From: a virus
Virus record (IMG/VR): IMGVR_UViG_3300042309_002738
Coordinates: 1 to 49,649 of that record
Reading direction: 5' to 3' (one strand)
DNA: 49,649 nucleotides
Shown here: positions 1-49,649 of the stretch, in pieces
Numbering within the stretch: the first letter of the stretch is position 1
How the letters are laid out: every line of letters begins with the position of its first letter
The notes under the pieces: model-generated
Seen by the model: the letters and a program-made list of their open reading frames with translations, nothing else
What the model was told of the DNA's origin: nothing
Databases searched by the model: none
Program-made: the position numbers and the translations under genes

Positions 1-86
1 GTATTTTTAAGTTGATCACCAACACGAGGTTGTTCTCTAACTTCTTGTAAGATCTCCAATATGTAACGACGAAGTAAGTCGGTCAT
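1..86 (-). CDS. Partial hypothetical protein (N-terminal 28 residues)
   Basis: An ATG at 86 on the minus strand opens a frame that runs off the window edge. The visible peptide begins MTDLLRRYILEILQEVREQP and looks like an amphipathic helix. It lies 11 bases after the stop of the HD-domain gene, so it is probably the next gene of the same transcript. The helix carries I-L-E and L-Q-E triplets, loosely like the N-terminal helices of several small virion proteins in this window, but it lacks their MK[IL]T opening. No function can be assigned from 28 residues, and the ribosome site before the start is weak. Confidence 0.5.
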   Translation of the reverse strand, partial: MTDLLRRYILEILQEVREQPRVGDQLKN

Positions 87-97
87 GTTACTAAATA

Positions 98-694
98 TTA
101 CTTAGCGACCAATTCTTTCTCTTGTTTCGTAGAGATTACGTCAGCCATGTGAACTACATCAACCAGACGTGGCTCTTTCATCTTATACGGAGCATTCGAC
201 TCGTCGTACTGGCCATCATTGAGGACGATCGCCAACCACTCATCCTGCGAAAGTTTCAATCCAAAGCGTTGACATAACCAGACGCCGCGGTGGGGGACTG
301 TCATGTATTGGATGTCTTTGTTGTGTTTATACATTTCACCAAGCTTTTCACGATGCCAATCGGAATCCTGAGGAACATAATAGTCCTTCTCATGATCGCC
401 AACCTTGCCTAGGTCATGGAAGAGGCAGCCAATGATGAGAGAATCCTTTGGTAGTTCCCAACCAAACGTCTTGCATAGCTTCATTGCGTTCCCTAGGACA
501 CGAAGCGAATGATCCACCAAACCACCAGGAATAGCGTGGTGATAATCCTTGCGGCTTGAAGCGGGACACAGTGCCAACCGCTCTGACATATGGTCAATAA
601 GCTCAAGGGCTGCAGGTGATCGATCCCCTAATCTCTCGCAAAGTGAACGATACTTGTCAAAGTTTGCGGCAATTTCTTCAGGACTTAAACTCAT
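98..694 (-). CDS. HD-domain phosphohydrolase
   Basis: This 198-aa protein has the metal-binding pattern of the HD superfamily: His52/53 and His62 in HHAIPGGLVDHS, the His93-Asp94 doublet in FHDLGKVGD, His135, and a late Asp185 in VHMADVIS. HD enzymes hydrolyse phosphate esters, often nucleotides, cyclic nucleotides or RNA ends; the closest feel is to YhaM-type or nucleotidase-type HD domains, but the substrate cannot be told. It is a single soluble domain with no signal peptide. It follows the DNA polymerase gene after a 69-base gap that contains a TATAAATC-like sequence (761-770 on the minus strand). A role in nucleotide or RNA turnover during infection is inference. Confidence 0.75.
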   Translation of the reverse strand: MSLSPEEIAANFDKYRSLCERLGDRSPAALELIDHMSERLALCPASSRKDYHHAIPGGLVDHSLRVLGNAMKLCKTFGWELPKDSLIIGCLFHDLGKVGDHEKDYYVPQDSDWHREKLGEMYKHNKDIQYMTVPHRGVWLCQRFGLKLSQDEWLAIVLNDGQYDESNAPYKMKEPRLVDVVHMADVISTKQEKELVAK

Positions 695-763
695 AAAGCC
701 ACACTACCATAATGTGCCCTTGATGTACATCTATTTTATTGTGTCTCATTTACCATAGAAGAT

Positions 764-1990
764 TTATATCGTTTCAAACTTTAAAGGAAATTTGGACGAA
801 TATCCGGGTACGATTGTGGATTTTATTCCTTCCACATCTTTTATTCGATCCTCACGAACATCAAGTATCAATGCATCGTGCAACACAAATAATGGACGGA
901 TCCCATCAGTTCCAAGTTGTTCAACCACATTTTTGAATCCTAAAAGTGATACATCAACACCGGTTGACTGGGCAAATGTATTCACCAAAAGATGATCTTG
1001 TGGTTCTGGTAGTTCTAGGGGGCGACCATATTTATTTTTTATCTTTGATGTTAATGAGTATTCTTCTTTCAATCTCTTTTTTAAGTGTTGGGTCTCGAAA
1101 TACTCCCTAATTGTTCCAACAAACTCATCAAGTTTGGAACCAGATATACCCAGCCTGAGCCCTAGTGTATGTTTTGAAGATCCGTAAAGCTCGCTGATAA
1201 CAGCCCCTTTCACAACATCCCTGTCTATAGTTCCACCAAACAACTCTCGAGCAATTTTTGCATATAAATCAGGCCCATCAAACTCCTTTCCTGTCTCTGC
1301 TAGGATGATTCTTGCCTCGAGCGCAGAAAAATCAATGGAACATATGTAACCGCCTGGGAAATTTGACTTGAGAAGCTTTCTATGCTCTTTTTTCAACGTA
1401 AGGATGTTTGGTCCAGATGAAACCTTGAGTCTTCCAGTTCGTGTTGCGAACCTATCATATTCTACAACGGGTAGATAACCACCTGGTCCTGGTTTAAATG
1501 TCTCTAACGCACCAGAATCCCTGTCCACAGAATCACATGCTTCCTTAAACAAGTTGGCATCAACCTTTGCGGCCTTTAGTGAGGATAAAAACCTCCCCCC
1601 GGGTCCCCAAGAAGAGATATAATAATCTTTTGGTAAAGATTGAATGACATCCACTATTGATTTAATCAGAGTTTTTACAAAATGTTTGTAGGGCAATGAA
1701 GGCATCACTTGAGACCAAGGTATTCTGACATCTAGAGACCCAGAGGTGAGCAAAGTCATTGGCTTATGCCATCTATCAGGAGGTTTTATGGAAATGTCAG
1801 TGCCGTTCAAACGTAGGATTGAATCTAGACATAATGGTTTATTAGGGTCTAACGTCCCATCAAGAAACCAAACTTCCTTTGGATCTTTTGACGTTGTGAA
1901 AAAACCATCCCCAGAGACAATTATATGTTTTTCAGAACCTAAGATCGCAGACGAGATACAAAAAGTGTCCACGACACCATCGTACCACAA
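764..1990 (-). CDS. Family A DNA polymerase, polymerase domain only
   Basis: The 408-aa product carries the family A polymerase motifs. Motif A is DFSALEARI with catalytic Asp220; the fingers motif B is R257-x3-K261-x7-Y269-G270 (RDVVKGAVISELYG); motif C is LHDALILDV with His371-Asp372. TRTGRLKVSSGPNILTL (183-199) is the usual template/primer-binding segment before motif A. The acidic residue normally following HD is Ala373 here. Only about 210 residues precede motif A, so a full 3'-5' exonuclease domain is absent. The start is uncertain: the called start is TTG at 1990, with an in-frame TGA a few codons upstream and no clear ribosome site. It lies directly after a baseplate hub gene, whereas T4-like phages normally replicate with a family B enzyme. 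Confidence 0.8.
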   Translation of the reverse strand: MWYDGVVDTFCISSAILGSEKHIIVSGDGFFTTSKDPKEVWFLDGTLDPNKPLCLDSILRLNGTDISIKPPDRWHKPMTLLTSGSLDVRIPWSQVMPSLPYKHFVKTLIKSIVDVIQSLPKDYYISSWGPGGRFLSSLKAAKVDANLFKEACDSVDRDSGALETFKPGPGGYLPVVEYDRFATRTGRLKVSSGPNILTLKKEHRKLLKSNFPGGYICSIDFSALEARIILAETGKEFDGPDLYAKIARELFGGTIDRDVVKGAVISELYGSSKHTLGLRLGISGSKLDEFVGTIREYFETQHLKKRLKEEYSLTSKIKNKYGRPLELPEPQDHLLVNTFAQSTGVDVSLLGFKNVVEQLGTDGIRPLFVLHDALILDVREDRIKDVEGIKSTIVPGYSSKFPLKFETI

Positions 1991-2014
1991 TGCATAGCAA
2001 AATTACATCATGAG

Positions 2015-3796
2015 TTATTTTTTCGTGGTTTTTGCATTATTTACAGGAGTTTCTTCGACCGATATTTCAGATACCTGTGCTTGATCAGCAGCCTCTATCG
2101 CTTCCTCTTTTTGCTTCGTATCAATCCCCATAGCCCTAAGTTCGTTATCAATTGATGTTGCACCAAAGAACCTACCATAACCATCGGTGTATTTGAACGT
2201 CCACGCGGTTTCGAACTTTCCTGGTTGGAAGTTGTGTTGTATTTGGGTTGATTTGTAAAGGTTGTCCATCGTTGTACCAGTTTCAAAGTCTAAAAAGTAT
2301 TCTTGAAATACATTTGCAATGGGACACCCTATGGTTGTTAGACTGACCTCTACTGGTAGCGCTCTAACAGGGAGATTGTTTTCTGCCATAGATAGTGCAT
2401 TTGGTGCGACTGTTGAATTTGCCTTGAATGAACCACCTGTTATATTCATTGCCGCGACGGCGCCGTCCATTTTTGATTGAACCTGTACATTGTAAACCAT
2501 TGTCGCATTTGTACCTCCGACGACGATCTTAGCTACTGTTTCTCCAATAAAATCACGCAAAACATTTGCACCCTTTGCAATCGTCTTACCGACAGATACA
2601 CCATCTATTGTTATGTTTTGTGTTGAACCAATGTTTGTCTGTATTCCTACATCACTTCCACCAGGTCCTGCATACAGTCTTCCATAAGATTTTATAAAGT
2701 TTGTTTTTTCTTCGTTAGTTACGTCTGTTTCAAATACTTTATAATTTCCTTCTTTATCTTTAAACAACTTTGATTGTTTAGAGAACGGATTGTATGTTCT
2801 ATCGTAGATATCAATTCTCAAAATTCTTTTATCTTTTATCTCTGGATCAGTTATCTTAAATCTTTCTGGAGGTGGATTATATTTTGCACCCACTCTGTGT
2901 TGTAATTTATATAATAAGTCTAACTTATTTCCATCATTTTCATAGTAAGTTTCCATTTTCATTGTTATGACAGGTGACTTAAACTCACCATATTTCTCGA
3001 ACCACTCTGTCATAGGAACTTTTTTATCATCTGGTTTTGCATCTGATTTCTCGGCGCTATCTGGGGTTGGGTCCTTCTTGGGTTCAATTATGCTTCTCAT
3101 TCCGTAACCAACTGCCCTTTGATCTCCAAAGATAGCACCTGATGCCCAGTTGAGAAAGTCTAAAACACTCATAGATTCTCCACCACGCTTCATACAGAAG
3201 TCAGCAAATGCCTGTTCCGCATATGAAATTTCAACAGGAAATTCAGCAATACTGTGTAGACTTATTGGCCCACAAGATTCATTTATTTGATAAAAATTTA
3301 CTTGTACCTCATCTACTCCTTGCTCTTTTGCAATTACAGTTAAACCTGGAAGGCAAAATGACAAAAACATCTTACCAAATGAAACTAATTTAGGAGATGT
3401 GTCTGGTGGTGGAGGATCTTTTTTTGGCTCTGCTGGTTTTTGTTTTGCGCCACTTCCGCCAACACCTCCACCACCGCCGCCACCTCCACCACCGCCGCCT
3501 TTATCCCATCCATGCTTCTTTAGTTCTTCTGCATGTTGCTGTTTCATGTATGGTTTATCCCATGAACCAGCTAACGGTTGTTCCATTAGTAAACGCTCAC
3601 GTTGTGTACATTTAGCTACTGCCCATGCAGCAGGTGTGGGTTTACTGTAACTGTTAAAAACTGCTGCTTCGCCTATGCCCTGTAGGCCTTCAGTTTTTTC
3701 TAATTCAAAAGCGCATTCATTTATACGTTTATCGATATAACCGTAATGCTTTTGGAAATATGTATCTAATTCTTTTTTACTTTTGAAGTTTCCCAT
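2015..3796 (-). CDS. Baseplate hub-like protein with polyglycine hinge
   Basis: 593 aa. An N-terminal region of about 100 residues is followed by a run of 12 glycines (about 101-112) and a Lys/Pro linker, then a large beta-rich part. The C-terminal 110 residues (IGCPIANVFQEYFLDFET, then TTMDNLYKSTQIQHNFQPG and TDGYGRF) follow a pattern I recognise from the last domain of gp27/D-type tail hub proteins: a short loop, a DFxTGTTxDNxY segment and an HxxxPGKF segment. It is the last of the structural genes and sits just upstream of the polymerase gene. The hub assignment is from pattern memory; membership in the baseplate is supported by gene order. The polyglycine stretch probably gives a flexible joint. 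Confidence 0.55.
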   Translation of the reverse strand: MGNFKSKKELDTYFQKHYGYIDKRINECAFELEKTEGLQGIGEAAVFNSYSKPTPAAWAVAKCTQRERLLMEQPLAGSWDKPYMKQQHAEELKKHGWDKGGGGGGGGGGGGVGGSGAKQKPAEPKKDPPPPDTSPKLVSFGKMFLSFCLPGLTVIAKEQGVDEVQVNFYQINESCGPISLHSIAEFPVEISYAEQAFADFCMKRGGESMSVLDFLNWASGAIFGDQRAVGYGMRSIIEPKKDPTPDSAEKSDAKPDDKKVPMTEWFEKYGEFKSPVITMKMETYYENDGNKLDLLYKLQHRVGAKYNPPPERFKITDPEIKDKRILRIDIYDRTYNPFSKQSKLFKDKEGNYKVFETDVTNEEKTNFIKSYGRLYAGPGGSDVGIQTNIGSTQNITIDGVSVGKTIAKGANVLRDFIGETVAKIVVGGTNATMVYNVQVQSKMDGAVAAMNITGGSFKANSTVAPNALSMAENNLPVRALPVEVSLTTIGCPIANVFQEYFLDFETGTTMDNLYKSTQIQHNFQPGKFETAWTFKYTDGYGRFFGATSIDNELRAMGIDTKQKEEAIEAADQAQVSEISVEETPVNNAKTTKK

Positions 3797-3820
3797 TATT
3801 GTTACTATTAGGTGTGTAAA

Positions 3821-6118
3821 TTATCGAGGTGGTTGCCATGGACATTTTTCATCTCTCATGAGCACCTTAATTCTTTCTATGTCCACGCCAGCAGCAGAAC
3901 TTTCATTTCGTATACGATCTTCTTCTTTCAACCACTTTGCTTTTTTATCTAGATCACCCATATTCTCAGCAAGTACGCTCATATTGTATGCTTCTTCTGA
4001 GCGCGAATAATTGTTCTCAATAAGATTATATTTTTGCCAATAATGACCTTCAAGTTTTTTGCAGGTGTCATTGTCTGCATTTGTTGATACTTTTTTAGCA
4101 CCGCCGCCGCCACCTCCACCACGTCCTCCACCACCTCCACCGCCTCCGCCTCCGCCTCCGCCGCCATAGCCACCACCTCCGCCTTGATTTTTTGGTGCAG
4201 GTTTTGGTTCTTCTTTTGGTTTTGTCTCATCAACGTAGTTAGACATTGCCTTGATTAGGTCTTCTCCAAACAATCTTTGATCAGGTTGTCCTTCTCTTTT
4301 TATGATAGTGTCTGTTGGTAAGAATGGATCTTCTCCCTCTTTCTTAAATGAATCAAACTTTGATTTTGCAAAATCTCTTGATTCATTTTTTTGTTGAACC
4401 TTCCATACCGGTATTTTTTCAGTTGGATCAATTTGATATATGTTTAATAGAAGTTGAATCAATCTCCAGGCTTTTTGATTGAAAGGCTGCTCCTTTTTTA
4501 TTCTTCTTCCTTCTGCTTGTAGAATTTTCAATAACTCGCTTGGGTCTATTGAAGGTTCTAAATTTCCAGCTTCTAGCGCTTCAATGCTTTGCATTATTCT
4601 GTTGTCAGAGCCAACACCTAACGAATTCTTAAATGCCTGTTCTGCGTCTGTAGACTTTGAAGAAATTGCATTACGTAACTGTTTAATTTCTGCAAGTATT
4701 TTTGGAAGTTGCCTAAAAATTGAAGTTGTTGGACTTCCCTGTACGTCTATTCTACCTTGTTCTATGTTAACGTTCGTCTTATTGAGTAAATCAAGTTTAA
4801 CAGTTGCTTGACCAGTGTTATCAAATGAATAACCAACATTTTTTGTGAAGAATGCGTGACGGGTCAACATAGTTTCATTTACAAATTTTGCGTAAGCATT
4901 GTCTTCGTTATTTTTGCCTCTTGGCGCTAACCAACCAAATGTGATCCATATCGTTATATCTGCGGTACCTGAAGGTCCTCTAACAAACTCTGAGAATTCT
5001 ACTAACCTTGCTTTATCGTGTACTCTAAATTCCAGGCTTGCATTTAAGGTTGGCTGATTGATAGAACCAGCATTAATGATTGATACTTGCGCAGAAGTAA
5101 GAGTTGCTGGGGGTAAAAATGGCTTTACATCAAGTAATCTACTATCTGACTTAGCCTTTAACTCTTCCATATTTGTGAGAGTTTGTGGAGTTGTAAACAT
5201 TTCCATTCCCGTTATAAACACTTCCTCAGTGTTTTCAGCGGGTCCTGGTCCTGTTTTTCCTCCTTTTTTTGCAGAAGTTGCAACATTAAACGTTGCAAGC
5301 ATCGCAGCATCGGTTGGTGATAAAGTATTTGTAAAAACTTTTGTGCCTCTTGTGATGCTTTTTCCGTTAGCATCTTTAATTGTTTCTGTTTCTTCCCTGG
5401 GTGGAGGTAATGAACCTAAAAGATACCTGATAATAGAAGGCCTGTTGAGATAGGCACCAATTATCTTTCCGTCAGATCCTTTAATTGTATCACCACGTAA
5501 TCGTGGCATTTGAAATTCAACATCAAGATAAGGCACCATCTGCGAAGCAAAATGTGATGGGATATGATTCAAAAAAAGACTAACTTCATCTACACCTTTT
5601 CTAATATCACTTAGCAACGGCATTCTGAGAACATTTAAAGTAACGTCAACACCTGGTTCCTCACCACCCGTAGTACAAATATTTTGATAATAATTTTCTG
5701 CAGTAATTTCTTGACCTGCACCAGCATCTGACTTAGATGGCTTAGTTGACTTTGTTATCCAGTATTCTCTATCTAAAAAAGTCGCTTTTCCTGTTGAGTC
5801 GATCGCAGCAGTTTGATAACCAACACCCCTAAGAGGAATATTAGTGTAACTTTTTAAAGTCTCTATTATTTTTCTACCAGGTGTAGTCACCCTAATATAA
5901 GTGTCGAACAAAACCTTGAATTGATCTTGCGTTATGTCCTTATCGCTAAATCTTTTCTTAGTGAAGAGTTTTAATTTGCCAAACTCATCTTGTGGAGTCA
6001 AAAATCTATAAAAATTGATTACATCAGAATTGAACCTGCCAAGCGCTGGGTCTGGTCTATTCGGATCGTATTCACCTTTTCTTAATTCGTATTCAACGTC
6101 TGACATAACAATTGACAA
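3821..6118 (-). CDS. Baseplate structural protein with C-terminal polyglycine hinge
   Basis: 765 aa, not recognised by family name. Residues 1 to about 640 are mixed alpha/beta with beta-rich stretches (for example ADITIWITFGWLAPRG). A glycine run of about 30 residues interrupted by single Tyr and Arg lies near residues 640-675, followed by a 90-residue charged helical tail ending CPWQPPR. It is directly downstream of the gp53-like gene (2-base gap) and upstream of the hub-like gene that also has a glycine hinge, so it is almost certainly a baseplate or hub component. The start is ambiguous: TTG at 6118 has AGGA five bases upstream, while ATG at 6106 (MSDVEYEL) lacks a close ribosome site. 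Confidence 0.6.
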   Translation of the reverse strand: MSIVMSDVEYELRKGEYDPNRPDPALGRFNSDVINFYRFLTPQDEFGKLKLFTKKRFSDKDITQDQFKVLFDTYIRVTTPGRKIIETLKSYTNIPLRGVGYQTAAIDSTGKATFLDREYWITKSTKPSKSDAGAGQEITAENYYQNICTTGGEEPGVDVTLNVLRMPLLSDIRKGVDEVSLFLNHIPSHFASQMVPYLDVEFQMPRLRGDTIKGSDGKIIGAYLNRPSIIRYLLGSLPPPREETETIKDANGKSITRGTKVFTNTLSPTDAAMLATFNVATSAKKGGKTGPGPAENTEEVFITGMEMFTTPQTLTNMEELKAKSDSRLLDVKPFLPPATLTSAQVSIINAGSINQPTLNASLEFRVHDKARLVEFSEFVRGPSGTADITIWITFGWLAPRGKNNEDNAYAKFVNETMLTRHAFFTKNVGYSFDNTGQATVKLDLLNKTNVNIEQGRIDVQGSPTTSIFRQLPKILAEIKQLRNAISSKSTDAEQAFKNSLGVGSDNRIMQSIEALEAGNLEPSIDPSELLKILQAEGRRIKKEQPFNQKAWRLIQLLLNIYQIDPTEKIPVWKVQQKNESRDFAKSKFDSFKKEGEDPFLPTDTIIKREGQPDQRLFGEDLIKAMSNYVDETKPKEEPKPAPKNQGGGGGYGGGGGGGGGGGGGGRGGGGGGGAKKVSTNADNDTCKKLEGHYWQKYNLIENNYSRSEEAYNMSVLAENMGDLDKKAKWLKEEDRIRNESSAAGVDIERIKVLMRDEKCPWQPPR

Positions 6119-6120
6119 TA

Positions 6121-6420
6121 TTATCCTAATAATCTTTGAACATCATTAATATCTGGGACTTTTATGACTGTTCCAGGTGGTGCCTGTAATGCCCACCCTA
6201 TTTCAGAAGCCGCAGCAATGACCCACCAATATCTGGAATCTCCATAAATCGCTCCAGCGATGTGTTCTACCCTGTCAGCCTCTGTCAATATCAACACTTT
6301 TGTTATTTGTATATCGCCACTCTCTATTCCGCTACGGATCGTATTGATAGATTCTGTGGATTGTATACCTTTAAAATCATAACGATAACCATCTTTTTTG
6401 TATCTGTCAAATGCAGCCAT
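6121..6420 (-). CDS. 53: gp53-like baseplate wedge protein
   Basis: 99 aa. The order ILTEADRVEHIAGAIYGDSRYWWVIAAAS and then APPGTVIKVPDINDV matches the LysM-like fold of T4 gp53 and related small baseplate proteins: a short helix, IYGDxRYWW, then PGT-x-hydrophobic-x-P. In such phages the protein joins wedges to the hub. Its small size, position between two large baseplate genes and tight spacing (2 bases to the next gene) fit this role. No peptidoglycan hydrolase residues are present, so it is structural, not lytic. Confidence 0.8.
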   Translation of the reverse strand: MAAFDRYKKDGYRYDFKGIQSTESINTIRSGIESGDIQITKVLILTEADRVEHIAGAIYGDSRYWWVIAAASEIGWALQAPPGTVIKVPDINDVQRLLG

Positions 6421-6426
6421 AATAAA

Positions 6427-9400
6427 TCACACCCCTGGTATCTTTGGTCTTTGAACACCAATTTGGTATATTGGTGCCCTGTTTTGTCCATCTGATGAAA
6501 GACCAGGTGGGATATCATGCACAGGAGTGAAGGACATTGTGATCTTACACATCTTTGGAGCTTTTCTTTCATCGCTTGTGTCCCACGTCCCAGCCATCCA
6601 GTCAAACTGCATAGACTCAATAAATCCTGCAAGTCCTTGACCACCAGCTGATCTAAATGAACGAACGATTGTGTTATTTCGTGGATCCATAAATGTTGCA
6701 ACTTCTTCTGCATAACGGGCAGCTGAATCACCAGGACCCTTTTTTATTGCTTCCTCATATTCTTGTCTAACTTGTTCAGACTCTTGTGAAAGTTTTGCAT
6801 TTGCTTCTGCTATTAAAGCATCTTGAGTTGAGGTTGATAAATCTAACGCTAATTTTATCGTTTCATCATACTGTTTCTTAGATAGCGGATATAATTCTTG
6901 TAGTTGTGATTTAGAAATTAAAAATTTTTCAGGAATGGATGGTTGTTCAAATTTTTCTTCTAGCGGATAGTAAGCATTTTGTTGTTTCATCTTTTTCGCC
7001 AAATGATCATTAAACTTTTTTTGTTCTTCTTCTGTTCTATTGGCTTGATTACCATATCCCAGTGATACAGTTTGATATAAATCTACAAATTCTGCGCGAC
7101 AAACGAATCTAGTATCATCTGAATATACTTTTTGTATGTCAATTGGTTCAGTCACAATATCTACCGTGTAAGATTTATTATCTCCTGGGTCAACAGAATA
7201 ATATAACTTTTCTATTTTTTCTTTTCCGTCTTTTCCTTTTGTTTTTGTGGTATGTTCCTTATATTCCTTGACAACCTCTAGTAATTTTACTCCTATAAAA
7301 TAATCAGCGGGATTGTTGAGGGCAAATATACCTTTTTTTCCTTTAGTATCTGAAGCATACACGTTGTAAGATTTTTTTAAGTTATCAGTTGAATTTTTAT
7401 TTTCTTCTGAATCATTGGTATTTGATGCAGCTAAAAAAATTATTTCTCCTTCCTTAACTTTCCACAAATAATCAGGACCATATTGTCTAGAACCTGTCGC
7501 AAGTTCTTTTTTCAATTTTTCATTTGCCTCAGTTGCCTTACCTATGCTTTCACTAGCTTTTTGTCTTGCATCAGCAATTTTCGCATCTCTATTTTTTTGT
7601 AACTTGAATTTACCCGTTCTATCAACTTCATTAAGAACTGTGTCATTTTCTTGAAGACCAAATACCTTTGATAGATTGAACTTTGAATAGTTAGAAGTAA
7701 TAAGGTTACCCAATCTCAATCTCACTAAGGGAGATGCGCCGATTGCTTGAGTGAATGGCTTTACAAATGAATAAGAGTCATTTGAAACTCTTTTGCCAGA
7801 TGTGTATTGTGGGTACATCAATGTTGTTAGCTTATTTATTTTAAACCATAAAGCATCAAAGTCTTTACTATCTAGTGCGGCTGCGATGAAAGAGAGACTA
7901 ATCTTTCTTTGAGTATTTTTATAAACTCTTACTGGTTCTACCCTGCCAAAACCTTCAACTGCATCATACGCTGCAGAATAATCCTCAGACAATGATAAAA
8001 TAAAAGCGTGGAATCCAACTATTTCATTTGTTCTAACATCATGGAAATAGAAAGGAACATATTCGGCGTCAAATGAACGTTCAATACTGTCTCTAGTATT
8101 TTCTGAGATTCTGCCTATATCACCATCAGAAAATAACATTCTAGTTGTGCTGGTTGGGTCTAGATCCCTAGAGGGAAGAACTGAAGTGGGACCATCAAGT
8201 TTTTTAGTTAAATCAAAATAAGACGTAGGAGAAGATAAAAGTAAGTCGTTAGTTTGATTAACTGCCCAAGCTAGCTTTCTCACCCTTCCTTGGAATAACC
8301 TGCTTTTGCCATACCTTGTTGCTGAATTATCGTCATCTGCAGAATCAATTATAGATATTTTTCTTGTGTTATCTATGGTTTGTGATACGTCAAAAAGAGT
8401 TTCTCCGCTTACAGACGTTCCAACGTCACCAATTTGTGCAAAAAAATTAAAAATTCCGACTAGTCTTGAATCCCTGATAATTTTTATAATTTCCAAAGAT
8501 TTTTCATCTGGGCTTATGTTCTTAATTTCATTCACTTCTTTCAACAACATTGACATTCTCGTAGAAGATCTAATAATTGACCTTGAAAGAATCGTGCTAT
8601 AGTTTACGGTTTCATTAGGTCTTGATAACGTGGGTAAATTCGTTGACCTATTGATTTTGTAAAATAAATTAATTCCTAAAATTACTGCTTCTTTGTATGG
8701 TTTAGCTGTTGGTATTATGTTGATGAGTTGTAATTTCTTTGTTAAACTTGGATTAGAATTACTTTGATAATTCGGTTCAGTTGTTCCTCCATAGTAAGAA
8801 CCTATTCCTTGCCTGCCAGAGCCTCTATATCTAGTCGTTACGCCAAGAGGTATGTTACCTGATTCTACTCTTTCCTCTATCATCTTAAATGCATTGAACA
8901 CGCTACTCACAAGTGCTGCTGCGGTAGCGACTTGGGTTTCGTTTGAAAGACCAGAGAATCTGTCAACTATGTTATTTAGTGTTGTCTCAAACTTAGAACC
9001 GAAGTCTGTCAATTCATCTGGTTTTATTACCTCTTGAGGTAAATTTCTTATGATGCTCTCTATATTTAATCTTTCAATTGGTTGACTCAAATCTTCGACT
9101 GAAGATACGTTTCCACCTTGAGATGAAATGTTTGAATTTTCTTTTGATTCAGAAGGTGAACCACCTTCAACATTCAAATAAGTTGCATTCTTTTGTAATA
9201 TTGGTGCTATCTTAGCAAGTCTTTTGAAACCATACTCTCTTTTTGTAGAGTCGTTGTTTCCAGGTGATGTTCCAAATTTAAGTTTATCAGGATTCACAAA
9301 TGACGAATTATCATCAAACTTTTCATCAGTCACAAACTTCACAGAATTGGCACTCAAATACTCCGGAACAAATCCACCACTGTTATCAATAGGACTAAAT

Positions 9401-9981
9401 CTATTGACTTTTAGAACCTGTGATATGTAACCCTTGAGTGGATCAGCAAGACCTTTTGATGTCCTTACATATTTACCCTCTGGGTCAACATCTGCAGGAA
9501 TTGCCGCGTTACGAAGTAGGTTATTTCCGTCTGGGATAGCTGGATTGTTGACTGTTGAATAACCCTTTTTTACTGGTGCTCCATTGGGAGCTGCAATTGT
9601 TTGATTAAACTCTGGTGCAAATGAACTTTCATTCGGTGTTATTGATGGCTTCATTGGATTACCATCAACATCACGCAAGCTAACTTCCCTCAGTTTTGTT
9701 GAGTCATCTATTCCTATAGGATATGGATTTGGCCTTAAAGGAAGATCTGCAGCTGTTCCTTCTTTCCCTAACGTCGTTTTGCTTAGGTACTTTGCAAATG
9801 TCTCTTTCGTAGGTGTAGATATATCTTTTTTAGATTTGTCTACCTTGATATCTCCTGAATTCCATTTGCCATATTTACCACCGGCGGAGTCGTCTGTAGA
9901 ACCTTCTTCAAACACGTCCATGGTGTAAACATCACCATTTAGGTTTATTCCACCAGTACCAGTGTCTTTTATGCTAGCCAT
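6427..9981 (-). CDS. Large baseplate / tail-tube-end protein
   Basis: 1184 aa. The first 300 residues are low-complexity Asn/Ser/Pro-rich. The middle has a conserved-looking block (EPVRVYKNTQRKISLSFIAA, then DALWFKINKLTTLMYPQYTSG and SPLVRLRLGNLITSNYSKFNL) typical of tube-fold baseplate proteins that cap or start the tail tube. A helical Lys/Glu-rich stretch (about 790-850) follows, and the C-terminus has CKITMSFTPVHDIPPGLSSDG. It sits between the tape measure region and the gp53-like gene, where T4 has genes 48/54. I infer a baseplate-tube junction role; the exact T4 equivalent is unsure. Confidence 0.6.
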   Translation of the reverse strand: MASIKDTGTGGINLNGDVYTMDVFEEGSTDDSAGGKYGKWNSGDIKVDKSKKDISTPTKETFAKYLSKTTLGKEGTAADLPLRPNPYPIGIDDSTKLREVSLRDVDGNPMKPSITPNESSFAPEFNQTIAAPNGAPVKKGYSTVNNPAIPDGNNLLRNAAIPADVDPEGKYVRTSKGLADPLKGYISQVLKVNRFSPIDNSGGFVPEYLSANSVKFVTDEKFDDNSSFVNPDKLKFGTSPGNNDSTKREYGFKRLAKIAPILQKNATYLNVEGGSPSESKENSNISSQGGNVSSVEDLSQPIERLNIESIIRNLPQEVIKPDELTDFGSKFETTLNNIVDRFSGLSNETQVATAAALVSSVFNAFKMIEERVESGNIPLGVTTRYRGSGRQGIGSYYGGTTEPNYQSNSNPSLTKKLQLINIIPTAKPYKEAVILGINLFYKINRSTNLPTLSRPNETVNYSTILSRSIIRSSTRMSMLLKEVNEIKNISPDEKSLEIIKIIRDSRLVGIFNFFAQIGDVGTSVSGETLFDVSQTIDNTRKISIIDSADDDNSATRYGKSRLFQGRVRKLAWAVNQTNDLLLSSPTSYFDLTKKLDGPTSVLPSRDLDPTSTTRMLFSDGDIGRISENTRDSIERSFDAEYVPFYFHDVRTNEIVGFHAFILSLSEDYSAAYDAVEGFGRVEPVRVYKNTQRKISLSFIAAALDSKDFDALWFKINKLTTLMYPQYTSGKRVSNDSYSFVKPFTQAIGASPLVRLRLGNLITSNYSKFNLSKVFGLQENDTVLNEVDRTGKFKLQKNRDAKIADARQKASESIGKATEANEKLKKELATGSRQYGPDYLWKVKEGEIIFLAASNTNDSEENKNSTDNLKKSYNVYASDTKGKKGIFALNNPADYFIGVKLLEVVKEYKEHTTKTKGKDGKEKIEKLYYSVDPGDNKSYTVDIVTEPIDIQKVYSDDTRFVCRAEFVDLYQTVSLGYGNQANRTEEEQKKFNDHLAKKMKQQNAYYPLEEKFEQPSIPEKFLISKSQLQELYPLSKKQYDETIKLALDLSTSTQDALIAEANAKLSQESEQVRQEYEEAIKKGPGDSAARYAEEVATFMDPRNNTIVRSFRSAGGQGLAGFIESMQFDWMAGTWDTSDERKAPKMCKITMSFTPVHDIPPGLSSDGQNRAPIYQIGVQRPKIPGV

Positions 9982-9992
9982 AAATCATCTAC

Positions 9993-10199
9993 CTATTCTT
10001 TAGGTATAGGATTGTCATTATTTTCTTCCAAATTTATCAGGCTCTCCATCAAAGAATCTATCAAACTTATGTATATTTCATCTGTAAATGACTTTACCTG
10101 TCGACGTTCTGCTTCATTTTTGACAGAAGAAATTATCTTCTTATGAAGCTCATCAGAGTGTAATTCTTCTAAAAACTTTTGCTTTTGTTCTTTATTCAT
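9993..10199 (-). CDS. Small helical protein after tape measure
   Basis: 68 aa, charged and helical (MNKEQKQKFLEELHSDELHK...), with no recognised domain. It is packed between the tape measure gene (12-base gap) and the large baseplate gene (11-base gap), so it belongs to the tail operon. Position and composition would suit a tail assembly helper, but nothing in the sequence proves it. Confidence 0.65.
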   Translation of the reverse strand: MNKEQKQKFLEELHSDELHKKIISSVKNEAERRQVKSFTDEIYISLIDSLMESLINLEENNDNPIPKE

Positions 10200-10211
10200 G
10201 TGTTATTTTTC

Positions 10212-13200
10212 TCACAACACAGATGGAGATGAATTAGGTTGAATCTTTCCGCTATTCTGTAGTGTTGTTCTTGGACCATCGCCATCAGAACCTTCCTTAG
10301 TTGCATCTATCAATAGATTCATTCTGTTCCTGATAACTGATGATCCATTAGTTATCATTATTCTCTCTATTGGTGCAGAGTCCATTGTAACCTTGAAGCT
10401 AACGTTAATGATAACGTCTCTAGCAGTAACTTTATAAGCTCCTGCGTCTCCAATCTTACCAAATTTGGCTGCAAATTTACTAAGATTTGCATCAAGATCT
10501 ATCTTTAGGCCTTGACCCATTGCTTCCTCAAGCTTCTTTGCCATCTTTATCATGTCTTCAGCAGCCTTGACAGACGGAACAATGCCCTTACCAATTAGGT
10601 CTTTCAACCTGTCTACATGCTTTATGCTTCCCTCTGCTCCCTTTAATAATTCACTGTTCATCAATTCATGAAACATCTCACCAGCACCAATCACTCTTTC
10701 ACTTATTGAAGAGATGTCTCCACCGGGAGATGAACTAAGCATTTTTGCTAATTTATCTTGTGAAGTAAGAAGTGGACCAATTGAGCCCTCTATAGATTGT
10801 AAGAAAATTGAAATATCACTAACCTTATTAGCAATGAGCCTTGTTGTTTCTGAAATACTGACTTCTGCACCTTCTGCATCTTTTTCAGTCAATGAAGCTA
10901 TTACATCTTTGATGCTAGACATTAACTTTTTTAGGGAACTAAAACCCTTAGCTATGTCATCTGCAGCCTTGTCTGCTTTATCTAAACCTTTTAGATTTGG
11001 TATTGCAGTTTGAATTGTGCTTATTATTTCTGGTATTGGACCACTCAATATTCTACTTAAGAAGGTTTTCATTAGTCCTACTTTTTCAACAATGGTGTCT
11101 ACTATCTTTGGATCTGCCTTTCCTTCTTCATTTTCAAAGTTCTTCGTTGCATCAATGATGCTAGCAAGCTTAGGAAGAATATCAAAAAGTTTGAGTAATA
11201 GATCAAGCTCTTTTTCTATTCCCCTTATCTTTCCAACTTTTTGTGCTTCCTTAACAATGATATCAACAAGTTGAGGAATAGACTGACCAAGAGCGGTCAA
11301 CATTCCACCAATATCTGGTGCTGAATTTGATATGTTATATATGATTGTTCCACCTTTTTCAAGCGCTTCTTTTGGAGGTGGAGGAGGAGTTGAAGGTGGC
11401 GGTATGAGTGATGTAACAAGCTTTATAAGTGATTCAATTATCTTACCAAGAGGTTCAAATAGAGCAACCTGTTCTGGTTTTAATTGGCTCATTGCAGAAG
11501 CTAAACCACCTGCAATTCCGCTTATTAATTTAGGGATGTGCTCTGACATCTTTGATAGAACATCACCAATAAACTTGCTGATGTTATCTAGATTTTCTTT
11601 AAATTTATTACCGCCAGTTAAAGAATTTTTAACTTCGGTTGTATTTGATTCCTGTTGTGGTTTTGCCATGCTAGAAACAAATTGAACTATAGTAGAGATT
11701 ATTGGTCCGATTGCTTCGAGCGCTTTTGCTGATGATTCTGAAATACTTAAACCTTTTAGCGCGCCAATGATTGAAACAATCGTTCCTTTTATTCCATCAA
11801 TTATTCCACCTGGTCTTGATAAAACTTTACCGACAGTATCTACATAACCGCTTAAACCTTCAATAGCACCAGCGACCTCATCATTATCTTTTTCAGCCAA
11901 TTTACTAAGCATGCTCATTGCTTCTGGTGGTGGTGCCAATGCCTGTGCTATTGGACCTATTGCACTCATCAAAGCAGCAACTGCCTTTATTCCCTCAGCA
12001 TCTTTTCCTTTTATTCCTTTGGCTGCTTCAATGACGGGTATGAGACCTGACAATACATCTTTTATGCTAGAACCTATGTTCTTTGTCAATTCTCCCATCT
12101 TATCAATGATGGGTACTAATTTTTCAAAATCATCATCATCAATATTTTTAAAAGCATCTGAAAGAGAACTAGATGAACCAAGCGCAGTAGCTATTCCTGC
12201 TGCACCTTGTAAGACTGGTCCTATTGCCTCAGCTTTCTTAATGGATGACATAGGTAATGCACTAATCTGTGCAATTATTGCTTCTATGATTCCAATAACA
12301 CCTTTTCCAGAACCACTTTGACCTATTAAGGCTGTGATCATTTCTGTGGTTTTATTAATCTTTGTTGCTTGATCTGAAGATGATTCAAAGAAGCCAAAAT
12401 CCATTGATTCAAGGGTATCAGGTATTACCTGCATTACCTTTGCAACAGCTTCTAGTATTTTTGCGAACGCTTCTGCTTTTGGACCTATGTCTTTTGGCAT
12501 ATTTGCTACTTCTTTAGAAATTGCCATAGAAAGACCAACCAAACCACTGTCTTTGTCACCAAGAATATCTGATACGGTTGCAAATCCAACCAGGTATGCT
12601 GCTGCACCTAAACCTCCGCCGAGGAGCATCAAACCACCTGTCAATGCAAGGGCGACTACTGCAAGTGCAGCGACGCCAACAATTTTTGCAGCTTGAACTA
12701 TAACGTCCCCCGCCTTTTTTACTTGTTCAACATTCATACCAGCAAATGTTGAAACGGTGAGATCAGCCAGCTCTCCAAGACCTACAACCACTAATCCCAT
12801 AGCACCGAGGGCGGCGATTATAAATCCCATTCCCAGCACTGCCGCGATGCCGCCCGCAACCAATAAAATTAATGACGCGCCGATTGCCGCGGCGGCGGCC
12901 GCCATACCAATTACCAATAAAATTCCTTTTGCGATGTCGGCTGCTTGAAATCTTTGTGCTGATTCAACTACTATTTCACCCAATTTGATTAGTCCATAAG
13001 TCACCAATCCCAAAGCCACAAGTGCAATTAAGAGTGTGACGCCGCCGTCGGCAACCGCACCCGCTGCAGGTAATATTGGGGGCAATGATAGAGCAACAAT
13101 TGCAGCTGCAATTGCCATACCAATCACCATTAGAGTACCTTTTGCAACCGCAGCAGCATCAAGTCCTGAAGCTGCGGTAGCGACTATAATACCCAAAGCA

Positions 13201-15968
13201 GATAGACCCAACATCGCGAGGGCGAGGGCACCTAGGGCAGGCAATAATGCTGGCACGTTGACCGGTGGCAGAGCAGCAAGCGTGTTAAGTGCAATGGCAA
13301 CTGGTACCGCTGAAATGGACACTGCCAAGATAACTGCTAGAGCTTTTCCTACAGTCTCTATACTCATATCTTCAACCATCTCAGCAGCAATGTAGAATGC
13401 GACCAAACCAATCGCTATGACCATTGCAAATCCAACTAAGAACATTAAAACAAGCTTCCAGTTAATTGCAGCTCCTGCTTGAGCAGCTGCAGCACTAGGA
13501 GGTGGAGCTGGTATCGGCGGCGTAGGTGGCGGTGTGGGAGGTAATCTATTTATATTTTGGTTTAAGTTTTTAAGCGCTTTAGCAACATCATCCATGACAT
13601 CTGGACCTGATACTGCCTTCTTAATAGCTCCACCAACTGCACCTGCTATAAGAGCAGTTCCTGCACCCAAGAATGCCTGTGCAAGTGCAGGCCCAAATAA
13701 CACCGCAGCAATAACAGGCCAATACTTTATAGCAGCTTCCTTTATCTTTGGAACAACAACTTCTCCCATTTTATCTACAAGAACACCAAATAATCTTCCT
13801 AATGCAGGGCCTAGTACTGCCCATCCATTTGCAAAAGCTTCACCTATGGGACTTAGATAATTCTGTGCAGCATCACCCACCCCAGACAGATTTGGGGGAT
13901 TTGTTATTGCATCAATAACAGAATTTACAAGGTCAGCGACAGAAGTTAGTAGCCACTCTATTCCACCCGCAAGTATGACCTTTACTCCTAAAAAGAATTC
14001 AGAGAATCCTTGCATCAGAGTGTCAGCACCAGGCCCTGACTTTCTAAAGAAGTTGAAGAACTCTTCCTTCAATTCAGCCATCATGTCCTTGAAAGAGGCA
14101 TCTCCCTTTTTCAATTTCTTAAAGAAACCTTTGAATATGTTTATGACACCATCTAACATCCCACCGATTCTTTTTGGATCAAAGAGATCAGTAAGCCCTG
14201 CGACTATCTTTGTGATGCCTGGGAAGTTTTCATAGATCATCTTCACAAGCTTCATTCCGGCAAATGTGAATTGATCTGTAGATTTTCTGATGTTACCGAA
14301 CAACGCACGGACCGCGGGTATTTGATTTAACCCTCTCTCCATTCCTTTGACCAATGCGTCAAAGAAACTCTTTGGTCTCTCACCACCATCTTTAAAAACA
14401 CGATCAATTGCGTCGGCGAGTTTGCTCATCGCCTCTTCTTGAGAGACAACTTTCTTTTCTGCGGCCTCGCTCTCCTTCTTCATGTCATTTAACATTGAAG
14501 CTGAGTCTTTGGTAGCTGCAGCAGCTTCAAATTGAGCATCTGTCCATCCAGCATGCTCCTTAAAGTACATTCTCTCCCTGTAAGTCAAGTCTTTAAGTGA
14601 ACGCCCTTGAGCTTCCATTGCCTTTTGAACAATAGCCATCTGTTCTGCTGGAGATTCCGCAGCCATCATTTCTTCTAGGTCAATGTTTGTTCCAAACTGC
14701 GCATTCAAAGCAGAAACGTGTTCAGCAGCATCTTCAAATGTAACAAATTGGTCAAGTGTCCCAGCGATGTCATCAAGCTCAAGACCTAATTTCTCTGCAT
14801 AAGCAACTGCAACACCCAACTGTTTCGTTGACATGTGACCAAAGTGTTTCATGTCATTTGCAGCGGCGGCCATACCTCTAGAAATGACCTTTGCATCTAA
14901 ACCGAACCTTTTACCAAGCGCTTCTGCTTGTTTCTGTATTCCAACTAAGGTATCATTTATACCTTTTCCACTAGCTCTAGCACGGTGAGCAAGACCTTTC
15001 ATATGCTCATTAGAAATACCAAGACCTTTTTGCAGTGCTAGCGTTGCGCCGCCGCTGTCTTCTATCTCTTGTGCAAACCTTCTCATTGATGCGCCGCCTT
15101 CGGACATCAATTCAGTCATAAGTTTCACTCTATCTGCTAGGTTTCCAAATAACCTCATTGCAGATATGCCACCCACACTAAGCTTACCCATAGACTTAGC
15201 GGTAGACATGATTGCAGAGTTCGTAGGTCCTGAAAGTGCACCAAATTGTTTTCTTAGCTCATTTATCGCCTGTGCGAGTTCTGAAATACCACCTGATGCA
15301 GAGTTAGCCATTTCTATGAGGGCACTAAACATCTTGAAGGGTATCGATATGATCGCCTTTCCAATGTCCCACAGTGAACTTATCAAAGAGCTTGCGATTC
15401 CCATGAAGCCAGATCCGGCCGCCATGAGGTTCTTAAAACCTTGTTGTAAACCGCTGAGTGCTCCTAGCGCTGCTCCTGTTGCAGCTGGAAATTTTTCACC
15501 TAGATAATCGCCAATAGCACTGAGCTGTTGCTTCAAGCCTTTTACGCCTGCGCCGCTTTTAACGATCCTGTCCCTAAATTGATTAAAATCAGATGAGGCA
15601 GAGGCTGCTGATTCACCTGCATCATCTAGTGCATCTGATAGGCCTTGAGTAGATGTTCCTGCTTCTGTTGCCCCTTCTGAAATTTCACTGAAAGCCGCTG
15701 AAGCATTAGTTTTTAGGTTTTGGAGGGCAGCGACAACATCCTTCAAGGTCTTGTTGACCTCCATGAGTTGGTTAACAACTTCACCAGTACCCATTCCCTT
15801 GAAGTTCTCTGCCATCTTTGCAGTTGCTTGTGCCTGCGTCTCAAAGGCATCGCTGATCTTTTCTGCTCGAGCCTTCATCTGATCGAGCAATGCAAACATC
15901 TGCTGAGCTATCTTCAGCTGATCATTGCTAGGTCCAGCTCCTCCACCACCTCCAGGTCCATTTCCCAT
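10212..15968 (-). CDS. Tape measure protein
   Basis: 1918 aa, the longest gene here and located between the tail chaperone pair and the baseplate genes, as expected for the protein that sets tail length and is ejected with the DNA. The N-terminus is a long coiled coil (about 10-120), followed by an Ala/Gly/Ser-rich helical body. Residues about 868-1110 hold four tandem repeats of roughly 70 aa, each with two strongly hydrophobic helices and a recurring AxxAKGxLxVIGM-type start. Residues about 1180-1450 contain looser repeats with an EAIGPI-type core. A proline linker (PPTPPPTPPIP) precedes the membrane-like zone. By the usual 1.5 angstrom per residue rule the tail would be near 290 nm. Local GC rises sharply in the hydrophobic part (12.8-13.3 kb). 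Confidence 0.92.
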   Translation of the reverse strand: MGNGPGGGGGAGPSNDQLKIAQQMFALLDQMKARAEKISDAFETQAQATAKMAENFKGMGTGEVVNQLMEVNKTLKDVVAALQNLKTNASAAFSEISEGATEAGTSTQGLSDALDDAGESAASASSDFNQFRDRIVKSGAGVKGLKQQLSAIGDYLGEKFPAATGAALGALSGLQQGFKNLMAAGSGFMGIASSLISSLWDIGKAIISIPFKMFSALIEMANSASGGISELAQAINELRKQFGALSGPTNSAIMSTAKSMGKLSVGGISAMRLFGNLADRVKLMTELMSEGGASMRRFAQEIEDSGGATLALQKGLGISNEHMKGLAHRARASGKGINDTLVGIQKQAEALGKRFGLDAKVISRGMAAAANDMKHFGHMSTKQLGVAVAYAEKLGLELDDIAGTLDQFVTFEDAAEHVSALNAQFGTNIDLEEMMAAESPAEQMAIVQKAMEAQGRSLKDLTYRERMYFKEHAGWTDAQFEAAAATKDSASMLNDMKKESEAAEKKVVSQEEAMSKLADAIDRVFKDGGERPKSFFDALVKGMERGLNQIPAVRALFGNIRKSTDQFTFAGMKLVKMIYENFPGITKIVAGLTDLFDPKRIGGMLDGVINIFKGFFKKLKKGDASFKDMMAELKEEFFNFFRKSGPGADTLMQGFSEFFLGVKVILAGGIEWLLTSVADLVNSVIDAITNPPNLSGVGDAAQNYLSPIGEAFANGWAVLGPALGRLFGVLVDKMGEVVVPKIKEAAIKYWPVIAAVLFGPALAQAFLGAGTALIAGAVGGAIKKAVSGPDVMDDVAKALKNLNQNINRLPPTPPPTPPIPAPPPSAAAAQAGAAINWKLVLMFLVGFAMVIAIGLVAFYIAAEMVEDMSIETVGKALAVILAVSISAVPVAIALNTLAALPPVNVPALLPALGALALAMLGLSALGIIVATAASGLDAAAVAKGTLMVIGMAIAAAIVALSLPPILPAAGAVADGGVTLLIALVALGLVTYGLIKLGEIVVESAQRFQAADIAKGILLVIGMAAAAAAIGASLILLVAGGIAAVLGMGFIIAALGAMGLVVVGLGELADLTVSTFAGMNVEQVKKAGDVIVQAAKIVGVAALAVVALALTGGLMLLGGGLGAAAYLVGFATVSDILGDKDSGLVGLSMAISKEVANMPKDIGPKAEAFAKILEAVAKVMQVIPDTLESMDFGFFESSSDQATKINKTTEMITALIGQSGSGKGVIGIIEAIIAQISALPMSSIKKAEAIGPVLQGAAGIATALGSSSSLSDAFKNIDDDDFEKLVPIIDKMGELTKNIGSSIKDVLSGLIPVIEAAKGIKGKDAEGIKAVAALMSAIGPIAQALAPPPEAMSMLSKLAEKDNDEVAGAIEGLSGYVDTVGKVLSRPGGIIDGIKGTIVSIIGALKGLSISESSAKALEAIGPIISTIVQFVSSMAKPQQESNTTEVKNSLTGGNKFKENLDNISKFIGDVLSKMSEHIPKLISGIAGGLASAMSQLKPEQVALFEPLGKIIESLIKLVTSLIPPPSTPPPPPKEALEKGGTIIYNISNSAPDIGGMLTALGQSIPQLVDIIVKEAQKVGKIRGIEKELDLLLKLFDILPKLASIIDATKNFENEEGKADPKIVDTIVEKVGLMKTFLSRILSGPIPEIISTIQTAIPNLKGLDKADKAADDIAKGFSSLKKLMSSIKDVIASLTEKDAEGAEVSISETTRLIANKVSDISIFLQSIEGSIGPLLTSQDKLAKMLSSSPGGDISSISERVIGAGEMFHELMNSELLKGAEGSIKHVDRLKDLIGKGIVPSVKAAEDMIKMAKKLEEAMGQGLKIDLDANLSKFAAKFGKIGDAGAYKVTARDVIINVSFKVTMDSAPIERIMITNGSSVIRNRMNLLIDATKEGSDGDGPRTTLQNSGKIQPNSSPSVL
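12640..13380 (-). repeat. Four ~70-codon hydrophobic repeats in the tape measure gene
   Basis: On the minus strand this stretch encodes IETVGKALAVILAV, AAAVAKGTLMVIGMAI, AADIAKGILLVIGMAA and NVEQVKKAGDVIVQAA at spacings of about 68, 71 and 70 residues. Each is followed by two hydrophobic helical segments. Together they could give about eight membrane-spanning helices. The DNA contains unusually GC-rich runs such as gccgcggcggcggccgcc near 12886. Confidence 0.75.
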
Positions 15969-15988
15969 ATGTCACCGATTACACAAAA

Positions 15989-16267
15989 TCACAAAGGCCA
16001 AGGTACACCGAGCACACGCTCAAATTCAGAAGCTGACATGTGTTTGATTCCAAGCTTTTGAACGACTGAATCAACAGACGCACCTGGTCGGTTCAATTCA
16101 TCTTGAAACCTTCTAGAGGCAGCTAGCGCATTTCCAACTGCCTCTATTTCTTCACGGCTTCCCCTCAACTTCGTGTTGACATATTTCCCAACAAGCCATG
16201 CTCCAAGGGTTGCAAAGAAAACCTTACCTAACAAATTTACTTTTAGTTCATTGATGGGCTGTTCCAC
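15989..16267 (-). CDS. Small single-span membrane protein upstream of tape measure
   Basis: 92 aa with one hydrophobic segment (about residues 11-28, LLGKVFFATLGAWLVGKY) flanked by Lys/Asn, then a charged helical region. No known family is recognised. It is 20 bases upstream of the tape measure start, in the tail operon. It could assist tape measure folding or membrane docking, but the sequence does not decide this. Confidence 0.65.
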   Translation of the reverse strand: MEQPINELKVNLLGKVFFATLGAWLVGKYVNTKLRGSREEIEAVGNALAASRRFQDELNRPGASVDSVVQKLGIKHMSASEFERVLGVPWPL

Positions 16268-16318
16268 ATAAACCTCACGATGCTATTAAATAGCAAGAAG
16301 TTATAAAAATTACCACTT

Positions 16319-16603
16319 TTAAGTGAACCGTCTGAGACGACTTGGAACTTGTGCTCTAACGTTTCCTTGCATTGCCCTGACGTCAGGCATATTTTGGTGC
16401 ATAGCCCGCGATTGTGTACTTCCCTTGTCAGATGATTGTTTTAGTTCTTTACCAATGCGTTCAATGAACCATCTTTTGTAGGAGACGGGAATGTTGTATA
16501 CTTCCCTATAAAGGAACCCGCCGTAATACATGAGTAGAAAGGTGGGTTCCAATATAAGTGCTTCTTTATCTTCCGGACTGAGGCCAAAGAAAGTTGACAC
16601 CAA
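16319..16603 (-). CDS. Probable tail assembly chaperone, second reading frame
   Basis: 94 aa as called from TTG at 16603; a GTG follows at once, so the start is not fixed. The core FLLMYYGGFLYREVYNIPVSYKRWFIERI resembles the short second open reading frame of tail chaperone pairs, which commonly has a YY-G-F...E-V-Y-x-x-P-V-x-x-R pattern. It overlaps the last 38 bases of the upstream gp26-like gene in another frame (+1, equal to -2). In this frame a TGA at 16613-16615 limits any frameshift to about 40 bases. A strong AGGAGGTGAG (16613-16622) sits in the overlap. Expression may be by internal initiation, coupling or programmed frameshift. Confidence 0.65.
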   Translation of the reverse strand: MVSTFFGLSPEDKEALILEPTFLLMYYGGFLYREVYNIPVSYKRWFIERIGKELKQSSDKGSTQSRAMHQNMPDVRAMQGNVRAQVPSRLRRFT

Positions 16604-17447
16604 GCGGCATGCTCACCTCCTCTGTGTGACCACACGATGGACATGACGTCTCCTGCTTCATGATAACGCCTGGTTCATTTTCTTTAATGTAGTTTCGAAG
16701 TGCAAGTGAATCTCTTGCTGGCATCAACTTGATGAAGCTGTTGATCTTTGATCGATCTTCAACACCATCAATTGACACGATCGCATGAATCAAACCAGTG
16801 GTGACGTTTGACTCTGAATTTAGACCCAATTTCTTCTGCTTCTCTGTCAAAGAAACAATCTCTTCTTCATCTCTGCCTGTTAAGAATCGGAACTTGACAA
16901 GCTTCTTGCTGTACGGTAACTGGAACTCGAACAAATTTGATCCAGGAACGACTGGGTCTATATTCAATCTACGAACCGGGAGTTCGGCAAGATTGAAATC
17001 ATGTGGTGACTTCGTATTACATTCATTACACTGAATCTCTGCTTTGTAATCCGGACCATAACCGGTAATACGAATTGCAACCATGAGAGCATTTCTATCA
17101 CCACCAAGCAATTCATTAGGATTGATCGTCCTATCAACAAGACAGGATCTAATCAATTCTGTGATGACTGTTCCCTTTTTTAGAAGGGCACGTGACGTCA
17201 AGATATCTTCTTCACGTGCAGTCATTGCCCTAATGTCTACTGTCTCTGCGCCGTATAGGTTAGAGCTTTGTGGATACACCTTGCCGGAGGAAGGAAGAGG
17301 AACCGTTTCAAGGGGAATATCCAGACCAAACTCTGTCTTTACTTTGTCAGCCGCAGACATCATCGGTGTACGAGGATCTACACCTGCTGGGACGTGCGAA
17401 GCACCAGAGAAAATTGCATTACGCTGCTCACGATCATCTGTACTCAT
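16566..17447 (-). CDS. gp26-like baseplate/tail assembly protein with zinc-binding cysteines
   Basis: 293 aa. Two CxxC pairs, QCNECNTKS near residue 140 and SCPSCGHTEEVSMPLGVNFLW near the C-terminus, would bind zinc. The central part (TAREEDILTSRALLKKGTVI, then DRNALMVAIRITGYG) matches the T4 gp26/tail-chaperone family as I recall it: a protein that helps baseplate hub or tail assembly rather than staying in the virion. It lies upstream of the tape measure gene and overlaps a second short frame, the usual place for a tail assembly chaperone pair. It is separated from the tube gene by an HNH endonuclease gene. Confidence 0.7.
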   Translation of the reverse strand: MSTDDREQRNAIFSGASHVPAGVDPRTPMMSAADKVKTEFGLDIPLETVPLPSSGKVYPQSSNLYGAETVDIRAMTAREEDILTSRALLKKGTVITELIRSCLVDRTINPNELLGGDRNALMVAIRITGYGPDYKAEIQCNECNTKSPHDFNLAELPVRRLNIDPVVPGSNLFEFQLPYSKKLVKFRFLTGRDEEEIVSLTEKQKKLGLNSESNVTTGLIHAIVSIDGVEDRSKINSFIKLMPARDSLALRNYIKENEPGVIMKQETSCPSCGHTEEVSMPLGVNFLWPQSGR

Positions 17448-17469
17448 CTATTAATCCTTTTATTAAAGA

Positions 17470-17495
17470 AGCTTGTCCTATAGTAAACACAAGCT
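17470..17495 (-). other. Short inverted repeat between HNH and gp26-like genes
   Basis: agcttgt (17470-17476) and acaagct (17489-17495) form a 7-bp stem with a 12-base loop just before the gp26-like gene. Read on the minus strand the stem is followed by a weak T-containing stretch (TCTTTAATAAAAGG). It could be a weak terminator or a 5' leader hairpin. Confidence 0.3.
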
Positions 17496-17537
17496 CCGTA
17501 AACGTAAATAACAATAGTTGAAATTTATGAGCCAAAA

Positions 17538-18341
17538 TTATTGATTTTGTGCTTCGTGGTGGGTATGATCGTGACACCGATCGCACAGAACAACACCGGA
17601 AATATTCTTCGAAATATGGTAATCTGTTACCCATTCGGCGATTAGAGACTTTTTCTCGAAGTCATCTCCTGGCTCTCCTAGTTCAAGGATTGCCTTATGG
17701 AGGATGGTTGCGAATCTCTCCTCGTTGTGGTGGACCTCGAGGTTTGATCTGGAATCACACTTTGAGCACTTGAATCCACCTTCCTTGAGTTTGGGATAGA
17801 CCCAAGCGTGATGAAGACGAGACCGAACGAGTGGTTGAAGAGCTGAAGTCCCACCTTTCCAATTATGATGTGAAGAACCTGATGCAATTGTTAATGTTCC
17901 GTTAGACCACTGATGTGTCATTATTTTGGAGCGCTTTTGTCGGAACTCATCCGAACCATATGCACGCTCGGCAATCACAGCAAATTCCGGATCATTTTCT
18001 TTTGTTTTTCCCCTGTTCCAAGGATCCCTGCTCCACAGGCCTTCGTCTCTTCTCTTCTGCAGGCTTTTCTTCAGCGCTTCTTTGTTGTGTCCCCAATTGT
18101 TGTTGACCCTCGCCGCGTGGCCCAGGACATACTCTGAAAATCCCTTTTGAAGCGTGATGAACTTGGTGGACTCGCCGCACCCACAGGCACACGTTGGTTC
18201 TTTACCTTCAGGAAGGAAGATCATGGCGTAGAGACGTCGAGTCGGCAAGTCGTGCTTCTTTTGACAGTGAATTCTAAGAGAATCTAATTTTTGTGTTTCG
18301 TAGTTGTTACACACTGGGCAGTTAAATGTCGAAAGGTCCAT
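17538..18341 (-). CDS. HNH homing endonuclease with zinc fingers
   Basis: 267 aa. Residues 8-30 form a C2H2 finger (C8, C11, H25, H30). Residues 51-75 hold a CACGCG cluster and YVLGHAAR. HHNWKGG (158-164) is a motif common in phage HNH endonucleases. The C-terminal HNH domain has Cys192-Cys195, His204-His205 and Cys253-x2-Cys256-His257, giving the beta-beta-alpha metal nuclease fold. It is a free-standing homing endonuclease inserted between the tail tube and gp26-like genes; such enzymes cut the same site in phages lacking the gene. The start codon lies in a small hairpin (CATGGT...ACCATG, 18339-18358) and is directly preceded by GTATATATCAACC; no ribosome site is evident, hinting at low or regulated translation. 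Confidence 0.85.
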   Translation of the reverse strand: MDLSTFNCPVCNNYETQKLDSLRIHCQKKHDLPTRRLYAMIFLPEGKEPTCACGCGESTKFITLQKGFSEYVLGHAARVNNNWGHNKEALKKSLQKRRDEGLWSRDPWNRGKTKENDPEFAVIAERAYGSDEFRQKRSKIMTHQWSNGTLTIASGSSHHNWKGGTSALQPLVRSRLHHAWVYPKLKEGGFKCSKCDSRSNLEVHHNEERFATILHKAILELGEPGDDFEKKSLIAEWVTDYHISKNISGVVLCDRCHDHTHHEAQNQ

Positions 18342-18354
18342 GGTTGATATATAC
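18342..18354 (-). promoter_or_regulatory. GTATATATCAACC element abutting HNH start codon
   Basis: This 13-base element touches the ATG at 18341. An almost identical element (11 of 13 bases) touches the start codon of the second, unrelated homing endonuclease at 41752. It may be a promoter core (TATA-like) or a translation control element. The start codon is also within a 6-bp inverted repeat at 18339-18344 and 18353-18358. Confidence 0.4.
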
Positions 18355-18419
18355 CATGAACCTTCTGACTTGTATACTTGATTATTGTTTTTATTATGAG
18401 CAGTTGTCGAATGTTTATG

Positions 18420-18911
18420 TCAAAACTGTAACACACAGTTATCAAACCTGAGCGTCATTGAGATTTCCATTGGACCACCGTCCTCGTATGTAACCTCGCC
18501 GAAGTTCGCCTCGGTGATGAATGCACCCTTGATGTCCCAGAGCTCGACGACTGTACCGACGGGGTCTAGAAGCTTCAATTGGATGTCGCGCTTGTAGAAG
18601 TCTGCGTAGCCTGCGCGGCCTGATACAGACTCGAAGTGGGTGCGTACCCATTCCATGACCTGTTGTGCGCCCGACGGAGCGATTGGGTCGTGGAGTGTGA
18701 CTGCGATCGTACCGAATGTCGTCTTACCCGCGAGGTAGCGACGTGAGTTGATGAAAGGTACTTCAACTTCTTCGGTCGTAATTGTTGGACGAGCCGTGGT
18801 CTTGATGATGTAGGCATCGATGCCTTCGATCATGAGGACCCAGCGGTTCTTGCGCTTCGGCTCGAACTTGTTTGGAATCATCGATGTAACGTCAAGTGTC
18901 TCTGCGGCCAT
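18420..18911 (-). CDS. 19: Tail tube protein
   Basis: 163 aa, the size of T4 gp19. The motif order is typical of myovirus tube subunits: KRKNRWVLMIEGIDAYIIK near the N-terminus, TEEVEVPFINSRRYLAGK, TIAVTLHDPIAP, then a C-terminal beta part EVTYEDGGPMEISMTLRFD. Tube subunits stack as hexameric rings inside the sheath. It has a good ribosome site (AGGAGAT before ATG at 18911). Codon use is much richer in C/G-ending codons than in most of the window, as is common for abundant virion proteins. It follows the sheath genes and one small protein gene. Confidence 0.92.
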   Translation of the reverse strand: MAAETLDVTSMIPNKFEPKRKNRWVLMIEGIDAYIIKTTARPTITTEEVEVPFINSRRYLAGKTTFGTIAVTLHDPIAPSGAQQVMEWVRTHFESVSGRAGYADFYKRDIQLKLLDPVGTVVELWDIKGAFITEANFGEVTYEDGGPMEISMTLRFDNCVLQF

Positions 18912-19002
18912 GTTTTAATCTCCTGTTATCCTTATGTAAGTATCTGCTAAAACGTAATTTTTTTCGTAAATCACTCGTGATGAGTGTGAATGTTTGTGTT
19001 GA

Positions 19003-19353
19003 TTATCTGCGACGGGCACGAGCGCCCATGCCGTTCGCTGCCTTCCATTCTGAGAGTGCCAGGTCAATTTCAGAGTTGACTCCGCCTAAGGTCCGCTCTA
19101 CCTCTCTTACGGCAGCAGGATTTACATCGTCTGGGCTTGCATCTGCTCCTAGTTCGATGATCGTCTCTAGCTGCTCTGTTACTGCGGCGCCGAGCGAACT
19201 ATAGGCCTTGGCGAAGGCGATAAGCTCATCTGCACTGACTTCGTACAATTCTCCGCCCCTGGCGACGGGGGCCTCTGTGAGATTCTTGCGAGCCTTCGCT
19301 TTCTTTACTTCTTCAGCTATGATGTTCTTTAGTTGTGCAGATGTAATCTTCAT
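19003..19353 (-). CDS. Small protein with MKIT N-terminal peptide (possible capsid-targeted protein)
   Basis: 116 aa. It begins MKITSAQLKNIIAEEVKKAK, an amphipathic helix shared in pattern with three other small proteins of this window. Two possible gp21-type cleavage sites follow: I-A-E at 12-14 and L-T-E/A at 25-28. The rest is a helical acidic domain ending in a basic GARARRR tail. There is a recognisable ribosome site (CCGGAGACAAC before ATG 19353). It lies between sheath and tube genes. Targeting to the prohead with removal of the N-terminal peptide is a hypothesis by analogy with T4 internal proteins; the main domain is not recognised. Confidence 0.7.
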   Translation of the reverse strand: MKITSAQLKNIIAEEVKKAKARKNLTEAPVARGGELYEVSADELIAFAKAYSSLGAAVTEQLETIIELGADASPDDVNPAAVREVERTLGGVNSEIDLALSEWKAANGMGARARRR

Positions 19354-19425
19354 GTTGTCTCCGGAATGTCGCTCAATTTTATGTAATTATTCAGTTTCCG
19401 TAAATAAATTATTTGTTTTTATTTG

Positions 19426-19476
19426 TCTGAGGTTACCAGAGATAACTTTATGAAGAATTATTCTGGTAACCTCAGA
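19426..19476. repeat. Perfect 15-bp inverted repeat downstream of the first sheath gene
   Basis: tctgaggttaccaga (19426-19440) and tctggtaacctcaga (19462-19476) are exact reverse complements separated by 21 bases. The structure begins 9 bases after the sheath stop codon on the minus strand. There is no T-run after the stem on the minus strand (CAAATAAAAAC follows), so it does not look like a standard intrinsic terminator. It may be an mRNA 3' stabiliser, a processing site, or a protein-binding palindrome. Confidence 0.7.
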
Positions 19477-19484
19477 TCACCCTG

Positions 19485-22400
19485 TCACTGTACCTGTTGT
19501 AGGTTGTTGGCAACAACGAAGTCAAGTGAGACGAACTCGATCGATTTGACAGGCTGGACGAAGATCTTACCACGAACCGTGTTGTTCTCAACGTCTGTCT
19601 GTGATGTTGTTGTTGCATCAATGATGACTCTGAACCTCTCGAGACCGCTGAGGGCCTGGATCCTCTGTAGACGTGGTGTGACGGCTGCGGAGAACCTTGC
19701 GAGTGTTGCTTCGCGATTTGGCTCGAAGAGGATGCCTTGCGCAATCTCACGAACCTGGCGCCTGATCTCGATGAGGAGGCGACGGACATTGACACGATCA
19801 AGTGCAGATGATGCAACCTGTAGCGTCTTCTGTCCCCAGACCACGAGTCCTGATGCTGGGTTTGTTCCAGATTTTGGAGCTCCGACGAATCCAACGATTG
19901 GATTTAGCCTGTCGTTGTAGAGACCATCGAGATCTTCCTCCTTCAACCTTACCCTGCTCTCGAGGGCCTGTTGTGGTAGAGCGCCGCGGGCGAAACCTGC
20001 TGGTGCAAACCAGGGATGTCCAACTGCGTCATTCAATGACAGTGCGCCGAGAACAAGTGCAGAAGGTGGAACATATAAGTTATTTCTGTCTGGAGCAGCA
20101 TAAAGGATGTCTGGGAAGTATGCAGCTGCGAAAGAGTTGTCTATGTTACGATCCCTGAATGAATTGATTGTCTGAACAACTGAAACGATGTCACAATCAT
20201 GTCTTACTTCGTATTCGGCATCAGTTCCCTCTTCTTTATATTGCTCGACGTCCATGAGGTATAGAGCGTCAAATCTCTCTTCTACAGCAACAGTTGCATA
20301 GTCTGTTACTATTGGGTGTCGTATGCCAGGTATTGCAAGGAGTTGTATATCAAGGTTTGTTACGTTCTTCATGATATCTACAGCTTTTACAAACGCTTTC
20401 ACGTTTGGTCCTTCTGTAAGACCTCTTCCATTACTTGCAACCATATCAGATGATACTGCGTTGTTTGTTATTCTTGCTTCATCTTCATCAAAGATATTGA
20501 CACCATCAAATCCACCCTGCATGAATAGTGTAAACTTTGCATATCTTCTGTTTATTGTCTCATTCAAATCAGAGACCTGGAATGCTCTTGTCTTGTTTGA
20601 ATCATTGGCTGCTATATTTCCATTTCTAACATAAGAAGCTGAGTGCCACTTTAGGGTGTCTGCTGCTCCGCTAGAACCTGTTGCAACCTGTATGTTTTCA
20701 AGTGTAAAGATGTTGTTATTGAATCTATCGGCATCAAGAATACCATTTGCTGCGGTGTCTGCTACACCAGAGTTATCTCCAACAACAAAGTTTTGTTGTG
20801 TAGTAGCAAAACCAGGGAAGTACTTTGTGAATGATTCTATAGATTTATTCACAAGAACAGATGAGTTTGGTTTTGTTATCAAATCAACTTGTTCAAATTG
20901 TGTACCCCAATAGAAGTTTACATTCGCAGATTCAGTTGCACTTCCTATAACTCCGTCAGTTACCTTTTTTCTGAAAGGAACGGGTGGTTGTACAACCTTA
21001 CGTAGAATTTCCTTGTCTTTTGAACCGCCTGCAGGACTCGTGTCAGTGTCACTAATGTTATTTCCTAACGTCGGAAACACTGCTGTACCTGATGTTACGA
21101 GGTGGTAAGCGCCCCTGAATCCTATTGGAAGTGCCGTTGGATCAATAAACTCGTTTGCAACTTCATCAGAAACTTCTACCCTAACGTAGTTAGAGCGGCT
21201 TGGGTATGCACCCTCAATCACAAGCTTTTGCTCTTCTGCATCACGATCAAAGTCAAAGTATGAATTTATGTCTCCTATCATCTTTGCTATGTAACGAGGT
21301 GACGTTGGATTCAAGTCACATACAAATGCTTCCCCTGATGAAATCAGCGTTGGTGTTGAATCTCTATCACCCCATCTTCTTATTCTTATTGTGAATGAAC
21401 CATATTTGTTGACTGGGTCGTTTGATGGTGTGATGTTTTCTATTGATATCTTGTAAAGATTTGATATGTTAGCGCCTGCATCTAACGCATGAAGCCTGAA
21501 AAGATTTACAGGTTTTCCACCAAACTTTTGTGAAATTACCCATGGTGATTTTGCGTAATTAAATCTATCTTCAAAACTTTCATAATTTGGTATCGTAGAA
21601 GTCCCAGTGTTTCTTGCAATTGAAGAAGTGATTATAAATGCTGAATTTTCAACTCCAACTTTTCCTTTATAGAAAGAATATACATCACTTACATCTGCAC
21701 CATGTGTACCTGAAAGAATACCGACACCAGTTAGCTCAGCAACTGCAGGATGTATGTCCCAGTGAGTATATAGATAATGTCCTTTTTCTTGTAATTTTAA
21801 AGGATCTCTATTTAGAACATTACCAAAGTAATTGTTAGAAGATGGATCAAATGACGCAGTTACTACATTTGGGCTGTTTGCGTCAAGTCCTTTATGACCA
21901 TTCAGAAGTAATACGAAGTCCTGCTTTTCAACACCGTTATCCATTAAAGTAACAGTACCAAAAGTTGCTCCACTTAGATATTGTGGTGAATCCATCGTTG
22001 CAGTCAAGTTAGAGGCTGGAGCGCTTGAGTCAGGTGCACCAACAAGTGATGATGATAATCTAAGAAGAACGCCAGAGGCAGCCATCAATACGCCTCTTAC
22101 GATTGGTACTGCTTTATTTTCTCCAGCTAATTGTAAACCTGCATCACTAAAGAAAGTAGATGCAAGAGATTCTGACATGTAACAACCAAGGAAATATGTT
22201 CTTCCTAGATCACCACCAAAATTTGCAAATTCATTTTTATCTAACTTGCCAAGGGTTCCACTTGGTTGTTGCTCACCAACAACAAACCCAGCACCAGTGA
22301 CAGATCCAGGATAAACGCCGGCTCCACCTTGTCTCTCAAGGCCGTCTCCGACTCCGAGAACTCGCAAGTATGATACTGCTCTTGCATTTCGCAACCATTC

Positions 22401-22616
22401 AAGAACCGCGATGGGTCCAAAGTGTTTGCTATCTACAGTTCCAAATTTTGATTGAAAGTCTGATAAAGTACCCACTGTTATTGGTACAAAGGCTGGGCCT
22501 TTTTTCGAAGTACCAATAACACCCGCTGGGATACCAACAGGTTGTTGTGTAAGAGGTCCCGAAATATCGATTTCATTTGCTGTTACGCCCGCGGCGCCTA
22601 GTTTTAGCTGTGCCAT
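19485..22616 (-). CDS. 18: Tail sheath protein (copy 1)
   Basis: 1043 aa. The N-terminus (NEIDISGPLTQQPVGIPAGV, then GTSKKGPAFVPITVG) and C-terminus (RVNVRRLLIEIRRQVREIA, then GKIFVQPVKSIEFVSLDFVV) are diagnostic of myovirus contractile sheath proteins; T4 gp18 is 659 aa, so there are large insertions between. The subunits polymerise around the tube and contract to drive it through the host envelope. It lies 54 bases after a second, related sheath gene. The 3' part of the gene (about 19.5-20.0 kb, conserved C-terminal core) has clearly more C/G-ending codons than the middle of the gene. Confidence 0.93.
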   Translation of the reverse strand: MAQLKLGAAGVTANEIDISGPLTQQPVGIPAGVIGTSKKGPAFVPITVGTLSDFQSKFGTVDSKHFGPIAVLEWLRNARAVSYLRVLGVGDGLERQGGAGVYPGSVTGAGFVVGEQQPSGTLGKLDKNEFANFGGDLGRTYFLGCYMSESLASTFFSDAGLQLAGENKAVPIVRGVLMAASGVLLRLSSSLVGAPDSSAPASNLTATMDSPQYLSGATFGTVTLMDNGVEKQDFVLLLNGHKGLDANSPNVVTASFDPSSNNYFGNVLNRDPLKLQEKGHYLYTHWDIHPAVAELTGVGILSGTHGADVSDVYSFYKGKVGVENSAFIITSSIARNTGTSTIPNYESFEDRFNYAKSPWVISQKFGGKPVNLFRLHALDAGANISNLYKISIENITPSNDPVNKYGSFTIRIRRWGDRDSTPTLISSGEAFVCDLNPTSPRYIAKMIGDINSYFDFDRDAEEQKLVIEGAYPSRSNYVRVEVSDEVANEFIDPTALPIGFRGAYHLVTSGTAVFPTLGNNISDTDTSPAGGSKDKEILRKVVQPPVPFRKKVTDGVIGSATESANVNFYWGTQFEQVDLITKPNSSVLVNKSIESFTKYFPGFATTQQNFVVGDNSGVADTAANGILDADRFNNNIFTLENIQVATGSSGAADTLKWHSASYVRNGNIAANDSNKTRAFQVSDLNETINRRYAKFTLFMQGGFDGVNIFDEDEARITNNAVSSDMVASNGRGLTEGPNVKAFVKAVDIMKNVTNLDIQLLAIPGIRHPIVTDYATVAVEERFDALYLMDVEQYKEEGTDAEYEVRHDCDIVSVVQTINSFRDRNIDNSFAAAYFPDILYAAPDRNNLYVPPSALVLGALSLNDAVGHPWFAPAGFARGALPQQALESRVRLKEEDLDGLYNDRLNPIVGFVGAPKSGTNPASGLVVWGQKTLQVASSALDRVNVRRLLIEIRRQVREIAQGILFEPNREATLARFSAAVTPRLQRIQALSGLERFRVIIDATTTSQTDVENNTVRGKIFVQPVKSIEFVSLDFVVANNLQQVQ

Positions 22617-22669
22617 CTACGATGCTCCATTTTAGCTGCTAGTTAACTATATCGTTCACTTCAAATTTC

Positions 22670-25600
22670 TCACACGAACTGAACACCAGCGTTTGTGATT
22701 ATGAAGTCAATTGCAATAAACTCGATTGACCTGGTTGGTACTATGACTATTCTTCCGTTCAACCTGTTCAAATCTATGTCTTCTTGCGTGTTATTCGTTT
22801 CATTCATTACAACCTGGAATGCTTCAACACCTGCTTGTGTTTGAATCAGACCTAATTGAAATACAGCATCTGCTACGAAACGATTTCTAACAGCTGGTGT
22901 GTTCTGTTCGAATACCAACTTGTTAGCAATTCCTATGATTATTCTCTTCACCTCAAGCAGTAGACGTCTAACGTTTACTCTATCAAGTGCAGACTTGCTT
23001 ATCTGTAACGTCTTTTGACCGAATATGACGAATCCGAGTCTTGGGAACGTTGCGATTGGATTGATTCTTGAATCATATAGAACATCTCTGTCTAGCACAT
23101 TAAGTCTTACTGAGACATTCTTTACAAAGTCTAAAGCCGCTCTATTGAAACCTGCTGGTGCAAACCATGGATATGCAACCCTGTCATTGAAACCAAGGGC
23201 ACCCAATGCAGCAACTGAAGCAGGAACTTTTACTCTCTTTGAGTTTGTGGTATCATCTATGAATACATCTGGGAAGTAAGTAGAAACATAATTGTTATCT
23301 ATTGTTCTTGCATCAAAGTAGTTTACTGTCTTTTGTATGCTTGGTTTTACGGTTGAATCATCATAAAGCCTGTAACCATCATCGCTATATGATGGTATAT
23401 CCATCACATGCATTGCAAGACCGTAATCCTTTACTTTCTTAGACGCAATGTCATTTATGTAAGGTTCGCGTATACCAGGTATTGCTAGTAGATTTACTCC
23501 TACGATGTATGGATCAGTCATGATATCAATTGCTGTTGTATAAGAAGCAACTCCGTTGTTGTCCTTACCAACACCATTTTGGTTTATATCAAATCCATCA
23601 GGAATATATGTTGTTGCTGCACCACCGACCCCAAGAAGATCCGAATCAAAGGAGACAGACTTGTCATTCAGTCTTCTTGCGTTACGATCTAGATAGTTTA
23701 CACCATCAAATCCACCATACATAAAGTTGGTGAACTTTGCATAAGTAGAGAACCTATTGTACGTTGCTGTTGTTGCCTTTGAAAGAAGTGTAGCCAAAGT
23801 AACCCTGCTGACACCATTATCAGAGACAGAGTAATCAGTTGAATCAGGTATTCCATTTCTGATATACGCTGCTTCTCTCATATGTAAGTTTGCAGAACCT
23901 GTTACATCATTGACTGATTGATTTGCAAGCGCAACCTTTGCAAGGGTAAACTTGTTATCATTGAATGCATCAACATTTGATCCCGTGTGTAATGCATCTA
24001 ATTTTTCAATACCCATGAACTTTGTGAAAGATGCGATTATGTTGTTTTTTTCACCAACGACGTTGTTGTTCAGAACCTCATTTGCAAGGGTTGTTGCATT
24101 ACGTTCGAACTTCACTCCCCAATATAGTGCAGGTACTGTAATTTCTTTTACTCCAGGTGATCCTGCTAACCCACCAGCTGTACTAACTTCACCTCTTGTA
24201 ACCTTGAATCTATAAGGTATGGGTGGAAGAACAGAACCAGAAAGTAAGTGATTGCTAGATATCCCAGCCATACCCAATCTTGCAGTGCCAGCAGGTATAA
24301 CAGAATCTGCTACAACGTTGTTGTTAGTCTTTAGAAGTGAAGGACCATGGAATCCGAATGGTAAACTAGTATCTGGTACTAATTTCTTGTCTACCATGTC
24401 AGACATGATAATTCTTACATACTTCGATTGATTCGGATATTTACCGCTTGCTATCAAACGACGTTCTCTTGCGTCGAATGAATCAAAATGGAAAGAAACC
24501 TTGCGATCACCTATCAATTTAGCAATATAATTGTCTGAATCTGGATCTAGAGTACAATTGCTAAACTGTTCAAGTATTACTGGTGTGATATCGCTATCAT
24601 TGAAATCTCTTATCTGAACGTTGAACGTTCCATACCTATTCGTGTTGTCCGCAGATGCCTTTACATTTGATATAGAAATTTTGTAAAGTTTGTTTGCATA
24701 CTCTCCATCATCAAGCGCCTCAAACTTGAACAAATCATACTCCGTTTTACCGAAAGGTTGAGATATGAACATTGTTGTTTGTGGTGCCTTAAACCTCGTG
24801 TTGTAAGAACCAAATATCTCTCTAAAGCTAAGATTGGGATCGCCTGATGAAGAATCTTTAAGTGAAGAACCGGACAAGATTGCAACATAGCAACTTCCAG
24901 AAACAGATGCAATTTGATCATCAACTGCAAAATCTGCAGCAAGGTAGTGTTGGTAGATATCAAATTTATCTGGATCCGTGTTCAGTAATTTACCAAAGTA
25001 ATCGTCTGCTGACGGATCAAAAGACGCAGAATAAATCTTTACACCTGGTTTTCCTTCATCATTAGCAAATGCCGCACCTAAAGAAGATGAAATAAGAATC
25101 TTGAACTTAGGTTTACCGTTTACAAGTTTTGCCTGTGCATCATCATTCAACCCTATTATAGACGTTGCTGCAGGAACTGCTTCATCACCATCTAATACGT
25201 AGAGCCTAGCGGTATCTGGCGTCATTACAACACCACGAATTAAGTTTACCTTATCATCTACACCTACATTTGGAAACGTTCTATTATCTGTAAACATTGG
25301 CATTCCAAATGCTTCGTTCGCCTGTACTGCATGTTGTGCAGCAAGAAATTGAACAATCTTTGTGTGCCTGCCAGTTCCTGCTTCTGCTGAACCAGTCAAA
25401 AGAAATCCTGCATTTTTTACAGTTCCTTTTGTCAAGGTGTTATCAAAATCGGCAAAAGTTGAATTTGCACCTGCACCAAGAACCCTGAGGTATGTTAAAG
25501 ACGTACGATTCTTTAAGAACTCGTTTACCGCATAAGGACCAAAGTACTTTGGATCAAGATCTCCAAATGTTGTTGAAAACTCAGCAAAGTTTGCAAATGT

Positions 25601-25738
25601 AATCGGAACGAAAGCAGGTCCTTTTGCTGATGTTCCTATAACACCAGCTGGCGTTCCGACCGGACCACCCGTTGTTGGTCCCGATAAATCAATTTCACGC
25701 TCATAAAAATTTGGAGATCTAAATACTTGCTCGGCCAT
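22670..25738 (-). CDS. 18: Tail sheath protein (copy 2)
   Basis: 1022 aa from the ATG at 25738, chosen because AAGGAGA lies 7 bases upstream; an in-frame ATG at 25744 is too close to that ribosome site. Hallmarks are YEREIDLSGPTTGGPVGTPAG, GTSAKGPAFVPITFA, and C-terminal DRVNVRRLLLEVKRII with GRIVIVPTRSIEFIAIDFII. It is a diverged paralogue of the next gene, with the same length and same insertion layout. Both copies may be in one sheath, for example in alternating or regional positions, or one may be specialised; the sequence cannot tell. Confidence 0.92.
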   Translation of the reverse strand: MAEQVFRSPNFYEREIDLSGPTTGGPVGTPAGVIGTSAKGPAFVPITFANFAEFSTTFGDLDPKYFGPYAVNEFLKNRTSLTYLRVLGAGANSTFADFDNTLTKGTVKNAGFLLTGSAEAGTGRHTKIVQFLAAQHAVQANEAFGMPMFTDNRTFPNVGVDDKVNLIRGVVMTPDTARLYVLDGDEAVPAATSIIGLNDDAQAKLVNGKPKFKILISSSLGAAFANDEGKPGVKIYSASFDPSADDYFGKLLNTDPDKFDIYQHYLAADFAVDDQIASVSGSCYVAILSGSSLKDSSSGDPNLSFREIFGSYNTRFKAPQTTMFISQPFGKTEYDLFKFEALDDGEYANKLYKISISNVKASADNTNRYGTFNVQIRDFNDSDITPVILEQFSNCTLDPDSDNYIAKLIGDRKVSFHFDSFDARERRLIASGKYPNQSKYVRIIMSDMVDKKLVPDTSLPFGFHGPSLLKTNNNVVADSVIPAGTARLGMAGISSNHLLSGSVLPPIPYRFKVTRGEVSTAGGLAGSPGVKEITVPALYWGVKFERNATTLANEVLNNNVVGEKNNIIASFTKFMGIEKLDALHTGSNVDAFNDNKFTLAKVALANQSVNDVTGSANLHMREAAYIRNGIPDSTDYSVSDNGVSRVTLATLLSKATTATYNRFSTYAKFTNFMYGGFDGVNYLDRNARRLNDKSVSFDSDLLGVGGAATTYIPDGFDINQNGVGKDNNGVASYTTAIDIMTDPYIVGVNLLAIPGIREPYINDIASKKVKDYGLAMHVMDIPSYSDDGYRLYDDSTVKPSIQKTVNYFDARTIDNNYVSTYFPDVFIDDTTNSKRVKVPASVAALGALGFNDRVAYPWFAPAGFNRAALDFVKNVSVRLNVLDRDVLYDSRINPIATFPRLGFVIFGQKTLQISKSALDRVNVRRLLLEVKRIIIGIANKLVFEQNTPAVRNRFVADAVFQLGLIQTQAGVEAFQVVMNETNNTQEDIDLNRLNGRIVIVPTRSIEFIAIDFIITNAGVQFV

Positions 25739-25820
25739 TACCATTCTCCTTAAGAGGGTATAAATTCAGTATTAAGTATCTTGTAAATCTGAAGTAATCC
25801 AAATCAATTCAAATTTTGAT

Positions 25821-27329
25821 TCACTGCTCTTCGTTTGTTATTATTATTTGAATTCCATTTGGGATTTCAGATGAAGATGAAACTCCCGTTGTTGTCTTAG
25901 CAGGATTTTTTTTCACAACATTCACAGTACTATAGACTGTTTCCCCTGTTGTTGGGTTTACTTTAGTTACCTTAACATACTTTATCGTATTTCCAAGTCT
26001 TACCTGGGTTACAGGTGTACTGCTTTGTGTAGGTGCGTTAGGTATTAAATAAGTGTTTGGATAACTTGGTATTTTGCTTCTTGTATAAGTTGGAATTGAT
26101 GTTCCTCTTGCTTGATTAACAATTGCAGGATCTGATGTTGTTGCAATTATATTGCCAGCGGAATTTTGCAACTGTGCAACAAATTGTGGATCATTAAGTG
26201 GTGGTGCTATATTGGGATTTGAGGTTTGTGTTATTCCTTGATTTGGAGTAATTGTCCCACCGGTTCTTCTTTGGTCTGGTCTTGCGTTGGGCTTGTCGCT
26301 AAGTGGTAAGCTTGGATCATCATTACCAATTGTAAAATTATTATTAAATTCTTCTACATCGGTTGGTGTTGGATCTGGTGTTGACGTTGTTGACGTGGTA
26401 AATTGAATGATTGGTGAAGATATGTACTTTTTCACTGGTATTGGTGTCCCTGGCATGTTAGATGCCCAAAAATATGCTGGGATTTTAATATCAAAATTAC
26501 ACTTTATGAATCTTTCAGCTGATGACATATCATCAAAATTAGAATCAATCGTAAATTCTCCACCTTGTTTAGTTGCAACAAACCAATACCCTTTATCAGT
26601 TGTAACTTTCCATGAATTTCCTTGTGGTAGAAAAGAAGAAACAATTTTCTCTATTATTTGATTCATGTGTTGTGTATATTGTGTCCAAATAGTCACCTGA
26701 TATGTTGAAGTATAAAATTGAGGTGAAGGCATCACAACAGTTTCAAATATGTTATTTCCAATATTGGTTGATAATAATGCACCTTGCAACGTGTTATATG
26801 ATTCGCTGTTGGAACCAATTTTACGTCCAGTTATAAGTTGATTATCTAATTGAGGATCACCAGGGTTCACACCAACATTTTTTTGAAATAAGATTGCTGT
26901 TTTATTTATTAGATTTTGATATTGCCTGTCTGACTTATCCAATCGCCTTCTAACTACAATTTCGCCTGTTTGCTGATTTATTCCCCTACCTGTTATGTCA
27001 TCCATTTCTTGGCTCATGGAGGTTCTCATGATAGTTATGAGAGGAAGAATTAAAGTGTTGTTTCTATCCCTTATAGGTTTACCCCTTTTGAGAAGTGCCC
27101 ACTTTTCACCTGCTGCAAAAATTATAGGAACCCTTTTTACCTCAGAAGAATCTTGACCACCAACCATAGGTTGTATCTCTTTGTCAAATAAATTAAATAA
27201 AGAAACATCAACATCTTCAACACCGCAAGAAGGTATGACAAGATCTGACTTTAATCCAGTATCATAACCTGATTTAATTCCTGAAATTCCATTATTTAAT
27301 TGATCTATTGCGTTAAATCTAGTGGTCAT
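25821..27329 (-). CDS. 15: gp15-like tail terminator / sheath completion protein
   Basis: About 502 aa from the ATG at 27329 (MTTRFNAID), which has GAGGA about six bases upstream. The pattern RVPIIFAAGEKWALLKR, then NTLILPLITIMRT, then VVMPSPQFYTSTYQVTIWTQYTQHMNQIIEKIVSSFLPQG parallels T4 gp15: a VPI-x-Y/F-A-x-x-E segment, a PLI segment, and NPSP...YELSIFTRYxDDMxQIxEQIxPYF. T4 gp15 caps the tail tube and sheath where it meets the neck. Residues from about 300 on are a Pro/Thr/Ser/Asn-rich extension not found in gp15 (272 aa). Its position between gp14-like and sheath genes supports the call. Confidence 0.7.
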   Translation of the reverse strand: MTTRFNAIDQLNNGISGIKSGYDTGLKSDLVIPSCGVEDVDVSLFNLFDKEIQPMVGGQDSSEVKRVPIIFAAGEKWALLKRGKPIRDRNNTLILPLITIMRTSMSQEMDDITGRGINQQTGEIVVRRRLDKSDRQYQNLINKTAILFQKNVGVNPGDPQLDNQLITGRKIGSNSESYNTLQGALLSTNIGNNIFETVVMPSPQFYTSTYQVTIWTQYTQHMNQIIEKIVSSFLPQGNSWKVTTDKGYWFVATKQGGEFTIDSNFDDMSSAERFIKCNFDIKIPAYFWASNMPGTPIPVKKYISSPIIQFTTSTTSTPDPTPTDVEEFNNNFTIGNDDPSLPLSDKPNARPDQRRTGGTITPNQGITQTSNPNIAPPLNDPQFVAQLQNSAGNIIATTSDPAIVNQARGTSIPTYTRSKIPSYPNTYLIPNAPTQSSTPVTQVRLGNTIKYVKVTKVNPTTGETVYSTVNVVKKNPAKTTTGVSSSSEIPNGIQIIITNEEQ

Positions 27330-27331
27330 AT

Positions 27332-28000
27332 TCAATCCTCATCATAGAACGCTGAACCAGCACCGGTGTCATCACCCTTCTCTGAAACCTGTTTTGGCCC
27401 TGTAAGAGGTGAATCAAGAACACCATTTCTTACCAATTCCCTAACATCGCCAGTAACACCATCTTCTGTTTTTTCTGCGCCGCGTTGCTGAACAAACTTT
27501 TCTTGAACTGCATCTGAGTCAGTGTAAGATATATCTGTGGGACCAATAATTGGTGCAGTAAATTGTCCTTCACGTGCCTTTGTTCCAACGAGTTTCACAC
27601 CGTCTTTGTGTTCTGGCATGCCATAAATGTTTCTCATAAATGAGCGTTCAGTAATTTCATAAAAAATATCAGAAAATGAAAAGAAATCACCAATGTTAAC
27701 GTTGATTCCTTTCTCTACTAGATCCCTATATTGTATATAAACTTCAATCTTATATTGAGCATCAACTCCAAATTTGTCTATTTTTGTATCTGCTTGAAAG
27801 TTATTGTCTACTAAAGCATCTAATATAATTGGATTATCAAAAATCTTTTTTACTGCTTCATTATAAACCTCGTGAGTCTTTGTTCTTATTTCAGAGATAG
27901 GATAATAAATTATCTTTTGACCCACAACATCTTTTACAATTTCTTTTGTTATGTCGCTTATAAAGTTTATTTCTCTGGGCGTTATGAATAGTCTAGCCAT
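27332..28000 (-). CDS. 14: gp14-like neck protein
   Basis: 222 aa. The segments YYPISEIRTKTHEVYNEA, DKFGVDAQYKIEVYIQYRDL and INVNIGDFFSFSDIFYEI with RNIYGMPEHKDG follow the layout of T4 gp14: a YYxP segment, a DxxFGED-like link, a beta part and a GDxxxF...FEI segment. T4 gp14 attaches to the head vertex after packaging and receives the tail. It sits between the gp13-like and gp15-like genes, the T4 order 13-14-15, and its stop is only 2 bases before the gp15-like start. The C-terminal 60 residues are acidic and disordered. Confidence 0.65.
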   Translation of the reverse strand: MARLFITPREINFISDITKEIVKDVVGQKIIYYPISEIRTKTHEVYNEAVKKIFDNPIILDALVDNNFQADTKIDKFGVDAQYKIEVYIQYRDLVEKGINVNIGDFFSFSDIFYEITERSFMRNIYGMPEHKDGVKLVGTKAREGQFTAPIIGPTDISYTDSDAVQEKFVQQRGAEKTEDGVTGDVRELVRNGVLDSPLTGPKQVSEKGDDTGAGSAFYDED

Positions 28001-28009
28001 TTTTATTTA

Positions 28010-29182
28010 TCAACCTATTGTTATTGATTTACCTAGAGGCATTGGGATATAACGCAACTGTTTATTAAGATTTTCAGCTGCAGTTGCATCACTTTCCAAC
28101 ATCTTTGCATGTGTTAGGTTGGCTAAAAATTCTTTCATTTGCGTAATAAGTTTTTCCTTATCTTCTCTACCCTGTGAAACTAAAGCTTCACCATTTAATT
28201 GTAGGTCTGCATTTGGTATTGGTATGCTTTGAAATTTTGAACGAATTAAACCAAGAAGTTCCTTACAAAGCGCAAGAGTGTACTGGCGTATCCATTGACG
28301 ACCAGGTTGGTTAATCGTTGAAAACGGTAGATTACCTAATGGAAAGTTATTAGGTCCAGATATTCCATTGATTGAATCATCTTGATATGCAGGTTTATAT
28401 GGATCATGAGGTGGCATCAACTTAATGTAAAGTTTTCCAGTTTGAAGGTCAGTTGTCGGTATTGGATAAATTCTCAGCTTCGTTCCAAGAACCTCATAAC
28501 TATAATTCGATCTTCTTACCCTAAATGCTGATTCTAACATTCCTCTCCTAAGAACATCTTCAAATATGGGAAGAACATAAAAAACTGTAGAATTTACATA
28601 AGACTCATAGTTGAAGTTTGTTGCAAGGAAATTGGTGATGTTAGATGCGTTCAATAAAAATGTTTGTGCTGCAAGAGGTTCAAAATGAAATATCTCAACT
28701 ATTTTTAATTTTCCTTTTGACCCTGATGGAAGAGAATTGTAAACATTGCTCCCGGAAACTACATCTTTTACCTCAGTGTAGATATCGTAATCTTGCCTTC
28801 CATTCTCAAGATCAACATACCCTAAGGTAGCGTTATAAGACCCTCCTACATATGCCTCTGTAGCATAAGGTTCAGCCATTCTCAACAAGTATTCTAGGGT
28901 TTGCCTCGCGTATTTGTTCGTAAGATCTGTAGTTGTTGAACCTCCCAATACGTTTGTTATCTCTGATGATATCTTCGTTTCATGTATCAACCTGCTATAT
29001 TCACAACACGCCTCTTCAAAGCAAGCCCACACTTCTTTTCTTGTCAACTCAACAGAGAGAACATCGTCTCCAAGCTTTCGCTTCACAAATGTAACCATAG
29101 AATCAGCTTCTGTTTGAAATACTGAATCTGAATCAAAAAAACCAAAAGGTGTGGGATTGATTGTGCTGTTGAAACTAGGCAT
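28010..29182 (-). CDS. 13: gp13-like neck / head completion protein
   Basis: 390 aa. The N-terminal part (MVTFVKRKLGDDVLSVELTRKEVWACFEEACCEYSRL) is the typical opening of T4 gp13-family neck proteins; TKLRIYPIP and an QWIRQYTLALCKELLGLIRSKF helix follow. This family forms a ring under the portal after DNA packaging and holds the gp14 layer. It is the first gene after a strong terminator at 29251-29274 and begins the neck-tail operon 13-14-15-18. Six short tracts of Asn/Ser suggest loops at the virion surface. Confidence 0.75.
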   Translation of the reverse strand: MPSFNSTINPTPFGFFDSDSVFQTEADSMVTFVKRKLGDDVLSVELTRKEVWACFEEACCEYSRLIHETKISSEITNVLGGSTTTDLTNKYARQTLEYLLRMAEPYATEAYVGGSYNATLGYVDLENGRQDYDIYTEVKDVVSGSNVYNSLPSGSKGKLKIVEIFHFEPLAAQTFLLNASNITNFLATNFNYESYVNSTVFYVLPIFEDVLRRGMLESAFRVRRSNYSYEVLGTKLRIYPIPTTDLQTGKLYIKLMPPHDPYKPAYQDDSINGISGPNNFPLGNLPFSTINQPGRQWIRQYTLALCKELLGLIRSKFQSIPIPNADLQLNGEALVSQGREDKEKLITQMKEFLANLTHAKMLESDATAAENLNKQLRYIPMPLGKSITIG

Positions 29183-29250
29183 GGTTCACCGATATCTTAT
29201 GATAAGTATTCAAGAACAGCTACGTATCTTTATCGAATTTTACAAAAACA

Positions 29251-29274
29251 AAAAGCCTCAATAAAGAGGCTTTT
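29251..29274. terminator. Bidirectional intrinsic terminator
   Basis: aaaagcctc (29251-29259), loop aataaa, and gaggctttt (29266-29274) form a perfect 9-bp stem. On the minus strand it is followed by TTTTTGTTTTTG, so it ends the transcript of the 72-aa and upstream genes and separates it from the gp13-like operon. The plus strand is followed only by a short T-run. Confidence 0.8.
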
Positions 29275-29299
29275 ATACGACAATAAAGTTTTAATTTTA

Positions 29300-29518
29300 T
29301 TACATTCCAGAAATTAGTGCTTGTACAGCAGTTTTTACTCTTTCTTGTAGCTCTTTCGGAAGTGCAGATAACAGTATATAAGTTTCTGGTTTCAAATGTT
29401 GCTGTGGTGACCCGCCTTCTACCATATATGAGTTTGTTTGCACACCTACCCTAAGTGTAAGTGGAGGCAATCCTTCCCTACTGTGAATGATCGGTTGATA
29501 TAAATCTACTTTCTGCAT
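29300..29518 (-). CDS. Small conserved-looking hypothetical protein
   Basis: 72 aa: a polar N-terminal beta part (LPPLTLRVGVQTNSYMVEGG) and a C-terminal helix (LPKELQERVKTAVQALI). Its ATG overlaps the stop of the upstream 59-aa gene (TGATATG), showing translational coupling. No family is recognised. It is the last gene before the terminator at 29251-29274. Confidence 0.65.
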   Translation of the reverse strand: MQKVDLYQPIIHSREGLPPLTLRVGVQTNSYMVEGGSPQQHLKPETYILLSALPKELQERVKTAVQALISGM

Positions 29519-29519
29519 A

Positions 29520-29699
29520 TCAACCTTTCAATACACTTGATGTATTTTTTAAATTTTCATTCATTATTTGAAACTTTTCTTTTAGCTGAAAGAGTTGTTC
29601 CTCTAAGGAAACAACACTATAACCATTTATTCTATTAAAATTAATCTTTTCTTCTAGTTGTAGAATCTGCTCAAGCAAGTCTTGTGTTGTAGCTGACAT
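29520..29699 (-). CDS. 59-aa coiled-coil protein
   Basis: A short gene starting ATG at 29699 and ending TGA at 29520: begins MSATTQDLLEQILQLEEKIN and continues as a Leu/Glu/Lys heptad-like helix to LKNTSSVLKG. It is real rather than chance because its stop overlaps the start of the next gene and it fills an otherwise empty gap in a tightly packed operon. No function is known; small coiled coils in this position could be virion linkers or assembly helpers. Confidence 0.6.
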   Translation of the reverse strand: MSATTQDLLEQILQLEEKINFNRINGYSVVSLEEQLFQLKEKFQIMNENLKNTSSVLKG

Positions 29700-29722
29700 A
29701 GTCGAATTATAATATAGATTAG

Positions 29723-30331
29723 TTATTTGTTTTTTGACGCAAACTTTTCACGCAAAGTTTTTTGCTTATTTTTTGTACTTACTTTTGAAATAGGCAATTT
29801 AGTCTCAGCAATATTTGTTATCTGCTTTTTTTCCTTTATAAAAGGATTTTCAAGAACATATTCTTGCTCTTTTACGATTATTTTTTGTTGTACAGTTTGA
29901 ACAGGTTGTTGCATAGCAGCTTGTTGGATAATAGGTTGTTGTACAACAGGTTGTTGAACCACTAGTGGAACAGCTGAGACTTTTATCTCTTGTTTTGTTG
30001 GTTGGACTATTTGTATTGCTTCTGCAAATACCCTCATTGTCTTTTTGAAATTCAACTGAAACTGTACAGGAGAGAAATATCTATTTTCTACAAGAACTTC
30101 TACTCTTGCAGAATACAGTCCTTCCTGTATCTTCCCTTTCATTTGAGGAATTACAAATTGGACAACCCCATCTTCTTGTGTTCCTCTACCTGGGAACATG
30201 TAAGAAATTTCTGGGCTTTCGCAGACTAACCTAACTTTTACAGGGGTTGATGATCCTTCAACCTTAATCTTAAAAGCTAGTTCGTTAGATTCTTCTACAT
30301 CTAAGGTTATTGTTTCTGCTAACTGTTCCAT
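29723..30331 (-). CDS. Hypothetical protein with Gln/Val repeat linker
   Basis: 202 aa. Residues 1-105 look like a single beta-sandwich domain (VKVRLVCESPEISYMFPGRG, then EGLYSARVEVLVENRYFSPVQFQLNF). Residues about 120-150 are a repetitive linker of QQPVVQQPIIQQ type, followed by a Lys-rich tail. The pattern of a folded domain on a flexible arm suits a virion surface or neck component, but no family is recognised. It lies 14 bases downstream of the 110-aa gene. Confidence 0.6.
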   Translation of the reverse strand: MEQLAETITLDVEESNELAFKIKVEGSSTPVKVRLVCESPEISYMFPGRGTQEDGVVQFVIPQMKGKIQEGLYSARVEVLVENRYFSPVQFQLNFKKTMRVFAEAIQIVQPTKQEIKVSAVPLVVQQPVVQQPIIQQAAMQQPVQTVQQKIIVKEQEYVLENPFIKEKKQITNIAETKLPISKVSTKNKQKTLREKFASKNK

Positions 30332-30344
30332 TTCACGTTAAATA

Positions 30345-30677
30345 TTACTTAACTCTGTTAATTGTAATCTTTATATCTTCCCAAGCAGACCTTGTTCTTG
30401 TTGATACGTTTTCTGCCATAACAGCAATCTTTCTAGATAGATTGACTTTTACAGATAAATGTCCCTGAATGTTCTCTTTTGGCTTCTCATCATTTATTCT
30501 AATCAATTTTGCCCAAACAACAACGTCTTCTAACTCCTTAACTAATCTTTGAGCGCTAGACCTTCCTCTTCTAACAATTCTTATTACTTCTTCAATAAAG
30601 CGCCGACCATAACCCATGGTAATGAAACCCTGATAGCCGGGTTTGTTCCGCCCAAGACCACGGGTAACGATTCTCAT
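30345..30677 (-). CDS. Basic hypothetical protein
   Basis: 110 aa, rich in Arg in its first half (GYGRRFIEEVIRIVRRGRSSAQRL) and beta-rich in its second (GHLSVKVNLSRKIAVMAENV). Its ATG overlaps the stop of the upstream 180-aa gene by four bases (30674-30677), indicating coupling. No family recognised; likely a small virion or assembly protein by context. Confidence 0.6.
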   Translation of the reverse strand: MRIVTRGLGRNKPGYQGFITMGYGRRFIEEVIRIVRRGRSSAQRLVKELEDVVVWAKLIRINDEKPKENIQGHLSVKVNLSRKIAVMAENVSTRTRSAWEDIKITINRVK

Positions 30678-31216
30678 GAAACGATTTTCTTTCTCTCGAA
30701 CACAGATTCCATTGAAGGGCTACCTGATTCATCAAATAGGTTAAACCTTGCAATCTCAGTCAGGTTATCTTCCTTATAGAAGATCATCTGGTTGTTCATC
30801 ATCTTCCAACGTCCTGCAGTAAAGTCTCTAATCAGCGCTACGTCAATTTTCAATTGTGTTAAATCATCTTTTGCCCCAGATAGAACTGTTGCTGCCATAC
30901 TAACAGCATCGTTAACTGCCGAAATTGAAGCTGTCAGTTCAAAAAACTGTTTCAAGTTATTCACGGTTTCAGAAGCATAATAAGTCTTTGGAAAAGCTGT
31001 TCCTGTATCCCATAGTATTTGGTATGAAGGATCACTGTGAGGGAAATGAGGGGCTGCAGAATATATTCCTGGTGCTACTTGAGTTACTCCGTCCGTAGTT
31101 CTTGGTTCTACAATTGATCCCGTAATATCAAGAATAGTATAACCTACACCGCTTGAACCCGTGGCGTTGGCTTTTGATGATCCAAAATCTACATTAAAGA
31201 GATTATAAGCATGCAT
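30674..31216 (-). CDS. Virion-associated hypothetical protein (adaptor-like)
   Basis: 180 aa. The N-terminus YTILDITGSIVEPRTT and PGIYSAAPHFP looks like a beta domain, the middle is helical, and the end GRWKMMNNQMIFYKEDNLTEIARFNLFDESGSPS matches a short C-terminal module I have seen in many phage proteins encoded near head-tail joining or fibre genes (G-R-W-K-x-x-x-x-x-M-x-F-Y...A-x-F-x-L). Its biochemical role is not known. It starts the small gene cluster that follows the J-domain gene. Confidence 0.6.
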   Translation of the reverse strand: MHAYNLFNVDFGSSKANATGSSGVGYTILDITGSIVEPRTTDGVTQVAPGIYSAAPHFPHSDPSYQILWDTGTAFPKTYYASETVNNLKQFFELTASISAVNDAVSMAATVLSGAKDDLTQLKIDVALIRDFTAGRWKMMNNQMIFYKEDNLTEIARFNLFDESGSPSMESVFERKKIVS

Positions 31217-31234
31217 ACTACGATTATATTGAAA

Positions 31235-31879
31235 TTATCTACGCTTTTTCTTTTTTCTATGACGACGGAGCATATTTTCAATAACTACCTTTTTTTCTTC
31301 TGGCGCCTCTGCCCACGACCACAAAACGTTGTTCTTGACTTCATCAAGCTTTTTTTCTAACTCTTTTGCTCTTGCATCTAGAAGATCTAATGTTTTTTCT
31401 GACAATTGCTCTATTTTAATGAACAGCTGAATTGCTATTTCAATTATTTCTTCATAGCTTCCATTGTTATATGCATTTAAGGAACGTTTATACAACTCAG
31501 TCATTTCTAGGTCATTACCTGTTCTATCTGGATGTGTTTTTATCGCTATTTGCTTCCATATTTTTTTGATGTCATCAGATACGTCAGGTTGATTTGAATC
31601 TAAGACTACATTTTCATCACGTTTTTCTTCAACATTACCGTTGTCTTCTTTTATATTTTCATCAATATTTTTTACCTCGGTATTTCCAATTTCATCTTGA
31701 TTCACTTTATCTTCAGGTAATACTTGGTTCCCGAGTTCTTCAGGCTCTTCTTTTTCTTGATATCTTTTTGCAAACTCAGATTCATGCTCCTGTAATTCTA
31801 ACTTTTTTGTTTCAATCTCAAGTTTAAGATAGCCAAGCTTATGTAAAAGGAGCTTTGTTTTTTTATCAGAAAAATTCAT
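31235..31879 (-). CDS. J-domain (DnaJ-like) protein
   Basis: 214 aa. A Glu/Lys-rich coiled coil (1-100) is followed by a J-domain core: helix II IKKIWKQIAIKTHPDRTGND with the invariant His-Pro-Asp at 116-118, and helix III ELYKRSLNAYNNGSYEEIIEI. The C-terminus is helical and ends in a Lys/Arg cluster (RRHRKKKKRR). J-domains stimulate Hsp70 ATPase, so this protein probably recruits the host DnaK, perhaps to virion assembly. The rest of DnaJ (zinc and substrate domains) is absent. It is the first gene of a minus-strand operon, divergent from the plus-strand fibre gene. Confidence 0.75.
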   Translation of the reverse strand: MNFSDKKTKLLLHKLGYLKLEIETKKLELQEHESEFAKRYQEKEEPEELGNQVLPEDKVNQDEIGNTEVKNIDENIKEDNGNVEEKRDENVVLDSNQPDVSDDIKKIWKQIAIKTHPDRTGNDLEMTELYKRSLNAYNNGSYEEIIEIAIQLFIKIEQLSEKTLDLLDARAKELEKKLDEVKNNVLWSWAEAPEEKKVVIENMLRRHRKKKKRR

Positions 31880-31940
31880 GCTTTATTACAATAACTAGCG
31901 GCTTTGTGAGGTGATTTATGCAAAAAATGAAAAAAAATCG

Positions 31941-31972
31941 TTGTTGAACTTTATATATATGATTTGGAGGAG
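31941..31972 (+). promoter_or_regulatory. Possible promoter and ribosome site for the plus-strand island
   Basis: In the 149-base divergent gap, ttgttg (31941) and the A/T run tttatatatat (31950-31960) precede a strong ribosome site ggaggag (31966-31972). The A/T run resembles a T4-type late promoter core in composition but not exactly. No better promoter is visible for the strongly biased gene at 32029. Confidence 0.35.
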
Positions 31973-31979
31973 TTCAATA

Positions 31980-32012
31980 ATGAACAACTCTAATTTAAGG
32001 GTAAAACCATAA
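31980..32012 (+). CDS. Possible 10-aa leader peptide (uORF)
   Basis: ATG at 31980 with GGAGGAG seven bases upstream opens a reading frame of ten codons, MNNSNLRVKP, then TAA at 32010-32012. The main gene starts 16 bases later, with a weaker AAGGAAG site. The uORF's ribosome site is better placed and stronger than that of the main gene, so it may control translation of the fibre protein. Confidence 0.4.
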   Translation: MNNSNLRVKP

Positions 32013-32028
32013 AAAAGGAAGATAAGAC

Positions 32029-34263
32029 ATGTCTAGAACAAGAGTTCAACAATCACAGATTTCAGGATCACTTTCAGTTGATGTTAGCGATAGCTATGTT
32101 GCAGCAGATGCACTAACACGTGCAGAGGGCGGAAGCAGCACCCTAGTCGCAGATCTCAACGATCTTCGCAAGCAGCTCAACAGAATCATCGGTGAAGGTT
32201 CATGGTCAGCAGCTCTCGCTGGTGAGCAGGACCTCTCAGACATCTACGGTGCATTGCACGTAGATGCATCGGACAACGCAGAGTTCCAAGCTGACCTCAG
32301 CGTGAAGGGCAACACCACACTCGGTGATGCAGCAACGGACACAATCACATTCAACGCTGTCGCAGCTTCAGACCTCGACATGGCAGGTTCATACACTGTC
32401 AAGGGAATTCAACAGGCTGACACAGCAGGCGAAGCTCTCGCTTGGGGTCAAAATGCAGAAGTCTCCGACCTCGTCGTCACAGCAGGAGACTTCACTGTCA
32501 GCGCAGACGGCAACGTAAGCGCGGGCGGTACACTCAACGTCACAGGCAAGGCAGACTTTGCCGATATCGTTGATGTTGCTGGTACACTCTCAGCATCAGC
32601 AATCAAGATCGACGGCGACGTAGCTGGCCGCCTCTACTTTGTTGATCCATCAACACTCGAGATCCAAGACTCAGCAGACCTTGTCTTCTCAGCCGGCGCA
32701 CTCAACATCACAGGCGCTCTAACAGCATCACTAGGTGTTTCTGTAGGTGGAGACCTCAACGTCGCAGGACCAGCAGTGTTCCAAGACGGTGTAACAATCT
32801 CCAACGGTGGAGCAATCATCGACGGCGACCGCCTCGAGGTCACAGGTTCAATGGGAGTGACAGGCGAAGTTGACTTCGACAGCACACTCAACGTTGACGG
32901 CGCAGTTACACTTGGCAGCACACTCAATGTTAGCGGCCAGGCAGACTTTGCTGGAATCGTTGATGTTGCAGGTACGCTCTCGGCTTCAGCAGTGAAGATC
33001 GATGGCGACGTTGCACAACGTCTCTACATCGTCGATGCCGACGGTTCACTCAAGGATGAGTCAAAGCTCACCTTCGACGGCTCAGAACTCTGGGTTGACG
33101 GAGACCTTGAAGTTGCCGGTGGCGACATCACCATGTCAGAGGGCGTTGCAATGGCAAGCTCTGCTGGTGGCAAGCTCACAATCACAGCAGCTGACGAAGT
33201 TGAGCTCTCAGGAGACCTCGACGTACAGGGCGGCAAGATCTACTTGTCAAACGGTGCAACAATTGACAGCGAAACAGCTGGCACATTGTTGCTCACAGAG
33301 GACATTGTCGCAGCATCCGGTGACCTCAAGGTCGGCGGAAACGACATCCTCGACAGCGCAGACGCAACAGTCATCTCTTTCAAGACTGTCAACGGTATCG
33401 CATCTAGCGTCGAAGTTGCTAACAATATGGAAGTCAAGGGCGATATGTTCCTTGCAGTCAGCGCCTCGTTCTCAGGTGACGTAACTGTGCAAGGAGACCT
33501 CAACATTCAAGGTAAGATGACATACATCGACACCGAGAATCTAAAGGTACAAGATGCACTCATCCACCTCAACGTTGCTGGTGATTCATTGTCATCACCA
33601 CGTGGTGTTGTGTTCCATGGTGGACAAGCATATGATGATCTCGCGTTCGGGGCAAAACCAAACTCAGGAGACTTCGTCTTTGCAAAGGAAGTTGACGACT
33701 CAGACGTTGACGCTGGAAACAGCGATATCTTTGCTTCAGCAAAACTTGCTGCTGCATGGATGTCAACAATGCAGCTAGGTGATCGTGAAGGTTCACTCAG
33801 CGGCTCTCTATCAGCATCTGCGGCAGGTATCGAACTTGCATCAGCAGCAGGTAAGGAACTCGCTGTATCAGCAGCAGCCGACCTCCTCCTCTCAGCTAAC
33901 GGTGAGACAGCAATCAGCTTCATCGAGTCAGGTGAATATGCAGCATTCAATGCTCAGTTCCCCGGCTCATCGCTCGTTGCAGCAATCGTTGCAGCAGGTG
34001 GTAACTTCAAGCAGGATTCGTTCTTGCCAGGAGCTGTCGCAGCAAACACAGCAATCGACTTCGAGGCAGCCCTCGGATTCGAGCTTCGTTCAGCAGCAGT
34101 TGCTGACGACGCAGCAAAGAAGCTCGCAATGGATGTGTACCTCAACGGTGTTCGCCTAGCCTACACCGAAGACTACACAGTCTTTAGCACAACAGAGATC
34201 AAGCTCACAATGGCAACAGTGGCAGACGATCGTCTCCTCATCGTTGTCCACAACGCACTCTGA
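32029..34263 (+). CDS. Repetitive beta fibre / virion structural protein
   Basis: 744 aa on the plus strand, against the run of the operon. It is built of repeated short beta units of the form G-x-L-x-V-x-G-x-x-x-F (GTLNVTGKADFADIVDVAGT, GDLNVAGPAVF and so on), as in beta-helical or triple-beta phage fibres. IDTENLKVQDALIHLN (about 507-522) is a motif common in T4-like fibre and whisker proteins. The C-terminal domain ends YLNGVRLAYTEDYTVF, a typical capping beta unit. Codons are strongly C-ending (gac, ctc, aac, atc), unlike most of the window, suggesting very high expression. Candidates are a head fibre, whisker or tail fibre; which one is open. It ends at a clear terminator (34303-34326). 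Confidence 0.75.
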   Translation: MSRTRVQQSQISGSLSVDVSDSYVAADALTRAEGGSSTLVADLNDLRKQLNRIIGEGSWSAALAGEQDLSDIYGALHVDASDNAEFQADLSVKGNTTLGDAATDTITFNAVAASDLDMAGSYTVKGIQQADTAGEALAWGQNAEVSDLVVTAGDFTVSADGNVSAGGTLNVTGKADFADIVDVAGTLSASAIKIDGDVAGRLYFVDPSTLEIQDSADLVFSAGALNITGALTASLGVSVGGDLNVAGPAVFQDGVTISNGGAIIDGDRLEVTGSMGVTGEVDFDSTLNVDGAVTLGSTLNVSGQADFAGIVDVAGTLSASAVKIDGDVAQRLYIVDADGSLKDESKLTFDGSELWVDGDLEVAGGDITMSEGVAMASSAGGKLTITAADEVELSGDLDVQGGKIYLSNGATIDSETAGTLLLTEDIVAASGDLKVGGNDILDSADATVISFKTVNGIASSVEVANNMEVKGDMFLAVSASFSGDVTVQGDLNIQGKMTYIDTENLKVQDALIHLNVAGDSLSSPRGVVFHGGQAYDDLAFGAKPNSGDFVFAKEVDDSDVDAGNSDIFASAKLAAAWMSTMQLGDREGSLSGSLSASAAGIELASAAGKELAVSAAADLLLSANGETAISFIESGEYAAFNAQFPGSSLVAAIVAAGGNFKQDSFLPGAVAANTAIDFEAALGFELRSAAVADDAAKKLAMDVYLNGVRLAYTEDYTVFSTTEIKLTMATVADDRLLIVVHNAL
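32531..33035 (+). repeat. Two ~110-bp direct repeats in the fibre gene
   Basis: The copy at about 32531-32645 and the copy at about 32921-33035 are offset by 390 bases and encode nearly the same sequence (VDVAGTLSASA, KIDGDV, RLY, VD). They show an in-frame duplication of a 130-aa block inside the fibre. Confidence 0.75.
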
Positions 34264-34302
34264 TAGTCTAAACAAGCTCCCAAATACAATCTAAGGTGAG
34301 CG

Positions 34303-34336
34303 TCGAGGGTCCGCAAGGACCCTCGATTTTTTTATT
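34303..34336 (+). terminator. Intrinsic terminator after the fibre gene
   Basis: tcgagggtcc (34303-34312), GCAA tetraloop, ggaccctcga (34317-34326), then seven T. A perfect 10-bp stem with a GNRA-type loop and T-run: a textbook terminator for the plus-strand fibre gene. Confidence 0.93.
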
Positions 34337-34378
34337 TAATTATGGAAAATTCATTATGAAACTGTTATATTTAAGGTC

Positions 34379-34960
34379 ATGAGCGATAAAGAAAATTTGG
34401 ATAAGTTAGCAACACTAGAATCTTCACTCTCTGTTTCACTTGAAAAGAAAAAATCTGAACTCACTGCCACAAAGGGGGGAGTTTCTGCCACAAAAGAGAT
34501 ACTAAAGAATCATAAAGAATTCTTAGAAAAATCTAAGTTGGAACTAAAGGAACTAGTTTCAAAGAATAATCTAAACCAAGATGTGGCCCAGTATGTGTCC
34601 GTGTGGCTCAACAAGACAACAAAGCATATAGAAGAGTACATGGACATGTTGAAGAGTGCTAGAGATATAAAGACGGGTGAAATAATAACGATAGATAATG
34701 TTATAAAAGAAATGACGAAGACTGTGGAAGTCCCGTCAGAAGAATCAGCTACAAAAAACGTAGACGTTCCACAATACCTACCTGTCACAAACGTACCAAA
34801 TGAAAAGAAAGAAGTCGTAGAACAAAAGTTTTTTTCTGTCTCCAAAGAGCCTGAAGCGGGTGAGAAACCAAAAAAGAAAAGAGGAAGACCAGATCAGGTA
34901 GGAAAGATAGGAGAAACAGTGAAAAGAATCAAGGAATCAAAACTAAAAAAGAATCAATAG
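34379..34960 (+). CDS. Coiled-coil protein with basic AT-hook-like tail
   Basis: 193 aa. Residues 5-60 and 75-115 are helical with heptad features; the C-terminal third is basic and includes KPKKKRGRPDQV, whose RGRP core is that of an AT-hook, which binds the minor groove of AT-rich DNA. No family is recognised. It starts after the terminator of the fibre gene (TTAAGG ribosome site) and ends in a 7-base convergent overlap with the minus-strand gene at 34954, an arrangement that could let the two transcripts interfere. DNA binding is inference. Confidence 0.65.
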   Translation: MSDKENLDKLATLESSLSVSLEKKKSELTATKGGVSATKEILKNHKEFLEKSKLELKELVSKNNLNQDVAQYVSVWLNKTTKHIEEYMDMLKSARDIKTGEIITIDNVIKEMTKTVEVPSEESATKNVDVPQYLPVTNVPNEKKEVVEQKFFSVSKEPEAGEKPKKKRGRPDQVGKIGETVKRIKESKLKKNQ

Positions 34961-35682
34961 GAATATGTTGCTGTGAGATTGAAAGTCTCAAGCGGTGCAT
35001 AGACCATAGTGATTGTGTTTCCTGAAAGAGTATAATCGGCGTTCTGCAGTTGTAGGACGCCGTTCACAAATAACATAAGTGAGCTAGATGGTGATGGGAC
35101 ATTACTGGTTGTAAAAGTAAGGTTGGCACCATTTTTCGTACCAGAGACGATCTCCATCCATGAGATAGATGTACCTGATTGCACGTAAGAGTATGTTGCA
35201 ACTACCTTGCTTCCCCATTGTGGTGGTATTGCCAGCGTCACTGAATTTGAAGAAAGTGTGTAATCGTATTCAGAACCTTGCATTTGTAGGACACCATTCA
35301 CGAAAAACATTAGTGAGTTTGTTGGTGATGGTGAGTTTGCGAGGTTAAACGTAGCATTTGTTCCATCTATATTTCCAGATGGAATTTCCATGAATTGCCA
35401 TGAAACAGTCGTGACAGAAGATGAAGACGATGATGAAGATGAAGCAAATTCTACTAAGTGTACATCTTCAATTCCATCCCTGTACCAAAACTTTCTTGCG
35501 ACACCGGCGATGATGAGTCTAACTTCCATTGATTGGAAGCGAATCGGGTATGGTATTGAAGAATTTGCTAGGGATACAGCATCAACTACGTTAGCAGCAG
35601 AATATGGTCCAGACCACGTGTCTACGGGAACCGGATTGACCGGTTGCACTCCGAAAGGAAGTTGAAGACCCGTAGAAGACAT
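34954..35682 (-). CDS. Tail-fibre/adaptor-like protein with two repeat domains
   Basis: 242 aa. N-terminal 80 residues (VNPVPVDTWSGPYSAANVVD, then IPYPIRFQSMEVRLII and KFWYRDGIEDVHLVEF) look like a virion attachment domain. A run of nine serines follows, then two copies of a beta domain of about 70 aa: W-x-E-I-P/V-S-G...SLM-x-FVNGVLQ-x-Q...YTLS...ATYSY. Such NGVLQ-type repeats are common in phage fibre proteins. It is downstream of the 453-aa structural gene on the same strand, and its 3' end overlaps the plus-strand gene by 7 bases. Confidence 0.65.
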   Translation of the reverse strand: MSSTGLQLPFGVQPVNPVPVDTWSGPYSAANVVDAVSLANSSIPYPIRFQSMEVRLIIAGVARKFWYRDGIEDVHLVEFASSSSSSSSSVTTVSWQFMEIPSGNIDGTNATFNLANSPSPTNSLMFFVNGVLQMQGSEYDYTLSSNSVTLAIPPQWGSKVVATYSYVQSGTSISWMEIVSGTKNGANLTFTTSNVPSPSSSLMLFVNGVLQLQNADYTLSGNTITMVYAPLETFNLTATYSY

Positions 35683-35695
35683 AGGTTATCTTGCA

Positions 35696-37057
35696 TCAAG
35701 ATCTTTTGATCTGATGTCTGTGATTCGAAGTGTATGGAATTGCGTTTGTCATTGTGTATAGTTTATAATCAGTAGGTATTTCTCCGCCGTCGTTAATTGT
35801 CAATGTTGTCAAAATGTATGTAAATGTAATATTTGCATTTAGCGCATCGAGGTCAAGGACCTCAGTAAGCGAAATAGGATTTGGAAGTGCAACAGAAAAT
35901 ATTCTATGTATAGTTCCAGTTTCAAGGTTAAATGGGTTAGAATGATCTGTAAACACTTTTGAAGTCAGATTTCTGACTGATGTTGAATCATTGGGAGCTG
36001 AACCAGAGGGTCCATACCAAATGACATTATAAAAGTTAACAGTTGTTATTGAAGAATACGTTGTTTGGTATTCATCAGTCACACTTATCCTATAGTACAA
36101 AGTGCTATATGACTTCAATGTAGCATCATTATGAACAGTTGAAGGAATGTTGATTGATGCTGGATTTCCTGAAACAGAAATACTAGATAACCCAGGCACA
36201 TCAGTCCAGGTTGAGTTATTTGTAGAGTATTGAACAGAATAACTTGTTATTGGAACATTTACGCGTTGCCGGACTATTGCCCCAGACAACGTAGATGAAA
36301 CGTTTCCCTTCTCTCTTTTTGTGTTAGTTTCACCAGTTATACCACCGGGATTTGTTCTAACCAATGTAAGAGTTTTTGTTGGTGCTAAATATGCTTGAGG
36401 AATTATGTCATCTGTAGATGTTGTAGATGCACCTTGAGAATCTGTAACAATGTATCTATAGTTTATTGTATTTGTGAAAAATGGTGTAGCTTCAAAAACG
36501 TGATTATATACTAACGGATTATCCGTTGATGTTGTTAAAGTTGTCCATGAACCAGCTCCAATTTTGTATTGCAGGGTTACAGAAGAAACTGAAGCTCCTG
36601 CTGAATTAATTTGATAGTCTGCGTTAACGACAGTTGCAACAAACCCAGTTGTATTAAATGCAGAAGTGAGTATGTTGCTTGTGTTAAGATTTACCGTAGG
36701 ATCTATTGGTTCTGATATCGCTAATAAGATAACTTCAGCAGGCGTTTTTCCAGTTGCAGGAATCAATTCTCCAGATGCAAATCTTCCAAATGTTCTACCA
36801 CTTTTTAGACTAACTGATAAATCTGTGGGAAAAACATATTCAGCTACATCAGCAGATATTGTTACGCCGGAGCCCGGTCCCGCATCATCAATTGTAATGC
36901 CAGATCCTGCAGCAAGATATCTCGCTGTTGGAGGAACGACAGAACCAGAGAGGACCATGAAGGGTGTATCATTGACGTGTATATCAAGTTCATCATGTGA
37001 TAGTTCTCCTATGTTCTCTAGATCTTTGTGATCGTCAATAACCCTTCGTGCAGTCAT
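35696..37057 (-). CDS. Tail fibre / baseplate-attached structural protein
   Basis: 453 aa. The N-terminal part (HDELDIHVNDTPFMVLSGSV, then AAGSGITIDDAGPGSGVTIS) resembles the anchoring part of fibre proteins. Further on it consists of beta domains of Ig/fibronectin type (VTLQYKIGAGSWTTL, YRYIVTDSQG, YRISVTDEYQ). Such domains in phages bind glycans or decorate the virion. It is likely a host-contact or fibre component. The ribosome site (ATAGGA, 11 bases before the ATG) is weak. It starts 60 bases after the bidirectional terminator at 37117-37140. Confidence 0.65.
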   Translation of the reverse strand: MTARRVIDDHKDLENIGELSHDELDIHVNDTPFMVLSGSVVPPTARYLAAGSGITIDDAGPGSGVTISADVAEYVFPTDLSVSLKSGRTFGRFASGELIPATGKTPAEVILLAISEPIDPTVNLNTSNILTSAFNTTGFVATVVNADYQINSAGASVSSVTLQYKIGAGSWTTLTTSTDNPLVYNHVFEATPFFTNTINYRYIVTDSQGASTTSTDDIIPQAYLAPTKTLTLVRTNPGGITGETNTKREKGNVSSTLSGAIVRQRVNVPITSYSVQYSTNNSTWTDVPGLSSISVSGNPASINIPSTVHNDATLKSYSTLYYRISVTDEYQTTYSSITTVNFYNVIWYGPSGSAPNDSTSVRNLTSKVFTDHSNPFNLETGTIHRIFSVALPNPISLTEVLDLDALNANITFTYILTTLTINDGGEIPTDYKLYTMTNAIPYTSNHRHQIKRS

Positions 37058-37116
37058 CAGCTAAAATCCTATTTCTAATATACAATCAAGAATCTTAAAG
37101 TTTTCTAAGTAAAAAT

Positions 37117-37146
37117 GCCTTTGATGTGAATGCAAAAGGCTTTTTT
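37117..37146. terminator. Bidirectional terminator between fibre genes and tmRNA
   Basis: gccttt (37117-37122) and aaaggc (37135-37140) form the stem, with T-runs on both sides: TTTTTT on the plus strand after 37140 and ATTTTT on the minus strand after 37117. It lies about 100 bases downstream of the tmRNA 3' end on the minus strand and would separate tmRNA from the fibre genes. Confidence 0.65.
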
Positions 37147-37242
37147 ATTTTCCCGGCATTCTAGGCTGATAAATATATTGTGAAGTGCACTCTCGTAACA
37201 ATAGCTTTACTGCTTAAGTTATTATCCTCCTTATTATTTCTT

Positions 37243-37618
37243 TAGTGGAGTTGCAGGGTACTGCCCCCTGGTCCGCAATATCTTTAAGAATCTATTCTTT
37301 CACAGGCTTAGAATGTTTTTTCTCGACTTCATCCTAGTCTATTCGGCTTGACCATTTTTACGACAGATCTGGCCGAAACCCGTTAGTCGTCTCCTGGAAC
37401 CACCTTCCGGGAGAAACCCACCTCATATAATGAGGATAACCATTGGTTGTGACTTTCTGTTTCTAGGTTGTCACCACCCAACCAATCAGGCCGCTAGGGC
37501 GACTGGAGCGTAGTCGTTATCGTTGGCAACTAAACGTCACTTGGATTTTTACCAGGTCCTTCGTGCACCTGGGCCTGCATAGATAATTTCAACACCACGT
37601 CGAGACTATTTCAACCCC
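37243..37618 (-). ncRNA. ssrA: tmRNA (one-piece, phage-encoded)
   Basis: The 574-base gap between coding genes holds a tmRNA of 376 nt. The 5' end GGGGTTG (37618-37612) pairs with CAACTCC (37253-37247) to give a 7-bp acceptor stem with one G-U pair. TCTCGACG near the 5' end is the conserved D-region. The tag frame starts at GCC 37527 after TTTAGTT and reads ANDNDYAPVALAA, then TGA at 37486. A helix CCAGGT/ACCTGG (37552-37572) precedes the tag like pseudoknot 1; a long helix with ATTGG/CCAAT arms follows it. The 3' part has CTAAGCCTGTG and TTGCGGAC, then a T-stem CAGGG/CCCTG. Two oddities: the T-loop is GGCAGTA instead of a TTCRA type, and the 3' end is ACTA, not ACCA. It tags proteins from stalled ribosomes; SmpB would be from the host. 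Confidence 0.93.
37486..37527 (-). CDS. tmRNA tag-peptide reading frame
   Basis: GCC AAC GAT AAC GAC TAC GCT CCA GTC GCC CTA GCG GCC TGA encodes ANDNDYAPVALAA. It has no start codon because ribosomes resume here. The ALAA end is the typical signal read by ClpXP and related proteases. The ANDN beginning is the proteobacterial form. Confidence 0.88.
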   Translation of the reverse strand, partial: ANDNDYAPVALAA

Positions 37619-37631
37619 TCATTAGTTCATC

Positions 37632-37970
37632 TTATTTTCTTTTTCTTCCTCTTGCTTTTTTTACTTCTTTGTCTTTTTTTACCGGTGCAATCATATTGAG
37701 TAACGTTTGATCGTTGGTTGTTTCTTTTATTTTCTTCAACTCATCTTCAAGACCTTGAATCTTGTTTGATTCAGATTTTAGCCATTTATCAAACCCAGAC
37801 AATTTTACTTTTGAATCAGCATCTTCAAGCGTATTAATGATGTGACTTTCAAGCAATTCTATTAATTCATGGTAAGAATCTTCTTCTTCTACAGATAAAA
37901 AATCTCTTTCATATTTTTTTAAACAGTTATAAAGAAATAAAAATTGCCTTGGTTGAACTTGTAAATTCAT
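37632..37970 (-). CDS. Hypothetical protein with basic tail
   Basis: 112 aa, helical and acidic in the middle (LSVEEEDSYHELIELLESHI), with a Lys/Arg-rich C-terminus (KKARGRKRK) that may contact nucleic acid. The ribosome site GAGGT lies a few bases before ATG 37970. It ends 14 bases before the 5' end of the tmRNA, so the two are probably co-transcribed. No family is recognised. Confidence 0.6.
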   Translation of the reverse strand: MNLQVQPRQFLFLYNCLKKYERDFLSVEEEDSYHELIELLESHIINTLEDADSKVKLSGFDKWLKSESNKIQGLEDELKKIKETTNDQTLLNMIAPVKKDKEVKKARGRKRK

Positions 37971-37986
37971 ATGACCTCAAAAGTAT

Positions 37987-38016
37987 CTAGGTCGGCAGAG
38001 TAAACTACCGACCTAG
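37987..38016 (-). other. 9-bp hairpin between two small genes
   Basis: ctaggtcgg (37987-37995) and ccgacctag (38008-38016) form a perfect stem with a 12-base loop just after the 93-aa gene stop. On the minus strand it is followed by ATACTTTTG, too poor in T for a strong terminator. It may be a partial terminator or a leader of the 112-aa gene. Confidence 0.55.
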
Positions 38017-38038
38017 GAAATATACTATTTATTACGTA

Positions 38039-38320
38039 TCAGTACACTTTACCAGTGCTTGAATAGTGCTTCTGTAGCAACCTATAAAGTGTACGAGCCT
38101 CGCTACCCGTCAATTGAACACCGCCGCTGCTTGGAAAATCAATAAACAGCTTTGTTGAATCATTTTTTGTATCTGTGCTGACTGCAAACGTAAGACTTGA
38201 ATCATCACGACGATGAGTCTCGGTCCTCATTTTACCTGTACGATCCTCACGAGTACGAATCACTGCGTTACGATTCTGACGATCCTGCTCAACAATTCTA
38301 CGATTCCTACGTGTTGTCAT
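38039..38320 (-). CDS. Small basic hypothetical protein
   Basis: 93 aa. The N-terminal 45 residues are Arg-rich (TTRRNRRIVEQDRQNRN); the rest is a small domain (LTFAVSTDTKNDSTKLFIDFPS, then LTGSEARTLYRLLQKHY). A good ribosome site TGGAGAT precedes the ATG. The basic arm suggests nucleic acid or capsid-interior binding, but no family is recognised. Confidence 0.6.
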   Translation of the reverse strand: MTTRRNRRIVEQDRQNRNAVIRTREDRTGKMRTETHRRDDSSLTFAVSTDTKNDSTKLFIDFPSSGGVQLTGSEARTLYRLLQKHYSSTGKVY

Positions 38321-38395
38321 TTTATCTCCATTCAGGAATATTTGATTCCTGCATTTGTATGAAGAAATTATAATAACGCTACGTTATGTATCAAG

Positions 38396-38749
38396 TCAAG
38401 ATTTAGGAACGATTTTCTTTAACTCTGCTGCAACTCTAGAAACTTCGTCTGGGTTTGCAAAAATCAACTCTAGAAATGCATCTGCAAGCGCAGTTTTATC
38501 AGTTGAAGCAAGATCAGCTGCTTCTTTTCCGCCTTTTCTTTTCTTGATTGCGGTAATCAACGCTCCCTTTAAATCATCTCTACCTAATTTTTTTGCAATT
38601 GCGGCGGCGACGGAATCAATCGAGCCTGATGTATCAATTTTACCTGAATCTGTTTTACCTGAATCTCCTGGTCCTGCTTCAGATAAGCTTGTTTTTCTAG
38701 CAATTTCCTGCCTGATTATACTTCGAAGTTGTGATTCTGTGATCTTCAT
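38396..38749 (-). CDS. Small protein with MKIT N-terminal peptide (possible capsid-targeted protein)
   Basis: 117 aa from the ATG at 38749, chosen over an upstream TTG because it gives the MKITESQLRSIIRQEIARK peptide shared with three other genes here. L-S-E/A (22-25) is a possible gp21-type cleavage site. A Gly/Asp/Ser-rich linker (25-45) is followed by a helical domain (DSVAAAIAKKLGRDDLKGAL...) that resembles no family I know. No ribosome site is evident; a 10-bp hairpin (38763-38786) lies just before the start. Confidence 0.65.
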   Translation of the reverse strand: MKITESQLRSIIRQEIARKTSLSEAGPGDSGKTDSGKIDTSGSIDSVAAAIAKKLGRDDLKGALITAIKKRKGGKEAADLASTDKTALADAFLELIFANPDEVSRVAAELKKIVPKS

Positions 38750-38762
38750 GACGAATAAATAT

Positions 38763-38786
38763 GGGGATGATTTTGCAATCATCCCC
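38763..38786 (-). other. 10-bp hairpin directly upstream of the MKIT gene
   Basis: ggggatgatt (38763-38772), loop ttgc, aatcatcccc (38777-38786). On the minus strand it lies between the stop of the 147-aa gene and the ATG at 38749 and is followed by ATATTTATTCG. It may be a terminator with a poor T-run, or a structured leader for the gene that follows. Confidence 0.6.
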
Positions 38787-38809
38787 ACGATAAACAAAAT
38801 TCTTATTTA

Positions 38810-39253
38810 TCAGGTTCCAGAGATAGCGCAACTTCCAGAAGAAGCCATGACAAGGAAGCTCTTTCCATCGCTTACAAGAGCAACTGAAGAACCAATTACT
38901 GGTGCAAGTGTGAGAGCACTTCCTTGGTTAGCAGGTGTTGCACCTGGCATTCCTGCAAATACCAGTGTGCCGTTTGCCTCTTGCGAGCCGGTGAGTAAGT
39001 GTGCATGCGTGTCGCTTAGCGACCTGAACACGAATACACCACCAGGAACTGATGACGCTAACGGCATTGTAGTTGTTACGACAGCTGAACCTGATACCGT
39101 GTATACACCAGGTGCGGTCACTGTTGAGTCGGTTGTTTGTGCAACTACCGAAGTTGTAGGAAGAGAAGAAAGGGTTACACTTGAACCAATCTCTAAACCT
39201 GAACCACTCGATTGAACTAGACCTTGTCTATCATTTATTGTAACTTTAGGCAT
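38810..39253 (-). CDS. Probable virion surface/decoration protein
   Basis: 147 aa from ATG 39253, selected because AAGGAGAT lies 7 bases upstream; a longer frame to 39277 lacks such a site. The protein is almost all beta-strand, rich in Ser/Thr/Val/Gly (SSVTLSSLPTTSVV, GVYTVSGSAVVTTTMP, VFRSLSDTHAHLLTG), with one or two cysteines near the end. It resembles small beta proteins that decorate capsids or close vertices. This is a judgement from composition, size and place near head genes; no family motif is diagnostic. Confidence 0.55.
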   Translation of the reverse strand: MPKVTINDRQGLVQSSGSGLEIGSSVTLSSLPTTSVVAQTTDSTVTAPGVYTVSGSAVVTTTMPLASSVPGGVFVFRSLSDTHAHLLTGSQEANGTLVFAGMPGATPANQGSALTLAPVIGSSVALVSDGKSFLVMASSGSCAISGT

Positions 39254-39281
39254 GATGTGATCTCCTTTTGTCCGCAAGATT

Positions 39282-39318
39282 CCGAACCACTGGCGGTGTC
39301 AGTTGATCACTGGTTCGG
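39282..39318 (-). other. Stem-loop in the leader of the decoration-like gene
   Basis: ccgaacca (39282-39289) and tggttcgg (39311-39318) form an 8-bp stem around a 21-base loop. It lies between the 160-aa gene stop and the ATG at 39253, with no T-run. A leader structure or RNA-stability element for an abundant protein is possible. Confidence 0.5.
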
Positions 39319-39340
39319 GCCTGTGAATATTTATTCGCTA

Positions 39341-39823
39341 TCAATTATGAATTTTCATTGCTGATAAAAAATCTTCATCTCCCAGGAAATTAATTCCTCC
39401 ATCGACTTCATAGGCTATATTTTTTTTATTTTTTATGCTCCACTGTACTATCCAATTCAGCACTGCAGAACTTATTTTTTCGTTTGTTTCTATGGACTCA
39501 TAATACTCAATCGACTTCATACCAGATGCTGTCGGAAATACATTTTTTCTTTTTGAAATGATCACACCAGAAATGCTTGGCTTCATCCATCCAGGAAGGT
39601 CATCATCAGTCAACCACACACAATTATAATTCCTGCACGGTTCTATAGGTCTATCTTCGTATATCTTGCAACTAGACTCAAGGTAGTGACATTTACTACC
39701 CCTAAACATATGATGGCCATGAACTACCCCCGCAAGCCATCCCTCGCAGCACTTTGTGCACTCACCACAATTTCTTTGTAATAATGGTAACCTTGTTTTT
39801 TTTGAATTATCCTGTGTGGTCAT
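39341..39823 (-). CDS. CxxCxxCC-type metal-cluster protein (YkgJ-like)
   Basis: 160 aa. NCGECTKCCEGW (18-29) is the CxxCxxCC motif of the YkgJ/UPF0153 family; further cysteines are in GSKCHYLESSCKIYEDRPIEPCRNYNCVW (43-70). Together eight cysteines could bind zinc or an iron-sulfur cluster. The biochemical role of the family is poorly known. It overlaps the upstream membrane-protein gene by 17 bases, so the two are coupled, and it is two genes downstream of the flavodoxin-like gene. Confidence 0.75.
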   Translation of the reverse strand: MTTQDNSKKTRLPLLQRNCGECTKCCEGWLAGVVHGHHMFRGSKCHYLESSCKIYEDRPIEPCRNYNCVWLTDDDLPGWMKPSISGVIISKRKNVFPTASGMKSIEYYESIETNEKISSAVLNWIVQWSIKNKKNIAYEVDGGINFLGDEDFLSAMKIHN

Positions 39824-40199
39824 TTAGTGAATCCTGAGAATCAGAGGATCTTCGCTGGTTATCTATTGGACCTTTATACAACATTCTTCTGATCGTTTTC
39901 ACTATTGCATCATACCCTACAACAGAAACACCACCTGACATCGTATAAGCAAGGATAGAACCCGCAAGTGTGTCACCAAAAGCAACGGGAACTGGTAGAC
40001 CATACTTGTAACCTAGCAACCCTGTCCAAGCGCCGACAGCTAGGGCATGGAGAGGCAAGGTCGCCCAGTAAATCCTCCTCCAACCAACAAGATTGTCTGA
40101 TTCTCTTCTCTTGTTTCCAAGCACGATATTACGCGCTACTTGACCACACATCCCTATGATGAAGGGAACGACGCCCATTACGATAAGCCAATCTTGCAT
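39807..40199 (-). CDS. Small multi-span membrane protein
   Basis: 130 aa with three predicted membrane helices: about 4-24 (WLIVMGVVPFIIGMCGQVA), 44-64 (YWATLPLHALAVGAWTGLLG) and 73-96 (FGDTLAGSILAYTMSGGVSVV), and a polar C-terminal tail of about 30 residues. Size and topology would fit a holin, but no endolysin or spanin lies next to it, so that reading is weak. It overlaps the cysteine-cluster gene. Confidence 0.6.
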   Translation of the reverse strand: MQDWLIVMGVVPFIIGMCGQVARNIVLGNKRRESDNLVGWRRIYWATLPLHALAVGAWTGLLGYKYGLPVPVAFGDTLAGSILAYTMSGGVSVVGYDAIVKTIRRMLYKGPIDNQRRSSDSQDSLNDHTG

Positions 40200-40216
40200 A
40201 TCTATTAATTATCGAT

Positions 40217-40879
40217 TTACATCCCGAGGTTCTTCATAAATTGCAGGACAGGTGCATATCTTTGTTGTTTTATGTCTAACCTAAGAGGTTCTACGTTATT
40301 GTCCTCGAGCTCTTCATTCATATCCATGCTGTGCTGCCATGAGAAAAAACTGCTTGGTGAAGTATCAAATCCATAAAGATCAAATACTTGTATAAGACGA
40401 TTTGCGACGTCCTCTGATTGCCAATGTTGACCGGTGACAATAACACCACACTTCTTTCCCCATAGAGGATTATCCTCTCCGTACACAGAGTGACGATTCT
40501 CAAGGGTATTCATTCTCTCTATGATTGTTTGAAGTAGTGCAGTATGATTTCCCCACCTCACGGATGTTGCAAAGACAACAATGTCAGCCCACATCAGCCC
40601 ATCGTATATCTGTGGCATCTCATCCTTGCCACCGTACTTTTCAGGTTCTTCTTCTGCATGCTTGTGTGCCCAACACCTATACTTCCCAGATGCAGGATCA
40701 CCACACTGTCTACCTCCGTCTGCATAACAAGAAAGATTCTTTACGATATTCAATTTGTTTGCGTCAACGAACTTTACCTCATGATTCAGTGATTCAGCGA
40801 GTTTTACAACGGTCTTTGCCACAAGCCTTGAAGAAGATGCCCTCTCGTTTGTTGTCGTTGACACTACGAATATTTTCAT
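40217..40879 (-). CDS. Flavodoxin-fold NAD(P)H/FMN oxidoreductase
   Basis: 220 aa. An N-terminal beta strand and phosphate-binding loop (MKIFVVSTTTNERASSSRLV), then ADIVVFATSVRWGNHTALLQTIIERMN (about 98-124), the FMN-binding strand-loop-helix of FMN-dependent reductases (WrbA/FMN_red type). CYADGGRQCGDPASGKYRCWAHK (51-73) adds three cysteines and a histidine that could bind a metal or be redox active. The reaction is probably NAD(P)H-dependent reduction; the substrate is unknown. Presence next to a metal-cluster protein suggests a small redox cassette carried for host physiology. Confidence 0.75.
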   Translation of the reverse strand: MKIFVVSTTTNERASSSRLVAKTVVKLAESLNHEVKFVDANKLNIVKNLSCYADGGRQCGDPASGKYRCWAHKHAEEEPEKYGGKDEMPQIYDGLMWADIVVFATSVRWGNHTALLQTIIERMNTLENRHSVYGEDNPLWGKKCGVIVTGQHWQSEDVANRLIQVFDLYGFDTSPSSFFSWQHSMDMNEELEDNNVEPLRLDIKQQRYAPVLQFMKNLGM

Positions 40880-40888
40880 ATTTACTCA

Positions 40889-41752
40889 CTAATATATAGG
40901 AGACAACATCACAATGAATCCTAAACCTACCCGATCGCAGTATTCTTTTGCCGCAATCCACTTTGCCTCGTCAACTTCATCGTGACGACCCTTCATTTCA
41001 TACAACATCCTGTCTTCTTTGCCGTAAAAATCGGGAATGTAGTTCCTGAACGTTCCGTCTGGGTGTCGATAGGGAATCACTATCCCGTGGTTCTTCGTCA
41101 CCTCATATTGTCTGGATATGCATGACTGGAAGAAGATAGACTCCCAAGATGAGTGCATTACCTCATCCTCTCCTGTCCAAGGATTCACCAATGTCTCACG
41201 CTTGAAGGGAGCCTGTGGTCCGATCTTGTTTTCTGCAAGGAGTTTGATGGCACGTTGTGATGCCTCTTCACGGAGGACCGGAGCAAGAGGTGACTCTGAC
41301 CAGAAGCGGTGGACAGATTCTGAACGTTTTTTTCTAAGAGAAGGATCTCTTTCATAACTTTCTTTTTGTCCACGACTGTTAGCGAGACGATACTCTTCAG
41401 TCTTCATCATGTCACGAAGTTTATCGCCATGGCGTTTCCATCTCTTTTTTGACCCCTCAGAATAATTCTTCAATTGTTCAGGGGTTCTTTTCAATCCATA
41501 ATTTGGAGATTTATCTCCTATCTTTCCTGACATTGGATTATTGGTTCCGCTGGTTGCACAAGACCTTGAGCAGAAACGAGAAAAACCTCCCTTCTTGTGG
41601 GGAAGCCTTGTTCCACATGGGCAGTGAGGCCATACACCATTGTATTCATGTTTGACGACGTAGTCTGGGTATGTTAGACCGTGGGATCGTAGGTGATATC
41701 CTAGGGCATTCAGGGCCGAGCACTCATGTCCGCATTCTTTGCATGTGATCAT
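40889..41752 (-). CDS. Homing endonuclease, NUMOD3 plus PD-(D/E)XK nuclease
   Basis: 287 aa. An N-terminal C2H2-like finger (C4, C7, H20, H24), a cysteine cluster at 44-65, then a NUMOD3-like DNA-binding stretch NNPMSGKIGDKSPNYGLKRT (71-90). The C-terminal nuclease has Glu204 (SSWES), Pro240-Asp241 (YIPDF) and Glu252-x-Lys254 (YEMKG), the PD-(D/E)XK signature seen in TnsA-like and I-Ssp6803I-like enzymes. It lies between the capsid gene and the flavodoxin gene. The start codon is directly preceded by GTATATATAAATC, nearly the same as before the HNH gene, and there is no Shine-Dalgarno. Confidence 0.85.
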   Translation of the reverse strand: MITCKECGHECSALNALGYHLRSHGLTYPDYVVKHEYNGVWPHCPCGTRLPHKKGGFSRFCSRSCATSGTNNPMSGKIGDKSPNYGLKRTPEQLKNYSEGSKKRWKRHGDKLRDMMKTEEYRLANSRGQKESYERDPSLRKKRSESVHRFWSESPLAPVLREEASQRAIKLLAENKIGPQAPFKRETLVNPWTGEDEVMHSSWESIFFQSCISRQYEVTKNHGIVIPYRHPDGTFRNYIPDFYGKEDRMLYEMKGRHDEVDEAKWIAAKEYCDRVGLGFIVMLSPIY

Positions 41753-41765
41753 GATTTATATATAC
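41753..41765 (-). promoter_or_regulatory. GTATATATAAATC element abutting homing endonuclease start
   Basis: Minus-strand GTATATATAAATC touches the ATG at 41752. It is 11/13 identical with GTATATATCAACC that touches the HNH gene start. It contains TATAAATC, one base from the T4 late promoter core TATAAATA, but is too close to the ATG to give a leader. Confidence 0.4.
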
Positions 41766-41806
41766 ATGGTAACATGCGTTTTGTAAAAAAACAAAAGAAT
41801 AAAAAA

Positions 41807-41832
41807 GAAAGGCCTTCTTTCGAAGGCCTTTC
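41807..41832 (-). terminator. Intrinsic terminator after the major capsid gene
   Basis: gaaaggccttc (41807-41817), tttc loop, gaaggcctttc (41822-41832): a perfect 11-bp stem. On the minus strand TTTTTTATTC follows, so it ends the capsid transcript 27 bases after its stop. Confidence 0.92.
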
Positions 41833-41858
41833 CTATCAAAGATGGTCGTTTCCGACTA

Positions 41859-43733
41859 TCAGATGACGTTCATGTCAAGCACGGTGACCGTTCCATAAAA
41901 ATCTGACCTGACCATTTTCTTACCGTAGCGAGTCATCACGCCCTTACGTGGTGTGAAGTCCTCTGGTGCGAAGATTGTTGGTGTCACGATGAGTGGAACG
42001 TATGGTGCGTATACGTAGCCTGTCTCGAGGTAGCTGCCACCCTTGTAGCCGACGAGGATCTTGTTGCGTGGGAAGTAAGGATCCTTGTAGACTGTGAAGC
42101 GGTTGCTGACTGTGCCGATTGCCTCTGCACCGACTGTGAATGGTGATCCAACCTGGCCCTCGCCGTCGATCGAGAACTTGGGCTTGTAGAGGACTGAGCT
42201 CTCGAGGATTGTTGCAACGTCTGGTCCTGTGACCATGAAGTTTGCTGATCCGCGCAGTGTCTTGCGGTGGATTGTGTTGGCAACGTCGATGATTGTCTCG
42301 ACGAGTGTCTCGTACCACTCACGGACTGTACCGGTGAAGGCTGGTCCGATTGAGAGTGTTGAAGCGAGTGTCACTGCCTGACCTGTTGTCTTGTTGACGA
42401 ACTTGCCTGGTGCACGGCTCCAGTAGTAGTTGGCACCGTTTGCTGATGTGACGAGGTCGTTGAGGATCTCGCGATCAATCTCAAGGGCAATCTGCTCTGA
42501 GAGGATCGAGGTGAGCTCAACCTCAGCGTCCATGCTGTGGTAAGCGTTGAGGTCCTGTGCGAGCTCTGGCGACCAGCGAGCACGGAGCTTGCGGGTCTCA
42601 GCTGTGATAGCGATTGACTCGATCTTGATGTCGATCTCTGGGATGACAGGTTGTGGTGCTGAACCGAAGTCAGACTCGAATGATGGAATTGTTACTGTTG
42701 AACCGCTATCTCCATCAACTGCAAGTGATGTTGACTTGACGAATGACACCTTTGCTGACGCAGCGAGTGAAAGTGATGCACCATCTGCACCCTTGACGAC
42801 TGTTAGTACGTGTGTACCATTGAGTGCATCTGGTGTAAATGTTGAACCATTCCAGTTGCCGCGCTTGTTGAGGCGGCGGAGGTTGAGTACTCCCTTTCCA
42901 CCTTGGTATGTCTCGCCCCAAGCTGTAGCATTGGTGACAGAGCCATCGAATAGTGCAAGTTGCTCAACTGCAGTCTTGTCCATTGATGAGAATGCTGAAC
43001 CTGTGACTGGGACCAAAACGAATGCGAGGTCGAGGTCATTGTTTGCAAGTGCAGTCTCAACCTGAGAATCAAAGTCTGCGTATCTTGCATTTGAACCGCT
43101 AAACATTGAGTCAGATGAAACCTCAAGTGTGTTTGCCCATGTCAAACCAGCAACACCACCCCATGCACCGATACCCCAACCACCAGCTGTTGAATCATAG
43201 GGAACCAAAGTTGCTGAACCTGTAACCCTTGAATAACCGCTTCCAACGAGGTCGTACATACCGCCAGTTGCAAGAGATCCGCTGCGGACTCCCTTACCAC
43301 CTGGATTGTTGTAGATTGATTGACCTTTAGTATAGACAGTATCTGATGTTCCGTCGAATGGACGGTTTGTACCGTATGTGTAATCAAGATAGAAGATGAG
43401 TCCTGAGGGGAGGCTCATTGGTTGGATCGAGACGAGCTCGTTTGCAACGAGACCGCCGAAGACCCTACGGACGATTGGGAAAGCGATGTTGCTGAAGCCC
43501 TGGATCTGTCCGCTGCCGACGAGGTTTCCGCCACCGGTCGAGAGAGCGTTGCTCTCTTTGAGGACCTGTGCTGCCTGGTTCTCGAGGAGCTGGCTCATCA
43601 TCTCACGGCGTTGGCCGTCAAGACCACGGAGGAGGCCTGTGCGGCTCCACTTCTCTGTCAAACGGGCTCTCTCAGCACCAACGTGCTTGTCCTTGATGCC
43701 CTGTGCTAAATGCTCTAATGTAAAATTCTTCAT
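41859..43733 (-). CDS. 23: Major capsid protein, gp23-like
   Basis: 624 aa (T4 gp23 is 521). The N-terminal part KWSRTGLLRGLDGQRREMM...QLLENQAAQVLKESNALST has the layout of T4-like capsid propeptides; L-K-E/S (58-61) is the likely cut site of the prohead protease, leaving about 564 aa. FPIVRRVFGGLVANELVSIQPM (about 81-102) corresponds to the VRR...GVQPM segment of gp23. The C-terminal KMVRSDFYGTVTVLDMNVI and the middle LEIDREILNDLV are typical. Codons are rich in C/G third positions. It has a good ribosome site (AGGAG) and its own terminator. Confidence 0.92.
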   Translation of the reverse strand: MKNFTLEHLAQGIKDKHVGAERARLTEKWSRTGLLRGLDGQRREMMSQLLENQAAQVLKESNALSTGGGNLVGSGQIQGFSNIAFPIVRRVFGGLVANELVSIQPMSLPSGLIFYLDYTYGTNRPFDGTSDTVYTKGQSIYNNPGGKGVRSGSLATGGMYDLVGSGYSRVTGSATLVPYDSTAGGWGIGAWGGVAGLTWANTLEVSSDSMFSGSNARYADFDSQVETALANNDLDLAFVLVPVTGSAFSSMDKTAVEQLALFDGSVTNATAWGETYQGGKGVLNLRRLNKRGNWNGSTFTPDALNGTHVLTVVKGADGASLSLAASAKVSFVKSTSLAVDGDSGSTVTIPSFESDFGSAPQPVIPEIDIKIESIAITAETRKLRARWSPELAQDLNAYHSMDAEVELTSILSEQIALEIDREILNDLVTSANGANYYWSRAPGKFVNKTTGQAVTLASTLSIGPAFTGTVREWYETLVETIIDVANTIHRKTLRGSANFMVTGPDVATILESSVLYKPKFSIDGEGQVGSPFTVGAEAIGTVSNRFTVYKDPYFPRNKILVGYKGGSYLETGYVYAPYVPLIVTPTIFAPEDFTPRKGVMTRYGKKMVRSDFYGTVTVLDMNVI

Positions 43734-43765
43734 TTTTTTCTCCTATAAATTTTTTGGTAAACGAA

Positions 43766-45784
43766 TCACTTCAAACCGGCTAGTTTTGCCCAACGATCGG
43801 CTTCATAACCTTCGCTAAGCACTGTAGAAGCTGGACGTGTTGCTTGAGAAGATGAACCAAGAACTCGTGGTGCACGGCCTTCCGTCATTGGACGCGATGT
43901 GCCTGAGAGTGTCTTGATCAAGCTTTCATAAACAAGCTTGACTTCTCTTTCAGTTGCTGCCTCATCCATACGCTCAATTATCTCGGCCTTCTGGCGCTTT
44001 GTGAGCGATTCATTCTGAAGTAGCTTGTTGCAATATACCAACTTCGTGTTGAACAGATTCGTTTCCGCCAACTTCTTACGGAGAATTGAGGTTTCTGCCG
44101 CTGACCTTGTTGAAGCGCCATTACGGTCCGCTCCTCTGAGGCTCTCATTGAGAACCGACTTCAACTTGGCAGTGCGACGCACTGACTCGTTGTAAACGCT
44201 TGCATAGTGTGCATATGCCTCAGCAAGCTTCTTTGCCTGCCTCTCGTATGCGACAGCTTCACTTTGGCACTTGGCTTGTGACTTCTTGTCTTGTTGCTTC
44301 TTAGCCTGTGTCTTCTTTGCTTGTGCCTTTTGTTTGACCTGTTGTTCCTTCTGCTTTGCTTGCTTAGCGCGCTTCCTTGCTTCTGTCTGAAGCTTGAGCT
44401 CTGCAGCAATGCGGCGGCGTGCTGACTCAACCTGACGATTCTGCTTATTTGACTGCTCGTTGGGATCATTATGCTTGTCAGCGTCTTCTGCCTCTGGCAT
44501 ATCTGCCTCAGGCATGTCTTCTTCTGGCATATCTGCCTCAGGCATGTCTTCTTCTGGCATGTCAGCTTCATATGCCTGACCAACTCCGTCAACTTCTCCC
44601 ATTGCATCTGTTTCCTCAACATCAGACTCAGTTGTAATGTCCATGTCAAGTGGATCTCCGAGGTCATCTTCCTCGAAGTCCATATCGTCAGATACATCGC
44701 CGGCGCCGTGGCCCCAGCTCTGTGGCTTTGTCTCATCTGCTTCGCGGAGTGCTTTCATTCTAGCGATCTCACGACGAAGCATGCCCTCATCAATTTCAAC
44801 GATTGTGTTATCGCTTAAACGTCGTGATTCCATGCTAACTCCTTCTTTCTTTTCTTCTTCTTCTCCACCAAGATCTAAAAGATCTTCTGAACCTTCTTCA
44901 TCTCCAGACTCTTCGTCCTCAGATTCTTCAGATGATTCTTCTTCTCCACCCTCTTCACCTTCAGGTTCTTCACCTTCAGGCTCTTCTTCAGGCATTTCGC
45001 CACCAGGTTCTAGTTCTACCTCTAGATCTCCAAGTGAATCTTCAAGTTCATCTGGTACATTCTTTAACTTTAAGGTTAATTCCGCTTCATTCAAAGATTT
45101 GATTCTCATGTTTCCCTGCTCCGCGAGCTTGTTAAGTTGTTTATATAGGTCTTCTAACTTACCCTCATAGAATTCTTTTCTATGAAGACTGCCCGCAGAT
45201 TCCTGCAGGTATACATATAGATCTTCAACTGCAGAGACCATCTCTGCAATTTTTTGTTGATAAATATGTGAGTTTTTTAAGTTTTTATGAACATTGTAAA
45301 GTTTTTGTGTTGCTTCACTAATTTGAAATAACTTAGATTCAACTTTAGTTGAAGCTTCACCATCAAACTTTCCCATCAAAGGGCTCAGTAGTTTAAGAGA
45401 TTCGCTACTCAAAGAATATTCTTTTTCCGGTTGAACGTTTAGCGCATCTAAGTCTAAAGTGACTTTACCTTCTTCGTCTGTATCCATTGCTGTTGCGACA
45501 GCGGGATCAAGATCTGCACCTAAATCGTCCATTCCAAACATATCGGTTTCTTCTGGTGCTTGATCTAGTTGTTCCAATGATTCTGGATTTGCGACCATTG
45601 GTTCATCCAATAAAAGATCATCTTCGGTTTCTTTTCCATCTGCTTCACGAAGAAGTTCAGCCTCAATTAAATCTTTGATTCTTGGTGAAACAGCCTCAAT
45701 TAACGCCTTTTTTGCATTATCTTCGGCTATCTCTTTTAGTTTCTTGACATCGGCTAATGCCTCTTCGTATAGTTGTTTTGACAT
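43766..45784 (-). CDS. Prohead core/scaffold protein, acidic
   Basis: 672 aa, just upstream of the capsid gene where T4 has gene 22. It is strongly acidic, with Glu/Asp-rich stretches (about 265-320), an EEDMPEADMP tandem repeat (about 405-430) and an Ala/Lys/Gln coiled coil (about 455-530). There are many (L/I)-x-E triplets of the prohead protease type, such as L-I-E/A at 28-31 and about 39-42, L-L-R-E/A, S-L-N-E/A and V-L-N-E/S, as in T4 gp22, which is digested in the maturing head. It is much larger than gp22 (269 aa), so some part may remain in the virion. The start has GAGAGG upstream. Confidence 0.7.
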   Translation of the reverse strand: MSKQLYEEALADVKKLKEIAEDNAKKALIEAVSPRIKDLIEAELLREADGKETEDDLLLDEPMVANPESLEQLDQAPEETDMFGMDDLGADLDPAVATAMDTDEEGKVTLDLDALNVQPEKEYSLSSESLKLLSPLMGKFDGEASTKVESKLFQISEATQKLYNVHKNLKNSHIYQQKIAEMVSAVEDLYVYLQESAGSLHRKEFYEGKLEDLYKQLNKLAEQGNMRIKSLNEAELTLKLKNVPDELEDSLGDLEVELEPGGEMPEEEPEGEEPEGEEGGEEESSEESEDEESGDEEGSEDLLDLGGEEEEKKEGVSMESRRLSDNTIVEIDEGMLRREIARMKALREADETKPQSWGHGAGDVSDDMDFEEDDLGDPLDMDITTESDVEETDAMGEVDGVGQAYEADMPEEDMPEADMPEEDMPEADMPEAEDADKHNDPNEQSNKQNRQVESARRRIAAELKLQTEARKRAKQAKQKEQQVKQKAQAKKTQAKKQQDKKSQAKCQSEAVAYERQAKKLAEAYAHYASVYNESVRRTAKLKSVLNESLRGADRNGASTRSAAETSILRKKLAETNLFNTKLVYCNKLLQNESLTKRQKAEIIERMDEAATEREVKLVYESLIKTLSGTSRPMTEGRAPRVLGSSSQATRPASTVLSEGYEADRWAKLAGLK
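44492..44575 (-). repeat. 30-bp tandem repeat in the scaffold gene
   Basis: The unit encodes MPEEDMPEAD. On the plus strand tctggcatatctgcctcagg recurs at a 30-base step with a third diverged copy, giving two full and one partial unit. It is in frame and changes only the length of an acidic linker. Confidence 0.75.
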
Positions 45785-45830
45785 ACTACTGGCCTCTCTT
45801 ATACTCAGTAACTATCGGTTATGGTCTGCA

Positions 45831-46325
45831 TTATTCAACTGAACTCTTTCCCATCGTCAAATTTTCACCTAAAGATAGTGTACCTAGGCGAAGAGAAGTT
45901 GCTGACGGAGAAGTCGTATTGATTGAGGGATTACCAGGATCAAAATTGGGTTTGATATCGTTTGCTTTCAATCCAGGGTCAGAATCTTTCTCTGTGCCCT
46001 CTGTTTTTCCAGGCCCAGGAGAAGTTAGATCTGGAACATATGGATTTGCTGGATCTCCTGCAGCTGCCCACTTTACCTCAGTTGTGTCAGGCGCTGTTCC
46101 ATATTTTAGTGAAACTCCATCACCAAACATTTCACGATCCCCAGGAACAATTCCATCAAATAATTTTTTAGCATTTTCTGCAGTTAACTGTGCTGCAGCT
46201 ACATTACTTTCTGCACCCCCGTAAATGTCAGGGGCACCAAATTTGAATAATTTAAACAAACGTTGCGATCTATCGCTTTTTACAGGTACGTAAATTGTGT
46301 ATCTTCCACTTCCAGGTGTTCCCAT
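45831..46325 (-). CDS. Hypothetical head-region protein
   Basis: 164 aa. The N-terminus MGTPGSGRYTIYVPVKSDRS and a SQRLFKLFKFGAPDIYGG segment are distinct; the second half is Pro/Gly/Asp/Thr-rich and probably disordered (NPYVPDLTSPGPGKTEG). No family is recognised. It lies between the scaffold gene (46-base gap) and an MK[IL]T-peptide gene, so head assembly is the likely process. Confidence 0.6.
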   Translation of the reverse strand: MGTPGSGRYTIYVPVKSDRSQRLFKLFKFGAPDIYGGAESNVAAAQLTAENAKKLFDGIVPGDREMFGDGVSLKYGTAPDTTEVKWAAAGDPANPYVPDLTSPGPGKTEGTEKDSDPGLKANDIKPNFDPGNPSINTTSPSATSLRLGTLSLGENLTMGKSSVE

Positions 46326-46358
46326 AACATCTACCTTTCAAAATCAAGTAGTAATAAA

Positions 46359-46604
46359 TTATATGCTACGAACGATTCGTGCTTTAGTTTCAATAATTTT
46401 CTTTAAACGTCTACGAAGACGATTCTCTTCAATCTTGAGAGCCTTCATATAATCAATCTTCTTTTCAAGTGATTTATCTGCACCAAATTCATCTGCATCT
46501 ACTTCTTCAGCGTCGTCTGCTCTGTCTTCAGTGGATTCCATATCACCAAATTTAGCAATTTCTTCACTTATAATTTTTTTCAATAAAGCACTTGTTAGTT
46601 TCAT
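46359..46604 (-). CDS. Small coiled-coil protein with MKLT N-terminal peptide
   Basis: 81 aa. MKLTSALLKKIISEEIAKFG with I-S-E/E (12-15) matches the capsid-targeting-like peptide family in this window. An acidic linker and a C-terminal coiled coil (SLEKKIDYMKALKIEENRLRRRLKKI) follow. The ribosome site ACGGAGA stands about 11 bases before the ATG. By analogy with T4 small core proteins it may be packed in the prohead core; this is inference. Confidence 0.7.
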   Translation of the reverse strand: MKLTSALLKKIISEEIAKFGDMESTEDRADDAEEVDADEFGADKSLEKKIDYMKALKIEENRLRRRLKKIIETKARIVRSI

Positions 46605-46668
46605 GTATAATTTTCTCCGTAAGACATTGTTAAATATTTACATAACTAAAAATAATAAGAAAAAGATT

Positions 46669-47115
46669 TCATTTATTTGGCAATGTCATAAATGCAAGTT
46701 CAGCCCACTTGGAAGTTGTTTCTTTCCCAAACAATTCTTCTGGATTTGCAGAAGCAACTATTCTTTCAACAGAACCTCCTGAAGATTGTGGAACAAGTTT
46801 TGTTCTATCATTTTCAATCATAGTTGGCAATGTTTTCTCTGCGGTATCAGCCAAAATAGAAGCCATAACATCATTACCGCCAGATTCTCTAATAATTGCA
46901 TCTCTAATTGCAGGATTTACTTTTTGTTGAACTTTTATCTTAGATGCATTATTTCTTAAGACGCTTGAAACATGAGGCGTTGTGTTACTTTTTGTTAGAT
47001 ATTTCTTTTTTGATTCTTGTATTGCATTTACGGGTGATGTACCCATGCCCTCTACAAGAATCTCAACTAAACACTCTTTTATAATAGATTTTAATTCATT
47101 TCTAGTAATACCCAT
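46669..47115 (-). CDS. Protein with MGIT N-terminal peptide (possible head core protein)
   Basis: 148 aa from the ATG at 47115, chosen over an upstream in-frame TTG because AAGGAG is 10 bases before it and because MGITRNELKSIIKECLVEIL then matches the peptide family. L-V-E/G at 20-23 and I-K-E at 12-14 are possible protease sites. The rest is a mixed helical domain (SKIKVQQKVNPAIRDAII, then MASILADTAEKTLP) without a known family. The start lies inside the overlap with the upstream gene stop, so the two are coupled. Confidence 0.65.
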   Translation of the reverse strand: MGITRNELKSIIKECLVEILVEGMGTSPVNAIQESKKKYLTKSNTTPHVSSVLRNNASKIKVQQKVNPAIRDAIIRESGGNDVMASILADTAEKTLPTMIENDRTKLVPQSSGGSVERIVASANPEELFGKETTSKWAELAFMTLPNK

Positions 47116-47117
47116 GT

Positions 47118-47534
47118 TCAACCAACTCCTTGCCAATATGTCGTACCATCAATCGAACCAGTCAAAACTGGCATAAAATTATTATCAATTGTTGTTAAGG
47201 CAGCGTATATGCTGTAAGGTATTGTATTAGAAGAATCTGATCTAACGAATATTTCCGTCACTCTTGCATCAAGAGTGACAATGTCGCCGCTGTCAATAAT
47301 AAAATAAAAATTTCCACCAACGCCATTCACTCCATTCTCTGTGAATCCAATCCTTAAAAACTTATTACTTGATGATTCAAGATTATGTAACATTATTGAT
47401 TTAGTAACTTTTGGAAATGTGTACTTAATAACCGCGGTTGTTGAAGTTGAACCTGTAATCACCCAAGGTAAACCCGAAGGGACAAATTCTGAGCTTGTAT
47501 TATACCCTGAAGGAGGATTACCTAGTCCCATCAT
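47118..47534 (-). CDS. Beta-rich head-region hypothetical protein
   Basis: 138 aa, mostly beta (STTAVIKYTFPKVTKSIMLHN, FLRIGFTENGVNG, FYFIIDSGDIVTLDARVTEIFVRSD), resembling a single jelly-roll or beta-sandwich domain as in capsid decoration proteins. Its ATG overlaps the stop of the protease gene by four bases (47531-47534). No family motif is certain. A decoration role is possible by shape and place only. Confidence 0.6.
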   Translation of the reverse strand: MMGLGNPPSGYNTSSEFVPSGLPWVITGSTSTTAVIKYTFPKVTKSIMLHNLESSSNKFLRIGFTENGVNGVGGNFYFIIDSGDIVTLDARVTEIFVRSDSSNTIPYSIYAALTTIDNNFMPVLTGSIDGTTYWQGVG

Positions 47535-48142
47535 TCACTCCTCAAAGAAATTATATCGTTCAGTATTCTATCGATTCTGTCAGATTTATTAAAAACTTTT
47601 TGTAATTCTGCTGAAGTTATTCTTCTACCTTCAGGAAGCATAAATGCACCCGGAGTTGATGGTTCAGAAACATAGTCCCAACAAATCAATTGAAAATCAT
47701 CTTGAACTATATGATAATCTCCTTGTTTTTTTGTAGAACCTACTCCTCTAGAAGAGATTCCAAGTTTTACCCCAGATTCAACAAGAGATTGTAGTATTTT
47801 ACCAGAAGGTGTATCAAGTAACTCTACTGTTCCATATACTACGCCTTTTTCAAGGTATGCTTCTTTGATTACATGTGAAACATTTTTCAAATTTACTACA
47901 GAAGAATCAGGATGATCTAATTCTCCAAGTGCCCTATTTTCTACAATAAATTTTTGGTAATTTCTTACTTCTCTTTCAAGAACGTGTATTGGATAAATAC
48001 GACCATTTTGATTAAGCGTATCAGCTTTCTGCAGAATCCCCTTCATAAGAACCTTTCCGTTATTTTTTTCACGGGATTCTTTTATCATGTCTGGTGTGTA
48101 ATCAAACACCTCATATGAATTTAAAAGCCTTAAATCTTTCAT
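47531..48142 (-). CDS. 21: Prohead core protease, gp21-like
   Basis: 203 aa, the size of T4 gp21 (212). NGRIYPIHVLEREVRNY (46-62), GELDHPDS with His77, VYGTVELLDTPSGK (102-115) and GISSRGVGS with Ser130/131 (128-136) are the hallmark segments of the T4 gp21 serine peptidase family (U9/S77-like). It cleaves scaffold, capsid and internal proteins after (L/I)-x-E inside the prohead, then digests itself. The ATG overlaps the stop of the upstream 288-aa gene (48139-48142), so the two are translationally coupled. Confidence 0.93.
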   Translation of the reverse strand: MKDLRLLNSYEVFDYTPDMIKESREKNNGKVLMKGILQKADTLNQNGRIYPIHVLEREVRNYQKFIVENRALGELDHPDSSVVNLKNVSHVIKEAYLEKGVVYGTVELLDTPSGKILQSLVESGVKLGISSRGVGSTKKQGDYHIVQDDFQLICWDYVSEPSTPGAFMLPEGRRITSAELQKVFNKSDRIDRILNDIISLRSE

Positions 48143-49005
48143 GATTCCTCACCTTCATTATCACTAAGTTCTTGATGTAATGTGGAATATAACATAAATT
48201 TAGAAACGACAGAATCATCCACAACATCAAGTGATTCTGAAATCATTGTATTTTTCGCTTCTTCTAATTTTTTTACCAAAAAAGTATCTTCTCTTTTTGT
48301 GATAACATATGATTCGATAGAATCAATTAACTTTTTTCTTGTCTCTTCTAATTTTTTCTTTATCGTTGAGTTATCATCATTTGCGGTTGAAAATGCGTAT
48401 GCCCTGATGATGTCTCTTTGATCATCATTTAGGGAAGAATACTTCTCGTTCAGCTTCTTCATCATTACCTTCATAAGAAGCCTTGTTGTTCCGGGTGTTT
48501 CATCAAGAAGGGGTTGATCAACTTTTTTCTTTTCTGAGATGAGCCACTCTCTCAAATGATTTTCATAGTTAGCAAGAGAAACGATATCTGCAGTTCCTTT
48601 TGGTTTACGCCATTCATTCAACAAAGTTTGAACTGTTGCATATAGACGATATTCAGAAACAGGTTGATCATAAAAGTTTTCATCCTTTATAATGTGATTG
48701 ATACTTCTTATCAATAAAGATTTTTCTCTATCTAATGTATCAAGGTCTATCGTTGCAGCAGCTGATCTTGCTTCTGATATTATAGAAGAAGCAACAGAAT
48801 CTGAACTAACAGTTGTCTTTACAAGTGCATTAAATAACCTGAATTCTTTATATAATTGCGTGCCAGGTTTGAAATACCTGCGAAGTATCCGCAAAGCAAT
48901 TGAAGATTTTTTCTTATCACCCTCAACAAGTGAACTAGAAATCGTCCTTATCAAGAACTCATATAACAGTGCTGTATTACGTTTTTTGTTGTGAGCCTTC
49001 GACAT
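48139..49005 (-). CDS. Conserved-position head protein of unknown function
   Basis: 288 aa, all-helical by appearance: a basic N-terminus (SKAHNKKRNTALLYEFLIR), then long amphipathic helices (TRLLMKVMMKKLNEKYSSL, STIKKKLEETRKKLIDSIESYV). No family is recognised. It lies between the probable portal gene and the protease, where T4 has the small core genes 67/68, but it is far larger. A role in prohead initiation is possible by context only. AAAGG precedes the ATG at 49005. Confidence 0.6.
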   Translation of the reverse strand: MSKAHNKKRNTALLYEFLIRTISSSLVEGDKKKSSIALRILRRYFKPGTQLYKEFRLFNALVKTTVSSDSVASSIISEARSAAATIDLDTLDREKSLLIRSINHIIKDENFYDQPVSEYRLYATVQTLLNEWRKPKGTADIVSLANYENHLREWLISEKKKVDQPLLDETPGTTRLLMKVMMKKLNEKYSSLNDDQRDIIRAYAFSTANDDNSTIKKKLEETRKKLIDSIESYVITKREDTFLVKKLEEAKNTMISESLDVVDDSVVSKFMLYSTLHQELSDNEGEES

Positions 49006-49016
49006 CTATAGACCTT

Positions 49017-49649
49017 TCAATCTTCTTTTACGTTTGTGATAAATAATTTGCTAAAATCATCATTTATTGCATCATCAAAATTTTTATCTTCAGAAAGTAT
49101 TTTTGTCTCTCTGCTTCTTATTGACATTTGCAACTTTGCAGACATTTTTGACAGTGTGGATTGTAGGTCTGGGGGTAGTGAAGTCCTGACCACTGATTCA
49201 CCAAAAGGATTACTTACAATAGACTTTATCCACTTAGCGCCTGTTGGATCTTGTCTATCAAGCGTCGCTGCATCTAACATGTCCTTGAAATTTGGCATGT
49301 GGGTCTTTGATGCACCATGGGTTCTTTTTCTTCCCTGGTTATACAACGCCTTCTTCAATTGTGATTTTGGTTTTACGGGGAGTTTATCTCTTTCCTCAAG
49401 AGGTATCGTTATTTCAGGTTCATCTGAAGAGATAAGTAATTCTGCCTCAGGTTCCTTCTGTTCAATATCATCGCTTGCAAACAGGTCTCCACCTTCTTCG
49501 CCACCTGCTTCTTCTTCACCACCTGATTCCTCGCCGCCTTCTTCGCCACCTTCTTCTTCACCACCTCCAAAGAGGTCTCCTCCACCTTCGTCACCACCAC
49601 CTTCTCCGCCACCTTCTTCTTCATCAGGTTTTGCATTTTCAATCGCAGC
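49017..49649 (-). CDS. C-terminal end of a probable portal protein (partial)
   Basis: The reading frame is open from the window edge (49649) to TGA at 49017, 210 codons; the TTG near 49358 is not a true start. The visible part begins with a Gly/Glu tract of about 60 residues (EEEGGGEGGGDEGGGDLFGG type), a linker with Pro/Glu, and then a conserved-looking C-terminal domain (TLDRQDPTGAKWIKSIVSNP, then GESVVRTSLPPDLQS). In T4-like phages the portal gene 20 is directly upstream of the core/protease genes, and Gly/Glu-rich portal tails are familiar. The call rests on order and composition, as the diagnostic core is outside the window. Confidence 0.5.
   Translation of the reverse strand, partial: AAIENAKPDEEEGGGEGGGDEGGGDLFGGGEEEGGEEGGEESGGEEEAGGEEGGDLFASDDIEQKEPEAELLISSDEPEITIPLEERDKLPVKPKSQLKKALYNQGRKRTHGASKTHMPNFKDMLDAATLDRQDPTGAKWIKSIVSNPFGESVVRTSLPPDLQSTLSKMSAKLQMSIRSRETKILSEDKNFDDAINDDFSKLFITNVKED

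Follow-up and report, generated by a model that had tools for sequence, protein, structure and literature searches.

The question raised by this locus is whether a stretch without a protein gene, lying behind the capsid gene of an uncultured phage, encodes a working tmRNA, and to which of the known kinds of tmRNA it belongs. The window, that is, the whole stretch of DNA analysed here, spans the 49,649 bases of an IMG/VR record from an uncultured virus; its T4-like virion genes include those for the major head protein, the prohead protease, and the tube, together with two for the tail sheath. The region had been described in advance as the only large gap in the window, but positions 38321-39340 (about 1 kb) also lack a PHROGs-supported gene on either strand. 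The two tail sheath genes are adjacent at 19485-25744, and their products, at 1043 and 1024 aa, are long for this kind of protein; a protein of the FMN-reductase/flavodoxin fold is encoded at 40217-40879, between head genes.

The identity of the gene is settled by the Rfam covariance model RF00023, which gave the sole cmscan match in the whole window, at 37243-37618 on the minus strand, covering model positions 1-374 of 374 with 79.6 bits against a gathering score of 47 (E 2.3e-29). These boundaries are identical to those in the preliminary description, which gave no strand, and the tag frame is the same. Read on the minus strand, the RNA starts with GGGGUUGAAAUAGUCUCGACG, and the previously noted acceptor GGGGTTG/CAACTCC (with G3-U70), the D-region TCTCGACG, and the segment TTGCGGAC are all present. 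The tag frame, which follows UUUAGUU, reads GCC AAC GAU AAC GAC UAC GCU CCA GUC GCC CUA GCG GCC UGA and encodes ANDNDYAPVALAA. The gene ends in ACTA (ACUA in RNA), so CCA is not encoded. The earlier claim of a complete one-piece phage tmRNA with this tag is upheld: the match to the covariance model, the tag frame, covariation, and homologues found at this locus all speak for it (Table 1).

Table 1. Features of the tmRNA locus (positions in the window; sequences of the RNA in minus-strand reading)
Feature	Position	Strand	Basis
tmRNA gene (ssrA), one-piece, standard order, 376 nt	37243..37618	-	RF00023; homologues L082-L090, L294, L322
Acceptor stem, 5' strand GGGGUUG, G3-U70 kept	37612..37618	-	double-sided changes at pairs 5, 6, 7 in relatives
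Acceptor stem, 3' strand CAACUCC	37247..37253	-	sequence and pair counts
3' end after acceptor: A (37246), CUA (37243-37245) in the usual CCA position	37243-37246	-	sequence
D-loop AAAUAGUCUCGAC, A-G in place of canonical G-G, alphaproteobacterial type	37599..37611	-	
T-arm CAGGG-GGCAGUA-CCCUG; loop GGCAGUA at 37259-37265, alphaproteobacterial type	37254..37270	-	
Helix P2, 5' strand and 3' strand	37591..37598 and 37275-37282	-	5 of 8 pairs with double-sided changes, every cell paired
Pseudoknot 1 (CCAGGU/ACCUGG and CAC..GG/CC..GUG), upstream of tag	37538..37572	-	covariation, 10 relatives
Resume codon GCC and tag frame ANDNDYAPVALAA, stop UGA	37486..37527	-	sequence; relatives' tags ANDNGYVPVNLAA, ANDNGYAPAALAA, ANDNGYTPAALAA
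Post-tag hairpin GUGAC-...CCUAGAAACAGAA...-GUCAC; loop motif in common with alphaproteobacterial tmRNA	37449..37474	-	
Hairpin GCCTTT..AAAGGC, T runs on both strands; possible bidirectional terminator	37110..37150	.	read from sequence
Small gene, 112 aa, basic tail; 13 bases upstream of tmRNA	37632..37970	-	

The other proposed check had the opposite outcome: ARAGORN reported no tmRNA in the window, most likely because the T-loop is GGCAGUA and not UUCRANN. Relatives whose T-loop is canonical are picked up by the program; L090, which also has GGCAGUA, is missed. Tools built on the canonical T-loop (ARAGORN here) miss this class, and phage tmRNAs with such an elbow are therefore probably undercounted. 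The canonical elbow, a G-G D-loop with a UUCRANN T-loop, is usual, not required by the model, and is absent from the window RNA; the combination of T-loop GGCAGUA and D-loop AUAGU is found instead, as it is in L090 and L294/L295. Since alphaproteobacterial tmRNAs depart from the canonical elbow in the same way, this is no bar to membership in the tmRNA family.

The correspondence with Alphaproteobacteria was followed in a sample of 385 genomes drawn from this class, 284 of which contain the GGC[AG]GUA T-loop, versus 1 for the reversed control. A T-arm scan of IMG/VR gave at least 80 loci; among the matches listed, 62 are permuted (5' half after CCA), L176, L193, L197, L208, L214, and L238 are one-piece, and the others are CDS-less or unclassified, the latter probably truncated where the contig stops. 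In all 132 permuted genes (70 bacterial, and the 62 viral ones among the matches listed), A replaces the first G of the D-loop. The two loops are never mixed in 13 distinct one-piece phage RNAs: five have A with GGCAGUA, and the other eight combine G with a U as second base of the T-loop (Fisher about 8e-4, computed by hand with relatedness ignored). In tRNA numbering, the difference would mean that both partners of the 18-55 contact change together and that the 19-56 contact is preserved. The elbow is where SmpB is located, and its binding requires the D-loop/T-loop contacts (reviewed in PMC3968760). We suggest that the elbow, as the SmpB-binding face, is matched to an alphaproteobacterial host. 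One-piece tmRNAs with the alphaproteobacterial elbow occur also in L292/L293 and L296, with tags ANNNNHFEQRLAA and ANDNAYAITAKAA; the capsid gene of the window's family was not found in these contigs, and the tmRNA of L296 lies on a 78-kb contig rich in tRNA-like matches.

The tag and the hairpin behind it have the same affinity. An ANDN start is common to the tags of all relatives, that is, nine contigs related by capsid, L294/L295, and L322. In the nine contigs, the tags are ANDNDIAPLALAA, ANDNAVAPLALAA, ANDNGTAPLALAA, ANDNSSLPLSLAA, ANDNGIADDEVRIAA, ANDNAFADVPRAIAA, ANDNGIADYALVA (one sequence, two contigs), and ANDNGYVPVNLAA; for the L088/L089 gene, ARAGORN suggests a longer tag frame. A scan of 84,980 species, one genome per species, for ANDNxxAP followed by one of several residues and ALAA yielded 75 loci, with titles naming Devosia, Pelagibacterium, Rhodospirillales, Micavibrio, other Alphaproteobacteria, and a few 'uncultured proteobacterium' entries. 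All 18 of the loci scanned with Rfam models, including one 'uncultured proteobacterium', proved to be permuted RF01849/RF04321 forms, and 68 of the 75 have a GGC[AG]GUA T-loop (57 GGCAGUA and 11 GGCGGUA). The hairpin right after the tag has the loop CCUNGNAACAG in 63 of the 75, in the window, L090, L294, and L322, and in six of the seven distinct other relatives; this loop is lacking from E. coli ssrA and from all six standard-form tmRNAs taken from alphaproteobacterial genomes. The identical tag, in degenerate form, was sought in viral contigs and not found, and no useful paper turned up on the alphaproteobacterial SspB adaptor and the ANDN tag. ANDN tags are carried also by relatives with canonical elbows (L082-L087 and L322), and thus such a tag is no proof of an alphaproteobacterial-type elbow or host.

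Phage tmRNAs as such have been reported before, in 402 of 18,146 phage genomes (about 2.3%; PMC9004378), and 79 phage sequences are held in the 2025 tmRNA database (PMC11915505). The framing in the preliminary description is weaker than its core claim. The standard form of RF00023 includes annotated tmRNAs of phages, among them StarPlatinum (Streptomyces), Cosmo (Mycobacterium), and Marzo (Stenotrophomonas). The window RNA shares with it the one-piece order, the full-length model match, the G3-U70 acceptor, the pseudoknot before the tag, the LAA tag end, and the long P2 helix, but differs in the GGCAGUA T-loop, the A-G of the D-loop, the 3' ACUA, and the failure of ARAGORN to see it. The two-piece forms RF01849/RF04321 are known from Alphaproteobacteria and from phages Phosso (Sinorhizobium), RcXuper (Rhodobacter), and vB_RpoS-V10 (Ruegeria), and also from Methylophilales phage Melnitz. 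With those of Alphaproteobacteria and their phages, the window RNA shares the GGC[AG]GUA T-loop, the A before G in the D-loop, the ANDN..ALAA tag class, and the CCUNGNAACAG hairpin; in contrast to the two-piece forms, it has the standard order, so that a single RNA is expected, another type of pseudoknot 1, and an additional structured stretch past the hairpin. Permuted tmRNA genes are also present in six cultured phages (L345-L350) of Sinorhizobium, Mesorhizobium, Rhodobacter, and Ruegeria; most of them agree with the alphaproteobacterial type in T-loop, D-loop, and hairpin. The records read carry no tmRNA annotation for these genes, and in Ruegeria phage V10 a GOLLD RNA lies about 170 bases upstream of the tmRNA. 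Pf16 was considered as a T4-like precedent and rejected, having SspB and no tmRNA (PMC5587285).

What is truly anomalous here, and was passed over in the preliminary description, is a one-piece RNA with the D/T-loop elbow, the tag, and the hairpin of the alphaproteobacterial two-piece tmRNA. The best match of the window within the clan is RF00023, in standard order and not in the circularly permuted two-piece layout; RF04321 stayed under its cut-off in 42 relative records, including L090 and L294/L295, and relatives without the one-piece form had no permuted tmRNA above cut-off. A full standard-form tmRNA is present in only six of the 385 alphaproteobacterial genomes (L324-L329). Their tags are of non-ANDN kinds (ANNDFEYKLAA, AEDNFEYALAA, AKKSGNVVAFPSRTAAPMAMAA, and others), the T-loop is canonical in four of the four genes read out, and the GGC[AG]GUA pattern occurs in none of the six genomes, which could be either early branches or misbinned contigs. 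Therefore, the combination of one-piece order and alphaproteobacterial elbow is unseen in the sampled bacteria. One- and two-piece phage tmRNAs are both known, and it is the one-piece form with this elbow that appears new; no report of it was found in the available part of the open literature on phage tmRNA and on the one-piece, two-piece, and permuted forms. In Alphaproteobacteria, permutation is coupled to the unusual elbow, and none of the 385 sampled genomes was seen to separate the two. These phages do, and one can ask whether the elbow is due to the SmpB partnership or to the two-piece state.

It might be argued that this is an ordinary phage tmRNA whose origin lies outside Alphaproteobacteria, and that its GGCAGUA T-loop and ANDN tag are products of chance or convergence, unconnected with that class. 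Pseudoknot 1 of the phage RNA, GUGCACGA, is indeed absent from the alphaproteobacterial and viral permuted genes examined, and the relatives with canonical elbows have the same RNA body. However, four separate features (the T-loop, the D-loop A, the tag class, and the CCUNGNAACAG hairpin) all fit Alphaproteobacteria and are absent from E. coli ssrA and the sampled standard-form alphaproteobacterial tmRNAs, and we consider a coincidence unlikely.

The RNA body of L322 is almost that of L294, and the two share their flanking genes, with upstream ORFs 73% identical, and yet the elbow of L322 is canonical (UUCAAAU with CUGG). Different elbows on near-identical, syntenic RNAs indicate an exchange of the elbow within this lineage of phages; since the D-loop and the T-loop are encoded at opposite ends of the gene, a single short conversion tract cannot replace both. 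This pair of RNAs constitutes a natural swap experiment. In the capsid tree, the phages with the alphaproteobacterial elbow fall within one supported set of 14 rows, and most of those with the canonical elbow form a separate group of seven rows with moderate support, L045 being elsewhere. The exchanges in the phage lineage probably took place at host changes. Our tentative proposal, which we hold to be possible rather than probable, is that these phages keep a one-piece tmRNA of the alphaproteobacterial lineage, which either predates the permutation or was rejoined secondarily, and tune it to their hosts by exchanging the D-loop/T-loop elbow together with the rest held constant. Its origin may be a pre-permutation relic, a rejoined two-piece RNA, or a one-piece RNA that gained alphaproteobacterial features stepwise; the type of pseudoknot 1 and the canonical-elbow relatives incline us towards stepwise gain.

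As to function, we put at roughly three in four the probability that this is a functional phage tmRNA, acting in ordinary trans-translation with the host SmpB, alanyl-tRNA synthetase, EF-Tu, and ClpXP. The RNA has a resume codon and a short tag frame ending in a ClpXP-type degron, both conserved in relatives. The tmRNA would be cotranscribed with the small gene 13 bases upstream, the precursor would be cut by RNase P and then trimmed, and CCA would be added by a host enzyme. Once charged with alanine and bound by host SmpB through the matching elbow, it would rescue ribosomes late in infection, and the tagged proteins, with their host-type LAA ends, would pass to the host protease. The SmpB match, the timing, and the benefit are presumptive parts of this scheme, and the dependence on host SmpB is assumed; an SmpB gene was found in none of 31 relative contigs, which are fragments. 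The features of the RNA make an alphaproteobacterium the likely host, and the elbow and the tag together are usable as a host clue for uncultured phages. The preliminary description had suggested competition with the tag of the host as one possible role. Since the phage-encoded tag belongs to the alphaproteobacterial class, has an LAA end, and is thus host-like, competition by a foreign tag is not supported.

An alternative role, which we regard as improbable, is that of a decoy that would bind and titrate SmpB or AlaRS of the host and so inhibit its trans-translation. Such an effect on the endogenous tmRNA has been reported for the CDS-less tmRNA of Mycobacterium phage DS6A (PMC11915505), and CDS-less phage tmRNAs with the elbow described here occur in IMG/VR. 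The window RNA resembles the DS6A form in being a phage-encoded tmRNA-type tRNA-like domain, but in contrast to it has a full mRNA-like domain with a tag; the resume codon, tag frame, stop, and pseudoknot are intact and conserved in relatives, all of them needless for a decoy, which makes this role less likely than rescue. The CDS-less viral tRNA-like domains with the alphaproteobacterial elbow include L175, L192, L198, L200, L228, L236, and L243 (81 nt, near-identical) and L216 (about 80 nt); four such RNAs scanned with Rfam at its cut-offs gave no match. By analogy with DS6A, RNAs of the L175 type are possible inhibitors of the host tmRNA.

The structure of the RNA bears on whether the gene is still maintained. 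The fold is stabler than those of shuffled sequences (z -2.97). In an alignment of four close homologues (the window, L090, L294, and L322), 57 pairs were assigned by hand to the acceptor, P2, pseudoknot 1, the tag hairpin, the post-tag hairpin, a further hairpin, and the T-stem; 96% of the cells in these four rows are paired, with 22 double-sided changes, a result reached by 0 of 500 shuffles, and slid versions of the set drop to 33-42% paired. G3-U70 is invariant in the four relatives while acceptor pairs 5-7 covary. For pseudoknot 1, compared in 10 sequences, 94% of the cells are paired with 19 double-sided changes, and again 0 of 500 shuffles were as high. The blindness of ARAGORN to the gene, the lack of an encoded CCA, and the richness of the P2 helix in G-U pairs could be taken for signs of a degenerate, non-functional relic; this reading is very improbable, as the compensatory changes in the acceptor, T, P2, and pseudoknot 1 helices and the conserved tag frame indicate that the RNA is under selection.

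The phages form a T4-like, uncultured, and partly jumbo family: the capsid protein has hundreds of relatives in IMG/VR, and the nearest capsid records from cultured and deposited phages are just 32-50% identical. Nine of 50 capsid-relative contigs contain RF00023 above the cut-off, and in eight of these the tmRNA follows the capsid gene, on its strand, at a distance of 1.9-3.3 kb; the distance is 4.2 kb in the window and 10.4 kb in L053. A T4-like virion cluster, previously called an unusual place for such a gene, is thus its fixed place in this family. A small gene stands upstream of the tmRNA in relatives as well, and sequence similarity connects most of these genes; that of the window has no Pfam or PHROG match. 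In L007 and L009, the small gene is closely followed by the next gene, without a tmRNA, and these are empty sites. The fixed locus together with the empty sites indicates that the tmRNA is a long-standing, optional gene of this phage locus. A dedicated partnership of the small gene with the tmRNA was rejected, since the gene occurs without it in L007 and L009. The contig, from IMG/VR, does not derive from a cultured phage; even so, that the gene is a piece of host DNA or an artefact of assembly is hardly credible and largely refuted by homologues at the same locus between phage genes on contigs from other metagenomes, and a standard-form gene with this elbow was not found in the 385 alphaproteobacterial genomes. 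Compared by blastn with cultured phages, the tmRNAs of the window and its relatives gave short matches only. Directly upstream of the tmRNA, there is no exact match to a T4-type late promoter, and sigma-70-like sites are no more frequent than in shuffles. The GCCTTT..AAAGGC hairpin lies about 100 bases past the tmRNA 3' end, and its loop of 12 bases is beyond the limits of the hairpin scan.
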